A stretch of 53,511 nucleotides of DNA from NCBI GenBank assembly GCA_028282195.1, contig JANQII010000218.1, forward strand, positions 1 through 53,511, written 5' to 3'. The DNA comes from Prolixibacteraceae bacterium. Lineage in GTDB: Bacteria > Bacteroidota > Bacteroidia > Bacteroidales > Prolixibacteraceae. Made by a program: the position numbers and the translations under genes. The notes under the pieces were generated by a model, which was not told the origin of the DNA, ran no database searches, and saw only the letters and a list, made by a program, of their open reading frames with translations. Below, piece after piece: positions 1 through 53,511 of this stretch; positions within the stretch are counted from its first letter, which is position 1; every line of letters begins with the position of its first letter.

Positions 1-286
1 TTGGGGTGATAGGGCATGCTTGACTTGACACTAGGATCATAAGATAAAAAAACAGAAGTCTAATACAAACTTAGTCCATCAGATATTTCAACTGATCCAT
101 AACTTGCCAGGTGTTTGAATTAACCGAAACAGATTCCGGATCTTCACTTCGTTCCGTCCGGAATGACGGTCTTGGATGGGCGATGCATCCGGTGTTCAAT
201 ATTAGTCCCAATTCTTAGGTTCTTTGCAAAATCTTTGTGTGCTTTGCGGTTAAAAAAACGGCCTTGACGAATGACCAATTTTACAT
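1..286. other. Intergenic sequence, no gene seen
   Basis: No convincing reading frame is seen. The stretch holds a short inverted repeat, ATTCCGGA at 133-140 and TCCGGAAT at 157-164. It also has a C-poor segment near 220-255 that resembles degenerate intergenic repeats common in Bacteroidota genomes. The resemblance is from memory and was not searched. Confidence 0.4.
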
Positions 287-826
287 TTAAATGATATCGA
301 TCAGGCGGATGTCGAAAGATATTACTGCGTTGGGCGGGATTTTATTCGTTGATCCCTTTCGTCCCCAGGCTAATTCAGAAGGGACCCAGAATTTGTAGCG
401 ACTCCCCATGCCCATCATCATTAAAGCTTCCTGCAAGCCTTCAATTAATTCTTCAACTTTAGCCTCATCAGGCTTATTCAATTGGTAAGTGTCTTTAAGT
501 ACATTGCCATTAAGCAATAAAGCTCGTTGATGAATGAGAACTGTCGAATATTCATCGGGTTTTGGCTTGTTGGTGTCTTCAATAATTTTCCACTGAAGGC
601 CACTGGAAGAAACATTTACCCCTTCTTTTCGGGCATTTTGTTTTAGAAAGTCTTCGCCTGTTTTCTGATTAAATCCTGCAGAGCTTTTGCTCTTTCCTCG
701 TTTTTCTCGTCGTGCCAAATCGATTGTTTTTATCAAACAAAAATAATGAAAAGGAAAAGCCTTAGAGACTGTTTTGATTTTATTTTTTAGAAATATTATG
801 AAGTATTTTTTGCTTAGACAAAGCAA
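287..826 (-). CDS. FKBP-type peptidyl-prolyl cis-trans isomerase, 5' end altered
   Basis: Small single-domain FKBP-type prolyl isomerase, expected to catalyse proline isomerisation during protein folding. The FKBP fold occupies about residues 75-179. The typical C-terminal pattern is visible: an EGLQEALMMMGMGS segment, then a VPSELAWGRKG loop and IPPNAVISFDIRL. The first 21 codons (826-764) lie inside a MITE-like element and read as low-complexity hydrophobic/basic sequence, so this ATG is probably not the native start. In-frame TTG codons at 736 and 718 are alternatives. The gene lies downstream of pmbA on the same strand but behind a strong terminator. I am sure of the FKBP domain and unsure of the start and of whether the gene is still expressed. 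Confidence 0.75.
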   Translation of the reverse strand: MLCLSKKYFIIFLKNKIKTVSKAFPFHYFCLIKTIDLARREKRGKSKSSAGFNQKTGEDFLKQNARKEGVNVSSSGLQWKIIEDTNKPKPDEYSTVLIHQRALLLNGNVLKDTYQLNKPDEAKVEELIEGLQEALMMMGMGSRYKFWVPSELAWGRKGSTNKIPPNAVISFDIRLIDII

Positions 827-944
827 AATTGACGCGAATAGCCTTGTCTATTTAAGGAAATTTTGCAGCAGTATAAGTGAACCTGCCTGCGGTAGGCAGG
901 AAAGACGAATAATAGGATAAATGAATAAATTCAAAACAGTCTCT
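764..944. mobile_element. MITE-like element with terminal inverted repeats
   Basis: A ~181-bp segment bounded by inverted repeats. AGAGACTGTTTTGA at 764-777 matches the reverse complement of 931-944 exactly, and the match continues inward (TTTATT) with one mismatch. It contains no coding capacity for a transposase. Inside is a hairpin, CCTGCCT...AGGCAGG, near 883-901. Non-coding DNA with matched ends suggests a MITE mobilised in trans. Flanking TT/TA-type bases could be a short target duplication, but this is not certain. Confidence 0.5.
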
Positions 945-962
945 TAATTTGATTATGTGCTT

Positions 963-1005
963 AACAAGAAAAACTGAGGCTCTCACTTCAAGTGAGAGCC
1001 TCAGT
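963..1005 (-). terminator. Rho-independent terminator of pmbA
   Basis: Perfect 16-bp arms, ACTGAGGCTCTCACTT at 973-988 and its complement at 990-1005. On the minus strand the hairpin is followed by TTTTCTTGTT. It sits just past the pmbA stop codon and isolates the FKBP gene from the tldD-pmbA transcript. Confidence 0.85.
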
Positions 1006-1017
1006 AAAAGATTTTTA

Positions 1018-2334
1018 TTAAATTCCACTAAAATCTACATTTTTGAATAACAGCGAAGGTGTTCGCCATGAAGAATCAGGCCTTGGATCATTGCCAACTT
1101 CAGCAAGACTTGTCCATAAATCTTTCATATTTCCGGTAATGTTCATTTCAGAAACAGGCTTAATTATTTTACCATTCTCAACAAGGAAACCATCAATCCC
1201 ATAAGAGAAATCACCTGTTGTTCCATTTGTATTTCCACCGTTGAATCCGGTTACAAGAATACCGTTATTCATTTCCTTGATAAGCCCTTCAAGATTTTTA
1301 TCACCTGTTTCAAAAATCAGGTTCGAAGTATCTCCTGTTGTTGGATCCATTTCCAGCTTCTTAGCATAGTAGGTGTCAATAAAATACGTTCCAAGAACAC
1401 CTTTGTCAAAAACAACACGTTTTTTAGCTGCGAGGCCTTCATCATCAAAAAGTTTGCTGCCACGTCCACCAACAATAAATGGATCATCAGTAAGTGTAAG
1501 TTTCTTTGATGCTACTTGTTCGCCAAGCTTATCAATTAAGAAAGAATTCTGTTGTTGAATGTTATATCCATCAAGTGCACTGATAAGCGGATAGAAGATT
1601 CTTCCAACGCTTCGGTTTTCAATAATCATGGAGTACTTACCGGATTTAATCTTTTCCTGGCCAATCTTTTTGATAGCACGATCAAGAGCTTTATTACCTA
1701 CCTCGTCTTTTTTCAGTTTATCAAAGAAAACAGCACTTTCGCGCCAGTTATCTCCCGGGCGGGCATCTCCGCCATCTACAGAAACAGATGCCGAGATATT
1801 GAAATAGCTGTTTTGCGTATCACCTTCAAAACCATTGCTGGTTACCATGATCTTGCTACTCATACTGTCAGAATAGGAAGCAGTAACTGAGATAATTCGT
1901 TCATCTTTATTCAAAGCTTCTTTTTCTGCATCAAAAGCCAGTTTTACTTTTGTTTCCGGCTCAATGTTATCATATGAACTGTCAAGAGTTTTTAAATCAT
2001 CACCATTCCCTTTAAAATATAATTCAGGATCAGGTAACGTGCGGAATTCGTCTTCAGCTAAATACTTTGTGGCTTCAATACCCTGCTCGATAAAACGGGC
2101 AAGTTCTTCTTTGTTAATCCGGTTTGTGCGTTGTACAGAATATTTATTGTCAACAAACAAACGAATGGTCATACTTCTTTGAATAGCTTCTTTAAGCGTG
2201 TCTATCTTTTTTTCGCGTACATCCACATTGCTGCTTTTGCTTTCGGCAATTGTTACGCTGGCTTGGCTGGCTCCATTATCGAGGGCATGTTGCATAGCCC
2301 ATTTGGCCAATGTATATTTTTCTTCTTTTGTCAT
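1018..2334 (-). CDS. pmbA: TldE/PmbA-family metalloprotease partner subunit
   Basis: Member of the TldD/PmbA family, 438 residues, close to the usual ~440-450. In E. coli, TldE (PmbA) pairs with TldD to form a protease that degrades unfolded peptides and processes microcin B17; TldE itself lacks the catalytic zinc site. No HExxxH motif is seen here, which fits the TldE role. The C-terminal region has the family pattern VTGFNGGNTNGTTGDFSYGIDGF and NITGNMKDL. No signal peptide is present: the start MTKEEKYTLAKWAMQ is hydrophilic. The gene is 28 bp downstream of tldD in the same direction, so the two form an operon. The partner TldD has an export signal, which makes the cytoplasmic prediction here puzzling. 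Confidence 0.9.
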   Translation of the reverse strand: MTKEEKYTLAKWAMQHALDNGASQASVTIAESKSSNVDVREKKIDTLKEAIQRSMTIRLFVDNKYSVQRTNRINKEELARFIEQGIEATKYLAEDEFRTLPDPELYFKGNGDDLKTLDSSYDNIEPETKVKLAFDAEKEALNKDERIISVTASYSDSMSSKIMVTSNGFEGDTQNSYFNISASVSVDGGDARPGDNWRESAVFFDKLKKDEVGNKALDRAIKKIGQEKIKSGKYSMIIENRSVGRIFYPLISALDGYNIQQQNSFLIDKLGEQVASKKLTLTDDPFIVGGRGSKLFDDEGLAAKKRVVFDKGVLGTYFIDTYYAKKLEMDPTTGDTSNLIFETGDKNLEGLIKEMNNGILVTGFNGGNTNGTTGDFSYGIDGFLVENGKIIKPVSEMNITGNMKDLWTSLAEVGNDPRPDSSWRTPSLLFKNVDFSGI

Positions 2335-2362
2335 TTTAATTCAGTTTACAGATGATTAATCA

Positions 2363-3889
2363 TTAAGCATTTGTACCGCCTACTGTAAGTTTTTTAACAA
2401 GAACGGTTGGTAGTCCACAGGTCACAGGAACAGACTGTCCGGATTTGCCGCATGTCCAGGTTCCGTTGTCAATCAGGTAATCCTGGGCACACATTGTAAT
2501 GTCAGCAAGTGCCTGAGGCCCGTTACCAATAATGTTAATGTCTTTAATTGGCTGAGTAAGCTTGCCATTCTCAATCAGGTATCCTGATTTTACAAAGAAA
2601 GTAAAGTCACCTGCACCGATCTTAACCTCTCCATTACTGAAGTTGTCCACGTAAATTCCATTTTTCACATTGGAAATGATATCATCTTTTGTATGTGGTC
2701 CGGTTTCCATATAAGTAGCACGCATGCGTGGTAATGGTACATGGCGGAATGACTCCCTGCGACCGTTTCCGGTAGGTGATACATTGTAGTGTTTGGCACT
2801 AATCCGGTCATGAATGTAGCTATTCAGAATACCATCTTTAACCAAATAAGTTTTTTCTGAAGGGATGCCTTCGTCATCCATATTGATAGAACCCCGGTTA
2901 CCAGGAAGTGTTCCGTCATCGATAATGTTTACAAAGTTCTCGGCAACATGCTTACCCATTTTATCAGCAAAAATTGAAGTGCCTTTTCTGTTGAAATCGG
3001 CTTCAAAAGTATGACCAATTGCTTCATGTAAGAGAATTCCGGAACCGCCGGCACCCATTACAACAGGCATCTCACCGGCTTTTGGTTTGGTTGCATCAAA
3101 TAAGATTGCGGTTCTGTCAACAGCTTCTTTTGCAATTTCGTTAACCAGTTCTTCATTCAAAAACTCAAAACCTTTGCGGAAAGAACGAGCAGAATAAGAA
3201 TTTTCCAACTGCCCATCTTTTTCCATAACGCAAACAGCTCCAAGACTTGTCATTGGGCGATAGTCATATGTGAATGTTCCTTCGGAATTATAAAACATGA
3301 CATAAGATGTTTCGTCAGTCATGAATACATTTACTTTTGAAACGCGTTCATCAAGACTGAAAATCTTGTCGTTTAGTTTTTGCACATGAGGTATTTTGTC
3401 TTTTACGCGAACATCTTCCCAGGATTTATCAATGGCATAGTAATCGGGAGGAATAGCTTCATTTAGTTCAGCCGCTGGAATGTTTTTTGTTCCACTGGCT
3501 ATATTTGCAGCAGTCCTGGCAGCTTTGAGCATTGCTTCAGGAGTAATCGTTTCGGAATAAGCAAATCCGGTTTGATCTCCTTTTAAAACCCGGATACCAA
3601 CACCATAGTCAATATTTGAATATGCCCTGTTTACTTTTCCGTCTTCAAGACCAAGACTGTTGAATAATTTATGCTCAAAATACAGGTCGGCATAATCGCC
3701 ACCTTTACTAAGTGCTGTAGAAACTACCTTTTCCAGGATTTCCATGTTTACCTCAAAATGTTCAAGATATGCCATAACATTTTCTGCTAAGGGAGTTGTT
3801 TGACATGAGTGGAGAAATGATGGCAACAGAACACCCCCGGCAACTGTTGCTCCACTGGCTTTTAAAAATTTTCTTCGATTAATGTTCAT
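2363..3889 (-). CDS. tldD: TldD-family zinc metalloprotease with Tat/lipoprotein signal
   Basis: Catalytic subunit of the TldD/TldE protease family, 508 residues. The zinc motif HEAIGH is at residues 288-293, and the C-terminal CGKSGQSVPVTCGLP segment, with Cys480 as the likely third zinc ligand, matches TldD. The N-terminus is unusual: RRKFLK (residues 5-10) is a twin-arginine motif followed by a hydrophobic stretch and a lipobox ending at Cys29 (LHSC). This predicts Tat export and lipidation, whereas classical TldD is cytoplasmic. The start codon is well placed because the signal begins directly after it. First gene of the operon with pmbA. Family assignment is certain; the location is inferred from the signal only. 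Confidence 0.93.
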   Translation of the reverse strand: MNINRRKFLKASGATVAGGVLLPSFLHSCQTTPLAENVMAYLEHFEVNMEILEKVVSTALSKGGDYADLYFEHKLFNSLGLEDGKVNRAYSNIDYGVGIRVLKGDQTGFAYSETITPEAMLKAARTAANIASGTKNIPAAELNEAIPPDYYAIDKSWEDVRVKDKIPHVQKLNDKIFSLDERVSKVNVFMTDETSYVMFYNSEGTFTYDYRPMTSLGAVCVMEKDGQLENSYSARSFRKGFEFLNEELVNEIAKEAVDRTAILFDATKPKAGEMPVVMGAGGSGILLHEAIGHTFEADFNRKGTSIFADKMGKHVAENFVNIIDDGTLPGNRGSINMDDEGIPSEKTYLVKDGILNSYIHDRISAKHYNVSPTGNGRRESFRHVPLPRMRATYMETGPHTKDDIISNVKNGIYVDNFSNGEVKIGAGDFTFFVKSGYLIENGKLTQPIKDINIIGNGPQALADITMCAQDYLIDNGTWTCGKSGQSVPVTCGLPTVLVKKLTVGGTNA

Positions 3890-4212
3890 TTTAGATGTTT
3901 TAAGATTATGCGGTTGTAAGTTCTTTAATTATAACGTTTTCAATATGTAAATGTGTATTATGGGTAGTAAAAAGATCATTAAAATTACGAAATATTGACG
4001 AGATATTTATGCTATATATCATAATTTTTTGTGTTGTAGGGCTAGAAATAGTTAAAAACAGTTGACCAGTAATAACTTGAGGGGTGTTTGGTTGAAAACA
4101 CATTATTTTGCAAGTTAGGGTATGTAATCGCAATATTCTTGTCGATAAATATGTGTTTTTTTGATCTGTATGTGTGTTTTTGCCAGGGTTGTTTCAGGGA
4201 AACACGAACAAA

Positions 4213-4260
4213 TGTAAACTTTGTATTAATTTTTGGCATATTGGTCATACAATGTTTACA
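4213..4260. promoter_or_regulatory. Inverted repeat, candidate operator for GSII
   Basis: Arms TGTAAACTTTGTAT (4213-4226) and ATACAATGTTTACA (4247-4260) are complementary at 13 of 14 positions, with a 20-bp spacer. The right arm overlaps the -33 position of the promoter predicted for the GSII gene, which is where a regulator could block or contact RNA polymerase. No T-tract follows, so this is not a terminator. The regulator is unknown. Confidence 0.5.
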
Positions 4261-4285
4261 ATTTTGCCTTATCGTTATATTTTTG
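4255..4285 (+). promoter_or_regulatory. Predicted Bacteroidota promoter for GSII
   Basis: TATTTTTG at 4278-4285 fits the Bacteroidota -7 consensus TAnnTTTG. A TTTA at 4255-4258, 19 bp upstream, is a weak -33 element. The implied start of transcription is near 4292, about 40 bp before the GSII ATG. Confidence 0.45.
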
Positions 4286-4334
4286 CTGTCAAAATATTGA
4301 AAAATAATATCATTAACTTATAAATTGTAACAAT

Positions 4335-5348
4335 ATGAAATCAAAATTGGAATATATCTGGCTGGATGGTTCAGTGCCAACTCAGCAGTTAAGGGCAAAA
4401 ACCCGTATTGCAGAAAATTTTAGTGGGAAGTTAGAAGATTGTCCAATTTGGTCGTTTGATGGTTCTTCAACGAATCAGGCAGGAGGTGAAGCTTCAGACC
4501 TTCTTTTGAAACCTGTTTTTATAATTCCTGATCCGGACCGTAAAAACGCTTTTTTGGTTTTAACTGAAGTTTTAAACCCAGATGGTACTCCACACGAAAC
4601 CAACGGACGTGCACACATTGAGCAGGAAGATGAAGATTTCTGGTTTGGTTTCGAGCAAGAGTATTTCTTGTATGACCCTAAAACACGTTTACCTTTAGGT
4701 TTCCCTGCCGGTGGTTTCCCGGAACCGCAAGGACCTTACTATTGTGGTGTTGGTGGTTCAAAAGTTTTTGGTCGTGCAATTGTTGAAGAGCATTTTGATT
4801 TATGCTTAGAAACTGGTTTGAATGTTGAAGGTATTAACGCTGAGGTAGCTGCCGGGCAATGGGAATTCCAAATTTTTGCTAAAGGAGCCCACAATGCAGG
4901 TGATCAAATCTGGATGGCCCGTTTCTTATTGGAACGTACTGCTGAAAGATATGGTATTGATGTTGAATGGCATCCAAAACCACTTGGAAAAGACCTTGAC
5001 TGGAATGGTTCAGGTATGCACGCAAACTTCTCGAATGGTTTAATGCGTACTTGCGGTGATGAGAAAGTATTTACAGCTATTTGCGAAGAGTTCGGAAAAT
5101 TTATTCCTGAGCACATTGAGGTATATGGAGCATACAATGATCAACGTTTGACTGGCCTTCATGAAACTCAGTCAATTGATGAGTACAGCTATGGTGTTTC
5201 TGACCGTGGGGCTTCTATCCGTATTCCAGTTGGAACGGTTGAGGATGGTTGGAAAGGTCGCCTGGAAGACCGTCGTCCTGCTTCAAATGCAGATCCTTAC
5301 AAAGTGGCAGCGCGTATTATCAAAACGGTACACGGAGCTAAGATTTAA
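4335..5348 (+). CDS. Glutamine synthetase, GSII (eukaryote-like) class
   Basis: ATP-dependent ligation of ammonia to glutamate, making glutamine; cytoplasmic. Length (337 residues) and motifs match the short GSII class: beta-grasp start KLEYIWLDGS, then PIWSFDGSST near residues 38-47, VGGSKVFGRAI, AGQWEFQIF, and the catalytic-domain motif WNGSGMHANFS near residues 223-233. The C-terminus GRLEDRRPASNADPYKVAARI is also typical. The ATG at 4335 begins directly at the conserved domain. It is a single-gene unit with its own dyad-containing promoter and terminator, converging on the HAD gene. It is one of three GS-fold genes within 7 kb. GSII enzymes are not controlled by adenylylation, so transcriptional control through the upstream dyad is plausible (inference). 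Confidence 0.95.
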   Translation: MKSKLEYIWLDGSVPTQQLRAKTRIAENFSGKLEDCPIWSFDGSSTNQAGGEASDLLLKPVFIIPDPDRKNAFLVLTEVLNPDGTPHETNGRAHIEQEDEDFWFGFEQEYFLYDPKTRLPLGFPAGGFPEPQGPYYCGVGGSKVFGRAIVEEHFDLCLETGLNVEGINAEVAAGQWEFQIFAKGAHNAGDQIWMARFLLERTAERYGIDVEWHPKPLGKDLDWNGSGMHANFSNGLMRTCGDEKVFTAICEEFGKFIPEHIEVYGAYNDQRLTGLHETQSIDEYSYGVSDRGASIRIPVGTVEDGWKGRLEDRRPASNADPYKVAARIIKTVHGAKI

Positions 5349-5371
5349 TTATAGCACTTAAGATATTTTAT

Positions 5372-5405
5372 AGAGCTGTCTGCGTAAGTAGATGGCTCTT
5401 TTTTT
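5372..5405 (+). terminator. Terminator after GSII
   Basis: Ten-base-pair hairpin, AGAGCTGTCT (5372-5381) with AGATGGCTCT (5390-5399), pairing fully with two G-U wobbles around an 8-nt loop. It is followed by a run of T from 5399 to 5405. It lies at the junction with the convergent HAD gene. Confidence 0.8.
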
Positions 5406-5414
5406 AGCTATGAG

Positions 5415-6272
5415 CTATCCAACAGCAACTGAATCACAGACATAGGTTGGAATGATGCCTGTTGACCGGATTTTCATTTTTGCATTCTCCGGAAGTGTAT
5501 TCCCGGAAAGAACAAGGACTGTATCTAAACCAAACTTATTGCCACCAATAATATCCGTGTACAGGGTGTCGCCAACCATTAAGATTTCATCACGATTAAT
5601 TTGCTGTACTTTCTGTGCTTTTTCTAAAGCAAACATAAACATTTGAACATCTGGCTTTCCAAAACGGATAAAACGCTTTCCAACGATATCTTCGACCATG
5701 TCAGCAATACCGCCAATAGCTACCGCAATATCTTTACGTGTTACCGGGTAATTAATATCGGTATTGGCCACTACAACCGACATGTTTTTTCTACGAAGAA
5801 GGTTGATGACTTTATTGATATCGTGGTTCCAGTCAAAACCTTCATCATCCAAAAAAACCAGGCATTTAATATTGTCAACGTGTTCTTGTTGGTCTAAATT
5901 GAGCGTACTGATGGGCATTGTTTGTAAGCCGGCAGTTTCAATATAATGGGCAGATTGTTCGGTTCCGAGGTAGGCTACAGTCCCTGATTTTATTTTTGAT
6001 TTCAGGTATTCCATTGCCAACATTCCGGAAGACAGTACTTTTTCTGTAGTGATTGATGTAATGCCTTTACGATGATATCCCAAAGCAAGCTCTTCCGGGC
6101 TTCTTGATGCGTCATTTGTTAATATGTAATAGTCAATTCCTAATTCATTAAGGTATTCAAAGGTTTTGTCAATGCCATTAATTAATCCTTTGTGATTCTT
6201 TAAAACCCCAAAGGCATCAAAAAACACTGTTTTATAATTTTTTACTATCTTTTTAAATTCAACCGTCTTCAT
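5415..6272 (-). CDS. HAD-superfamily class IIA (NagD-like) hydrolase, atypical motif I
   Basis: A 285-residue HAD class IIA protein. Such enzymes are usually phosphatases of small phosphorylated metabolites. Motif II (TNDASRSPEEL), motif III lysine (GKPDVQMF) and motif IV (GDTLYTDIIGG) are present. Motif I reads DAFGVL at residues 19-24: the nucleophile Asp19 is kept, but the second aspartate, the usual general acid/base, is Phe21. Some HAD-IIA subgroups also have an aromatic residue here, so activity may differ from standard phosphatases. It starts 4 bp after the kinase gene (7320-6277) and is the third gene of a minus-strand operon headed by a GSI-like ligase. A role in the same pathway is inferred from this context; the substrate is unknown. 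Confidence 0.85.
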   Translation of the reverse strand: MKTVEFKKIVKNYKTVFFDAFGVLKNHKGLINGIDKTFEYLNELGIDYYILTNDASRSPEELALGYHRKGITSITTEKVLSSGMLAMEYLKSKIKSGTVAYLGTEQSAHYIETAGLQTMPISTLNLDQQEHVDNIKCLVFLDDEGFDWNHDINKVINLLRRKNMSVVVANTDINYPVTRKDIAVAIGGIADMVEDIVGKRFIRFGKPDVQMFMFALEKAQKVQQINRDEILMVGDTLYTDIIGGNKFGLDTVLVLSGNTLPENAKMKIRSTGIIPTYVCDSVAVG

Positions 6273-6276
6273 CTAA

Positions 6277-7320
6277 CTAAATTTTTAGGGTTTTCAGGAT
6301 TTTTTCTACCTGATAGTTTTTATCAAGGACCGGGAAATAAATATCAAATGCTTCTTTTTGGAGTTTTCTGGCAAAGCTTTCCCTGAAAAAGTATTGTCCG
6401 TCTTTAATCACGTAATTTAAAATGAAAAAGCGATAAGCTTCTTTTATCAATATAACTTCAGCTTCTGTTAGTGGGTAAATTTTGTGATATTCTTTTAGAA
6501 ATATCAGGAAACGGTTTTCCATTAAAGGGTCGACCAAATAGCTAAACACAGTTCGGTCGCCAACATCGGAAACAACACGGCTAAAAAAATAGAAATCCAT
6601 TACACGTGAAGATTCACGGAACCAATCATAATCCCAACGAGAATAGAAACGTCCACTAGCGGTTACAGAGAAGTTCCCAATGTTCCAATCTACAAAAACG
6701 GGTATTGTTTCAATATCTGTTGTATAATTTACCTTGTCCGCATTTTCTAAAAAAATATCGCATTGCTTTTTGATTAAATCGTGGTGTTCCATATTTTCAG
6801 AAAACTCACCACATCTTAACTTTTTGGTTAGCTTATGAATATCAGTAATAACATTCTTTGAGGCTTTGGGGAGCTGGTTACTCACATTAGTACAAGCCTT
6901 GTGAAACCTGGCTAATTCACGGCCCATTTTTCGGATAAGCTTGTCATCTAACCTACGTGGTAGTTTTTGTTGAAACTTAATGGGGTTGTAGAAAACCACC
7001 CAGGCTGAACTTTTATTCAGATGGTAACGATAAATAAAAAGTTCGTTTCTTTTTACCAACGATTGAGCCAGGAAATTTTCGTAGGGGGTTTCCAGGTTGT
7101 TCGCCAGGTTGTTTATAATGATGTGGTCTTCGCGGAAATCTTCGAATTTTCCATATTCTGAAAGTTTAGCAAAAACAGGTTGCCTCTCAAAAAATGAAAT
7201 TTTATAAACGTGGTTGGTTGAAACATGGGCACTAACATCATAAATACCCTTAATTTCATGGCGATCATCAAATTCTTCCCAAGCCAAACGGATTATCTGA
7301 AAATAATCGAGCGTATGCAT
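6277..7320 (-). CDS. APH/choline-kinase-like small-molecule phosphotransferase
   Basis: A 347-residue protein with the aminoglycoside phosphotransferase/choline kinase-like fold, judged from motifs. VFVDWNIGNF contains a catalytic-loop-like Asp211 and Asn216 in the pattern DxxxxN, although the histidine usually two residues before the Asp is absent. WDYDWF at residues 229-234 (Asp230, Asp232) resembles the metal-binding DxD/DFE site. An N-lobe lysine candidate sits in VFAKLSEYG. It should transfer phosphate from ATP to a hydroxyl of a small molecule; the substrate cannot be told. It lies 41 bp after the GSI-like gene and 4 bp before the HAD gene, suggesting one operon. Overall similarity to known kinases is weak, so the family call is moderate. 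Confidence 0.6.
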   Translation of the reverse strand: MHTLDYFQIIRLAWEEFDDRHEIKGIYDVSAHVSTNHVYKISFFERQPVFAKLSEYGKFEDFREDHIIINNLANNLETPYENFLAQSLVKRNELFIYRYHLNKSSAWVVFYNPIKFQQKLPRRLDDKLIRKMGRELARFHKACTNVSNQLPKASKNVITDIHKLTKKLRCGEFSENMEHHDLIKKQCDIFLENADKVNYTTDIETIPVFVDWNIGNFSVTASGRFYSRWDYDWFRESSRVMDFYFFSRVVSDVGDRTVFSYLVDPLMENRFLIFLKEYHKIYPLTEAEVILIKEAYRFFILNYVIKDGQYFFRESFARKLQKEAFDIYFPVLDKNYQVEKILKTLKI

Positions 7321-7361
7321 AATTTCTTCTTTAGTCTGTAGAACCCCAAAAATAGCATGAA

Positions 7362-8717
7362 TTAAATGATTTCGAAATATCTTTTTATTTCCCAGTCCGT
7401 AACAGCCTTTGAAAATTCACGCCATTCCCATTCGCGGGTATTTATAAAGTGATCTACAAATGCTTCCCCAAACAACTCATTTGCTATTTTAGAATCTCTC
7501 ATGATCCTGCTTGCTTCGAGTAAGTTCGAAGGGAGGTTCTTACTCTCTTTTTGCTCGTACGCGTTACCTATTGTTTCCTGGATGTTGAGTTTTAAATTCT
7601 TCTTTATTCCATACAGACCTGATGCCAGGCAAGCGCCCATTGCCAGGTAAGGATTTGTGTCAGCACCTGTAACCCGCATTTCAAGCCTGGCTGATTTTTC
7701 GTCTCCATTAATTACCCGAACTGTTGCCGTTCGGTTATCTTTTCCCCAGGTTATATTTGTTGGTGCCCAGGCTCCTTCTCTTAATCGTTTATAGCTATTG
7801 ATATTTGGCACATACATTGGCATTATTTCAGGAAGGCAGTGCAATACTCCGGCAAGGTAACTTTCCATTGTTACATTCATATTGCCTTCTTCATCCGAAA
7901 GAAATAAATTCTGGTTAGTTGCTTTGTCCCACAGGCTTTGATGAAGGTGTCCTCCACACCCGGGAAGTTCGTCATTCCATTTAGCCATGAAGGTGGCAAC
8001 AATTCCGTGTCGGTATGCAATTTCTTTTACTCCGGTTTTAAAAAGAGCTGCTTTATCGGCTGCTGCTAAAATATCATCGTATAAAATGGCAGCTTCATAA
8101 ACCCCCGGGCCTGTTTCAGTATGCATCCCTTCAAGTGGAACGTCAAAAGCTGCAAGCATATCAAATATTTCATTGAAATACTCCGGGTACTCCGAGGGCC
8201 TTAATAAAGAGTAACCAAACATTCCGGGAGTAATTGGTTTAAGTTTGGTATAGCCTGATTCTGCTAAATCGTTTGGCTTTCCTAGAAAGTTAAACCATTC
8301 AAATTCCTGGGAAAACATCGAGCGAAACCCCATTTGGTCGGCTTCTGCCTTTATTTTTTTTAGTAAATTTCTTGAGCATGATGGAAGACCAGCTTCGTTT
8401 TCTTTGCTAAAATCAGCTAAAAAAAAGGGCGTTTGATTATCCCAGGGAATATTTCTTAAAGTACTAAGGTCAATTCTTGCCTGAGCGTCAGGATAACCTG
8501 AGTGCCAACCTGTAACTTTTACATTATCATAGCAAACATCATTGGCATCCCACCCAAAAACTACATCACAAAAGCCAATACTTTTTTCAGCAACATCCAA
8601 AAATTTCTTTTTATGAATGGTTTTCCCTCTCAAGATCCCATCAATATCAGGAATGGCAAATTTTATTTTCTGGTGTTCGCTATCCTTTATTTTTTGAATG
8701 ATTTCACTCTTTTCCAT
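7362..8717 (-). CDS. GSI-like glutamine synthetase family ligase (PuuA-type)
   Basis: A 451-residue member of the type I glutamine synthetase family. Conserved GS motifs include FGWDANDVCY, CGGHLHQSLWD (glutamate/ATP site), a NITWGKDNRTATVRV segment and MRVTGADTNPYLAMGA. The C-terminus (LPSNLLEASRIMRDS to VTDWEIKRYFEII) looks like gamma-glutamyl-polyamine or -amine synthetases such as PuuA. The adenylylation-site region of true GlnA (NLYDLPPEE-like) is absent. It may therefore join glutamate to an amine other than ammonia (inference). It is the first gene of a minus-strand operon with the kinase and HAD genes, and is divergent from GSIII across a shared 401-bp region. The genome already has GSII and GSIII for ammonia assimilation, which supports a different substrate. 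Confidence 0.88.
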   Translation of the reverse strand: MEKSEIIQKIKDSEHQKIKFAIPDIDGILRGKTIHKKKFLDVAEKSIGFCDVVFGWDANDVCYDNVKVTGWHSGYPDAQARIDLSTLRNIPWDNQTPFFLADFSKENEAGLPSCSRNLLKKIKAEADQMGFRSMFSQEFEWFNFLGKPNDLAESGYTKLKPITPGMFGYSLLRPSEYPEYFNEIFDMLAAFDVPLEGMHTETGPGVYEAAILYDDILAAADKAALFKTGVKEIAYRHGIVATFMAKWNDELPGCGGHLHQSLWDKATNQNLFLSDEEGNMNVTMESYLAGVLHCLPEIMPMYVPNINSYKRLREGAWAPTNITWGKDNRTATVRVINGDEKSARLEMRVTGADTNPYLAMGACLASGLYGIKKNLKLNIQETIGNAYEQKESKNLPSNLLEASRIMRDSKIANELFGEAFVDHFINTREWEWREFSKAVTDWEIKRYFEII

Positions 8718-9118
8718 GCCTTCAACTTATAATAATTTATGCCTCAATAATCAAATTAAACGTAATCAAACATTTTAAGCAAATATTTATTGGAATATCT
8801 ATTTGTTGCACTAATAAGATCATGTATTATGAAATTTGAAATTTTCTTTATTTTATTGTTTAGTAAATGTGTGAATTATTGTTAAAATCCTAATCAATTC
8901 TTTGATAAACCGCATGCTTTTTTTAATCTTTTTAATTGAAAAAATTATAAAATATTGATTTTTGTCAAAAATACAGGGGTTTAACTTTAAAGATTTCTCA
9001 AAAAATAAAATATTGCACCAATAAATTAGCCCTAAATATTGAAAAAGTGTAATTTTGAAAAATTAAGCATTTGGAAAAATAGTTTTGAAGAATTATATTA
9101 ACTATAAACAGATTTAAG
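8718..9118. other. Divergent promoter region, GSI-like ligase / GSIII
   Basis: A 401-bp AT-rich region with no gene. It drives the ligase operon leftward and GSIII rightward. TAATTTTG at 9050-9057 fits the Bacteroidota -7 element for GSIII, but no clear -33 element is seen 19-22 bp upstream. Two near-identical 12-mers, TTGCACTAATAA at 8806-8817 and TTGCACCAATAA at 9013-9024, lie in the same orientation 207 bp apart. Confidence 0.6.
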
Positions 9119-11308
9119 ATGGCTGATTTTAGATTTAAAGCACTTCAGGAGGTACTTTCACGTCAACCTAAGGAAGTAAAAAGAGAGGATGCATTAACCT
9201 CAGACTTTTATGCAATTAAAGTTTTTGACAGGCCAAAAATGAAAAAATACCTGTCAAAAGAAGCATTTAAAGCAGTAAGTGATGCAATTGATCACAGTAA
9301 ACCTGTAGATCGTAAAATGGCTGATCAGGTAGCACAGGGAATGAAGGCCTGGGCAACCGAAAATGGAGCAACTCATTACACACACTGGTTTCATCCTTTG
9401 ACAGATGGAACAGCTGAAAAACATGATGCTTTTATTACACATGGTGAGAATGGTGGCGTTGTAGAAGCTTTCTCCGGGAAGTTGCTGGCGCAGCAAGAAC
9501 CAGATGCTTCATCATTCCCTAGTGGGGGTATTCGTCAAACTTTTGAGGCACGTGGTTATACGGCCTGGGATGCTTCTTCTCCCGCTTTCATAAGTGATGG
9601 TACGTTATGTATCCCAACAGTCTTCATTTCATACACCGGTGAAGCATTGGATTACAAAACACCTATGCTTAGGGCACTTGCAGCTGTTGATAAAATTGCA
9701 ACAGAGGTGTGTCAGTATTTTGATAAAAATGTAACCAAGGTTCACGCTAACCTTGGCTGGGAACAGGAATATTTCCTGATTGATGATGCTTTGTTTATGT
9801 CTCGTCCAGACCTTATTTTGACAGGTCGTACTTTAATGGGGCATGCTTCTGCAAAAGATCAGCAATTGGATGATCACTATTTCAGTTCAATTCCAACAAG
9901 GGTTTACCGCTATATGGAAGACCTTGAAAATGAAGCTTACAAATTGGGTATTCCTGTGAAAACCCGTCATAATGAGGTGGCTCCTAACCAATTTGAGTTA
10001 GCTCCAATTTATGAAGAATGTAACCTTGCAAATGATCATAACCAATTGATCATGGATGTGATGAAGAAGGTAGCCAGAAGGCACAATTTCCAAATTCTTT
10101 ATCATGAAAAACCATTTGCTGCAATTAATGGTTCCGGGAAACACAATAACTGGTCACTGGAGACAGATACTGGTGTAAACTTATATTCCCCGGGGAAAAA
10201 CCCTAAGTCAAACTTGCAGTTCTTAACTTTTGTAATTAATACATTGAAAGCTGTTTACGACAATCAGGATTTGCTTCGTGCAAGTATTTTGACTGCAAGT
10301 AACTCGCATCGTCTTGGTGCAAATGAAGCGCCTCCTTCAATTCTTTCAGTATTCTTAGGTTCTGAAGTCGGCAAAATGCTTGATTTGATGGAAGAAGCAG
10401 TTGTTGATCGCAAAATGACACCGGACGAAAAAACGGCGTTGAAACTAAATATTGGCCGTATTCCAGAAATTATCCTGGACAACACAGACCGTAACCGTAC
10501 TTCACCGTTTGCATTTACGGGTAACCGCTTCGAGTTCCGTGCTGTGGGTTCATCAGCAAACTGCGCTCCTGCTATGATTGCCTTAAATACTGCAATTGCT
10601 GCTCAGTTGACCCAGTTCAAAAAAGATGTTGATGCAATTATTGATACAGGTATTAAAAAAGATGAAGCAATTTTCCAGGTACTTAAAAAGTTAATTATTG
10701 ATTCGAAACCGATTCGTTTTGATGGAAATGGGTATAGTGATGAGTGGGTTGAAGAAGCAGCTAAACGTGGGTTGACCAATGTGAAAAGTGTACCTGAAGC
10801 TCTTTCTGCTTATTTGACAGACGATGTGAAGAAGTTATTCTCTGGCATGGATGTGCTTTCTGAAGCTGAATTGGAAGGACGTACTGAAGTTGAGTATGAG
10901 AAATTCACCATGAAAATCCAGATTGAAGCTCGTGTGCTTGGCGACCTGGCAATCAACCATATCGTTCCTACTGCGGTTCAGTATCAAACTACTTTGTTGA
11001 ATAATGTGAAGAATCTGAAAGAAGTATTTACGGAGCAGGAATTTAATGAATTAGCTGGAGCCCGTAAGGAATTGATCAAAGAAATCAGTGGGCATATTTC
11101 TTCAATAAAAGCAAAAGTAAAAGAAATGGTTGAGGCCAGGAAGGTAGCTAATGTTATTGAAGATGCCATTGAGAAAGCAAATGCTTATGACAAAACTGTT
11201 CGTCCTTATTTGGATGATATTCGTTACCATATTGATAAACTTGAACTAATAGTTGATAATGAACTTTGGCCATTGCCAAAATATCGTGAGCTGCTGTTTG
11301 TTAGATAA
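9119..11308 (+). CDS. glnN: Glutamine synthetase type III (GSIII)
   Basis: Large glutamine synthetase of the GSIII class, 729 residues, the usual size for these dodecameric enzymes. Class motifs are clear: NLGWEQEYFLID, RHNEVAPNQFELAPIYE, NGSGKHNNWS, and the GSIII signature SNSHRLGANEAPPSI. The GSIII-specific C-terminal helical region is present (to residue 729). It makes glutamine from glutamate and ammonia and is often the main nitrogen-limitation enzyme in Bacteroidota. It has its own promoter region shared divergently with the GSI-like operon. The 3' end is followed 8 bp later by a REP palindrome that could act as a terminator. ATG start at 9119 with no better alternative. Confidence 0.97.
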   Translation: MADFRFKALQEVLSRQPKEVKREDALTSDFYAIKVFDRPKMKKYLSKEAFKAVSDAIDHSKPVDRKMADQVAQGMKAWATENGATHYTHWFHPLTDGTAEKHDAFITHGENGGVVEAFSGKLLAQQEPDASSFPSGGIRQTFEARGYTAWDASSPAFISDGTLCIPTVFISYTGEALDYKTPMLRALAAVDKIATEVCQYFDKNVTKVHANLGWEQEYFLIDDALFMSRPDLILTGRTLMGHASAKDQQLDDHYFSSIPTRVYRYMEDLENEAYKLGIPVKTRHNEVAPNQFELAPIYEECNLANDHNQLIMDVMKKVARRHNFQILYHEKPFAAINGSGKHNNWSLETDTGVNLYSPGKNPKSNLQFLTFVINTLKAVYDNQDLLRASILTASNSHRLGANEAPPSILSVFLGSEVGKMLDLMEEAVVDRKMTPDEKTALKLNIGRIPEIILDNTDRNRTSPFAFTGNRFEFRAVGSSANCAPAMIALNTAIAAQLTQFKKDVDAIIDTGIKKDEAIFQVLKKLIIDSKPIRFDGNGYSDEWVEEAAKRGLTNVKSVPEALSAYLTDDVKKLFSGMDVLSEAELEGRTEVEYEKFTMKIQIEARVLGDLAINHIVPTAVQYQTTLLNNVKNLKEVFTEQEFNELAGARKELIKEISGHISSIKAKVKEMVEARKVANVIEDAIEKANAYDKTVRPYLDDIRYHIDKLELIVDNELWPLPKYRELLFVR

Positions 11309-11315
11309 TGATTTT

Positions 11316-11348
11316 ACTGATCCGATGACTCGAAGTCATCGGATCAGT
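11316..11348. repeat. REP-like palindrome 1
   Basis: Perfect 15-bp arms (ACTGATCCGATGACT and its complement) around a 3-nt loop CGA. Core shared with the other copies is GATGACT-NNN-AGTCATC. A T-rich run follows, so it may double as the GSIII terminator. Confidence 0.85.
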
Positions 11349-11370
11349 TGTTTTTGCTTATGACTGTACA

Positions 11371-11407
11371 TTATTCATCGGATGACTTCAAGTCATCCGA
11401 TGAATAA
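11371..11407. repeat. REP-like palindrome 2
   Basis: Perfect 17-bp arms, TTATTCATCGGATGACT at 11371-11387 and the complement at 11391-11407, with a 3-nt loop TCA. It overlaps the 3' end of the RAYT remnant and supplies its stop codon. Confidence 0.85.
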
Positions 11408-11772
11408 ACTAACCCAAATTCGTTTGCTTTTTCCCGGTCAATCAGACTGCCATTTCTTATTCTCGCATAATCCTTTGCAGACGAGAACTCCCAATCCTCG
11501 ATATTTTCGGCTAAACCGTGTTTCACCGGGTTGGCATGAATGTAGTCAAAGCAAACTTGTGGATATTCTTTTTCGGGATAAGAAAGGTTGATTATGGCTT
11601 CATATCTTGATTGAGACCATGAAGGGGAAACACCATCAACTTCTGTAAGGCAGACCGCTTTAGTTTTTGCTTGAAAAAGTGAACCATGTATTTGCTCCTG
11701 TTTTTGTATGGCACGGGTGTAAGACCTTAAGAGTATTGCAATGGAGTTATTTAGTGTCCTCTTTTTGATAGT

Positions 11773-11805
11773 ATTGATCCGATGACTCAAAGTCATCGGA
11801 TCAAT
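11773..11805. repeat. REP-like palindrome 3
   Basis: Perfect 15-bp arms (ATTGATCCGATGACT and its complement) around the loop CAA. It lies inside the open frame of the RAYT remnant and is translated in that frame. Confidence 0.85.
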
Positions 11806-11833
11806 GGCTTCTCCGCAATCATTTTTACCGTGA

Positions 11834-11870
11834 TTACTGATCGGATGACTCGAAGTCATCCGATCAGTAA
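11834..11870. repeat. REP-like palindrome 4
   Basis: Perfect 17-bp arms, TTACTGATCGGATGACT at 11834-11850 and the complement at 11854-11870, loop CGA. It is 28 bp from copy 3 and lies inside the RAYT frame and upstream of the OmpA lipoprotein gene. Confidence 0.85.
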
Positions 11871-11908
11871 ATTGAGCCAATTTTTTCTGTAATTTAGTTG
11901 CCATACAA

Positions 11909-13852
11909 ATGGCTAAGATGAAACAGCAAATACTACTTTCACTCCTGATCGTTATCCTTTGTGCAGGTTGTGGGTCTAACAAATTTTTGGTTGGTAAAAA
12001 GCATTATCAACAAGGCGAATACTTCAAAGCAATTGAAAATATCCGTGAAGTTTACACCAAGCTAAAAAGCAAGGAGGAAAAAGCGGAGGCAGTGTACATG
12101 CTTGGTAAAAGCTACAAAGCATTGGGAGAATACAACAAAGCTTCCCCCTGGTTTAAAAATGCAACTCGTTATAAATTTGCTGCAGATAATTTGTATGTAG
12201 ATTTTGCTGAGGTTCAAAAGGCCGCAGGGAAATTAGATGAAAGTGCTGAAGTTTACGGAAAGATACTTGAAAATGATTCGAAAAGTAAGCAGGCCAGATT
12301 TGGATTAAAAGGAATTGAAGCAACAAAAAACTGGGTAGAAAACCCAAGCCTTTATCAGGTTGAAAAAATGAGTCGTTTGAATTCAAATGGCCATGAAAGA
12401 TCGATCTCAATTTTAGCCAATAGGTCACTTATGATTTCATCATCGCGTGATGGAACAACAGGTAAAACGATTAACCCAGTTGATGGACAAGGGTATGCAG
12501 ATTTATTTACGGCTGATTATGACCCTGCATATCAAAAATGGTCATTCCCAAAATTGTTGGATGAAAGTGACTTAAACACTGAAGCAGATGAAAATCATGT
12601 TCATGTGTCTGTTGATGGAAATAAATTGGTACTTGCAAAAACGAATGTTGAGTCGGGGAAGAATCATCAATTATTTTATAGTCTGAAGAATGGAGACCAG
12701 TGGGGTTCGCTACAGGCGGTTTCCTTTACAAAAGATGGATTTGATTATCCACAGGCAAGTTGGTCAGAAGATGGCAGGTGGCTTTATTTTTCATCAAACC
12801 GAACGGGAGGGAATGGAGGTTTTGATATCTGGAAGGCTCAAATGAATGAACCCGGATCTTTTGATGAGCCCATCAATTTGGGTACGCAGATTAATACGAA
12901 AGGCGATGAGCTATATCCGGTTGAGAGGCGAAGTGGGATTTTGTATTTTTCTTCAAACTATCATATGGGAGCAGGGGCACAGGATATTTTTCGCGCGCGT
13001 AAGGAAAGAGGGTGTTGGCAAATTACCAATATGGGAATGCCTGTAAATTCACATGCCGATGATTTTGGCATCCAGTTTTTAGGAAATAAGGAGAAAGGCT
13101 TTTTCATCTCAAACCGAAAAGGTAGTCGTAAGCTGGATGTTTACAGTTTCTTTCTTCCACCGAAATTATTTATGTGCTTCGGAAAAGTATTCAACGAAGA
13201 AACTGATTCAGTTATCCAAAATGTAAATATCCGTGTAGCAGGTACAGATGGTTCAATTCATAAATTGGTTACCAGTAATGGTGAGTTTCAGGTAGAATTA
13301 TTACCTGACAATGAATACACACTAATTGCTTACAAAAAAGGCTTCTTAAATGCTCAGTCCAAAATCTCAACAAAAGGGTTAAATGAAGCTCAGGAGTTCC
13401 AGGTTGAGTTTAAGCAAACTCCGACTGATAACCCGATTCGTCTTGAGCAAATCTATTACGAAACCGGGAAATGGGAGCTGTTGACATCTTCAAAAAAATC
13501 GTTGGATGAGCTAGTCAATATCCTTCAGATTAACCCAAATATTCAAATTGAAGTTAGTGCACATACCGATGAGGTTGGCGCGGAAGCTTTTAATTTGGAA
13601 CTTTCTCAAAAAAGGGCAAACGAGGTGGTGCGTTATTTAATTGAAAAAGGAATTTCTGCTAAACGTTTGATTGCAAAGGGTTATGGGGAGAAGAAACCTT
13701 TTATTGTTAATGCAAAAGTGGCTAAGAATATTGAGTTTCTGGAGCGTGAAGCAATGCTTTCACCGAAATTTATTTCTAGTTTAGATGAGGCTCAGCAAGA
13801 AATTGCCAAAAGCCTTAACCGGCGAACCGAGTTTGAGGTAATTGGTGATTAA
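11909..13852 (+). CDS. porE: PorE-like OmpA-family lipoprotein of the T9SS
   Basis: A 647-residue lipoprotein: signal peptide with lipobox ending at Cys21 (LCAGC). TPR-like repeats follow at about residues 25-130, a WD40/PD40-type beta-propeller at about 160-410 (DGRWLYFSSNRTGGNGGFDIW is a typical blade), a carboxypeptidase-regulatory-like domain at about 415-500, and an OmpA peptidoglycan-binding domain at about 511-647 (SAHTDEVGAEAFNLELSQKRA). This TPR-propeller-CRD-OmpA order is that of PorE (PG1058 of Porphyromonas gingivalis), which anchors the type IX secretion system to peptidoglycan. The exact paralogue is not proven, since related OmpA proteins share the layout. ATG 11918 (MKQQ) is an alternative start. 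It is flanked by REP palindromes on both sides; sprA lies 3 kb downstream. Confidence 0.8.
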   Translation: MAKMKQQILLSLLIVILCAGCGSNKFLVGKKHYQQGEYFKAIENIREVYTKLKSKEEKAEAVYMLGKSYKALGEYNKASPWFKNATRYKFAADNLYVDFAEVQKAAGKLDESAEVYGKILENDSKSKQARFGLKGIEATKNWVENPSLYQVEKMSRLNSNGHERSISILANRSLMISSSRDGTTGKTINPVDGQGYADLFTADYDPAYQKWSFPKLLDESDLNTEADENHVHVSVDGNKLVLAKTNVESGKNHQLFYSLKNGDQWGSLQAVSFTKDGFDYPQASWSEDGRWLYFSSNRTGGNGGFDIWKAQMNEPGSFDEPINLGTQINTKGDELYPVERRSGILYFSSNYHMGAGAQDIFRARKERGCWQITNMGMPVNSHADDFGIQFLGNKEKGFFISNRKGSRKLDVYSFFLPPKLFMCFGKVFNEETDSVIQNVNIRVAGTDGSIHKLVTSNGEFQVELLPDNEYTLIAYKKGFLNAQSKISTKGLNEAQEFQVEFKQTPTDNPIRLEQIYYETGKWELLTSSKKSLDELVNILQINPNIQIEVSAHTDEVGAEAFNLELSQKRANEVVRYLIEKGISAKRLIAKGYGEKKPFIVNAKVAKNIEFLEREAMLSPKFISSLDEAQQEIAKSLNRRTEFEVIGD

Positions 13853-13854
13853 GC

Positions 13855-13889
13855 TATTGATCGGATGACTCGAAATCATCCGATCAATA
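13855..13889. repeat. REP-like palindrome 5
   Basis: Arms of 16 bp, TATTGATCGGATGACT at 13855-13870 and its complement at 13874-13889 with one mismatch, loop CGA. It lies between the convergent porE-like gene and comF and could terminate both. Confidence 0.8.
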
Positions 13890-13909
13890 AGATTAAACGA
13901 TGAATAAAA

Positions 13910-14602
13910 TTATGCAATAGCCAATGTTAATAAACTTATTTTTGTTTCATGTATTTTTTTAATTGCTGAAACACACGCTTCAAATGTAGCTCCTGTCGTT
14001 ACTACATCATCAACCAGCAAAACATGCTTGTTTTTTAATAAATCGGGGTTTTGAACTGCGAAAATACCATCTACATTTTGCCAACGCTCAAAACGGTTTC
14101 TTTTGGTTTGTGTGTTTGTATTAACAATTCGTTTTAGTATATCGTTGCGCATAGGGATTTTTAAAGAATTGCCAAGGCCGATCGCTAAGTGATAACTCTG
14201 GTTATAGCCGCGTTTTTGTTCTTTTTTAGGGTGAAGGGGAACGGGTAAGATTAGATCGATTGAATTAATAAAATCTGAACCTTTAAGCTCAATTCCGTAT
14301 AACATTCCAATGTGTTCCCCCAGTTCTTTCATTCCTTTATACTTTAACTGGTGAAGAATTTTTTGGTAATTACTGCCTTTCTGAAATTCGAAAAAGGCTG
14401 AGGCTCTTTCAATCATTGTCCTTCCGTAAAACAACTGTTCCATCTGGTTCCCACTTTGTAAATGAAAATTTGTTTTTGGGAACTGGTACTGACAACTCAA
14501 ACAAACAAATTTTTCCTGACTATATAAGCGATTGTTACAAACCACACAGATTCTGGGGAAGAATAATTCAGAAAAACAATTTAGGGTGGATTTTAGAAGC
14601 AT
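13910..14602 (-). CDS. comF: ComF-family phosphoribosyltransferase-like protein
   Basis: A 230-residue ComF-type protein. The N-terminal zinc-ribbon has cysteine pairs (CVVCNNR and CLSCQYQ) at about residues 19-37, followed by a phosphoribosyltransferase domain whose PRPP-binding loop is HVLLVDDVVTTGAT near residues 193-206. ComF is associated with DNA uptake and transformation in other bacteria; its enzymatic role is unclear. It is a single gene, convergent with the porE-like gene and divergent from pdxA. The start codon gives a normal-length N-terminus just ahead of the zinc ribbon. Confidence 0.88.
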   Translation of the reverse strand: MLLKSTLNCFSELFFPRICVVCNNRLYSQEKFVCLSCQYQFPKTNFHLQSGNQMEQLFYGRTMIERASAFFEFQKGSNYQKILHQLKYKGMKELGEHIGMLYGIELKGSDFINSIDLILPVPLHPKKEQKRGYNQSYHLAIGLGNSLKIPMRNDILKRIVNTNTQTKRNRFERWQNVDGIFAVQNPDLLKNKHVLLVDDVVTTGATFEACVSAIKKIHETKISLLTLAIA

Positions 14603-15057
14603 GTTTTTTCTTAAAAGATACTGAGATTAAATTTTATTGTCAACTTTTGATTGATAAAAAAGAGGTAGCCGAAAAGAATCTCAACCACCCCTTGTCCTTT
14701 AAATCAGTGAGACTATAATTTGAGGATCCGGCAGCCGCCGGAGAACTGGAATTATCTAAGTCGAACTGATCCCGGTCAGCCTTGCGACCGGGATCTTTGG
14801 GTTTTAACTTGCCATCCCTATCGGGAGGAAATCCTGACGGCAGTCTGGGGTTCCCCGTCCCTTTGGACGATAATATGAATAATTCCTTAGCTCCTGTGCC
14901 GTAGTCTCAAAAATCTTTTGTTTAACAAACACGTCTGTCAGGGAGAATTATGGGATAAAACTCTTTTGATAAAGTAGATATAAAGAACTAAATTTGCCAA
15001 TCTTCTGGGGAGTCTAACCAAAATACTTTTCAGGATTATGAATTAATAAACGCGAAC
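14603..15057. other. Hairpin-rich intergenic region, comF / pdxA
   Basis: 455 bp with no supported gene; an open frame at 14416-14718 is antisense to comF. Between 14727 and 14868 lies a string of hairpins: TCCGGC/GCCGGA (14727-14742), GATCCCGGTC/GACCGGGATC (14768-14795, 10-bp arms), TCCC/GGGA (14815-14826), GGGG/CCCC (14847-14856) and GTCC/GGAC (14857-14868). This part is richer in GC than its surroundings. It could be a structured RNA or a decayed repeat cluster; no known family is recognised. The pdxA promoter is at the right end. Confidence 0.6.
14965..14996 (+). promoter_or_regulatory. Predicted promoter of the pdxA-ruvA-sprA operon
   Basis: TTTG at 14965-14968 and TAAATTTG at 14989-14996 with a 20-bp spacer match the Bacteroidota consensus TTTG-N19-22-TAnnTTTG. 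Transcription would start near 15003, giving a leader of about 55 nt. Confidence 0.65.
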
Positions 15058-16155
15058 ATGAGCAGACACAAAATAAAAATAGGGATATCACAAGGCGATA
15101 TAAATGGAATTGGTTACGAGGTTATTATGAAAACACTTTCAGATAACCGCATTTTAGATATGTGTACCCCAATTGTATATGGATCGCCAAAAGTTGCTGC
15201 CTACCATAGAAAGGCGCTGGAAATGAATAATTTCAATTTTAATAATATTCGTTCTGCCAATGAAGCAGACCCGAAAAGGGCAAATATTATTAATTGCATC
15301 GATGATAATATTCGGGTTGAGCTTGGTAAATCTTCGGAAATAGCAGGTGAGGCTTCATATATGGCATTGGAAACTTCGGTTCGCGATTTGAAAGACGGGT
15401 TAATTGATGCATTGGTAACAGCTCCTATAAATAAAGACAATATCCAGTCTGATAAATTTAATTTCCCCGGGCATACCGAATTTTTAGCTCAGCAATTTGA
15501 GTCTGACGATTACGTGATGTTGATGGTAAGCGAAATGATGAAGATTGGAATTGTGTCAACCCATGTGCCATTGACAAAAGTTCCGGAATTTATAACGAAA
15601 GATCTTATTCTGAAGAAACTTCGGATAATTTCCAGGACACTTGAAGAAGATTTCAGTGTTAAGAAACCACGAATTGCGGTGATGGGCCTGAACCCTCATG
15701 CAGGAGATGGTGGTTTGCTGGGAACTGAAGAAAAAGAAATTATTGCACCTGCAATTGAGCTTGCCAAGGAAGAAGGGATCCTGGCACTTGGGCCATACCC
15801 CAGTGATGGTTTTTTTGGTTCAGGCGATTATACCAAGTTCGATGCAATTTTAGCCATGTACCATGATCAGGGATTGACCCCTTTTAAACTTGCTTCGTTT
15901 GAAAAGGGTGTTAATTATACTGCCGGCCTACCGGTTATCAGAACATCGCCAGCTCATGGAACAGCGTTTGATATAGCAGGAGAAGGAAAAGCATCACCTG
16001 ACTCTTTTAGACAGTCGCTTTACCTGGCTATTGATATTTACAAAAGCCGAAAATTGTATCAGGAAATCAGTAAAAACCCACTAAAAAAATACGAAATCAA
16101 TCCCAATCAGGTTGATGAAAACATAGATCTGCAGACAGAAGATCAGGAGATTTAA
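15058..16155 (+). CDS. pdxA: 4-hydroxythreonine-4-phosphate dehydrogenase
   Basis: PdxA oxidises 4-phosphohydroxy-L-threonine with NAD in the DXP-dependent pathway to pyridoxal phosphate. It is cytoplasmic and metal-dependent. Length 365 residues, slightly above the E. coli size. Visible family motifs are an N-terminal GISQGDINGIGYE, the GHTEFLAQQ metal/substrate region, MYHDQGLTPFKL and the C-terminal TSPAHGTAFDIAGEG. First gene of a tight unit: ruvA begins 4 bp after it. Its promoter is predicted at 14965-14996. Confidence 0.95.
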   Translation: MSRHKIKIGISQGDINGIGYEVIMKTLSDNRILDMCTPIVYGSPKVAAYHRKALEMNNFNFNNIRSANEADPKRANIINCIDDNIRVELGKSSEIAGEASYMALETSVRDLKDGLIDALVTAPINKDNIQSDKFNFPGHTEFLAQQFESDDYVMLMVSEMMKIGIVSTHVPLTKVPEFITKDLILKKLRIISRTLEEDFSVKKPRIAVMGLNPHAGDGGLLGTEEKEIIAPAIELAKEEGILALGPYPSDGFFGSGDYTKFDAILAMYHDQGLTPFKLASFEKGVNYTAGLPVIRTSPAHGTAFDIAGEGKASPDSFRQSLYLAIDIYKSRKLYQEISKNPLKKYEINPNQVDENIDLQTEDQEI

Positions 16156-16159
16156 AACT

Positions 16160-16744
16160 ATGTACGAATACATTCATGGAAAAATAACCGGACTCACCCC
16201 TGCCAATGCAGTTATTGAAGCCGGATCTATTGGTTATTTTATCAATATTTCATTAAACACTTATTCGCTTGTGAATGGAAAAGACCAGGCGAAGCTTTTT
16301 TTACATCAGGTTGTTCGTGAAGATGCCCATTTGTTATATGGTTTTGCAGAAGAAGCAGAACGCGGACTTTTTCGTTTGTTGATCTCTGTGAACGGTATTG
16401 GTTCGAGTACTGCTTTGATGATGCTTTCATCATTAAATCCAGCCGAAATCAGAGATGCAATTTTGAGTGAAAATGTTAATCTTTTAAAAAGCATAAAAGG
16501 CATTGGGGCAAAGACTGCACAGCGAGTAATTATTGACTTAAAAGACAAAATTGGAAAAGGACTGGCTACAGACCAAATTTTAATCTCATCTACAGACAAT
16601 ACTATCAGGAATGAAGCGTTATCTGCATTAGTAATGCTGGGATTTGCCAAAAAGAGTGTTGAGAAGGAGTTGGATAAGATACTGAAAGCGAATCCAAACG
16701 TAACGGTAGAAGAAATGATTAAAATGGCATTAAAAGGCCTGTAA
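16160..16744 (+). CDS. ruvA: Holliday junction branch-migration protein RuvA
   Basis: RuvA binds Holliday junctions as a tetramer and recruits the RuvB helicase in recombination repair. The protein is 194 residues, standard length. The N-terminal OB-fold domain (MYEYIHGKITGL...) is followed by helix-hairpin-helix repeats (FRLLISVNGIGSSTALMML and LLKSIKGIGAKTAQRVIIDLK, about residues 75-130) and the flexible C-terminal domain III that contacts RuvB. It lies 4 bp after pdxA and 18 bp before sprA, so the three are co-transcribed. The pairing of ruvA with sprA recurs in Bacteroidota (from general knowledge). Confidence 0.96.
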   Translation: MYEYIHGKITGLTPANAVIEAGSIGYFINISLNTYSLVNGKDQAKLFLHQVVREDAHLLYGFAEEAERGLFRLLISVNGIGSSTALMMLSSLNPAEIRDAILSENVNLLKSIKGIGAKTAQRVIIDLKDKIGKGLATDQILISSTDNTIRNEALSALVMLGFAKKSVEKELDKILKANPNVTVEEMIKMALKGL

Positions 16745-16762
16745 CTTTGAAAAAACCTGTCA

Positions 16763-19700
16763 TTGAAAACTAGCTTGAAAAATATATTTCTGCTTCTTAT
16801 TTTTTCAGGGATCATTAGTATGGGTTGGGTAAATAAACCAGTCCAAACTACGTCAAAACCTGAAGGTAACTTCATTCAGCAGACAGATACATTTGATATT
16901 GACACAACAGGGGTTCTTCCATACCCTTTCCCCAGGCAAGAAGCTTTTGAATACCCAGAATCAAAAGATAGTTCATTCTTATTTTTGGATAACCCTTCAA
17001 ACCTTCAAAAGGAACTTGAGTTTGATCCGGTAACCGGTGAATATATTTTTTATGAAAAAGTTGGTAACTTTAATTACAGGTTGCCAAAAACAATGTCTTT
17101 GAGGGAATATATTCGTTACGATTTTCAAAATTCAATAAAAAACTATTGGAGGCAGCGTACGAATCAACAAGATATGGAGACGCAAGGTTCCTTCATTCCG
17201 AAACTAACTGTTGGAGGGGAAGCGTTTAACCGAATCTTTGGCGGGAATACGATTGATGTTCGACCTCAAGGATATGTTGAGGTAAGCTTTGGTTACCAGG
17301 TAAATACCACTGAGAACCCGGCAATTCCGGAGAGACTCAGGAAAACCCCTACATTCGATTTTGATCAGAAAATCCAGATGAATGTGATGGGTAACATTGG
17401 TGAAAAAATGAAGATGAGGGTTAACTACAACACCGAGGCTACCTTTGACTACGAAAACAAAATGAATATCGAGTATACTGGACTCGAAGATGAAATACTG
17501 AAAAAAATTGAAGTCGGAAATGTTTCTTTGCCACTGCAAGGATCACTGATTACAGGAGGGACCAACCTTTTTGGTTTGAAAACCGAAATGCAGTTTGGGC
17601 GCTTAAACCTTACAACGATTATTTCTCAAAATAAAGGGGAAACAAAAGTGGTGGAAACTGAAGGCGGTGCACAAAGGACTACCTTTGAATTTGAGGCTTC
17701 TAATTATGATGCCAATCGACATTTTTTCCTTGCTCAGTATTTTAGGGATCAATATGATGTGGCATTGCAAAACCTCCCGATTATTCAGTCTTCGATAACA
17801 ATTAATAAAATTGAAGTTTGGATAACAAATAAATCCGGCAATTATAATGAAGCAAGGAACATCCTTGCTTTGATGGATTTAGGAGAGCATGCATCGAATA
17901 TTTACAACCAGGTTCCTGCTTTTAGAGATGTCGGAGGGCAACCATACCCTGAAAGTATTTATCCTTTCAATGAGGCTAATGGTATGTATAACAGCATTAA
18001 GGATAACTATAGCTCAATCAGGAATGTTGCTCAGATCAATTCAACAATGTCCGGAGTTGGTTTTGGATTTGAAGGAGGTCAGGATTTTGAAAAGATCGAG
18101 TCAGCACGAAAACTGAATCCTTCAGAATATTCTGTTCATGAGACATTGGGGTACATTTCATTGAACTCATCACTGAATGCCGATGAAGTTTTGGCGGTCG
18201 CGTTCAATTATACGGCCAACGGAAAAACCTACCAGGTAGGTGAATTTTCAACGGATGGAATTGAGTCCCCTCAAACCATGATCCTGAAAATGTTGAAGGG
18301 AACGAACCTTTCCCCAAAGCTGCCAACCTGGGATCTGATGATGAAAAACATCTACAGCCTGAATGCATTTCAGTTGACAAATGATGATTTTATACTTGAT
18401 GTTTTATACCTGAACGATTCAACAGGAACGTATATCAATTATTTACCCGAGTCAAACCTGGAAGGGCATATTCTTCTAAATGTATTGAATGTAGACAACT
18501 TAAATTCTCAACTGGATCCTTCAAAAGATGGTGCATTTGACTATATCGAAGGGGTAACGGTTAATTCTGAAAATGGTCGAATAATTTTCCCTGTTGTAGA
18601 ACCCTTTGGGAGTCATCTCCGGGATTCAATAAGCGACCCGGTATTGGCAGAAAAATATGTTTACCAATCATTGTATGACTCTACAAAAACAATTGCAGAA
18701 CAGGATGCTGAGCATAACAAGTTTATTTTGAAGGGAAGTTATAAAGGTTCGTCCAGTTCAGAGATTTCATTGGGAACATTAAATGTTACCAGAGGTTCGG
18801 TAAGAGTAACAGCAGGAGGACGCGAACTGTTAGAAAACATTGACTATACCGTTGATTATACTTTGGGACGTGTAAAAATTATTAATCAGGCATTATTGGA
18901 TTCAGGAACGCCAATCCAAATTGCTACGGACAGTGAAGACTTGTTTAGCGCTCAACGTAAAACAATGCTTGGCGCGTATGCAAATTATACCTTCTCCGAT
19001 AAATTCAATATGGGTGCAACTGTGTTGCATATGAGTGAACGGCCGTTGACCCAAAAAGTTAATTATGGAGAAGATCCCATATCAAATACCATGCTTGGTG
19101 TTGATTTGAGCTACACAACAGAATCCCAACTGCTGACCACTCTGGTAGATAAATTGCCATTTATTCAAACCAAAGAGCCATCTTCAATTACTGCTGAAGC
19201 CGAATTCGCACAACTATTGCCCGGGCACTCAAAAGTTATTGATAAAGCCGGAACAGCATATATTGATGATTTTGAGGCAACCAAAACTTCATTGGATTTG
19301 AAAGCAAGGCAAGCATGGGTTCTGGCAAGTACGCCGCAAAAACAAACAAGTCTTTTCCCTGAAGGGGATTTGAATAATGATTTAGCGTATGGTTACAACC
19401 GTGCAAAGCTGGCCTGGTATGTCATTGATCCATTGTTTTTAAGGAATAATGCCAACACTCCTAATCATATAACGAAATTAGATCAGTCTAACCATTTTGT
19501 CCGTGAAGTTTTTGAGAAAGAGATTTTTCCTGACAGACAAACCCCAACAGGAGTACCAACCAATATTCCGGTACTTGATTTAGCTTATTATCCTGAAGAA
19601 AGGGGACCATATAACTATGATACCCAGGCATCAACTTATTCCGCTGGTGTAAATCCTGATGGGAAATTGGCAATGCCAGAAACACGTTGGGGGGGTATTA

Positions 19701-22700
19701 TGAGGGAAATCCAAACTCCTGATTTTGAGGCAGCAAACATTGAGTTCATTGAATTCTGGATGATGGATCCATTTAAGAATGACACTTTGGGGGAACTTGA
19801 AGGAGGTGATCTGTATTTTAATCTTGGTGATATTTCCGAAGATGTATTGAAAGATTCGCGAAAGGGTTTTGAGAATGGTTTGCCAGAAACAGAATTGATA
19901 ACAGATGTTGATACGACACTTTGGGGTCTTGTTTCACAGAAGCAGCAAATAACCGAGGGATTTATTTCTGATAATTCCGCCCGTCCAAATCAGGATGTTG
20001 GTTTTGATGGTTTGACTGATGCAAATGAGGTTACTTTTTTTAGTAACTACCTGCAAACACTTCAAAATATATTAACCTCAGGTGCTTATCAGGAAGCATT
20101 GGACGATCCGTCAACCGATAACTATCGTTATTATAGAGGATCACAGTATGACGAAGAACAAGCATCAATCCTGGAACGATACAAACAGTACAATGGACCT
20201 CAAGGTAACTCGGTAACTTCTGATAATTCTCCGGAACCATATTCTACTTCAGCTTCTACAATGCCTGACGTAGAGGATATAAATAATGACAATACGCTTA
20301 ATGAATATGAACGCTATTATCAATATCGGGTAAGCCTTCGTCCCGAAGACATGGTGCTTGGCAGTAATTATATTACTGACATACGGGAGGCTTCTGTACA
20401 GCTTGAGAACGGAAAAACTGATGACATTCGCTGGTTTCAGTTTAAAGTCCCAGTTAAGCAACCTGAAGAGGTGTTTGGCTCAATAAGTGATTTTAAGTCC
20501 ATTCGTTTTTTAAGGATGTTTTTAACCCAGTTTGACCACCCGGTTGTATTGCGTTTTGCAACCCTTGATTTGGTTCGGGCAGATTGGAGAAAATATACGC
20601 AGGAGCTTGATAACACAATAGTTTCTACAGAAGAGACTGAATTTGATGTTTCCGCGGTTAACATTGAAGAAAACGGAAGTCGTAAACCGGTAAACTATAT
20701 CCTTCCTCCGGATATTGACAGGGTGATTGACCCCGCAAACCCGCAGTTGCGCGAGCTGAATGAGCAGTCATTGGTTTTGAAGGTGGTTGACCTTGGAATG
20801 GAAGATGCCAAAGCAGCCTATAAAAATATTTACATGGATTTCCGTCAGTATAAACGTTTGCGGTTAGAGGTTCATGCAGAAGAAATTGAGGGTTATCCGT
20901 TAGAAAATGGCGAATTGCAATTCTTCATACGTATGGGCTCTGATTACAAATTCAACTATTACGAATATGAAGTTCCATTGAAGCTTACTGATCATGGTAC
21001 TTACAGAGGAGATGTCCTTCAAGACAGATTAGAAGTTTGGCCGGATGAAAACCGGATCAATATTCCACTTACCCTATTTACGGATGCAAAACAGGCCCGT
21101 AATGCCGAGGTTAGGCAAGCAAATTCAACAGTACGGTTTAATGAGCCTTACTCTGTAAACCATACTGATGAACATGGAAATCAACGGTTGGTAACTGTAA
21201 AAGGTAGTCCAAACCTTGGTAATGTGGAGGTAATGATGGTCGGTATCCGTCATAAACGGGGATCAACTTCAAATCCGAAATCGGTTGAGGTTTGGTTGAA
21301 TGAACTTCGTTTAACAGATTTTGATGAAGATGGCGGTTGGGCTGCGAATGCCCGTGTAACAGCCCGATTGGCCGATTTCGGTTCAGTGGTAATGGCAGGC
21401 CGTACCCGTACTGCAGGCTTTGGAAGCATTGACCAACGAGTAAATCAGCGTGCTATGGATGATCTGGTTGAGTATGATATTTCTTCGAACCTTGAATTGG
21501 GGAAGTTCTTTGGAAATGAATCGAACGTAAGAATTCCAATGTATGTTGGAATTTCCAAAAGTATCAGCAACCCAAAGTACAATCCACTTGATCCTGATAT
21601 TGAAATGAAAGATGCCCTGGACATGGCAGGGTCGAAAGCGGAGAAAGATTCGATCAAGAAAATGTCCCAGGATTTTGTTAGCCGAAAGAACATCAACTTT
21701 ACAAATGTGAAGGTTGACAAAATGAATAAATCCGGCAAACCTCGTTTTTACGATCCCACAAACTTCTCAGTATCTTATTCATATAATGAGTTGAAAAAAA
21801 GAAATATCAACACGGAAATTGATCTTGAGAAAAATTATCGTGGGAACTTCAGCTACAATTTCAACAACAGACCAAAATTGGTTGAGCCATTTAAAAAGTC
21901 GAAACTGCTGAAAGGAAATATTTTCCGGTTGATTAAAGATTTCAATTTTTATCCAATGCCGACCCAGATTTCGTACAGAACTGATTTATACAGGCATTAT
22001 AAGGAAGTTAAGCTTCGGAATATTACCAATCCAAATTTGATTATTCCGCGAACATTTGAAAAGGATTTCATTTGGAACAGGTATTTTGATTTACGCTATA
22101 ATTTAACACGTACTTTGAAAGTTGATTTCTCATCACAATCAACAGCCCGGATTGATGAACCAGAAGGGCGAATCAATAAGCATGATGACGATTATAAAAT
22201 GAAGCGGGATTCCATAATCACCAACCTTCTGAATTTGGGAAGGCCAGTCATGTATCACCACTTGTTTAATGCGTCATATACAGCTCCGTTAAGCAAAATC
22301 CCATTCTTAAACTGGACTACCTTATCCGGGCGTTACCAGGCGATGTATGATTGGACAGCAGGGCCGATAACAGATGAATCAATTGAACTTGGTAATATTG
22401 CAGAAAACTCACGTGTTGCACAAATCAATGGGCAGATTAGCATGCTGAATTTGTATAATAAAGTTCCGTTTCTGAAAGAAGTTAACCAGAAGTACGGAAG
22501 CAGGAGTACCCGTTCTGCAAGAAGTTCGAGGAGCAGGGCAAGGGTTGCCCAACGACCGACAACCAAGCAAACAGAGCCACGTTATAAAGATGTTGAGTAC
22601 AAGGATAATAGTATTAACCTGAAAGCGAATACCGCACGTGCCATCAACCATAAGTTAAAAACAGAGAGTGTCAAGCTTGTTGTTAAAAGTCCGGAAGGGA

Positions 22701-24286
22701 AAGTTATCAAAGGAAAAACCCAGGTTATTAATGAAAACAGGGTGAGCTTTACTCCCGAGGAAGATGTTAAGGGAGCTGTGGTTTTGGTTACCGGGCGTCG
22801 TGAGATTAAAGATGATCTTGGAAGGAAAATTGCTCAATACACTGCCCGTACACTGATGAGTGTTAAGAATATTTCTCTTTCTTTCTCTTCTTCAGATGGT
22901 ACCGTTTTGCCTGGGTTTATGCCTGAGCCGAGCTTCCTGGGGTCAGGAAGCTATAACCCGGATCCGGCCCGTTTTGGGCAGATTGCTTCAAGTACAGCAC
23001 CCGGACTACCGTTCCTGTTTGGGTGGCAGGATAAAAACTTTGCTCGCAAAGCAGCAGAAAAGGGTTGGATTACCAATGACACGACGCTGAATTCACCATT
23101 TCTGATGAACCACAATGAAACGTTTAGTATTCGGGCAAATATTGAACCACTTCCGTTCCTTAGAATCGATTTAAATGCGAATCGTTCTTACTCTGAGAAT
23201 AGCAGTGAGTTTTACAACTTTGATTCGGAAACAGGTGATTTTGAAGCACAAAATAAAACGATACGTGGTAACTTTACCATGTCTATCAATACCTGGAAGA
23301 CTGCTTTCAGCAAAATGGGGGGAGCAGGGGTTCAGGCATCAGAAGCATTCCAAACCATGTTGGATAACCGGGTAATAATTGCGAATAGATTAGCTGCAGG
23401 TAGAATTTCAAATCCAGCAGCAGGATATAACCCGACAGATGCGCATCCTGATTTTCCTGGTTTCCCTACTGGTTTCGGGCCGAATTCACAACAAGTATTA
23501 ATTCCTGCATTTATTGCGGCATATACAGGTCAGGATGCCAATAAGGTTTCATTAAGTCCGTTCCCGTCAATTAAGCATTTGCGTCCGAACTGGAGAATAA
23601 CTTACGATGGAATGGTGTCAAACATTAAAGGCTTGAATAAGGTAATTAAAACATTGAATTTTAACCATTCTTATCGTTCAACTTACAATGTTGGAACATT
23701 CATTTCCAACTTAGGGTATGATGAATCAATTTACGGAGATGGATTTAGCTATGTAACGAATGAATTGAACAGTGATTTTGTGAATCGGTTTGATATAAAC
23801 TCAGTAAGTATTAATGAGCAATTTAGTCCGCTGATTAATATGGATGTGACCTGGGTGAATGATTTAACGACACGTGCCGAAATTAAAAGAAGCCGTAATT
23901 TAACGCTAAACTTTGCCAATAATCAATTAACTGAAGTGTTAAGCAATGAATATATCTTTGGAATTGGTTATCGGTTTCAGCAAATGGACTTAATTATTAA
24001 GACCAAGAATTCACAAAAAGCTTACTCAAACGATTTGAATATCCGGGCTGATGTTTCATTCAGAAAGAACAAAACCATATTAAGAAAATTGACAGAGGTC
24101 GATGATCAGTTAACAGCAGGTCAAAATGCAATTACGATAAAAACGACGGCAGACTATATGTTGAGTGATCGTTTTCAACTGCGTGTTTTCTACGATAAGG
24201 TAATTAACAAACCATTCACATCGTTATCATTCCCAACTTCGAATACAAACTTTGGTTTAAGTTTCCGGTTTACTTTAGCACAGTAA
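16763..24286 (+). CDS. sprA: SprA/Sov outer-membrane translocon of the type IX secretion system
   Basis: Giant (2507 residues) outer-membrane protein of the SprA/Sov family, which forms the 36-stranded barrel through which T9SS cargo crosses the outer membrane. Size agrees with P. gingivalis Sov and Flavobacterium SprA (~2400-2500). A signal peptide covers about residues 1-20 and is followed by the SprA N-terminal region with the conserved LPKTMSLREYIRYDFQ. The start is TTG at 16763: an upstream in-frame stop precludes extension and the first internal ATG would delete the signal peptide. An Arg/Ser-rich low-complexity stretch is at about residues 1910-1935. It follows ruvA by 18 bp. The stop codon overlaps a sequence resembling the ends of the element at 764-944. 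Identification is secure. Confidence 0.96.
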   Translation: MKTSLKNIFLLLIFSGIISMGWVNKPVQTTSKPEGNFIQQTDTFDIDTTGVLPYPFPRQEAFEYPESKDSSFLFLDNPSNLQKELEFDPVTGEYIFYEKVGNFNYRLPKTMSLREYIRYDFQNSIKNYWRQRTNQQDMETQGSFIPKLTVGGEAFNRIFGGNTIDVRPQGYVEVSFGYQVNTTENPAIPERLRKTPTFDFDQKIQMNVMGNIGEKMKMRVNYNTEATFDYENKMNIEYTGLEDEILKKIEVGNVSLPLQGSLITGGTNLFGLKTEMQFGRLNLTTIISQNKGETKVVETEGGAQRTTFEFEASNYDANRHFFLAQYFRDQYDVALQNLPIIQSSITINKIEVWITNKSGNYNEARNILALMDLGEHASNIYNQVPAFRDVGGQPYPESIYPFNEANGMYNSIKDNYSSIRNVAQINSTMSGVGFGFEGGQDFEKIESARKLNPSEYSVHETLGYISLNSSLNADEVLAVAFNYTANGKTYQVGEFSTDGIESPQTMILKMLKGTNLSPKLPTWDLMMKNIYSLNAFQLTNDDFILDVLYLNDSTGTYINYLPESNLEGHILLNVLNVDNLNSQLDPSKDGAFDYIEGVTVNSENGRIIFPVVEPFGSHLRDSISDPVLAEKYVYQSLYDSTKTIAEQDAEHNKFILKGSYKGSSSSEISLGTLNVTRGSVRVTAGGRELLENIDYTVDYTLGRVKIINQALLDSGTPIQIATDSEDLFSAQRKTMLGAYANYTFSDKFNMGATVLHMSERPLTQKVNYGEDPISNTMLGVDLSYTTESQLLTTLVDKLPFIQTKEPSSITAEAEFAQLLPGHSKVIDKAGTAYIDDFEATKTSLDLKARQAWVLASTPQKQTSLFPEGDLNNDLAYGYNRAKLAWYVIDPLFLRNNANTPNHITKLDQSNHFVREVFEKEIFPDRQTPTGVPTNIPVLDLAYYPEERGPYNYDTQASTYSAGVNPDGKLAMPETRWGGIMREIQTPDFEAANIEFIEFWMMDPFKNDTLGELEGGDLYFNLGDISEDVLKDSRKGFENGLPETELITDVDTTLWGLVSQKQQITEGFISDNSARPNQDVGFDGLTDANEVTFFSNYLQTLQNILTSGAYQEALDDPSTDNYRYYRGSQYDEEQASILERYKQYNGPQGNSVTSDNSPEPYSTSASTMPDVEDINNDNTLNEYERYYQYRVSLRPEDMVLGSNYITDIREASVQLENGKTDDIRWFQFKVPVKQPEEVFGSISDFKSIRFLRMFLTQFDHPVVLRFATLDLVRADWRKYTQELDNTIVSTEETEFDVSAVNIEENGSRKPVNYILPPDIDRVIDPANPQLRELNEQSLVLKVVDLGMEDAKAAYKNIYMDFRQYKRLRLEVHAEEIEGYPLENGELQFFIRMGSDYKFNYYEYEVPLKLTDHGTYRGDVLQDRLEVWPDENRINIPLTLFTDAKQARNAEVRQANSTVRFNEPYSVNHTDEHGNQRLVTVKGSPNLGNVEVMMVGIRHKRGSTSNPKSVEVWLNELRLTDFDEDGGWAANARVTARLADFGSVVMAGRTRTAGFGSIDQRVNQRAMDDLVEYDISSNLELGKFFGNESNVRIPMYVGISKSISNPKYNPLDPDIEMKDALDMAGSKAEKDSIKKMSQDFVSRKNINFTNVKVDKMNKSGKPRFYDPTNFSVSYSYNELKKRNINTEIDLEKNYRGNFSYNFNNRPKLVEPFKKSKLLKGNIFRLIKDFNFYPMPTQISYRTDLYRHYKEVKLRNITNPNLIIPRTFEKDFIWNRYFDLRYNLTRTLKVDFSSQSTARIDEPEGRINKHDDDYKMKRDSIITNLLNLGRPVMYHHLFNASYTAPLSKIPFLNWTTLSGRYQAMYDWTAGPITDESIELGNIAENSRVAQINGQISMLNLYNKVPFLKEVNQKYGSRSTRSARSSRSRARVAQRPTTKQTEPRYKDVEYKDNSINLKANTARAINHKLKTESVKLVVKSPEGKVIKGKTQVINENRVSFTPEEDVKGAVVLVTGRREIKDDLGRKIAQYTARTLMSVKNISLSFSSSDGTVLPGFMPEPSFLGSGSYNPDPARFGQIASSTAPGLPFLFGWQDKNFARKAAEKGWITNDTTLNSPFLMNHNETFSIRANIEPLPFLRIDLNANRSYSENSSEFYNFDSETGDFEAQNKTIRGNFTMSINTWKTAFSKMGGAGVQASEAFQTMLDNRVIIANRLAAGRISNPAAGYNPTDAHPDFPGFPTGFGPNSQQVLIPAFIAAYTGQDANKVSLSPFPSIKHLRPNWRITYDGMVSNIKGLNKVIKTLNFNHSYRSTYNVGTFISNLGYDESIYGDGFSYVTNELNSDFVNRFDINSVSINEQFSPLINMDVTWVNDLTTRAEIKRSRNLTLNFANNQLTEVLSNEYIFGIGYRFQQMDLIIKTKNSQKAYSNDLNIRADVSFRKNKTILRKLTEVDDQLTAGQNAITIKTTADYMLSDRFQLRVFYDKVINKPFTSLSFPTSNTNFGLSFRFTLAQ

Positions 24287-24297
24287 GAGACTGTTTT
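24284..24297. repeat. Solo copy of MITE-like terminal sequence
   Basis: TAAGAGACTGTTTT here matches, including the flank, the right end (in reverse complement) of the element at 764-944. It starts on the sprA stop codon. No matching opposite end is found nearby; a weaker direct copy (GGAGACTGCTT) is near 24389. It may be a relic end. Confidence 0.35.
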
Positions 24298-24385
24298 AGT
24301 TGAAAATAAAAATCTCCAAATTTTCCATTTGTTCATACAACTAATCTTGGGATTTGGGTTTTGTTGGATTTGGTATTTCTTACAA

Positions 24386-24417
24386 ATTGGAGACTGCTTA
24401 AAATAAATGTAATTTTG
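24386..24417 (+). promoter_or_regulatory. Predicted promoter of the U32 gene
   Basis: TAATTTTG at 24410-24417 fits the -7 consensus TAnnTTTG, with ATTG at 24386-24389 at a 20-bp spacing as a near-consensus -33 element. The predicted start is about 15 bp before the ATG, so the leader is short. Confidence 0.5.
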
Positions 24418-24438
24418 CGGCATTAATTAGCAGTCGAA

Positions 24439-25698
24439 ATGGACAGAAGAGATGTTGAAATAATGGCTCCGGTTGGTTCGTATGAATCACTTGCAGCAGC
24501 TATTCAGGGAGGGGCCGGATCAGTATATTTTGGGGTAGAGCAGTTAAACATGCGTGCACGCTCATCCAATAACTTCACCCTTGAAGATTTAAAGAATATT
24601 GCTGAAAAAGCACATTCACATGGAGTGAAAACATATCTAACTGTTAATACGGTTATTTTTGACAATGAGATTGAGCAACTTCAACAGATTATTGATGCTG
24701 TGAAGGAGGCAGGGATTTCAGCAATTATTGCCAGCGATATTTCAGCAATAAGCTATGCACGTTCAATCGGCGTTGAAGTCCACATTTCAACCCAGGTAAA
24801 TATTACCAATATTGAAGCAGTAAAGTTTTACGCGCAATTTGCTGATGTGGTGGTTCTTGCCCGGGAAATGAACATTGGACGGGTTTGGGAAATAAGTAAA
24901 CAAATCAAAGAACAAAATATTACCGGGCCAAATGGCGAACTGGTTCGTTTGGAAATGTTTGTGCACGGCGCGCTTTGCATGGCTGTTTCCGGGAAATGTT
25001 ATTTGAGTTTGCATGAAATGAACTCATCGGCAAATCGTGGAAGTTGTATGCAAACTTGCAGACGTTCGTATACAGTTACCGATAACGAGACGGGAGCAGA
25101 GCTGGAAATTGAAAATGAATACATCATGTCCCCAAAAGATTTGAAAACAATTCATTTTCTAAACAAGCTGCTTGATGCCGGCATATCAGTTCTGAAAATT
25201 GAAGGACGTGCCCGTTCCCCGGAATATGTAAAAACTGTTTCGACTTGTTACCGTGAAGCAGTTGATGCTTATTTTGATGGTGAGTTTACCAATGAAAAAA
25301 TTGCCGATTGGGATGAACGTTTAAAAACAGTATTCAATCGTGGCTTTTGGGATGGCTATTATCTTGGGCAACGACTGGGGGAATGGAGCAAAAACTACGG
25401 GTCACTCGCAACTGAGCGGAAGCTTTACATTGGAAAAGGCATGAATTATTTCTCGAAACTGAAAGTTGCTGAATTTAAAATGGAATCCGGTACTTTAAAA
25501 GTTGGGGATAAAATATTGGTAACAGGCCCAACAACTGGGGTGGTTGAAGCCAAAGTAGAAGAAATACGAGTTGATTTAAAGCCTGTTGAAGAAACAAAAA
25601 AAGGCGAATTTTTCTCCATGCAGCTGGATGAAAAGATCAGGCGATCGGACAAGCTTTATAAAATTGTTGGAGCCGATGAGGTTCACCAGCGAAAGTAA
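24439..25698 (+). CDS. Peptidase U32 family protein (TrhP/RlhA-like)
   Basis: A 419-residue member of the U32 family, long called collagenase-like. Better-studied bacterial members act on RNA: TrhP in tRNA uridine hydroxylation, RlhA in 23S rRNA hydroxylation. The TIM-barrel-like N-terminal part begins MAPVGSYESLAAAIQGGA. Four cysteines at residues 180, 187, 203 and 207 (HGALCMAVSGKC ... GSCMQTC) match the family pattern thought to bind a cluster. A C-terminal beta-barrel-like domain covers about residues 325-419. It is a single gene with its own promoter. Which RNA-modification branch it belongs to cannot be told without comparison. Confidence 0.85.
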   Translation: MDRRDVEIMAPVGSYESLAAAIQGGAGSVYFGVEQLNMRARSSNNFTLEDLKNIAEKAHSHGVKTYLTVNTVIFDNEIEQLQQIIDAVKEAGISAIIASDISAISYARSIGVEVHISTQVNITNIEAVKFYAQFADVVVLAREMNIGRVWEISKQIKEQNITGPNGELVRLEMFVHGALCMAVSGKCYLSLHEMNSSANRGSCMQTCRRSYTVTDNETGAELEIENEYIMSPKDLKTIHFLNKLLDAGISVLKIEGRARSPEYVKTVSTCYREAVDAYFDGEFTNEKIADWDERLKTVFNRGFWDGYYLGQRLGEWSKNYGSLATERKLYIGKGMNYFSKLKVAEFKMESGTLKVGDKILVTGPTTGVVEAKVEEIRVDLKPVEETKKGEFFSMQLDEKIRRSDKLYKIVGADEVHQRK

Positions 25699-25977
25699 AA
25701 AGTATTGAAAACTAAAATATTAACTAAAATGATTATTGTGTGGTTAACCCTAAAGTCTGTAAAATGGTCATTCAATAATCAATAGTAGTCATTATTAAAA
25801 ACAACCAATGACCATGTAATGACGTCAAAATGACAATGAATGATTTCGGATCACCAATGGAAGTTTTACCTAAATATGTCATTGGGAAATTAATCGGATA
25901 CCGATACTAAAAAAATGAATTAATTTATATTTATTCCAGATATTCTTCGTTGTATTTTTGGGTAAAAACATAGTTTT

Positions 25978-28722
25978 ATGCGCAAAACAATTTTTCTTGT
26001 AATTTTTGTAATCGTTGTGATTATTGGTGGTGTTGGGTATTATTTTACCAATCAAACCAAAAGTTATTCCGAAAACTCTGCGTTTAAGGCTGTGCCTTTA
26101 AATTCACCTTTGGTTATTGAAATTCCTTCAATACAAAATTTTAATGCTGAACTGTTAAAGAAATCGCCATTAGCTGATGAGTTAAAATCAATTAATGCCA
26201 TTTCTTCATTGTTTCACGAGATCAATTCCATAGAAAAATTGTTTGCTGAAAATATTTCGGCAAAAAAGGTTTTTCAAAGTAAACCGGCTGTTATCGCTTT
26301 TAATTTTGCAGGAAAAGATGAAATAGGATCTTTGATAGCTGTCAGCTTGAATGATCGTTCTGAAAAAACCCAGATAATCAGTTTAATTAATGGTTTCCCT
26401 GGAGGTAAATTGAATAGAAGAACGTATGATGGCGAAGATATTTACAAGTGGGTCAGTAATCAGGAAGAATATCATTTTGCAATAAAGAATGGTATATTTT
26501 TATTTAGCCGGTATGCTTTATTTGTAGAAGGGGCCACACGCCAAATTTCTACCGATAACCTTTTGGATCAAAAGCAATTTGAAAACTTATACAATACTGT
26601 TGGGTCGAATTCTGATTTTAATGTTTATATCAACCATCGAAAATTTCCACGGCTGGTTCAGCGGGCCATTCCCCGTAATTTTCACAAACTGGTCAGTTCT
26701 TTTGGGGACTTTGCAGACTGGACCGAGTTGGATGTGACTATTGATGAGACTTCGCTGCTTATGGGAGGCTTTAGTTTTTCAAATGACTCCAATGTAAATT
26801 ATCTGAATATCTTTCGTCGTCAGGAAGCAGGTCGTTCCGGTATGGAAGACATGATTTCAGCCAATTCAAGTTTCTTTATCAATTTAAACCTGAGCGAGCT
26901 TGATCTTTTCTTTGAAGACTATGAAGAGTTTCTTAAAAAGCAGGGCAATTTTTATAATCGCGAGACAAACCTTAAAAAGATCGAACGCTACAGCAAAGCA
27001 AGTTTTACAAAGTTATTTGCTGAAATTGCAGACGAAAATTTTGCTGTTGTTTTTGGAAACGTAACTAAAAATAATCCAACAAGTAATCGTTTCTTTATTG
27101 CAGGGGTTAAAAGCCAATCGCAGGCGAGGGAGAAGCTGTTAAAAACACTTGATAATTATGCAAAAGCGAACAAAAAAAGCCTGAGTGATACTAAAAGCTC
27201 TTATCAAATCCAAAATGAAAAAGAGTTTGTGATTTACCCCTTTCCTTTTTCGAACCTGCCTGAATTGCTTTTTGGGAAAGCTTTTTCGGGAGTGGAGAGC
27301 AATTACCTTTGCTTTTATGAGAACTATCTTTTGTTTGCAGATAATCTTTCTTCATTAAAAGAATATATCCACGATTTGGTTTTGAATGAAACCATTCGAA
27401 AAGATATTTACTACCAGAAATTTAGTCAACAGCTAGCTTCAAAATCAAGTTTTAGTTTGTACTTAAATTTCTCAAAAGGCTTTTATCTGAAAAATCATTA
27501 TCTGACTGAAAAGTTCTCGGAGGTGATTGATAACAATGAAGAATCAGCCAGGAAATTTTATGCTTTAGGGTGGCAATTTTCTTTAAACTCAGGGCAATTT
27601 TTAAATAACCTTTATCTTCAGTATGATCCTATATTAAAAGAAGAACCTCAAACCATTTGGCAAAGCAAACTTGAAGGGAATGTGGCCATCAAGCCACAAT
27701 TGGTTAATAACCATCGAGACCCTAAAAATAAGGAAGTCGTTATTCAGGATGATAAAAACAACCTTTATCTGATCAATAAGGAAGGAGTTGCACTCTGGAA
27801 AGTACAGTTGCCAGGTAAAATCATGAGCGAAATTTATCAGGTAGATTATTACAAAAATGGTAAGCTTCAATACTTATTCAATACAAAGAATCAACTTCAT
27901 TTAATGGATAGAAATGGCAATAATGTTGCTCGTTTCCCAATTAAATTCCGATCTCCTGCAACTAATGGCGTTGCTGTTTTTGATTACGATAACAACCGAA
28001 ACTATCGTTTCTTTATTGCATGTGAAAACAAAAAAGTTTATGCATACAGCAAGGAAGGGAAAATAGTCAGTGGATGGAAATTTAAAGGAACAGATCGGGT
28101 AGTTAAGCATCCGGTAAAGCATTTTAGGGTAAGTAATAAAGATTATATCGTTTGTTCCGACGAGTATAAAACTTACATTTTAGATAGGCGTGGAAGTGTT
28201 CGGGTAAAAACTTCAAACAATTTTGAGCATTCGCAAAACGATGTTTATCTGGTGAAAGGCGGGACTCCGGCTTTAGCCACAACAGATAACAAAGGATTAA
28301 TCCACCTTCAGTATTTTAATGGTTCTGGTAAAACCCTTGATGTTGGCAGTTTTAGTAATCAGCATCATTTTACAACTGGCGATTTAAATGGGGATGGTCG
28401 GACTGACTTTGTTTTTGCTGATGGGAAAGAATTACAGGTTTTTTCTTCGGCAGGTAAAAAAATATTGGAACGAAGTTTTAAAAGTACCATTACGAATTGC
28501 CCCAACATTTATACATTCTCTGGTACCGACCGAAAAATTGGTGTGGTTTGCAGCAATGAAAACCGGGTTTATCTTATCAACTCAAATGGTACTATTTATG
28601 ATGGCTTTCCGCTACATGGCAATACCGATTTTAGCATTGGCTATTTTACCAGATCCAATCCATTCTTTAACCTGGTTGTTGGAAACGAAGACAATAGTTT
28701 CTTTAATTATAAGGTGCAGTAG
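25978..28722 (+). CDS. Membrane-anchored DUF3352-like protein with C-terminal propeller
   Basis: A 914-residue protein of unproven function. Residues 3-24 form a transmembrane anchor or uncleaved signal (IFLVIFVIVVIIGGVGYYF), so the bulk is probably periplasmic. Residues about 35-540 resemble DUF3352-type proteins (SAFKAVPLNSPLVIEIPS and repeated FFINLNLSELDLFFED-like strands). From about residue 555 the sequence becomes short repeated beta-blades (VVIQDDKNNLYLINKEG, QLHLMDRNGNNVARFP, KVYAYSKEGKIVSGW), ending with an FG-GAP/VCBS-like DLNGDGRTDFVFA. This suggests a PQQ-like beta-propeller fused behind the DUF. A weak promoter (TATTTTTG at 25953-25960) lies upstream. The family call rests on pattern only. 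Confidence 0.65.
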   Translation: MRKTIFLVIFVIVVIIGGVGYYFTNQTKSYSENSAFKAVPLNSPLVIEIPSIQNFNAELLKKSPLADELKSINAISSLFHEINSIEKLFAENISAKKVFQSKPAVIAFNFAGKDEIGSLIAVSLNDRSEKTQIISLINGFPGGKLNRRTYDGEDIYKWVSNQEEYHFAIKNGIFLFSRYALFVEGATRQISTDNLLDQKQFENLYNTVGSNSDFNVYINHRKFPRLVQRAIPRNFHKLVSSFGDFADWTELDVTIDETSLLMGGFSFSNDSNVNYLNIFRRQEAGRSGMEDMISANSSFFINLNLSELDLFFEDYEEFLKKQGNFYNRETNLKKIERYSKASFTKLFAEIADENFAVVFGNVTKNNPTSNRFFIAGVKSQSQAREKLLKTLDNYAKANKKSLSDTKSSYQIQNEKEFVIYPFPFSNLPELLFGKAFSGVESNYLCFYENYLLFADNLSSLKEYIHDLVLNETIRKDIYYQKFSQQLASKSSFSLYLNFSKGFYLKNHYLTEKFSEVIDNNEESARKFYALGWQFSLNSGQFLNNLYLQYDPILKEEPQTIWQSKLEGNVAIKPQLVNNHRDPKNKEVVIQDDKNNLYLINKEGVALWKVQLPGKIMSEIYQVDYYKNGKLQYLFNTKNQLHLMDRNGNNVARFPIKFRSPATNGVAVFDYDNNRNYRFFIACENKKVYAYSKEGKIVSGWKFKGTDRVVKHPVKHFRVSNKDYIVCSDEYKTYILDRRGSVRVKTSNNFEHSQNDVYLVKGGTPALATTDNKGLIHLQYFNGSGKTLDVGSFSNQHHFTTGDLNGDGRTDFVFADGKELQVFSSAGKKILERSFKSTITNCPNIYTFSGTDRKIGVVCSNENRVYLINSNGTIYDGFPLHGNTDFSIGYFTRSNPFFNLVVGNEDNSFFNYKVQ

Positions 28723-28732
28723 TTTTTGAGAA

Positions 28733-29278
28733 CTAATTTTCTTTGTTGGTTTTAAATCCGATTTTCTTTCTTGGTTCTGGGTTATCCTGTTTTTCAATCA
28801 ATTCGTCCAGATAGTTAAAAAGTAGCTCAATGTTTTTGTCCTGATTTTTCAGTTTCTTTTTTATTTCTTCGATTTCGAGTTTTAAGCTTAGATTATCAGC
28901 TAGAGATTGCCTGATTTTCGAGAATATTCGCATTATCTGGATATTAACTTTAATTGCCAATTTACTGCTTAAAACACTTGACAACATTAAAACTCCATGT
29001 TCAGTAAATACGTATGGTGGTTTTCGACGTCCACCCCAAGTTGATGTCGCAAATTGCGATTTCAAGTTCTTAAATTCGACTTCGGATAATTGAAACATAA
29101 AATCGTCAGGAAATCTTTCAATATTTCTTTTTACTTGTTCATTCAAACGACGGGTTTCAACTCCATAAAGTTCTGCTAAGTCACGATCAAGCATAACTTT
29201 TTCTCCTCGGATAAGATAGATTTTGCTGGTGATTATTTCATCAGCCAGCAGAATATCTTTGTTATTTTCTTTAACCAT
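28733..29278 (-). CDS. ORF6N domain-containing DNA-binding protein
   Basis: A 181-residue protein with the ORF6N domain at about residues 8-95: IYLIRGEKVMLDRDLAELYGVETRRLNEQVKRN, FPDDFMFQLSEVEF and the KPPYVFTEHGVLMLSSVL segment. Related domains occur in phage antirepressors and in many chromosomal genes of Bacteroidota; the job of the chromosomal ones is unknown. The C-terminal part (about 125-165) is a charged coiled coil (LSLKLEIEEIKKKLKNQDKNI). It converges on the DUF3352-like gene, with only 10 bp between the stop codons. A decayed partial copy lies 56 bp upstream. Confidence 0.85.
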   Translation of the reverse strand: MVKENNKDILLADEIITSKIYLIRGEKVMLDRDLAELYGVETRRLNEQVKRNIERFPDDFMFQLSEVEFKNLKSQFATSTWGGRRKPPYVFTEHGVLMLSSVLSSKLAIKVNIQIMRIFSKIRQSLADNLSLKLEIEEIKKKLKNQDKNIELLFNYLDELIEKQDNPEPRKKIGFKTNKEN

Positions 29279-29334
29279 AGGGTGGGACTTTAGTTTAAAC
29301 GAAAATAATAAATTTTTTATTATTTATTTAATCG

Positions 29335-29523
29335 TCAGATCGGATAACATATCCGCACTAGCATTTCCCAAATTTTTGTAAAAACAATCATGATTTGAAT
29401 ATTTACTTTTATCGCTTTTTTGCTTCTCAAAACACTCGGGAGCATTTCAACTCCTTGTTCGGTAAATGCATATGGTAGTTTTCTGGTTCCACCCCAACCT
29501 GATGTTACAATTTGTGATTTCAA
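29335..29523 (-). pseudogene. Remnant of a second ORF6N gene
   Basis: This 62-residue frame matches the middle of the ORF6N protein next to it: [24 protein letters not shown] against KSQFATSTWGGRRKPPYVFTEHGV, then IKVNIQIM in both. The N-terminal third is missing, and the match ends at the FTKI segment. After that the next frame ([15 protein letters not shown]) looks more like a continuation, so a frameshift near 29375 is likely. It is a degenerate tandem duplicate and not expected to be functional. Confidence 0.75.
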
Positions 29524-30025
29524 GCTGTAAATTTATTTTTTAGTTAATGGTTAAAACCTCCGAAACCAGTTCGGAGCAGGCTCTGCAAACTTGCCTGACG
29601 GCAGTCAGGTTTCATTGCCCCCGAGTTTTCGGGGTTAGTTTCTATAAACATTATATGTGCAGGAATAAGGAAGCTTGAAGTTGGAAGTGTGATGACTCAA
29701 ATACTTCCAGCTTCCAACACGATGTTCAAAAAGCTCACGAATTTCCTGTTTGCCGAACAGGCAGGCATTCGTTAATCAAACCTATGTATTTTCAATGCAT
29801 AGTGGTTTAGTCTTATTATACTCTTTCAACGGGGGCTATTGTTCTTGATAATACCCATATTACCACTATTTTCTGTATAATTAATACATCCTAAATGGGT
29901 ATAATCACCCAATTAAGATCTTTTTATCCCAAAAGAGCACTCAACAAAAAACCTTTTAAAGTTTTTCATTGTTAATAAATGTTAAAAAGGTCGAGAATGG
30001 CTGATTACTAACTAAAACAATTACT
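29524..30025. other. Palindrome-rich intergenic region
   Basis: 502 bp without a supported gene. It holds several inverted repeats: CCTGAC/GTCAGG (29594-29609), CCCCGA/TCGGGG (29619-29634), GTTGGAAG/CTTCCAAC (29680-29687, 29711-29718), CCTGTT/AACAGG (29745-29761), CTATGTATT/AATGCATAG (29782-29802) and ATACCCAT/ATGGGTAT (29851-29858, 29895-29902). The last pair extends imperfectly outward and could be an operator for the large secreted-protein gene starting at 30026. No convincing -33/-7 pair was found there. Confidence 0.6.
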
Positions 30026-33000
30026 ATGGAGAAGCTGAAAGGGTTCAAATTAAATGTTCAATTCACCCCATTTTATCTACTGCATAAAAAAATAAGTTTA
30101 AAAATTTTATCACTGCTTTTGATTTTTACAATGAGCAGTGCTTTTGTATTTGCTCAAACCAATCCGAACGAAGCGGAATGGAATGGTTATGGGTATTCTT
30201 TAAAAAAAGTAGTAAGTAATCTTTCTATACAAAGTGGAGTAAATTTTAGTTATACGATAATTTTTACAGCACCGGCAGGTGTGTCTTCGGTGACTATTGA
30301 AGACATTGTTCCTGGATCGCTTGATATTGTTTCGGTACCTGCTCCTTCAGCAGTAAATGGAGTTACCCCCAATGTAACAATAAGTGGACAAACTGTAACT
30401 TACACGTTGACGTCCTTACCTTCAGGTGTTGCACATTCGGGTTCGTTTACTATCGTGGTTAAATTCCCCGAGGGCACAACCTGCGACGGGGAAACAGCCA
30501 GAAACAGGGCCGGGATCCTGGTCAATGACAAATGGGAGTACACGCCATATGTTTCTACTGTTGCTCAAACAACTGATCCCTGGAAAGTATCAAAAGCAAT
30601 TTTATCAGGAGCAGTTGTAAACCCGTCAGGAGGTAGTTGTGGTTATTTAATGAATGAAGGTGATACCGTGAAATATCGGCTTTCAGTTTTAAAAAATAGT
30701 CCATATTGGGGAAATGTAATCGGTCAGCAAAATATGACTTCTGCGATGGTAACAGATGTATTGCCTGCAGGAGCTGTAATGACGGGGAGTGCGGCAAATG
30801 TTGGTTCGGCTTCTCAAAGTGGAAGTACAATTACATGGAACATTGGAAATTTAAATGCTGCAATACCTTATGCATATTATTACTGTGATATTGAGGTTTA
30901 TTATCCGGCTACTTCTTTCCCTAATGGCTCTACCATTAATAACGATGCTACTTTAACCGGAACGACCTGCGGACAACAAGCTACACATAACAGTAATCAA
31001 ACCTGTATTGAAGTTGCCAATATCGTGCAAAACCCATCAGGTTATTTTCAGAAATATATAAGCTTAACAAACAGGGTGCCCGGATGTCAGGGGTATTACA
31101 ATATCGTATTCTGTAATAATGGGAATGTGCCATTAAGTGCCTTCAATATTGATGATGTTATTCCTTCTGGAATTACTGTAAATCAGGTTAAAGTTTATGG
31201 AGGGGATGCAACCACCACGATGGCTTTATCGGCAAATAGTGGGGCAAATGTTATTTCATCTTCAATAAGTACAAGTTTCTTTGATTCCGGCTTATTAACG
31301 TTCACAGTTAACGATTTACAGTTACAAATGACAGGTTCATTACCTGTTGGTGATTGCATTAATCTTTTAATATATTTTGAAGTTAACCCAAACCCAACCG
31401 GAACAGTTATTACAAACTGTGCTGATTTTGATGGGCTTTCAAACGCACTCTCTTTAGCACAAACCTGTGTATCTTTTACAGTTGAAGAAGGCGAACCTAA
31501 ACCTTGTTTGAATAAAGATATTTGTTCTCCCATGTCAAGTTATGAACCGGGTGATATCGTACGTTTCAGGCTTCGGGTACAGAACATAGGAAGCCAAGAC
31601 CTTATTGGTGGAGTTGTTTCAGATGTCCTGCACACTAACTTTACCTATGTGGGCAATGAGACTTACTATGTAGGTTCAACTTACAATCCTGCTTGTTCGG
31701 CAAGTGGTACTTTGCCTTCAGGAACTTCGGCCTGGGCGGGAGTAACCCCAGGCCACAGCGGGAACAATTTAAGTTGGAACTTACCAGATGTACCGGCTGA
31801 TTGTCAATTATTCTATGTTGGATATTGCAGTTATTATGGAACTTATGGGCTCCCATATTATTTTATTGAATTTGATGCCCAGGTAGATAGTTTTGCACTG
31901 CCGGGAGTAACTCCAAATGAATTTGAGGTTAACGGGGGAAATTTAAGTTCAACAGTGGTTTCAAATGAAGTAAATGTTTTGGTTGTAGCATCATTTGGGC
32001 AGGAAGTTGAGAAACTGGTAAGTGTTGATAATGGAACTAATTATGTCTTAAGCGGGAATGTAGCTCCCGGAGCTAATGCACGTTATCGGCTAAGTTATAA
32101 GAACACTTCGAATGTTCCTGTTGCTTCCATAAAGCTTGTTGATTTGCTTCCGAGAGATGATGGAACAAATGACTGGCTGATTTTAAACAGAACTGCACCT
32201 CGTGGCAGCCAGTTTGATGTAGCTTATGCTGCAAACCATGGTACAAGTCTTATGCCTGCTTCTACAGCTCCTACTCCTGCAATTGATTTTGCAGCGGGAC
32301 AGAATATTTGTTTACCTGCATTTGGGGTTTCTACAGGCTGTACAACAACTTCGTGGACTTCAACTCCTGACCAGAACCTGCGGATGGACTATTCAACCTT
32401 TAGTTTGGCTCCTTCAGTAAAATTGCTTGAAGATTTTGATGTGACGGTTGATGCTTCAGCAAATAATCAGGAAACTGTTTGTAATGATTTTGCAGCACTT
32501 GCAACTGCAGATTTCTTACTGGATGGAACACCTACTTCAGTTGCCCTAACACCAATTGCAGCACCACCGGTTTGCTTAACTGTTGACACAACTATTGTTT
32601 CTGAAAACTGTTGTGATAGTGTTACAGTTTCACAGGTTCAGGGCGATTGCTGTGTACGGCTTTCATCTAAATGTGAAGTTAAATCGATTGAAGTAAATGT
32701 TACCAATGGAACAATAAGCTCCGCAAATTGGAATTGCGGTACGCTGCCTTCAGGCTTTATCGGACAATCAAGCTTTACGTTTACTCCAAATAACTGTGCC
32801 CTGGAGCTTTCAGCGTGTTTTGATCCTGATCAGAATGGACCATTGTCGGTAAGTTTTACAATTACTTTTGCAAATGGGGAAACATGTGAGAAGACAATTG
32901 ACCTGGATTGTGCTCCTACTGATTGTTGTGAGTCGGTAAAAATTGAAAAACAACAAGATGAATGTTGTGCCAGGTTAACAACTGATTGTGAAGTCGAGTC

Positions 33001-34621
33001 GGTTGAAGTTACGGTTGGTAATGGAGTAATTAGTTCTGCAGCGTGGAACTGTGGTGCGTTGCCATCAGGATTTGTGGGTCAGAGTAACTTTACTTTCAAT
33101 GCGAATGCCTGTATTCCTGACATGTCAGTTTGTGTAAGTCCAAACCAAACAGGGACAGTGACAATCACTTTCAATATCACATTTGTTAACGGGGAAACAT
33201 GTGAGAAAACGATTGAAATGGACTGCAAAGCCTCTCAGTGTTGCGAGGCCATCAAACTTGAAAAGATTGAAGGTGATGATTGTTGCAGTCGTTTAGTAAG
33301 TACGTGCGAAGTTGATTCAGTAAGTGTTTCTGTTTCGAATGGAACGTTGAGTTCTGCAAATTGGAATTGTGGCACAATTTCGTCCGCTTATGTTGGCCAA
33401 AGCAGTTATACTTTTGTTTCTTCATCTCCATGTGCTGTAGATTTAACAACTTGTGTAAGCGCAACTCAAACTGGGGTTGTTTCTACAACTTATTTGGTTT
33501 ATTTGTCTAATGGAGATGTTTGCGAGCGGACTATAGAGATGGACTGTAAGACACCACCGGTAACTTGTTGTGCCGAAGTTGAATTTAAGCTAAAACCAAA
33601 CTGGCCGCAATGGAATAACAAAACAGGTAGTTTCAATATAACGAATCTGGACCCGTCATCCCCAATATGCTCGGTTGAGATTAATGCAAGTCCCGCAGGG
33701 GCATTTACAACAGGAACATTGACCGTTGATGGTGTTTCATCATCTCAAGTATGGAACAGTTCAATGATTCCTTCAAGTGGGACTTTATCCCCTGCTGCAG
33801 TGAACGATATTCAGTTTACAATGTCGGCCGTTGGTTATAATGGGGTTATTGAAATATGTGTAGTGAAATGTGATGGTACGCGTTGTTGTTTTGAGTTTAA
33901 ATGGAATAAAAAGCCCTGGATTGATATTGATCTTGAAGTTGGGGATATTCAGCTCCCTGGCAAACTTGGGGTCGTTACGATAAACCCGGTTGTATCACAA
34001 CAGTTCGATGGTAAGATCAAATATGTATCGTTTGGTTTTGCCGATGAAAATGAGATTACGGATAATAATCCTCAATTCTTTGCAGTTACCGGAGCTAATT
34101 ACGATAATGTGAATAAACCGGATGATCAGGCTTCAGTTATATCCAGTTGCATGGGCAAGAATTCAGCTTTCTTTGAATTAAGTGAAGCTAAATCGGCAAG
34201 CGAAGAGATTGGTAATTTCAATTTGGTAATTGCTAACCATATGCCAAAGCTTGGATGTATTTTGTTTGATGAAGAAGGCAATCTGGTTGTTGCCACTGAG
34301 ATTGATGTTGCCGGGGACACTCTTACTACTTCTGTAATTGCAATTAGTCAGGTTGAAGATTTATTCAACTTCATTAATTTATATCCTAACCCAACAGGAG
34401 GAAACTTCAATATTACCTTTGCCACCGGAAATTATGGGAGGGTAAATATGAAAGTAATTGACAACGTGGGACAAGTTGTTTTTCAAAAGAGTGGACTTGC
34501 CGGTTATCCTGGTGTGCACAAAGAATCTTTGATCGAACAAAATCTTACAGGCGGGGTGTATCATGTGGTACTTACGTCTGAAGACGGGCGAACGCGTTCG
34601 AGATCGTATGTAAAACAATAA
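30026..34621 (+). CDS. Large secreted T9SS-sorted protein with Cys-rich repeats
   Basis: A 1531-residue secreted protein of unknown function. The signal peptide is preceded by a long polar N-region; its hydrophobic core (ISLKILSLLLIFTMSSAFVFAQ) ends near residue 44. Residues about 50-850 are Ig-like beta domains of the DUF11/conserved-repeat kind (NNDATLTG, VVSDVL, NTSNVPVASIKLVDLLP). Three homologous ~105-residue Cys-rich repeats begin with CC at residues 862, 967 and 1072 and end with a GxxCEKTI/CERTI segment; a divergent fourth unit begins at 1181. The last ~80 residues (LYPNPTGGNFNITF to RSRSYVKQ) are a type A T9SS sorting domain, so it should be secreted and attached to the cell surface. 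It is a single-gene unit; adhesion or surface-layer roles are guesses. Confidence 0.85.
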   Translation: MEKLKGFKLNVQFTPFYLLHKKISLKILSLLLIFTMSSAFVFAQTNPNEAEWNGYGYSLKKVVSNLSIQSGVNFSYTIIFTAPAGVSSVTIEDIVPGSLDIVSVPAPSAVNGVTPNVTISGQTVTYTLTSLPSGVAHSGSFTIVVKFPEGTTCDGETARNRAGILVNDKWEYTPYVSTVAQTTDPWKVSKAILSGAVVNPSGGSCGYLMNEGDTVKYRLSVLKNSPYWGNVIGQQNMTSAMVTDVLPAGAVMTGSAANVGSASQSGSTITWNIGNLNAAIPYAYYYCDIEVYYPATSFPNGSTINNDATLTGTTCGQQATHNSNQTCIEVANIVQNPSGYFQKYISLTNRVPGCQGYYNIVFCNNGNVPLSAFNIDDVIPSGITVNQVKVYGGDATTTMALSANSGANVISSSISTSFFDSGLLTFTVNDLQLQMTGSLPVGDCINLLIYFEVNPNPTGTVITNCADFDGLSNALSLAQTCVSFTVEEGEPKPCLNKDICSPMSSYEPGDIVRFRLRVQNIGSQDLIGGVVSDVLHTNFTYVGNETYYVGSTYNPACSASGTLPSGTSAWAGVTPGHSGNNLSWNLPDVPADCQLFYVGYCSYYGTYGLPYYFIEFDAQVDSFALPGVTPNEFEVNGGNLSSTVVSNEVNVLVVASFGQEVEKLVSVDNGTNYVLSGNVAPGANARYRLSYKNTSNVPVASIKLVDLLPRDDGTNDWLILNRTAPRGSQFDVAYAANHGTSLMPASTAPTPAIDFAAGQNICLPAFGVSTGCTTTSWTSTPDQNLRMDYSTFSLAPSVKLLEDFDVTVDASANNQETVCNDFAALATADFLLDGTPTSVALTPIAAPPVCLTVDTTIVSENCCDSVTVSQVQGDCCVRLSSKCEVKSIEVNVTNGTISSANWNCGTLPSGFIGQSSFTFTPNNCALELSACFDPDQNGPLSVSFTITFANGETCEKTIDLDCAPTDCCESVKIEKQQDECCARLTTDCEVESVEVTVGNGVISSAAWNCGALPSGFVGQSNFTFNANACIPDMSVCVSPNQTGTVTITFNITFVNGETCEKTIEMDCKASQCCEAIKLEKIEGDDCCSRLVSTCEVDSVSVSVSNGTLSSANWNCGTISSAYVGQSSYTFVSSSPCAVDLTTCVSATQTGVVSTTYLVYLSNGDVCERTIEMDCKTPPVTCCAEVEFKLKPNWPQWNNKTGSFNITNLDPSSPICSVEINASPAGAFTTGTLTVDGVSSSQVWNSSMIPSSGTLSPAAVNDIQFTMSAVGYNGVIEICVVKCDGTRCCFEFKWNKKPWIDIDLEVGDIQLPGKLGVVTINPVVSQQFDGKIKYVSFGFADENEITDNNPQFFAVTGANYDNVNKPDDQASVISSCMGKNSAFFELSEAKSASEEIGNFNLVIANHMPKLGCILFDEEGNLVVATEIDVAGDTLTTSVIAISQVEDLFNFINLYPNPTGGNFNITFATGNYGRVNMKVIDNVGQVVFQKSGLAGYPGVHKESLIEQNLTGGVYHVVLTSEDGRTRSRSYVKQ
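32609..33565 (+). repeat. Three tandem Cys-rich coding repeats
   Basis: Units begin at 32609, 32924 and 33239 (315 bp each, the third ~327 bp). Shared features per unit are a double cysteine, a Glu-Val-[KED]-Ser beta strand, NWNCG or AWNCG, GQSxFTF, and Gly-Glu/Asp-x-CE[KR]TI. Nucleotide identity appears partial, so the duplication is not recent. Confidence 0.8.
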
Positions 34622-34635
34622 TAGAAAATTGCCAA

Positions 34636-34666
34636 AAGGATCGGTGTCAAGCCGGTCCTTCTTTTT
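34636..34666 (+). terminator. Terminator of the T9SS-sorted protein gene
   Basis: AAGGATCGG (34636-34644) pairs with CCGGTCCTT (34652-34660), one G-U wobble, 7-nt loop, followed by CTTTTTGG. It lies 15 bp after the stop codon. Confidence 0.75.
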
Positions 34667-34717
34667 GGATGATAGGTATTCCGGTTGTATCTTTCATTCC
34701 GAATTTATATTTATGAA

Positions 34718-35191
34718 ATGAAGTTCAACCAAAAACAAAAAGATGCTTACCAAAAGGCTGCATTTATTTGCAGCAGGGGTGAGAAATGTTCCCATAAGAT
34801 TAAACAAACGTTGCTGGATTGGGAGCTTACTGAAGATGAAGCAGAACCTGTTCTGGAAGAATTAATTTCAGAAAAATACATTGATGATAAACGCTACGCC
34901 AGAAGTTTTGCCCGTGATAAATTTCAATTTAATAAATGGGGGCGTATAAAAATCTCCTATCACCTTCGTGCAGAAAAAATTTCTTCTTCAAACATTGATT
35001 CAGCATTGGAAGAAATCGATGAGACTGAATATCGAGATGTACTGTTAGGGATTCTTCAGGAAAAATCAAAAAAAATAAAAGCAGTTAATCAATACGATAA
35101 AAAAGCCAAGCTTGTTCGGTTTGCCCAAAGCCGGGGATTTGAAAGTGATTTAATATTTGCTGCAATCAATCAAATAGTAATGGATTCCTAA
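34718..35191 (+). CDS. recX: RecX-family regulator of RecA
   Basis: RecX-type protein of 157 residues from the ATG at 34718. The open frame can be extended to a TTG at 34685, but the extra residues (MYLSFRIYIYE) are unrelated to the family, so the ATG is preferred. RecX proteins bind RecA filaments and modulate recombination. Helical repeats include LISEKYIDDKRYARSFARDKF (about residues 49-69) and GRIKISYHLRAEKISSSNIDSAL. It stands alone between the secreted-protein gene and dnaE; recA itself is not in the window. Confidence 0.88.
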   Translation: MKFNQKQKDAYQKAAFICSRGEKCSHKIKQTLLDWELTEDEAEPVLEELISEKYIDDKRYARSFARDKFQFNKWGRIKISYHLRAEKISSSNIDSALEEIDETEYRDVLLGILQEKSKKIKAVNQYDKKAKLVRFAQSRGFESDLIFAAINQIVMDS

Positions 35192-35326
35192 TTCCGGTTT
35201 CCAACAATTTTATCATTTATCAAGTTTTATCAACACTCATTTCAAGGCAAACTTGAAAAGCTTAATTTTATACTTGCTAAAAGAGAAGTAGCAGGTATTG
35301 ATGTTGATTGATTAAACGGTTTGAAA

Positions 35327-38300
35327 ATGATTCCATTCACGCATTTACATGTTCATTCGCAGTATTCCATTTTAGATGGAGCTGCCAGTATTAAAGGGCT
35401 TGTTGGGAAGGCTAAACAAGACGGGATGACTGCACTTGCTTTGACTGATCATGGGATGATGTTCGGAGTTAAGGAGTTTTTTGATGTATGCAAAAAGGAG
35501 GGTATTAAGCCAATTCTTGGCTGTGAAACTTACGTTGCTACCCGAACTATCCATGATAAAACAGAGAAGCAAGACCGCTCAGGCCATCACTTAATTCTTC
35601 TGGCAAAAAACAGGGCCGGTTACGTTAATCTCATTAAACTTATATCTGAAGCCAATACGAACGGCTTTTATTACAAACCTCGTATTGACAAAAATTTACT
35701 TGAAAAGTACAGTGAGGGATTAGTTGTTTCTTCTGCTTGCCTTGGAGGTGAGGTTCCTCAAAAGATCATGAAAAGTACATTGGAGGAAGCAAGCAAAACG
35801 ATTGAGTGGTATAAATCAGTTTTTGGTGAAGATTATTACCTTGAGCTTCAAAGGCATGAGTCTGAGATTCCGGAATTAAACGAGGATGTATATAAAAATC
35901 AGGTTGTTGTTAACAACGAGATTTTGAAGTTGGCTGAAAAACATCAGGTTAAAGTTATTGCCACCAATGATGTCCACTTTATCAATGCAGAAGACGCAGA
36001 TGCACATGACCTTTTAATTTGTTTGAATACCGGGAAGGATTATGATGATCCGAACCGGATGAGATATACCAAGCAGGAATGGTTCAAAACCACTGCTGAA
36101 ATGAACCAGTTATTTGGGGATGTTCCACAAGCATTGGAGAATACAGCTGAGATAGTTGAGAAGATTGAAGAATTTGAGTTGAACTCAGCACCTATTATGC
36201 CCCCTTTTCCAATTCCGGAAGATTTTGGGACAGAAGAGAAATACGTTTTAGAATATTCTGAGGACGATTTAAAAAAAGAGTTTTCAGAAACGGCTTTTGA
36301 GCGTTTGGGAGGATATAATAAAGTTATCCGAATTAAGCTGGAGGCTGACTATTTGAAACATCTGGCTTACAAAGGTGCTAAAATTCGTTATGGTGATCCA
36401 CTTTCAGAAGAGGTAATTGAGCGAATTGATTTTGAGCTGGATACTATTAAAACAATGGGTTTCCCGGGTTACTTCCTTATCACGCAGGATTTTATTAACG
36501 CTGCAAGGGACATGGGTGTTTTGGTAGGACCTGGTCGAGGTTCCGCAGCAGGTGCAGCAGTTTCCTATTGTGTTGGGATAACCAACATTGATCCGATAAA
36601 ACATGATTTGCTGTTTGAGCGTTTCCTGAATCCTGACCGGATTTCAATGCCCGATGTGGATATTGATTTTGATGATGATGGACGTCAAATGGTTCTGGAC
36701 TGGGTTACTGAAAAGTATGGTCAGGATAAAGTTGCACACATTTGTACATTCGGGACAATGGCAACCAAATTAGCCATTCGCGATGTAGCACGCGTATTAA
36801 AACTTCCACTTCCTGATGCTGACCGGTTGGCAAAATTAGTTCCTGAAGCTCCCAAAATGAGTTTTGTAAAGGCTTACAAGGAAAGCCCCGGGTTAAAAAA
36901 TGAAAAGAACTCGGACAATCCACTAGTTGTAAGTACGTTAAATTTTGCTGAAACACTTGAAGGCTCAGTACGCCAAACAGGCGTTCATGCTTGCGGTATA
37001 CTGATTAGTCGTGATCCTCTTACCGATCATATTCCAATTATGCCAACGAAGGAAGAGGAACTTTTTACGACTCAGTATGATGGTCGTTTTGTGGAAGATA
37101 TTGGTCTTTTGAAAATGGATTTCCTGGGGCTGAAAACCCTTTCGATTATTAAAGAAACCCTTGAAAATGTTCGCCTTTCAAAAGGATTGGAAATTGATAT
37201 TGATAAGATACCCGGGGATGATGAAAAAACATTTGAGCTGTTTAGCCGGGGTGATACAACTGCGATTTTCCAGTTTGAATCCCCTGGGATGAAAAAACAC
37301 TTGCGGAACCTGAAACCCAATCGATTTGAAGATTTGGTGTCAATGAATGCGCTTTATCGTCCGGGACCAATGGAGTATATTCCTGACTTTATCGACCGTA
37401 AACACGGTCGTAAAAAAGTTGAATATGATCACCCGATGATGGAAAAGTACCTTAGTGATACTTATGGTATTACTGTTTTCCAGGAGCAGGTGATGTTACT
37501 TTCCCGGCATTTGGCGAATTTCACCCGGGGTGATTCTGATTCACTCCGTAAGGCAATGGGTAAAAAGATCATTGCTATGATGGACAAACTTAAGGTGAAG
37601 TTTATTGAAGGCTGTAAAGCTAATCCAGATTTTATTGAGGGTTGTACACAAAAGAAAAAAGATCCGGATGAATTGATCCAGAAGATATGGAAAGACTGGG
37701 AAGCATTTGCAAGTTATGCATTTAACAAATCACACTCGGTTTGTTATGCCCATATTGCTTATCAAACGGGTTATTTAAAAGCACATTTCCCTGCAGAGTT
37801 TATGGCTGCCAACATGAGCCGTAACCTGAGTAATATCACAGAGATTACTAAGTTGATGGAAGAATCAAAAAGGATGGGGATCAATGTACTTGGTCCAGAC
37901 GTTAATGAAAGTTTCCTGAAATTTACCGTAAACAAAGTTGGTGATGTTCGATTTGGGATGGCCGCTGTTAAAAATGTTGGGGCAGGAGCAGTAACTGACA
38001 TTGTGAAAGCCAGAAAAGAAGGCGAGTTTAAATCAGTTTTTGATTTTGTTGAACGGGTAAATCTGCAATCAGTAAATAAGAAGAACATTGAAGCTCTGGC
38101 AATGGCGGGAGCTTTTGACAGCTTTGGCAGTTTAAAAAGAAGTCAGTTCTTTGCTGGAAGTGATGTCAATGACATTAGTTTTATTGAAAAACTGATCAAG
38201 TATGGTAACCAGATTCAGTTGGAAAGTAATAATGCCCAGCAATCACTTTTTGGTGACGCTACAAATACTCAGGTAGTAAAAACTCCTGAGATCCCCAATG

Positions 38301-38965
38301 TGGATGAATGGCCAAAAATTGTGTTACTTGAAAAAGAAAAATCACTAATTGGAATTTATCTGTCGTCCCATCCTCTGGATGATTTCAAACTGGAAATTGA
38401 AAACTTTGTTAGCAGGGATTTTTCGCTGAAAGATTTGAATAATAACATTGAAAACCTGAAAGGCAAAGAGCTGACTTTCGCAGGCATGGTTAGTGAAAGC
38501 AGGGAAGCTATTGGAAAAACAGGCAAACCTTACTGTAATATGACCCTGACAGATTATACTGATTCGTATAAAATGTTTTTCTTTGGGAAAGATTACGTTG
38601 AGTTTTCAAAGTATTGTAAGGATGGTTTGTTCCTGATGGTTAAAGGAGTTGTACAGAACCGATTTAGCTCTGATCAGCTGGAATTTAAGGTTAAGCAAAT
38701 TGATTTGTTGCAGGATGTTCGGGAAAACAGGGTAAAAAGCATTACGGTTAACATTCCCCTGCATGCTGTTACTACAGATTTAATTGATGAATTTGATTTA
38801 GTTACAAATAAAAATAAGGGAAAAACACTGCTTCGTTTTAACGTTTGGGACACTGAAACAAAAACAGTTGTTAATCTGTTCTCAAGGAACACGAGAATAA
38901 ACATTAACAAAGAAGTGGAGGATTTCTTTGATGAACATGAATTTCTTTCGTTTAAGATAAATTGA
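35327..38965 (+). CDS. dnaE: DNA polymerase III alpha subunit
   Basis: Replicative DNA polymerase, 1212 residues from ATG 35327; a TTG six bases upstream is the other possible start. The N-terminal PHP domain opens with THLHVHSQYSILDGA. The palm catalytic motif PDVDIDFDDDGR puts catalytic Asp at residues 443 and 445. The signature ICTFGTMATKLAIRDVARVL and RPGPMEYIPDFIDRKHG follow. Near residues 1045-1110 is an OB-fold (LTFAGMVSESREAIGKTGKPYCNMTLTD). trxA follows 34 bp downstream. Length is normal for the dnaE1 type. No frameshift is seen. Confidence 0.97.
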   Translation: MIPFTHLHVHSQYSILDGAASIKGLVGKAKQDGMTALALTDHGMMFGVKEFFDVCKKEGIKPILGCETYVATRTIHDKTEKQDRSGHHLILLAKNRAGYVNLIKLISEANTNGFYYKPRIDKNLLEKYSEGLVVSSACLGGEVPQKIMKSTLEEASKTIEWYKSVFGEDYYLELQRHESEIPELNEDVYKNQVVVNNEILKLAEKHQVKVIATNDVHFINAEDADAHDLLICLNTGKDYDDPNRMRYTKQEWFKTTAEMNQLFGDVPQALENTAEIVEKIEEFELNSAPIMPPFPIPEDFGTEEKYVLEYSEDDLKKEFSETAFERLGGYNKVIRIKLEADYLKHLAYKGAKIRYGDPLSEEVIERIDFELDTIKTMGFPGYFLITQDFINAARDMGVLVGPGRGSAAGAAVSYCVGITNIDPIKHDLLFERFLNPDRISMPDVDIDFDDDGRQMVLDWVTEKYGQDKVAHICTFGTMATKLAIRDVARVLKLPLPDADRLAKLVPEAPKMSFVKAYKESPGLKNEKNSDNPLVVSTLNFAETLEGSVRQTGVHACGILISRDPLTDHIPIMPTKEEELFTTQYDGRFVEDIGLLKMDFLGLKTLSIIKETLENVRLSKGLEIDIDKIPGDDEKTFELFSRGDTTAIFQFESPGMKKHLRNLKPNRFEDLVSMNALYRPGPMEYIPDFIDRKHGRKKVEYDHPMMEKYLSDTYGITVFQEQVMLLSRHLANFTRGDSDSLRKAMGKKIIAMMDKLKVKFIEGCKANPDFIEGCTQKKKDPDELIQKIWKDWEAFASYAFNKSHSVCYAHIAYQTGYLKAHFPAEFMAANMSRNLSNITEITKLMEESKRMGINVLGPDVNESFLKFTVNKVGDVRFGMAAVKNVGAGAVTDIVKARKEGEFKSVFDFVERVNLQSVNKKNIEALAMAGAFDSFGSLKRSQFFAGSDVNDISFIEKLIKYGNQIQLESNNAQQSLFGDATNTQVVKTPEIPNVDEWPKIVLLEKEKSLIGIYLSSHPLDDFKLEIENFVSRDFSLKDLNNNIENLKGKELTFAGMVSESREAIGKTGKPYCNMTLTDYTDSYKMFFFGKDYVEFSKYCKDGLFLMVKGVVQNRFSSDQLEFKVKQIDLLQDVRENRVKSITVNIPLHAVTTDLIDEFDLVTNKNKGKTLLRFNVWDTETKTVVNLFSRNTRININKEVEDFFDEHEFLSFKIN

Positions 38966-38999
38966 AAATATAGAATTAATAATTGAAAAATATTGAGTT

Positions 39000-39317
39000 A
39001 TGGCATTAGAAGTAAATGACACTAATTTCGAAGAAGTAGTATTGAAGTCAGACAAGCCTGTATTGGTTGACTTTTGGGCTGAATGGTGTGGCCCTTGCCG
39101 CATGGTTGCTCCGGTAGTTGAAGAACTTTCGCAGGATTATGATGGAAAGCTTTTGGTAACTAAGGTTGATGTTGATAGCAGTCCTGGTACTGCAGTAAAA
39201 TTTGGTATCCGCAATATCCCAACAATATTATTCTTTAAAAACGGGGAAGTTGTTGATAAGCATGTAGGAGCTGCACCAAAAGCTGCGTTATCTTCAAAAG
39301 TTGATGCTTTGCTGTAA
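39000..39317 (+). CDS. trxA: Thioredoxin
   Basis: Small disulfide reductase of 105 residues with the active site WCGPC (Cys30, Cys33) and the conserved cis-proline region [12 protein letters not shown]. Reduced by thioredoxin reductase, it supplies electrons to ribonucleotide reductase and other targets in the cytoplasm. No signal peptide, so this is the cytosolic type. It follows dnaE by 34 bp and ends at a strong terminator, suggesting a dnaE-trxA transcript. Confidence 0.97.
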
Positions 39318-39342
39318 AACTTCAAAAGTTATAAAAAACGTA

Positions 39343-39366
39343 GGGAGCCAAAAGGCTCCCTTTTTT
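39343..39366 (+). terminator. Terminator of dnaE-trxA
   Basis: GGGAGCC (39343-39349), a 4-nt loop AAAA, GGCTCCC (39354-39360), then six T. A textbook Rho-independent terminator. Confidence 0.93.
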
Positions 39367-39594
39367 CTGATCTTTTTACTAATCTAACTATTTTCTGTTT
39401 AATTGTTTCCACAGCTCTGTGGAGGCTTTCTATGGTTACAACGGATATTACAAATCTTATGCCATTATTTACTAAAACGGAACATTTGTTAAAATATTTT
39501 TTCAGAAAGGCTTTTTTTGAAAGAAAGTTCAATTACACCCGGATTATGTATCAGGGGTTTGTTGTGATGTAGTTTCAGTGCGTAATAAAATTTG

Positions 39595-40347
39595 TTATTC
39601 ATATTCCGGGTTAAGAATAAGCTTAGCTAGCTCCACTGAAATTTGGCTGATGTTTGAGAAAAGAAAATCAGCAAATGAAGAATGTGCATTTTCATCAGCT
39701 TTGTCCGAAATAATTCGAATAACAGTGCATGGTATTTGGTAATCCGCAGCTACCTGTGCAATTGAAGCCCCTTCCATTTCTGTGCATAAGATATCCGGAA
39801 ATTTCCCGGTAATTTTGTTCTTGCCATCAGCCGATGCTACAAATTGATCACCTGTCCCTATTGTCCCGATATATATTTGGGGTTTGTATTGATCACTAAT
39901 TTGGGGATATTTTCCTTTACAAAGATTATCAACAAATTCTTTGCAGGCATTTTCTGCGTATCGTACCAATTCCTTTTCAACATTGAAAACAAATTCTTTA
40001 TAAAAAGGGCTTTTTACATGATCAAATCCATTAAGTAAAGATAAATCTACATCGTGTTGGATAAGCTTATCAGCAATAATAATATCACCAACATCCAAAT
40101 CCTGATTTAGAGAACCGGCCAGTCCAATAAAAACGAACTGGTCAACATCAAAAAGATTAACAAGTGAGCTTGATGTTGAAGCTGCAGCAACTTTTCCCCA
40201 ACCAGACAGGCACATAACAACTTCATGGCCACCAATAGTCCCTTCAAAGAATTCCCTTGATCCAACTTTCGTTTCTTTTATGTTATCCATTTCTTCTTTA
40301 AGGGCAAGAATTTCTTCATGCATCGCTCCTATAAGTCCGGTTTTCAT
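39595..40347 (-). CDS. mtnN: 5'-methylthioadenosine/S-adenosylhomocysteine nucleosidase
   Basis: Hydrolyses the N-glycosidic bond of MTA and SAH in methionine salvage and the activated methyl cycle. Residues from the ATG at 40347 number 250. The frame is open for 21 more codons, but the conserved beta-strand MKTGLIGAMHEEILALKEEM marks the real start. Motifs seen are GTGDQFVAS, the purine/ribose-site segment EMEGASIAQVA, and ISDKADE near the C-terminus with the catalytic aspartate. Length and motifs fit MtnN; the relative futalosine hydrolase is less likely but not excluded. It is divergent from the PUL regulator gene. Confidence 0.88.
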   Translation of the reverse strand: MKTGLIGAMHEEILALKEEMDNIKETKVGSREFFEGTIGGHEVVMCLSGWGKVAAASTSSSLVNLFDVDQFVFIGLAGSLNQDLDVGDIIIADKLIQHDVDLSLLNGFDHVKSPFYKEFVFNVEKELVRYAENACKEFVDNLCKGKYPQISDQYKPQIYIGTIGTGDQFVASADGKNKITGKFPDILCTEMEGASIAQVAADYQIPCTVIRIISDKADENAHSSFADFLFSNISQISVELAKLILNPEYE

Positions 40348-40377
40348 AATATTATTTCTTATTTTTATGTATGGGCT

Positions 40378-40411
40378 CAAATTTAGTGAAAGTATGGCTT
40401 TATAGCACAAA
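40378..40411 (-). promoter_or_regulatory. Predicted mtnN promoter
   Basis: On the minus strand, TAAATTTG (40385-40378) fits the -7 element and TTTG (40411-40408) the -33 element, spacing 22 bp. The implied start is near 40371, 24 bp before the mtnN ATG. It overlaps the 5' side of the divergent regulator gene. Confidence 0.5.
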
Positions 40412-40454
40412 TTTGAATGTTATAACGTGTATTACTAATAACTATATTTGCTTA

Positions 40455-43337
40455 ATGCGTGGGTTAAAGCTAACATATCTTTTATCTTTCATCTTTTGTG
40501 TTTCCGGATACGGAAACATTAAAAATGTTGGTGTTCCAAGAATTTATAATTTCCATAAGTCAGATTATCAGGCCGGGACACAAAACTGGGATGTAGCTAA
40601 AGACAGCAGGGGGTTTATGTATTTTGCAAACAATGATGGTTTAGTTGAATATGATGGAACAAACTGGAAAACCTACCAATTTTCAAGAAACACATTAATC
40701 CGCAAAGTTTATATTGATGAGAATGACCAAATGTATATTGGTAACATTTATAATGATTTTGGTGTAGTAAAGAAAGATTCCGTAGGGAATCTTCAATATG
40801 AGTCTCTCCGTCATTTAGTTGATGAATCAATACCTGCTTTTGGGGATGTTTGGAAGATTTATGAAACCCAATGGGGAATTGTTTTCCAATCTTTTAACCA
40901 CATTCATTTTTATAAGAATGGTAAAATTAGGACCATAACAGCTCCAAATCTTTTTCAGTTTTCTTTTTATACAAATGATCGGCTATATGTTCAGGACCGA
41001 CAGTTGGGTTTAATGGAATATGTTGATGGAAAACTAGTGAAACTAAAGGGAACAGAGCTCCTTGATGATACCGAAGTATGGTTCATTCTTCCTTATGATA
41101 CCAATGTTGTTTTAATAGGTACGAGTAATAAAGGAGTGTTTACATACAATGATAAGATATTGCGGGCCTGGGAAAATGATGCTAATGAATTGCTTAAAAA
41201 AAATAAAATATTTTCATCAGTTATTTTGAACGATGGCAACCTCGCTTTTGGTACTATTCAGGATGGTTTGCTTGTGACTAACCGTGTTGGAGACATTTTG
41301 CAGCACATTAACAAGAAGAAGGGGCTGCAAAATAATACTGTTTTAAGCATGAATACTGATAGCCAGGGTAATTTGTGGCTCGGCCTTGACAATGGGATTG
41401 ACTATGTACAGATTAATTCTCCATTTACATTTCTGTATCAACCCGATGGCTTAGGATCAGTTTATGCTACTATAATTCATGATGGCAGGCTTTACGTTGG
41501 TACCAACAGTGGTCTCTATGTAAAGGAGTGGCCAGAAGAAAATATTATTTCAGTTGATGGTTTTCAGTTAGTTCCTGGCACTGGAGGGCAGGTTTGGCAT
41601 CTGGGGGTTTACGATGGAATCCTAATGTGTGGGCATAATAATGGTACTTTTCAAGTTGAAGGGAAAATAGCTACACAAATATCAGATGAACCTGGAGGAT
41701 GGACATATTTTATTTCTGTACAGGACAAGGATCATATGATTGGTGGAACCTACAATGGACTTAACTTATTCAAAAAAATGGGGAATGAATGGGTTTTTAA
41801 AGCTAAAATAAAAGGGTTTAAAGAGTCTTGCCGTACGATGGTTCAGAATAATGATGCTACTATCTGGATGTCTCATGGCTTTAAAGGGATTTACCGGATG
41901 AAGCTTAACCAGGAGATGGATAGTGTTGAACGGTTCTCATTCTATAATGCTGACAGCGGGTTTCCACAAAATGAAGGTTTAGGTGTTTATGTTGCCGAAA
42001 ATCAAGCTGTATTTTCTACTCCGGAAGGCATATATGGATATGTACCTCATACGAATGGTTTTGACAAATCGATGTATTTTTCTGATCTTTTTGAAGAAAA
42101 TCAACGAATTAGTTATTTGCAACAGGATGGAGGGAACAACATTTGGTATTTTGCAAATGATTTACCCGGTGTTCTCCGTTATCAGGAGGATGGTGGATAC
42201 ATAAATGTAACCCACCCGTTTAAGGTTCTTCGAGACCGGATAATTGGTGGTTTTGAAAGTATATATATCGAGGATAATAAAAACGTTTTTATAGGATTGG
42301 AAGATGGTTTGGCACATTATTCTCCGGTATACAGCTCAGATCAACTTTTTGATTACAAGTGCTATATTAGACGAATTGAAAATTTTCAAAACGACTCGTT
42401 AATTAGATCCTATGATGGTCATATAGAAGAAGCTGAGTTTCCGTATCGTGCCAATGCGATACGATTTTCTTTCACGAGCCCCCAATATGATAGTCGGTCA
42501 GAATTAAAGTATAGCTATTACCTTGAAAATTTCAGCACTCGTTGGTCAGATTGGTCAGGGTCAACAAGTAGGGAATTTACCAATTTGAAAGAAGGCAACT
42601 ACGTTTTCAAGGTAAAGGCATTAAATGTCTATGGCAAAGAAAGTTTAGAAGATGATTTTGAGTTTGTTATACTCCCTCCCTGGTATCGGACAGTTTATGC
42701 TCTCATTGGGTATTTTGTAATTTTTTTCCTTGTAATAGTTATAATAATCAGGATTATAATTTTCAGGATTAATATTTCTAAAAGAAAAGAGCGGTTAAAA
42801 CATTTAAGAAAATACCGTCAAAAAGAGCAACAGTATAGAACCGAAGCAATAGTTCAGGAAAAGGAGATAATCCGGTTACGAAATGAAAGGCTTCGTAGTA
42901 AAATGAAACACCGTGATAAAGAATTGGCCAATCAAACCCTTAACCTTATCCACAAAAACAGATATTTACTTGAGCTTAAAGAAGAAATTCTCGATTTTTC
43001 AAAAGAAGTAAAAAGTACTGAAGTTAAAACCAGAATCTCGAAGCTTATTCGAAGTATCAATAAGGAGTTTGATAATAAAAAGCAATGGGAGTTATTTGAA
43101 ACTGCATTTGATGAAGTGCATGAAGACTTTCTTGATCGTTTAAAGAATAAGTTCCCCGATCTTACCCCCAATGAAATTAAACTTAGTGCTTATCTGCGTA
43201 TGAATATTTCGTCAAAAGAAATTGCTTCATTAATGAATATTTCTGTGCGTGGAGTAGAAATAAGTCGTTATCGTTTACGAAAAAAATTGAATCTGGATCG
43301 CGACATTAATTTAACAAAATATGTCATGGAGCTATGA
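40455..43337 (+). CDS. Membrane-spanning PUL regulator (propeller, Y_Y_Y, LuxR-type HTH)
   Basis: 960 residues from ATG 40455, which gives a normal signal peptide (MRGLKLTYLLSFIFCVSGYG); the frame is open upstream to 40371. The N-terminal region, about residues 25-660, is built of propeller-type repeats of the two-component-sensor kind (DSQGNLWLGLDNGIDYV, DGLVEYDGTNWKTY). A Y_Y_Y domain (about 665-735), one transmembrane helix (about 742-772), a coiled coil and a C-terminal HTH (DLTPNEIKLSAYLRMNISS, then EIASLMNISVRGVEISRYRLRKKL, about residues 900-945) follow. There is no histidine-kinase domain. It most likely senses a glycan fragment in the periplasm and binds DNA directly. It sits 236 bp upstream of susC, with a dyad in between, and is expected to control this PUL. 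Confidence 0.85.
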   Translation: MRGLKLTYLLSFIFCVSGYGNIKNVGVPRIYNFHKSDYQAGTQNWDVAKDSRGFMYFANNDGLVEYDGTNWKTYQFSRNTLIRKVYIDENDQMYIGNIYNDFGVVKKDSVGNLQYESLRHLVDESIPAFGDVWKIYETQWGIVFQSFNHIHFYKNGKIRTITAPNLFQFSFYTNDRLYVQDRQLGLMEYVDGKLVKLKGTELLDDTEVWFILPYDTNVVLIGTSNKGVFTYNDKILRAWENDANELLKKNKIFSSVILNDGNLAFGTIQDGLLVTNRVGDILQHINKKKGLQNNTVLSMNTDSQGNLWLGLDNGIDYVQINSPFTFLYQPDGLGSVYATIIHDGRLYVGTNSGLYVKEWPEENIISVDGFQLVPGTGGQVWHLGVYDGILMCGHNNGTFQVEGKIATQISDEPGGWTYFISVQDKDHMIGGTYNGLNLFKKMGNEWVFKAKIKGFKESCRTMVQNNDATIWMSHGFKGIYRMKLNQEMDSVERFSFYNADSGFPQNEGLGVYVAENQAVFSTPEGIYGYVPHTNGFDKSMYFSDLFEENQRISYLQQDGGNNIWYFANDLPGVLRYQEDGGYINVTHPFKVLRDRIIGGFESIYIEDNKNVFIGLEDGLAHYSPVYSSDQLFDYKCYIRRIENFQNDSLIRSYDGHIEEAEFPYRANAIRFSFTSPQYDSRSELKYSYYLENFSTRWSDWSGSTSREFTNLKEGNYVFKVKALNVYGKESLEDDFEFVILPPWYRTVYALIGYFVIFFLVIVIIIRIIIFRINISKRKERLKHLRKYRQKEQQYRTEAIVQEKEIIRLRNERLRSKMKHRDKELANQTLNLIHKNRYLLELKEEILDFSKEVKSTEVKTRISKLIRSINKEFDNKKQWELFETAFDEVHEDFLDRLKNKFPDLTPNEIKLSAYLRMNISSKEIASLMNISVRGVEISRYRLRKKLNLDRDINLTKYVMEL

Positions 43338-43380
43338 AAAAACATGTTGAACAATATGTTTTTGTAGTATTCTTCAATTT

Positions 43381-43408
43381 ATTTAGATGAAATTAATTTT
43401 ATCTAAAT
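43381..43408. promoter_or_regulatory. 28-bp near-perfect palindrome, candidate operator
   Basis: ATTTAGATGAAATT followed directly by AATTTTATCTAAAT: 13 of 14 positions pair, with the odd one a G-T. It lies between the regulator gene and susC, 166 bp before the susC ATG. It is not followed by a T-tract. A second, weaker dyad (TGATAA at 43409-43414, TTATCA at 43428-43433) is adjacent. It fits a dimer binding site upstream of the PUL promoter. Confidence 0.5.
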
Positions 43409-43456
43409 TGATAAGACAAAACGCTCTTTATCAGAGTTATATATTTATAATTGATG

Positions 43457-43464
43457 TATTTTTG
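43457..43464 (+). promoter_or_regulatory. Possible susC promoter -7 element
   Basis: TATTTTTG matches TAnnTTTG, but no -33 element is seen at the right spacing. Absence of a -33 box is compatible with activator dependence. Start of transcription would be near 43471, with a leader of about 100 nt. Confidence 0.35.
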
Positions 43465-43573
43465 ATGAAATGATATGGCAGCATTGTTGTATTATTGCTG
43501 TATCCTTTTTCTTGTTGTACTATTTATACCCCAATACCTTTAACTCGAAATTTAAACTATTCAAACTATCTCT

Positions 43574-46500
43574 ATGAAAAAAATTGCAATTATTTTTTTC
43601 CTTTTAATGAGTGTTCTCATTTCGATGGGACAAGAGCTCAATGTAAAGGGGGTTGTTACATCAGATGACGATGGACAACCAATTCCAGGAGTTAGTGTCG
43701 TTGTTAAAGGAACAACAATGGGCACTATTACCGACCTGGATGGTAACTATTCTCTGGAAGTAGCCTCTGATGCAGTGCTACTTTTTACATTTATTGGCAT
43801 GCAGGATTTTGAAGTTAATGTTGATGGGCAAACGACTATTAATGTTGCTTTAAAGAGTGATGTTTTTAATGTAGATGAGGTGGTTGTTGTCGGTTATGGA
43901 GTACAAAAGAAAAGTGTTATAACCGGAGCAATTGCTTCAATTAAAGCAGAAGAAATTGTTAAGACTCCTGTTGCATCTCCAACACAGGCCCTACAAGGTA
44001 AAACTGCTGGTGTAACTATTACAAATAACAGTGGGCAGCCAGGTAGTGGAATTAATATTATAGTTCGTGGTGTTGGATCAAATGGAAACAATACACCATT
44101 GTATATTGTAGATGGAATTCAGGTTGGTGATATAGACTTTATTACTCCTGAAGACATCGAATCAATTGAAGTTTTAAAAGATGCTGCTTCTGCGGCAATT
44201 TATGGTTCCCGAGGTGCAAATGGAGTTGTACTTGTTACAACAAAAAGAGGTGCTGCCGGGAAATTGACAGTTCGTTACAACGGATATTATGGAGTGCAGT
44301 CAGCCTGGAAAAAGGCATCGGTGCTGAATGCCCGGGAGTATATGATGCTTCATAATGAAGGTCAGTTGAACGATGGTTTTTTACCTGTTTACAGCCAGGA
44401 AGAAATAAGTGGAAACAGGATTGACACAGATTGGCAAGATCAAATTTTTGACGATGCTCCAATTACGAATCATTCAGTTCAATTATCCGGAGGTAATGAT
44501 TACTCAACTTACATGTCTAGTTTGGCATACTTTAACCAGGAAGGTATTGTTGGCGGCAACAAGTCAGAGTTTGAGAGATTTACTCTTCGTTTGAACTCAG
44601 ACCACAAAATTTCCGATTACGTGAAAGCAGGTAATAACCTGACAATTGTGAGAAGAAACTTCAACAGTATTAATGAACAAAATGAATTTGGTAGTATTCT
44701 GCAGGAAGCAATTTTGCACGATCCGTTAACCCCTGTTTATGAAACGGATCCTGATAAAATTGCAGTACTGCAAGATTTAGAGCCTCAACCTGTAAAAGAT
44801 GGGGATAGGTATTTTGGTATTTCAGAGAAAAGTCTTCGTGAAATCAAAAACCCACTTGCAAATATTGCTAATACATTTGGTGAAGGACAGGTTACTCAAA
44901 TCTTAGCCAATGCATATTTGGAAATTGAACCAATTAAAGACCTTAAATTTAAAACAGACTTCGGTGTTGATTTAGGTCAAAGTATTGGCCGTGGATATTC
45001 TCCAAAAGTTTATTTCAATGTTGTAAACATCAGCACTAATAATTCGGTAAGTCAGAACCAAACTAACTGGACTAACTGGCAGTGGGAGAATACGCTGAAC
45101 TATACGAAGAAAATTCTTGATGATCATACTTTCACAGGATTGATTGGGATGTCATCAAAAAAGGATGAAGGTTCAAATTTTGGTGGTAGTCGTACTTCAT
45201 TATCAATTGAAGGTTGGGACTTCGCATGGTTAAGTAATGGTGCTGATGATGATTCTCAGAAATCATTTGGCTCTCCATTTGAGCATACACTTTTATCTTA
45301 TTTCGGAAGGTTGACTTACAACTACAGGGATAAGTATATGGCGAGTGGAATTGTAAGACGGGATGGTTCTTCCCGTTTTGGTTCCAATAACCAGTTTGGT
45401 TGGTTTACCTCTGCACAAGCAGGGTGGGTATTAACAGAAGAAGCTTTCCTGAAAGATAATGAGTTTGTTTCATTTTTGAAGTTGCGTGCTTCTTATGGTG
45501 AAACAGGTAGTGAGTTTATTAATGATTTCGGGTACCTTGAAACATTTAGTACGACCTTCTCATATCCTTTAGGTATTGAAGAAAACCCTATTCCCGGAGC
45601 TGCAATTGGTAGTGCGCCAAACCCTGATTTGAAATGGGAAACTGCAAAAGAAATAAACTTTGGTTTGGATGCAACTTTATTCAATAGCCATATTTATGTG
45701 ACCCTGGATTTTTACGATCGTCAACGTAAAGACTTGTTAAGCTTTAGACCGATTCCTGACTATACAGGAGTTGGTGCACCTTCTTTTAACCTTGGGACGG
45801 TAAGTAATAAAGGTGTTGAAGCCCTTATTAAATACAGCAAAATTAAAGGTGATTTTCAGTTTGATGTTAGTGCGAATATGGCTTACAATAAAAATGAGGT
45901 TACCGAAGTCAATAATCCGGATAAGTCAATTAACGGCCCAGGTGCATTCCAGTTGGATGGTAATTTAAGAATGGAAGAAGGATTTGAACTTCCTTATTTC
46001 TTCGGATATAAAACAGACGGACTTTTCCAAAATGAAGCGGAGGTAGCTGCTCATGGTGCTCAGCCAAATGCTCAACCTGGAGATATACGTTTCATTGATA
46101 AAAATGGAGATAAGGCAATTGACCCTAATGATCGTCAATATATCGGTTCTCCGCATCCTGACTTTACATTTGGTTTAACGTTCAATGCATATTATAAGGA
46201 TTTTGACTTTAGTATGTTCTGGCAAGGTCAGACAGGAAATGATATCATCAATGTAATTCACCGTCTGGAATTAAGATCAGATCAAAACTACCTGGCCAGA
46301 TATCTTGAAAGATGGACAGGCGAAGGAACAACAAATTCGTTCCCACGATTTTCACATGCCGATCCCAATGAGAACATGTCCAGAATGAATGACATGGTTC
46401 ATATTGAAGATGGTTCGTACTTACGCCTAAAAAATATCCAGTTAGGATATACTCTCCCAACAACTGCCTCTAAAGCAATTGGACTTACTAAACTCAGACT

Positions 46501-46648
46501 GTACGTTTCAGGACAAAATGTTTTTACGATTACAGATTATACAGGAATGGATCCTGAGGTTGGTTTTGGTGGGGCATTTCTTGGTTATGACCGGGGCGCT
46601 TATCCACAAGCAAAAACATTTCTGTTTGGAGCCAATATTACATTTTAA
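43574..46648 (+). CDS. SusC/RagA-family TonB-dependent outer-membrane transporter
   Basis: 1024-residue TonB-linked porin that imports oligosaccharides across the outer membrane together with its SusD partner. Signal peptide (MKKIAIIFFLLMSVLISMG), then a carboxypeptidase-regulatory-like domain (GVVTSDDDGQPIPGVSVVVK, about residues 23-100), a TonB-box-like DEVVVVGYG segment, the plug domain (QALQGKTAGVTITNNSGQPG to IYGSRGANGVVLVTTKRG) and a long barrel ending in the aromatic ANITF. The SusC-type SIEVLKDAASAAIYG motif is clear. First gene of the PUL operon; susD follows 13 bp later. Substrate is inferred from the GH3 and GH16 genes. Confidence 0.95.
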   Translation: MKKIAIIFFLLMSVLISMGQELNVKGVVTSDDDGQPIPGVSVVVKGTTMGTITDLDGNYSLEVASDAVLLFTFIGMQDFEVNVDGQTTINVALKSDVFNVDEVVVVGYGVQKKSVITGAIASIKAEEIVKTPVASPTQALQGKTAGVTITNNSGQPGSGINIIVRGVGSNGNNTPLYIVDGIQVGDIDFITPEDIESIEVLKDAASAAIYGSRGANGVVLVTTKRGAAGKLTVRYNGYYGVQSAWKKASVLNAREYMMLHNEGQLNDGFLPVYSQEEISGNRIDTDWQDQIFDDAPITNHSVQLSGGNDYSTYMSSLAYFNQEGIVGGNKSEFERFTLRLNSDHKISDYVKAGNNLTIVRRNFNSINEQNEFGSILQEAILHDPLTPVYETDPDKIAVLQDLEPQPVKDGDRYFGISEKSLREIKNPLANIANTFGEGQVTQILANAYLEIEPIKDLKFKTDFGVDLGQSIGRGYSPKVYFNVVNISTNNSVSQNQTNWTNWQWENTLNYTKKILDDHTFTGLIGMSSKKDEGSNFGGSRTSLSIEGWDFAWLSNGADDDSQKSFGSPFEHTLLSYFGRLTYNYRDKYMASGIVRRDGSSRFGSNNQFGWFTSAQAGWVLTEEAFLKDNEFVSFLKLRASYGETGSEFINDFGYLETFSTTFSYPLGIEENPIPGAAIGSAPNPDLKWETAKEINFGLDATLFNSHIYVTLDFYDRQRKDLLSFRPIPDYTGVGAPSFNLGTVSNKGVEALIKYSKIKGDFQFDVSANMAYNKNEVTEVNNPDKSINGPGAFQLDGNLRMEEGFELPYFFGYKTDGLFQNEAEVAAHGAQPNAQPGDIRFIDKNGDKAIDPNDRQYIGSPHPDFTFGLTFNAYYKDFDFSMFWQGQTGNDIINVIHRLELRSDQNYLARYLERWTGEGTTNSFPRFSHADPNENMSRMNDMVHIEDGSYLRLKNIQLGYTLPTTASKAIGLTKLRLYVSGQNVFTITDYTGMDPEVGFGGAFLGYDRGAYPQAKTFLFGANITF

Positions 46649-46661
46649 AATTTAGGATACT

Positions 46662-48299
46662 ATGAAAGCAAAATATATTATTTCAACATTAATTGTTTTA
46701 GTGGCATTCCTGTATTCCTGTTCAGAGGATTTTCTGGAACTAAAGCCACGAACCGCTCAAACATCTGAGACATTTTTCAATACATCTCAAGATGCTTACT
46801 CTGCATTAATTGGAGTTTATGAAAAGTTGAGATCGGATAGACCAAATGTTTATGAACCGATGAGCCTTATCGGAGATATTCTTTCTGATGATGCATATGC
46901 TGGTGGAGGTAGTCCTTCAGATATGTTGTCATTCCAGAAGATATCCAGATTTACAGAAGAAACCAATGGTTCAGTTGGTGTAGGGCTTTGGAGAAAATGC
47001 TACTCTGCAATCCAGCGTTCAAACACTTTGTTAGCAAACTATGATATTATCGAATTCAAAGAATCTGAGGCTGGTATTAAAGCTTCATATCAGGCAGAAG
47101 CTACCTTTTTAAGAGGGCACTTCTATTTTGAACTGGTACGGTTTTTTGAAAATGTTCCTCTTATTCTTGAACCTCTTGAAGGTGAGGAATGGGCAGAAAT
47201 TGTTCAGTCCCCTCCACAAGATGTTTATGCACAGCTAACTAAAGACATGATGGATGCAATACCAGTATTGGCAACTTCATATGGTGATTCAGATTTAGGA
47301 AGAATTACTAAGTGGGCAGCACAGGCAGAATTGTTAAAAGTATTTCTTTTTTATACCGGATATTACGGTGCTAGCGAATTACCTGTTGCCGGAGGTGGAT
47401 CTGTTACTTTAAGTGATGCGATCTCAATGGCTGAGGATATCATTAATAATTCGGGACATGCTTTAATGGCAGATTATGCTTCAATCTTTAAAGTTGAAGG
47501 CCAGTTTAGTGAAGAGATGGTTTTTGAGATTCCGTTTACTACTACTGGAACAGGGGACTGGGATAGTGATTCTCCGCTTGGTAATATTGGTTGTCAGATG
47601 AGTGGACCACGCGGACATGAGAGTGCATTGTTGGCACAGGGCTGGAGTTTCAATATTCCTTCGCATGAAATCTATAATGCCTTTGAAGATGGAGATCCAA
47701 GAAGAGCGGCAACTATTGTTACCGCGAAAGAGCTGCTGGACATAAATGGTTCTTTAACTGCCGGCTATACGCATACAGGACTGTTTACTTTTAAGTATAC
47801 AACCCACGGTGATAGAAAGAGTTCTGTAGGAGAACCAGCTTTGAACTGGCCAATTAATTACCACTATATCCGTTTTGCTGATGTATTGTTAATGGCTGCA
47901 GAGATGCACCTTAGCAATGGTAACCAGGGAATGGCTGATGAATATGTAAATCGTGTAAGAGCACGTGTAGGAATGCCTGCTTTAAGCTCAGTTAGCCTGG
48001 ATGATATATACGATGAAAGAAGGGTTGAGCTGGCAATGGAAGGCCAACGATACTTTGATGTACTCCGCAGGGGCGTAAGCTATGCCAAGCAGGAGTTGGA
48101 TAATACAGGCTATACACTTTCGCAACCGATGGCAACAGGAGACTTGTACATAAATGACAAAGGACAAAACCTGACTGCAGATATAGGTAATGTTGCTGAC
48201 TTTGAGGTCAACTTTGATACATCGAAGAAAGGATTTTTACCGATTCCTCAGAATGAAATTGACCTAAATAGCAATCTGGTACAAAACAGTGGCTATTAA
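46662..48299 (+). CDS. SusD/RagB-family surface glycan-binding lipoprotein
   Basis: 545-residue SusD-like lipoprotein that forms the lid on the SusC barrel and binds glycan. The lipobox ends at Cys20 (LYSC), followed by acidic SED, a signal favouring surface display in Bacteroidota. Family features include ATFLRGHFYFELVRFFENVPLI, WAAQAELLKVFLFY and the C-terminal YIRFADVLLMAAEMHLSNG, RRVELAMEGQRYFDVLR and FLPIPQNEIDLN. It is 13 bp after susC and 40 bp before the PKD protein gene. Confidence 0.95.
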   Translation: MKAKYIISTLIVLVAFLYSCSEDFLELKPRTAQTSETFFNTSQDAYSALIGVYEKLRSDRPNVYEPMSLIGDILSDDAYAGGGSPSDMLSFQKISRFTEETNGSVGVGLWRKCYSAIQRSNTLLANYDIIEFKESEAGIKASYQAEATFLRGHFYFELVRFFENVPLILEPLEGEEWAEIVQSPPQDVYAQLTKDMMDAIPVLATSYGDSDLGRITKWAAQAELLKVFLFYTGYYGASELPVAGGGSVTLSDAISMAEDIINNSGHALMADYASIFKVEGQFSEEMVFEIPFTTTGTGDWDSDSPLGNIGCQMSGPRGHESALLAQGWSFNIPSHEIYNAFEDGDPRRAATIVTAKELLDINGSLTAGYTHTGLFTFKYTTHGDRKSSVGEPALNWPINYHYIRFADVLLMAAEMHLSNGNQGMADEYVNRVRARVGMPALSSVSLDDIYDERRVELAMEGQRYFDVLRRGVSYAKQELDNTGYTLSQPMATGDLYINDKGQNLTADIGNVADFEVNFDTSKKGFLPIPQNEIDLNSNLVQNSGY

Positions 48300-48339
48300 T
48301 TACATGATTAATTAAAATTTCATGCTTAAAATAATAACA

Positions 48340-50100
48340 ATGAAAAAAACAAGATATATCAATAAGCTGGCAATATTGCTTCTGGCACTTACTACACTTA
48401 TTGCCTGTGATCCTTTTGAGGAAGACAAACCGGATGCTGGTTTTGTCGCTGCCCCTAGCTCCGAACAACTTGATTTTACAATTACACAGGGTGATGATGA
48501 ATTTCATGTTGTTTTGAAAAATACTTCCTCCGTTAATGGTTTGGTTACTTGGGATTTGGGAAATGGAAATACTGCCAAAGGTGACGATGCTACTGCATAT
48601 TATCCAACACCTGATACATATACTATAAAGCTAACTGTTAGCACAAATGGTGGTAGTAATTCAATTACTAAAACATTTACGCAAACTGAAACGGATTACG
48701 CTATCTTCTCAGATCCAAAATTCATCCTTTTAAGTGGAGGGGTTGATGACTTAGATGGTAAAACATGGGTCGTTGATAGCCTTTCCCAGGGGCACCTTGG
48801 AGTTGGACCTGCCGGGAGTGATGGTTTAGCATGGTGGTCAGCTCCACCATTAGCTAAAAGTGGTCTTGGGCTATATGATGATAAGCTAACATTCAAGATT
48901 GTAGGTTTTGAAACAACATATGCAAACAATGGCAATAGTTATATCAAGGGCTACAGAGGAGATGATTCAAATTACAGTAATGGTGTAGATGATGGCGGAG
49001 GTGATTTGACCGTTGAATATACTCCTCAACCTGGGACATGGTTTCTGGAAGAGGTTGATGGTAAAACCTACCTAACTCTTAGTGGCCCTACTCCTATATT
49101 TCCTGGCTTTGATACCGGGGCAGAAAATGGTAAATATGAAGTGCTTTCAATTGAAGAAAACCTGCTTGATCTTGTTTCAACTGGTGGAGATGGTAACGCA
49201 TGGCATCACAGGTTAATTCCTGAAGGATATGTAAAACCTTCAGTTGAGGTAGAATTACTGGTTGTAGCAGGTACAGGCGACAATACATTTGATGTTTCAT
49301 TAACCAATATTAATATTCCAGATGGACAATCCATCGATGGGATGACCATTGATTTCGGTGATGGTGATCCTGTACAGGTAAATGATTACATGACTGTTAC
49401 ATCACATACTTATATGCGTAAAGGTACTTATACCATTACCGTTACCGTTAATACAAGTGTAGGCGACATTAACTTATCACATGTAGAAACCCTTGAAAAA
49501 AATCATCCTGACTATATCGAATTCCTGCTTGATCAAATGGTTGTTTATGCAGATTTCAGTGAAGTTTCATTAGCTCCGGTAAATGGTGAAGATTGTGCTG
49601 TAAATACAGTTGCAAATCCAGATCGTATATACCCAAATAGAAGTGCAAACGTTGCATTTTATTCTAAAACTAATCAACAATGGGCTAATGCCAATTTGAA
49701 ATTACCCTCTGGATTCCGTTTTGATTTGAGAAACAATTCTACATTCAAACTAATGGTTTATGGCAAAGCAGGCGATCAAATATTGCTGAAACTGGAAAAT
49801 ACTGATAGGGGTGGTAATGCATGGCAAACAGGTACTGCAGATTTGATTTATACAATTCAACAGGACAATACATGGGAAGTTGCAGAATATAACTTTACCG
49901 GTGTTAGTGCCGGATGGGATTGGACTGGAGATATTTTCACATCTGACGTAACTACGGATGATAATTTCAGCCACGATTTTTACAACATTGTACGAATTAT
50001 GCTTAATCCTGGTGTCGGTGAAGGTACACACGAATTCTATTTCGATGAGTTATCCGGGCCTCACGTTGAGGGGATTAAGTCTGCAACAATAGGCAATTAG
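48340..50100 (+). CDS. PKD-domain surface lipoprotein of the PUL (SusE/F-position)
   Basis: 586 residues from ATG 48340 (an ATG six codons earlier is also open but gives a worse signal peptide). The lipobox ends at Cys23 (LIAC), followed by DPFEED, a surface-export-like acidic tail. Two PKD-like Ig domains are seen: about residues 40-115 (GLVTWDLGNGNTAKGDDATAYYPTP) and about 300-385 (MTIDFGDGDPVQVNDY to HTYMRKGTYTITVTVNTS). Between them lies a beta-rich domain and at the C-terminus a carbohydrate-binding-like domain (VSAGWDWTGDIFTS, GEGTHEFYFDEL). Its position after susD suggests an extra glycan-binding protein; similar PKD lipoproteins occur in laminarin PULs of marine flavobacteria (from general knowledge). 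No catalytic motif is recognised. Confidence 0.75.
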   Translation: MKKTRYINKLAILLLALTTLIACDPFEEDKPDAGFVAAPSSEQLDFTITQGDDEFHVVLKNTSSVNGLVTWDLGNGNTAKGDDATAYYPTPDTYTIKLTVSTNGGSNSITKTFTQTETDYAIFSDPKFILLSGGVDDLDGKTWVVDSLSQGHLGVGPAGSDGLAWWSAPPLAKSGLGLYDDKLTFKIVGFETTYANNGNSYIKGYRGDDSNYSNGVDDGGGDLTVEYTPQPGTWFLEEVDGKTYLTLSGPTPIFPGFDTGAENGKYEVLSIEENLLDLVSTGGDGNAWHHRLIPEGYVKPSVEVELLVVAGTGDNTFDVSLTNINIPDGQSIDGMTIDFGDGDPVQVNDYMTVTSHTYMRKGTYTITVTVNTSVGDINLSHVETLEKNHPDYIEFLLDQMVVYADFSEVSLAPVNGEDCAVNTVANPDRIYPNRSANVAFYSKTNQQWANANLKLPSGFRFDLRNNSTFKLMVYGKAGDQILLKLENTDRGGNAWQTGTADLIYTIQQDNTWEVAEYNFTGVSAGWDWTGDIFTSDVTTDDNFSHDFYNIVRIMLNPGVGEGTHEFYFDELSGPHVEGIKSATIGN

Positions 50101-50118
50101 CTATTTAATTAGATCACA

Positions 50119-50150
50119 AACTTACCTGCCAGATTGTTGGTGGGTAAGTT
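50119..50150 (+). other. Intra-operon hairpin between the PKD protein and GH3
   Basis: AACTTACCTGCCA (50119-50131) pairs with TGGTGGGTAAGTT (50138-50150), 13 bp with two G-U pairs and a 6-nt loop. There is no T-run directly after it. It may be a weak attenuator or an mRNA-stabilising end that separates the binding-protein genes from the enzyme genes. Confidence 0.6.
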
Positions 50151-50220
50151 CCATTAAAATTTTGATGTTAGCTTTTTCATTGTAGCAATGGGAAGAGAAT
50201 GAAAATATAATAAGTAAACG

Positions 50221-52488
50221 ATGATTAGAATATATAAAATTCTACAACGAATATTTGTAATTGCTTTAATAACATCGTGCTCACCGGAAATAAAGGAGAC
50301 CCCAGATCAGGGAAAGCATGAGTTAGAGAAACGTGTGACAGAACTACTTAATAAAATGTCCTTGGATGAAAAAATCGGGCAGATGTCCCAAATTGATCCG
50401 GGCATGGTTGGTTCAGATGAAGATATAGAGCAAGCAGTTAGGGAAGGTAGATACGGTTCTTTTCTAAATCTTCTGGGTGCAGAACGAGTAAATGAATTAC
50501 AAAAAATTGCGGTTGAAGAAAGTCGTTTAGGTATTCCATTAATCTTTGCAAGGGATGTAATTCACGGATTTAAAACAATATTTCCAATACCATTGGGAAT
50601 GGCTGCCAGCTGGAATCCTGAAATTGTTAAAAAGGCGTTTCGTATTTCTGCAATTGAGGCATCATCTGTCGGAATTAAATGGACTTTTGCGCCAATGATT
50701 GATATAACATGGGATCCTCGCTGGGGAAGGATTGCAGAGAGTTGTGGTGAAGACCCGTATCTGGCTTCAGTTTTGTCTAAAGCAATGGTGGAAGGTATTC
50801 AGGGAGAAGATTTAACTGACCCTACTTCCGTGGCAGCTTGCGCGAAACATTATGTGGGCTATGGTTTTTCTGAAGCAGGGAGAGATTACAATACTACGTA
50901 CATTTCAGAGTCTCTATTGAGAAATGTAGTACTTAAACCTTTTAAAGCGGCTCAGAAAGCTGGAGCATTAACTTTTATGTCAGCCTTTAATGATTTGAAC
51001 GGTGTTCCAACCAGTGGGAATAAGTTTACGCTTAGGCAAATATTGAGGAATGAATGGAACTACGATGGAATGGTGGTAAGCGACTGGGCATCTGTTGAAG
51101 AGATGATCAGCCACGGATTCTGTGCAGATAAAAAAGAGGCAGCATTAAAGGCTATTCAGGCTGGTGTAGACATGGAAATGGCCAGTGATACATACTCCAA
51201 TCATATTGCGGACTTGCTTGCTGAAGGTGAAATTGACATTAAACTAATTGATGAGGCTGTAAAGAACATTCTTCGTGTGAAAATAAAGTTGGGTTTATTT
51301 GAAAACCCTTACATTGAACTGAAAGCCGGGCAAAAGATTTTGAATAAAGAATTTTTGGCCCATGCTCAAACAGTAGCCAGGGAAAGCATTGTTCTTCTTA
51401 AAAATGAAAAAAAGACACTTCCACTTTCTGAAGACATTAAATCAGTTGCTGTGATTGGACCTTTGGCAGATGCTCCGAGAGATCAGTTGGGAACATGGGT
51501 TTTTGACGGGGAAGCAAAACATTCAGTAACCCCAATTACTGCAATTAAGCAATTGCTGGGAGATAAAAAAGTAAACTACGCTCAAACGTTAAAATTTAGC
51601 AGAGATGAGGATAAGTCTCGTTTTGCTAAAGCAAAGCTTGCAGCTAAAAAATCAGATGCGATTGTATTTTTTGCAGGGGAAGAATGGATTCTTTCCGGGG
51701 AGGGTCAATGTCGGGGTGAAATTAATTTGCCAGGGGCTCAAACAGAACTTATTGAAGAACTGAAAAAAACAGGAAAGCCCTTGGTTCTTGTATTTATGGC
51801 TGGCAGGCCGCTTGCCATAGGCAAAGAGCTAACAATGGCCGATGCAGTATTGTACGCATGGCATGGAGGAACGATGGCTGGACCTGCAATTACAGATATC
51901 CTTTTTGGCAAATATGCCCCATCTGGAAAATTGCCTGTTACTTTTGTAAAAGGGGCAGGACAAATCCCATTCTATTATTACAGAAAAAATACCGGAAGGC
52001 CTTCAAGCAATAAACACTGGACACATATTGATGATATATCAGTAGAAAATCCACAAAATTCATTGGGTTATAAATCCCATCATCTGGATTATGGTTTTAC
52101 ACCTCTGCTACCATTTGGCTATGGATTGACTTATACAACTTTTGAATATGCGGATTTGAAGCTTTCAGAAGATGAAATAACTACTGATGGTTCGATTGAA
52201 GTTTCAGCCACGATAACAAATACTGGTCAGCGGGAAGCAACAGAAATTGCCCAACTCTACATTAGAGATCGGGTAGGCAGTATTACTCGTCCAGTCAAAG
52301 AACTAAAATCGTATACCAGGGTAACAATTAAGCCAGGGGAGAAAGCTCAGGTTAAATTCAAGCTAACAAAGGATGATTTGGAATTTTTTAATGGCGAAAA
52401 AATAGTTGTTGAAGCGGGTGAGTTTGATGTATGGGTTGGTACTGATTCTGACTCAGGGCTACATGGAGAGTTTTCAATTATCAACTAA
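50221..52488 (+). CDS. GH3 beta-glucosidase lipoprotein
   Basis: 755-residue family 3 glycoside hydrolase, predicted to release glucose from the non-reducing ends of beta-glucan oligosaccharides. Signal peptide with lipobox ending at Cys20 (ITSC). The (beta/alpha)8 domain has DVIHGFKTIFPIPLG, SCGEDPYLAS, KHYVGYG and the nucleophile in MVVSDWASVEEM (Asp288). The second domain supplies the acid/base residue in SGEGQCR (Glu494). A fibronectin type III-like C-terminal domain completes the usual three-domain layout. It is 120 bp after the PKD gene, with a hairpin between, and 9 bp before the GH16 gene. No acidic tail follows the lipid cysteine, so it may face the periplasm (inference). Confidence 0.95.
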   Translation: MIRIYKILQRIFVIALITSCSPEIKETPDQGKHELEKRVTELLNKMSLDEKIGQMSQIDPGMVGSDEDIEQAVREGRYGSFLNLLGAERVNELQKIAVEESRLGIPLIFARDVIHGFKTIFPIPLGMAASWNPEIVKKAFRISAIEASSVGIKWTFAPMIDITWDPRWGRIAESCGEDPYLASVLSKAMVEGIQGEDLTDPTSVAACAKHYVGYGFSEAGRDYNTTYISESLLRNVVLKPFKAAQKAGALTFMSAFNDLNGVPTSGNKFTLRQILRNEWNYDGMVVSDWASVEEMISHGFCADKKEAALKAIQAGVDMEMASDTYSNHIADLLAEGEIDIKLIDEAVKNILRVKIKLGLFENPYIELKAGQKILNKEFLAHAQTVARESIVLLKNEKKTLPLSEDIKSVAVIGPLADAPRDQLGTWVFDGEAKHSVTPITAIKQLLGDKKVNYAQTLKFSRDEDKSRFAKAKLAAKKSDAIVFFAGEEWILSGEGQCRGEINLPGAQTELIEELKKTGKPLVLVFMAGRPLAIGKELTMADAVLYAWHGGTMAGPAITDILFGKYAPSGKLPVTFVKGAGQIPFYYYRKNTGRPSSNKHWTHIDDISVENPQNSLGYKSHHLDYGFTPLLPFGYGLTYTTFEYADLKLSEDEITTDGSIEVSATITNTGQREATEIAQLYIRDRVGSITRPVKELKSYTRVTIKPGEKAQVKFKLTKDDLEFFNGEKIVVEAGEFDVWVGTDSDSGLHGEFSIIN

Positions 52489-52497
52489 AGAAATCAT

Positions 52498-53316
52498 ATG
52501 TCAAAACTGTTACAAATACAATTAATAATCATCATCGGTTTCATATTATTATCAGCATGTTCCGGAAAAGGGGATTATTCTTCGCTGGGATATGAATTGG
52601 TTTGGCATGATGAGTTCGAAAAAGATGGGTTACCCGATAGTACAAAATGGGATTATGATGTTTCAGGTAATGAATGGGGGTGGGGCAATAATGAATTGCA
52701 GTATTATACGAAAGAGAATTTGAAGAACGCAGAGGTGAAAAACGGGCAATTACATATTCATGCTATTAAGGAACAAGTTGGGAACAAAGAATATACATCT
52801 GCCCGTTTGATATCGAAGAATAAAGGTGATTGGAAGTATGGGATTATAGAAGTTAAAGCAATTATACCTGACGGTAGAGGTTTGTGGTCCGCAATCTGGA
52901 TGATGCCAACAAAATCTTCTTATGGAATTTGGCCGGAAAGTGGGGAAATTGATATTATGGAAAATGTAGGCTTTAACCCCGATACAATTGTTGCGGCAGT
53001 TCATACAAAAGCATATAATCATAACTTAAACACACACAAATACGGTACGATTTTGATACCCGACTGCCATAGCAAATTTCACATTTACAAATTGAAATGG
53101 AATTCTGATAAAATTGAAATCTTTGTTGATGATCAAAAATTCTTTGAATTTGAGAATGAAAATGCAGGATATAAAGAATGGCCTTTCGATGAGGCTTTTT
53201 ATCTTGTACTTAATGTAGCGGTAGGTGGCAACTGGGGAGGAATGCATGGAATTGACAACAGTATTTTCCCAAGGACAATGGTGCTTGATTATGTGAGGGT
53301 ATATCAAAAGAAATAA
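52498..53316 (+). CDS. GH16 endo-beta-1,3-glucanase (laminarinase-like) lipoprotein
   Basis: 272-residue family 16 glycoside hydrolase. The catalytic signature EIDIME (Glu150, Asp152, Glu155) sits in GIWPESGEIDIMENVG, typical of laminarinases and lichenases that cleave internal beta-1,3 or mixed beta-1,3-1,4 bonds. The extra Met between Ile and the second Glu marks the beta-bulge type, including beta-1,3-glucanases. Other family traits are LVWHDEFEKDGLPDSTKWDY, GLWSAIWMMP and the C-terminal VGGNWGGMHGIDNSIFPRTM. Signal peptide with lipobox ending at Cys21 (LSAC). It starts 9 bp after the GH3 stop, so the two are co-transcribed. Length is that of a bare catalytic domain without binding modules. 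Confidence 0.94.
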   Translation: MSKLLQIQLIIIIGFILLSACSGKGDYSSLGYELVWHDEFEKDGLPDSTKWDYDVSGNEWGWGNNELQYYTKENLKNAEVKNGQLHIHAIKEQVGNKEYTSARLISKNKGDWKYGIIEVKAIIPDGRGLWSAIWMMPTKSSYGIWPESGEIDIMENVGFNPDTIVAAVHTKAYNHNLNTHKYGTILIPDCHSKFHIYKLKWNSDKIEIFVDDQKFFEFENENAGYKEWPFDEAFYLVLNVAVGGNWGGMHGIDNSIFPRTMVLDYVRVYQKK

Positions 53317-53452
53317 ATAAGAAAGATGAAACGAGCATGGTAATAAATTATCACACAGGAGCATGATTATATTCCATGCGAGTTACATGAGTTACCGCTA
53401 AAATTAAAAATAATGAGTATCCGTTTTTTTACCCAAACAGTTTTTTCAATCG

Positions 53453-53511
53453 TCATTCTTTGTCATTTAGTGGTCATTATATCGTTTTCTTTAACAAAGA
53501 ATGACCACTAT
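53453..53511. repeat. Nested inverted repeats at the window end
   Basis: TCATTCTTTGT (53453-53463) pairs with ACAAAGAATGA (53494-53504), and TAGTGGTCATT (53468-53478) pairs with AATGACCACTA (53500-53510). The pairs overlap and cannot form together. The structure runs to the end of the window and may be cut off. No gene is seen after 53316. Confidence 0.4.

Follow-up and report, generated by a model that had tools for sequence, protein, structure and literature searches.

A conserved ligase, kinase and HAD gene set of Bacteroidota with a possible role in amino-alcohol metabolism

Introduction

Gamma-glutamylation of ethanolamine is linked to members of the glutamine synthetase (GS) superfamily that have lost the ammonia residues, and is described for S. 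coelicolor (GlnA4), for an operon of C. salexigens and for the MED193_10046 operon of Phaeobacter. For ethanolamine use in C. salexigens, four families are tabulated, including PF00120, Fe-ADH and aldehyde dehydrogenase (PMC9397018). At the place of the GS residue E327, GlnA4 has F and PauA7 has W (PMC6529630). In our alignment, the same place is occupied by W in the ligase IpuC and by Y in the putrescine ligase PuuA.

Amino-alcohol phosphate routes include those to the ethanolamine and serinol amides of C. jejuni. Others combine a BluE or PduX kinase with a CobC/CobD decarboxylase, or concern SMUL_1544 (PMC6249242, PMC4585668).

Here we analyze a locus in a window of 53,511 nucleotides from a Prolixibacteraceae bacterium, where three genes, hereafter LIG, KIN and HAD, are known only as a 'glutamine synthetase', a protein without Pfam family, and a HAD protein whose solved homologue has a predicted function only. 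We bring them together as one module recurring in several Bacteroidota families, which, if true, would extend nitrogen and phospholipid-headgroup metabolism by an amino-alcohol branch. Moreover, some Bacteroidota genes annotated as glutamine synthetase are probably not ammonia enzymes.

Results and Discussion

Organization of the locus

The three genes lie on one strand (Table 1), with gaps of 41 bp (LIG/KIN) and 4 bp (KIN/HAD) in the list of open reading frames, as a previous sequence-only reading of this DNA had described. Folds are assigned by model for KIN and LIG, and by a solved homologue for HAD. A genome search identified two more GS-like genes besides LIG, GlnII and GSIII. Promoter and terminator scans returned site numbers at chance level (3.9 kb scanned for terminators).

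Table 1. Features of the locus and its flanks, with positions in the window
Feature	Positions	Strand	Remarks
LIG, predicted gamma-glutamyl-amine ligase of GS fold, with ethanolamine or a similar amino alcohol as probable amine	7362-8717	-	451 aa, ATG; PF00120 308 bits
KIN, predicted APH/choline-kinase-fold small-molecule kinase without Pfam family	6277-7320	-	347 aa, ATG; structure model
HAD, HAD-IIA hydrolase lacking the general-acid Asp at +2	5415-6272	-	285 aa, ATG; TIGR01460 above cut-off
GlnII-like glutamine synthetase, convergent neighbour, recurrent operon partner	4335-5348	+	NF041605 394 bits, below cut-off 500
GSIII, divergent neighbour	9119-11308	+	PF12437 253 bits
Hairpin resembling a terminator, where the GlnII and HAD genes converge	5372-5399	+	weak: chance alone predicts 2.8 such sites in the 3.9 kb scanned, and 3 were found

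A kinase-led search left 80 named loci, of which 46 have GlnII, and 25 GSIII, no more than 7 kb from KIN. Concerning a link to nitrogen status or a co-regulation with GSIII, a 10-mer count over 25 LIG/GSIII gaps, made without a chance control, gave no clear motif, the commonest being present in 10 of the 25.

Conservation of the gene set

In searches of 395 Bacteroidota genomes, KIN (E up to 0.001) is found in 42, and the HAD subfamily (E up to 1e-70) in exactly these; 28 of the 42 belong to one family. A KIN match of 50 residues with one stop in G260 (E 1.2e-4) was dropped before counting. LIG, counted above 600 bits, is present in 35 of these 42 and adjoins KIN in 34, matches at 343-355 bits (G198, G219, G255, G353, G392) being left out of the LIG family. 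KIN and HAD (E up to 1e-40) also coincide among 41 close relatives (12/12 genomes), and they stand on separate contigs in three of the 12; two of these relatives, G026 and G028, have KIN and HAD but no LIG. Of the 80 named loci, 79 have HAD within 1.5 kb of KIN, always on the same strand, and 69 have LIG within 1 kb (68 on the same strand). Four Emticicia genomes have no LIG adjoining KIN and carry one elsewhere. LIG, KIN and HAD are thus a real conserved set, shared by scattered Bacteroidota more than chance would give. Their neighbourhood across related genomes had been set beforehand as one of two tests that could overturn the sequence-only reading, which came through it: the trio is adjacent in related and in distant Bacteroidota. 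A plasmid search with KIN as query found nothing, and the literature searched, which excludes most subscription journals, holds no description of the set.

This distribution also bears on a different scenario, where LIG, though an amine ligase, often just travels with the operon as a passenger, and KIN and HAD have an unrelated task, for example as a kinase and its partner in metabolite repair or regulation. Such a scenario is consistent with the seven of 42 genomes that have KIN and HAD without LIG, with the separate contigs in three of 12 relatives, with the unusual active site of HAD, and with the fact that LIG is separable, being found in an ethanolamine-type operon in seven genomes (see below). 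However, LIG adjoins KIN in all but one of the 35 genomes with all three genes, the four Emticicia genomes keep LIG elsewhere, and a gene for a PuuD-like gamma-glutamyl hydrolase adjoins HAD in the LIG-free G026 and G028. We regard a passenger role for LIG as rather unlikely, and retain as our main proposal a conserved amino-alcohol module of Bacteroidota, to which we give about an even chance, and where LIG would form an amide and KIN and HAD would handle a phosphorylated compound belonging to that pathway.

LIG is predicted to use an amine

We tabulated the residues of LIG over 99 rows in GS numbering; these rows, as well as the 114 of KIN and 106 of HAD discussed below, are distinct sequences, although several come from a single genome that was included under two names or with alternative start positions. 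The places of E327 and Y179 are W and F in 99/99 rows (W317 and F167 in the window LIG), that of N264 is P, and that of D50 is D in 80 rows and in the window LIG, otherwise E, T, N or other. E129, E131, E212, E220, H269, E357, R321, R339, R344 and R359 are kept in all 99 rows, and H271 and R355 in 98. LIG therefore retains the GS residues for metal, glutamate and ATP, as a GS-like amine ligase does, and since the ammonia residues are replaced it should use an amine rather than ammonia.

LIG belongs to PF00120 and is 26% identical to E. coli GlnA, which would fit a plain ammonia-using glutamine synthetase, but it reaches only 213.2 bits against the GlnA model TIGR00653 (cut-off 429.15) and also falls under the cut-off of the gln_synth_III model. 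Together with the replacement of E327 and Y179 in every row, these scores lead us to reject LIG as a plain ammonia enzyme; with two other GS genes flanking the operon and two more GS-like genes in the genome, we judge this identity highly improbable. The window GlnII and GSIII, by contrast, retain motifs that we take for the acidic flap. The earlier comparison of LIG with PuuA-type ligases holds for its amine-ligase residue pattern and probably not for putrescine, as the gamma-glutamylputrescine synthetase model NF045547 gives 191.4 bits against a cut-off of 650, a score on which we reject a PuuA proper. The amine of LIG is probably ethanolamine-like.

Like LIG, the ligases IpuC, PuuA and PauA7 carry an aromatic residue in place of E327. 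IpuC and PuuA differ from it in operon partners and overall sequence (40.5% and 29% identity, respectively).

Relatives of LIG in ethanolamine-type operons

The 395 genomes contain 41 LIGs above 600 bits, 34 beside KIN and seven in a permease operon, where an ethanolamine-type permease, Fe-ADH and aldehyde dehydrogenase adjoin 7/7 of these sister LIGs. Two of the seven permeases were checked and score 438.9 and 438.5 bits against TIGR00908 (ethanolamine permease, cut-off 381.75). The seven LIGs group together in a single clade (support 92), which branches from within the operon LIGs (support 80 at this junction), and the permease-operon and KIN-operon groups have 130 of 156 conserved columns in common, with no group-specific position. 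PF00120, Fe-ADH and aldehyde dehydrogenase of the sister operons correspond to three of the four C. salexigens ethanolamine-use families. Because LIGs of a single clade adjoin these genes, we favour, somewhat above even chance, a predicted LIG of ethanolamine type, acting on ethanolamine or a close amino alcohol.

A PDB sequence search with LIG gave 11zs, titled simply glutamine synthetase, as best match and Csal_0679 (5dm3) as second best. The latter is called only a putative GS in one paper (PMC5299690), and the adjacent number, Csal_0678, designates a homologue of the Phaeobacter ethanolamine-binding protein (PMC10132767). From numbering and family, Csal_0679 is probably the C. salexigens ethanolamine ligase.

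Other relatives point less clearly to ethanolamine. Among the matches listed, the nearest plasmid relatives of LIG (46% identity) have an aldehyde dehydrogenase nearby and no annotated Fe-ADH; one of them has a class III aminotransferase and a spermidine/putrescine transporter in its vicinity, and another a sodium symporter. Because these neighbours are mixed and IpuC is annotated for isopropylamide, the amine of LIG may differ from ethanolamine. The window locus also differs from the described ethanolamine operons by its kinase and HAD: none of the eight window proteins tested (1018-11982) is a permease, an alcohol or aldehyde dehydrogenase or an amidohydrolase.

KIN has an APH fold and HAD an unusual active site

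KIN matches no family of Pfam or NCBIfam at E 0.001 and no PDB sequence at E 0.1. Its structure model (pLDDT 87.8) retrieves APH-fold kinases by Foldseek, including 4wh2, 2ppq, 2qg7 and 6ef6, with E values down to 5e-9, TM up to 0.7 and 10-17% identity in the 50 matches listed. Based on this model, KIN has an APH/choline-kinase fold, which bears out the earlier assignment to APH-like kinases although sequence models give no match; the structure search did not fix its substrate. With APH, choline, ethanolamine and homoserine kinases it shares the fold and the catalytic K, D, N and D (K52, D211, N216, D230 and D232 are invariant in 114/114 rows), and it departs from them by its low identity, its lack of a Pfam match and the replacement of the HxD histidine by F (107) or L (7).

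HAD scores 120.5 bits against TIGR01460 (cut-off 100.15), which settles its place in the HAD-IIA family, as proposed earlier. It is a close homologue of 2hx1 (best PDB match, E 6.6e-108), a predicted sugar phosphatase by name, and keeps the core motifs of a family that also includes chronophin and NagD, D19, T52, K206, D235 and D240 being invariant in 106 rows. However, position 21 (motif I +2), which is Asp in pyridoxal phosphate phosphatase/chronophin, is F (70) or Y (36) in 106/106 rows of this subfamily. As the usual +2 general-acid Asp is missing, phosphate removal by HAD is less safe than the sequence-only reading had supposed: an ordinary phosphatase, with efficient hydrolysis of alcohol phosphates, is doubtful from the sequence. 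The cap residues D142-D143-E144 are invariant in 106 rows. If the proposed module is right, it also offers for study a HAD lacking the usual general acid. Overall, the earlier three-gene interpretation stands for the conserved neighbours and for a LIG without ammonia residues, and is weakened for HAD as an ordinary phosphatase.

A possible amino-alcohol pathway

In the proposed module, LIG would activate glutamate with ATP to gamma-glutamyl phosphate and join this to a small primary amine. Residues, clade and operon context suggest this step, with ethanolamine or a similar amino alcohol as the most likely amine and a gamma-glutamyl amide as product. KIN would phosphorylate the hydroxyl of the same amino alcohol, of its precursor or of the gamma-glutamyl derivative, and HAD, once an intervening reaction has taken place, would hydrolyze one of the phosphorylated compounds of that pathway; we assign both to one pathway because they co-occur exactly, even when unlinked. 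The module may store, protect or detoxify the amino alcohol and tie it to glutamate. Against it counts that a kinase and a phosphatase acting on one compound would make a futile cycle.

A narrower version, a special case of the module whose likelihood overlaps with it, has KIN phosphorylate and HAD dephosphorylate the gamma-glutamyl compound itself (gamma-glutamyl phosphoethanolamine or similar). Gene order, tight spacing and neighbouring genes for a gamma-glutamyl hydrolase and a cyclotransferase argue for it, but the literature searched makes no mention of such a metabolite, and since KIN and HAD occur in seven genomes without LIG, their substrate need not be its product; we consider this version unlikely. 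Those neighbours are independent hints of the gamma-glutamyl chemistry proposed earlier. A GGACT-like gene is present in 23 of the 80 named loci and directly adjoins LIG in 22 of them (PF06094 checked on one), while a PuuD-like hydrolase lies beside HAD in the two LIG-free relatives. Its strong type (>290 bits) is restricted to these two among the 41 relatives and absent from 13 hand-picked genomes of the phylum, seven of them the LIG-free ones; there are also weaker matches of 59-113 bits. We therefore reject it as a general partner in LIG-free genomes.

More tentatively, and in our view with the balance against it, the locus may make an undescribed phosphorylated gamma-glutamyl amino alcohol (e.g. 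N-gamma-glutamyl-phosphoethanolamine) or follow an undescribed route from Ser/Thr to an amino alcohol through kinase, decarboxylase, HAD and ligase, with HAD as a catalytic variant for an activated phosphate or with the cap acid (D142-D143-E144) replacing the missing Asp.

Some of the Prolixibacteraceae have, beside the operon, a gene for a CobD-like phospho-amino-acid decarboxylase, a possible source of phosphoethanolamine or aminopropanol phosphate, following the logic of kinase plus CobD-like decarboxylase of the BluE/PduX routes. Unlike in these routes, however, the decarboxylase has no match at E 1e-40 in the window genome, and its strong form is missing from all 395 genomes, including the 42 with KIN and HAD: the search there gave only five matches, scoring 143-248 bits, and none above 248 bits. 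They are spread over four genomes, of which one has KIN (G183). A general role is weakened by this lineage-specific distribution. The gene is found in 16 of the 80 named loci, and its eight strong matches among the 41 relatives are all in genomes with KIN, two KIN-free relatives having weak matches (179 and 202 bits). The best match of the Prolixibacteraceae protein is 6oux, a threonine phosphate decarboxylase-like enzyme.

Organization and conservation of the operon

The LIG-KIN-HAD set is best read as an amino-alcohol module, in which the GS-like (GSI-type) ligase (LIG) would glutamylate the amine, while the APH-like kinase (KIN) and the HAD-IIA protein (HAD) would handle a phosphorylated member of the same pathway; the ligase part of this reading is fairly secure. 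As the sequence-only reading had it, the three genes share one strand, with gaps of 41 bp (LIG/KIN) and 4 bp (KIN/HAD), and are flanked by two glutamine synthetase genes, one GlnII-like and one GSIII. These two and LIG are three of the five PF00120 proteins of the window genome, the others being GSI-like and on other contigs. The window belongs to the family Prolixibacteraceae, and the best named matches of KIN, among those listed, are from Gaoshiqia and Sunxiuqinia (75-79% identity). A 203-aa ORF in the window overlaps the start of the next gene; it gave no match in a Pfam search and carries a YIHANPVKHGL stretch reminiscent of REP-associated transposases.

Coordinates of the features discussed
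Feature	Location	Strand	Remarks
GlnII-like gene	window 4335-5348	+	flanks LIG-KIN-HAD
HAD	window 5415-6272	-	open reading frame
KIN	window 6277-7320	-	open reading frame
LIG	window 7362-8717	-	open reading frame
GSIII	window 9119-11308	+	flanks LIG-KIN-HAD
203-aa ORF	window 11371-11982	-	
GSI-like protein, 514 aa	L014:1087-2631	+	window genome contig C274; GlnA model 222 bits
GSI-like protein, 499 aa	L015:1126-2625	+	window genome contig C282; GlnA model 208 bits
CobD-like PLP gene near HAD	L026:8933-10075		one of 16 such loci; best PDB match 6oux (threonine phosphate decarboxylase-like)
KIN-HAD-GlnII, Desulfopila sp. IMCC35006	L045:7001-10425		
PuuD-like hydrolase/aldehyde dehydrogenase	L129:9443-11542		ethanolamine-type operon
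Unlinked LIG, Emticicia	L179:8125-9459		

This neighbourhood is conserved in part of the Bacteroidota, the genes adjoining in most kinase-led loci and KIN-bearing phylum genomes. The best 80 named loci of at least 528 kinase-led relatives were compared; 18 of these 80 are under 15 kb, making all neighbour counts lower bounds. HAD is no more than 1.5 kb from KIN in at least 79 (in the exception, L086, the contig ends), LIG within 1 kb in at least 69, and GlnII and GSIII within 7 kb in at least 46 and 25, respectively; a CobD-like PLP gene occurs in at least 16 and a GGACT-like gene in at least 23.

Whole-genome searches, which are independent of linkage (HAD subfamily at E up to 1e-70, LIG above 600 bits), found KIN in 42 of 395 phylum genomes, one spurious match being left out, and HAD in the identical 42. 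LIG is present in 41 and all three genes in 35, or roughly one genome in ten (for co-occurrence, Fisher p is 1e-57 and 7e-37, ignoring relatedness, with 28 of the 42 from one family). By matched coordinates, the KIN-HAD distance is at most 271 bp in 41 of the 42 and 2.3 kb in the remaining genome, and the LIG-KIN distance is at most 650 bp in 34 of the 35. A search of 41 close relatives (HAD at E up to 1e-40) again places KIN and HAD in an identical 12, on separate contigs in three of them (G019, G026 and G028); LIG is found in ten of the 12, plus genome G021. That the two genes keep company even when unlinked is the best indication of a joint function for KIN and HAD.

KIN, HAD and GlnII of Desulfopila sp. 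IMCC35006 are 64-76% identical to those of the window, which makes horizontal transfer from Bacteroidota likely.

A probable ligase for an amine other than ammonia

Both GlnA and PuuA are ruled out by score as identities for LIG. Compared with E. coli GlnA and PuuA, it retains the residues for metal, glutamate and nucleotide, with W at the E327 place and F at the Y179 place; the D50 place is variable, with D in the window's LIG and in 80 of 99 LIG rows. The window GlnII and GSIII have RLTGLHET and HRLGANEAPP, which we take to hold the acid equivalent to E327. The residues of LIG thus agree with the earlier proposal of an amine ligase rather than an ammonia glutamine synthetase; on this pattern LIG is predicted to be a GS-like amine ligase, and we are highly confident that its substrate is not ammonia. 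According to PMC6529630, GlnA4 (ethanolamine) and PauA7 do not conserve E327 and D50 either, and F331 and W296 occupy the E327 position. The best PDB matches of LIG by sequence are 11zs (called glutamine synthetase), Csal_0679 (5dm3) and 8wwu (1-naphthylamine ligase), in that order; Csal_0679, which adjoins by number the binding-protein gene Csal_0678, is the 14th match by fold.

The 41 phylum LIGs occur in two settings, 34 beside KIN and seven in an operon that also encodes a permease, an Fe-ADH and an aldehyde dehydrogenase; an eighth permease-LIG pair lies at a contig end in G021. Permeases from two of the seven operons, the ones put to the ethanolamine permease model, both score above its threshold. 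By BLAST label, five of the seven include a PuuD-like C26 hydrolase, and none was labelled in the L134 operon; judged by its first residues, the hydrolase of L129 seems to be fused to the aldehyde dehydrogenase. The seven catabolic LIGs form a single clade (support 92) nested within the operon LIGs (join support 80) in a quick tree whose outgroup branches are long, and no group-specific position separating them was found in the 99 rows. For ethanolamine use in C. salexigens, the relevant section of PMC9397018 lists PF00120, PF00465, PF00171 and PF05013, whereas the sister-LIG operons have PF07722 in place of PF05013; a Phaeobacter operon is presented, in a passage of PMC10132767, as a close relative of the genes shown to function in this process. 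The genes around plasmid relatives of LIG (46%) vary, and in one case include a spermidine/putrescine transporter, which counts against ethanolamine. On balance we favour an amine of the ethanolamine type, the likeliest substrate being ethanolamine itself or a close amino alcohol.

The window operon differs from the known operon for ethanolamine catabolism, since the window LIG does not have that operon's other genes next to it, and we found no description of the LIG-KIN-HAD set in the open-access literature searched.

Ten named genomes with no LIG near KIN were compared, leaving out an eleventh at a contig edge (L046). Four Emticicia carry LIG elsewhere in the genome, and Desulfopila encodes a 570-bit relative within a dehydrogenase operon. 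In three genomes the only relative is 34% identical, with an ethanolamine-type permease next to it in two cases; of the last two, one gives a 276-bit match and the other nothing at E 1e-60. The unlinked Emticicia LIG of L179 is followed by a gene start resembling, by eye, a GntP-type transporter. This second GS-like lineage (34% identical; L181, L182 and L183) is accompanied by SDR-looking genes and aldehyde dehydrogenase, joined in L181 and L182 by an ethanolamine-type permease; an operon of the same kind may have arisen here in parallel.

The kinase and the HAD protein

Sequence searches against Pfam, NCBIfam and the PDB gave no match for KIN. Its structure model (47 sequences, pLDDT 87.8) matches by fold N-acetylhexosamine kinase, homoserine kinase, APHs, aminopropanol kinase, and ethanolamine and choline kinases, in keeping with an APH-like kinase; these matches single out no substrate. 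The HxD histidine place is F or L in 114 sequences, in which K52, D211, N216, D230 and D232 are invariant, so KIN should be active.

The best PDB match of HAD, 2hx1, is called a predicted sugar phosphatase. The proposed removal of phosphate becomes less secure: D19, T52, K206, D235 and D240 are invariant in 106 sequences, but the +2 Asp, the general acid of HAD phosphatases, present in chronophin, is replaced in all of them, by F in 70 and Y in 36. HADs lacking this Asp (P-type ATPases, phosphonatase, dehalogenase) are not known to act on ordinary alcohol phosphates. The missing Asp could be made good by D142-D143-E144, which is invariant and probably lies in the cap.

Neighbouring genes and other GS-like proteins

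The CobD-like gene separates HAD from GlnII in at least 15 of the best 80 loci and adjoins HAD at a contig end in another; the window lacks it, with 66 bp between HAD and GlnII. Strong matches occur in eight of the 41 relatives, all KIN-bearing, and two weak ones in KIN-free genomes. Judged by the sampled phylum genomes, this decarboxylase is no general partner. G028 has GlnII, PLP, PuuD-like hydrolase and HAD in that order, with KIN elsewhere, and in G026 a PuuD-like gene immediately precedes HAD; both hydrolases are PF07722, and LIG was found in neither genome.

The two GSI-like proteins elsewhere in the window genome (L014 and L015), to be read against a GlnA model cut-off of 429 bits, may also be non-ammonia ligases; that of L015 has G at the E327 place. 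The L014 gene sits between gene starts resembling, by eye, isoaspartyl peptidase and gamma-glutamyltransferase.
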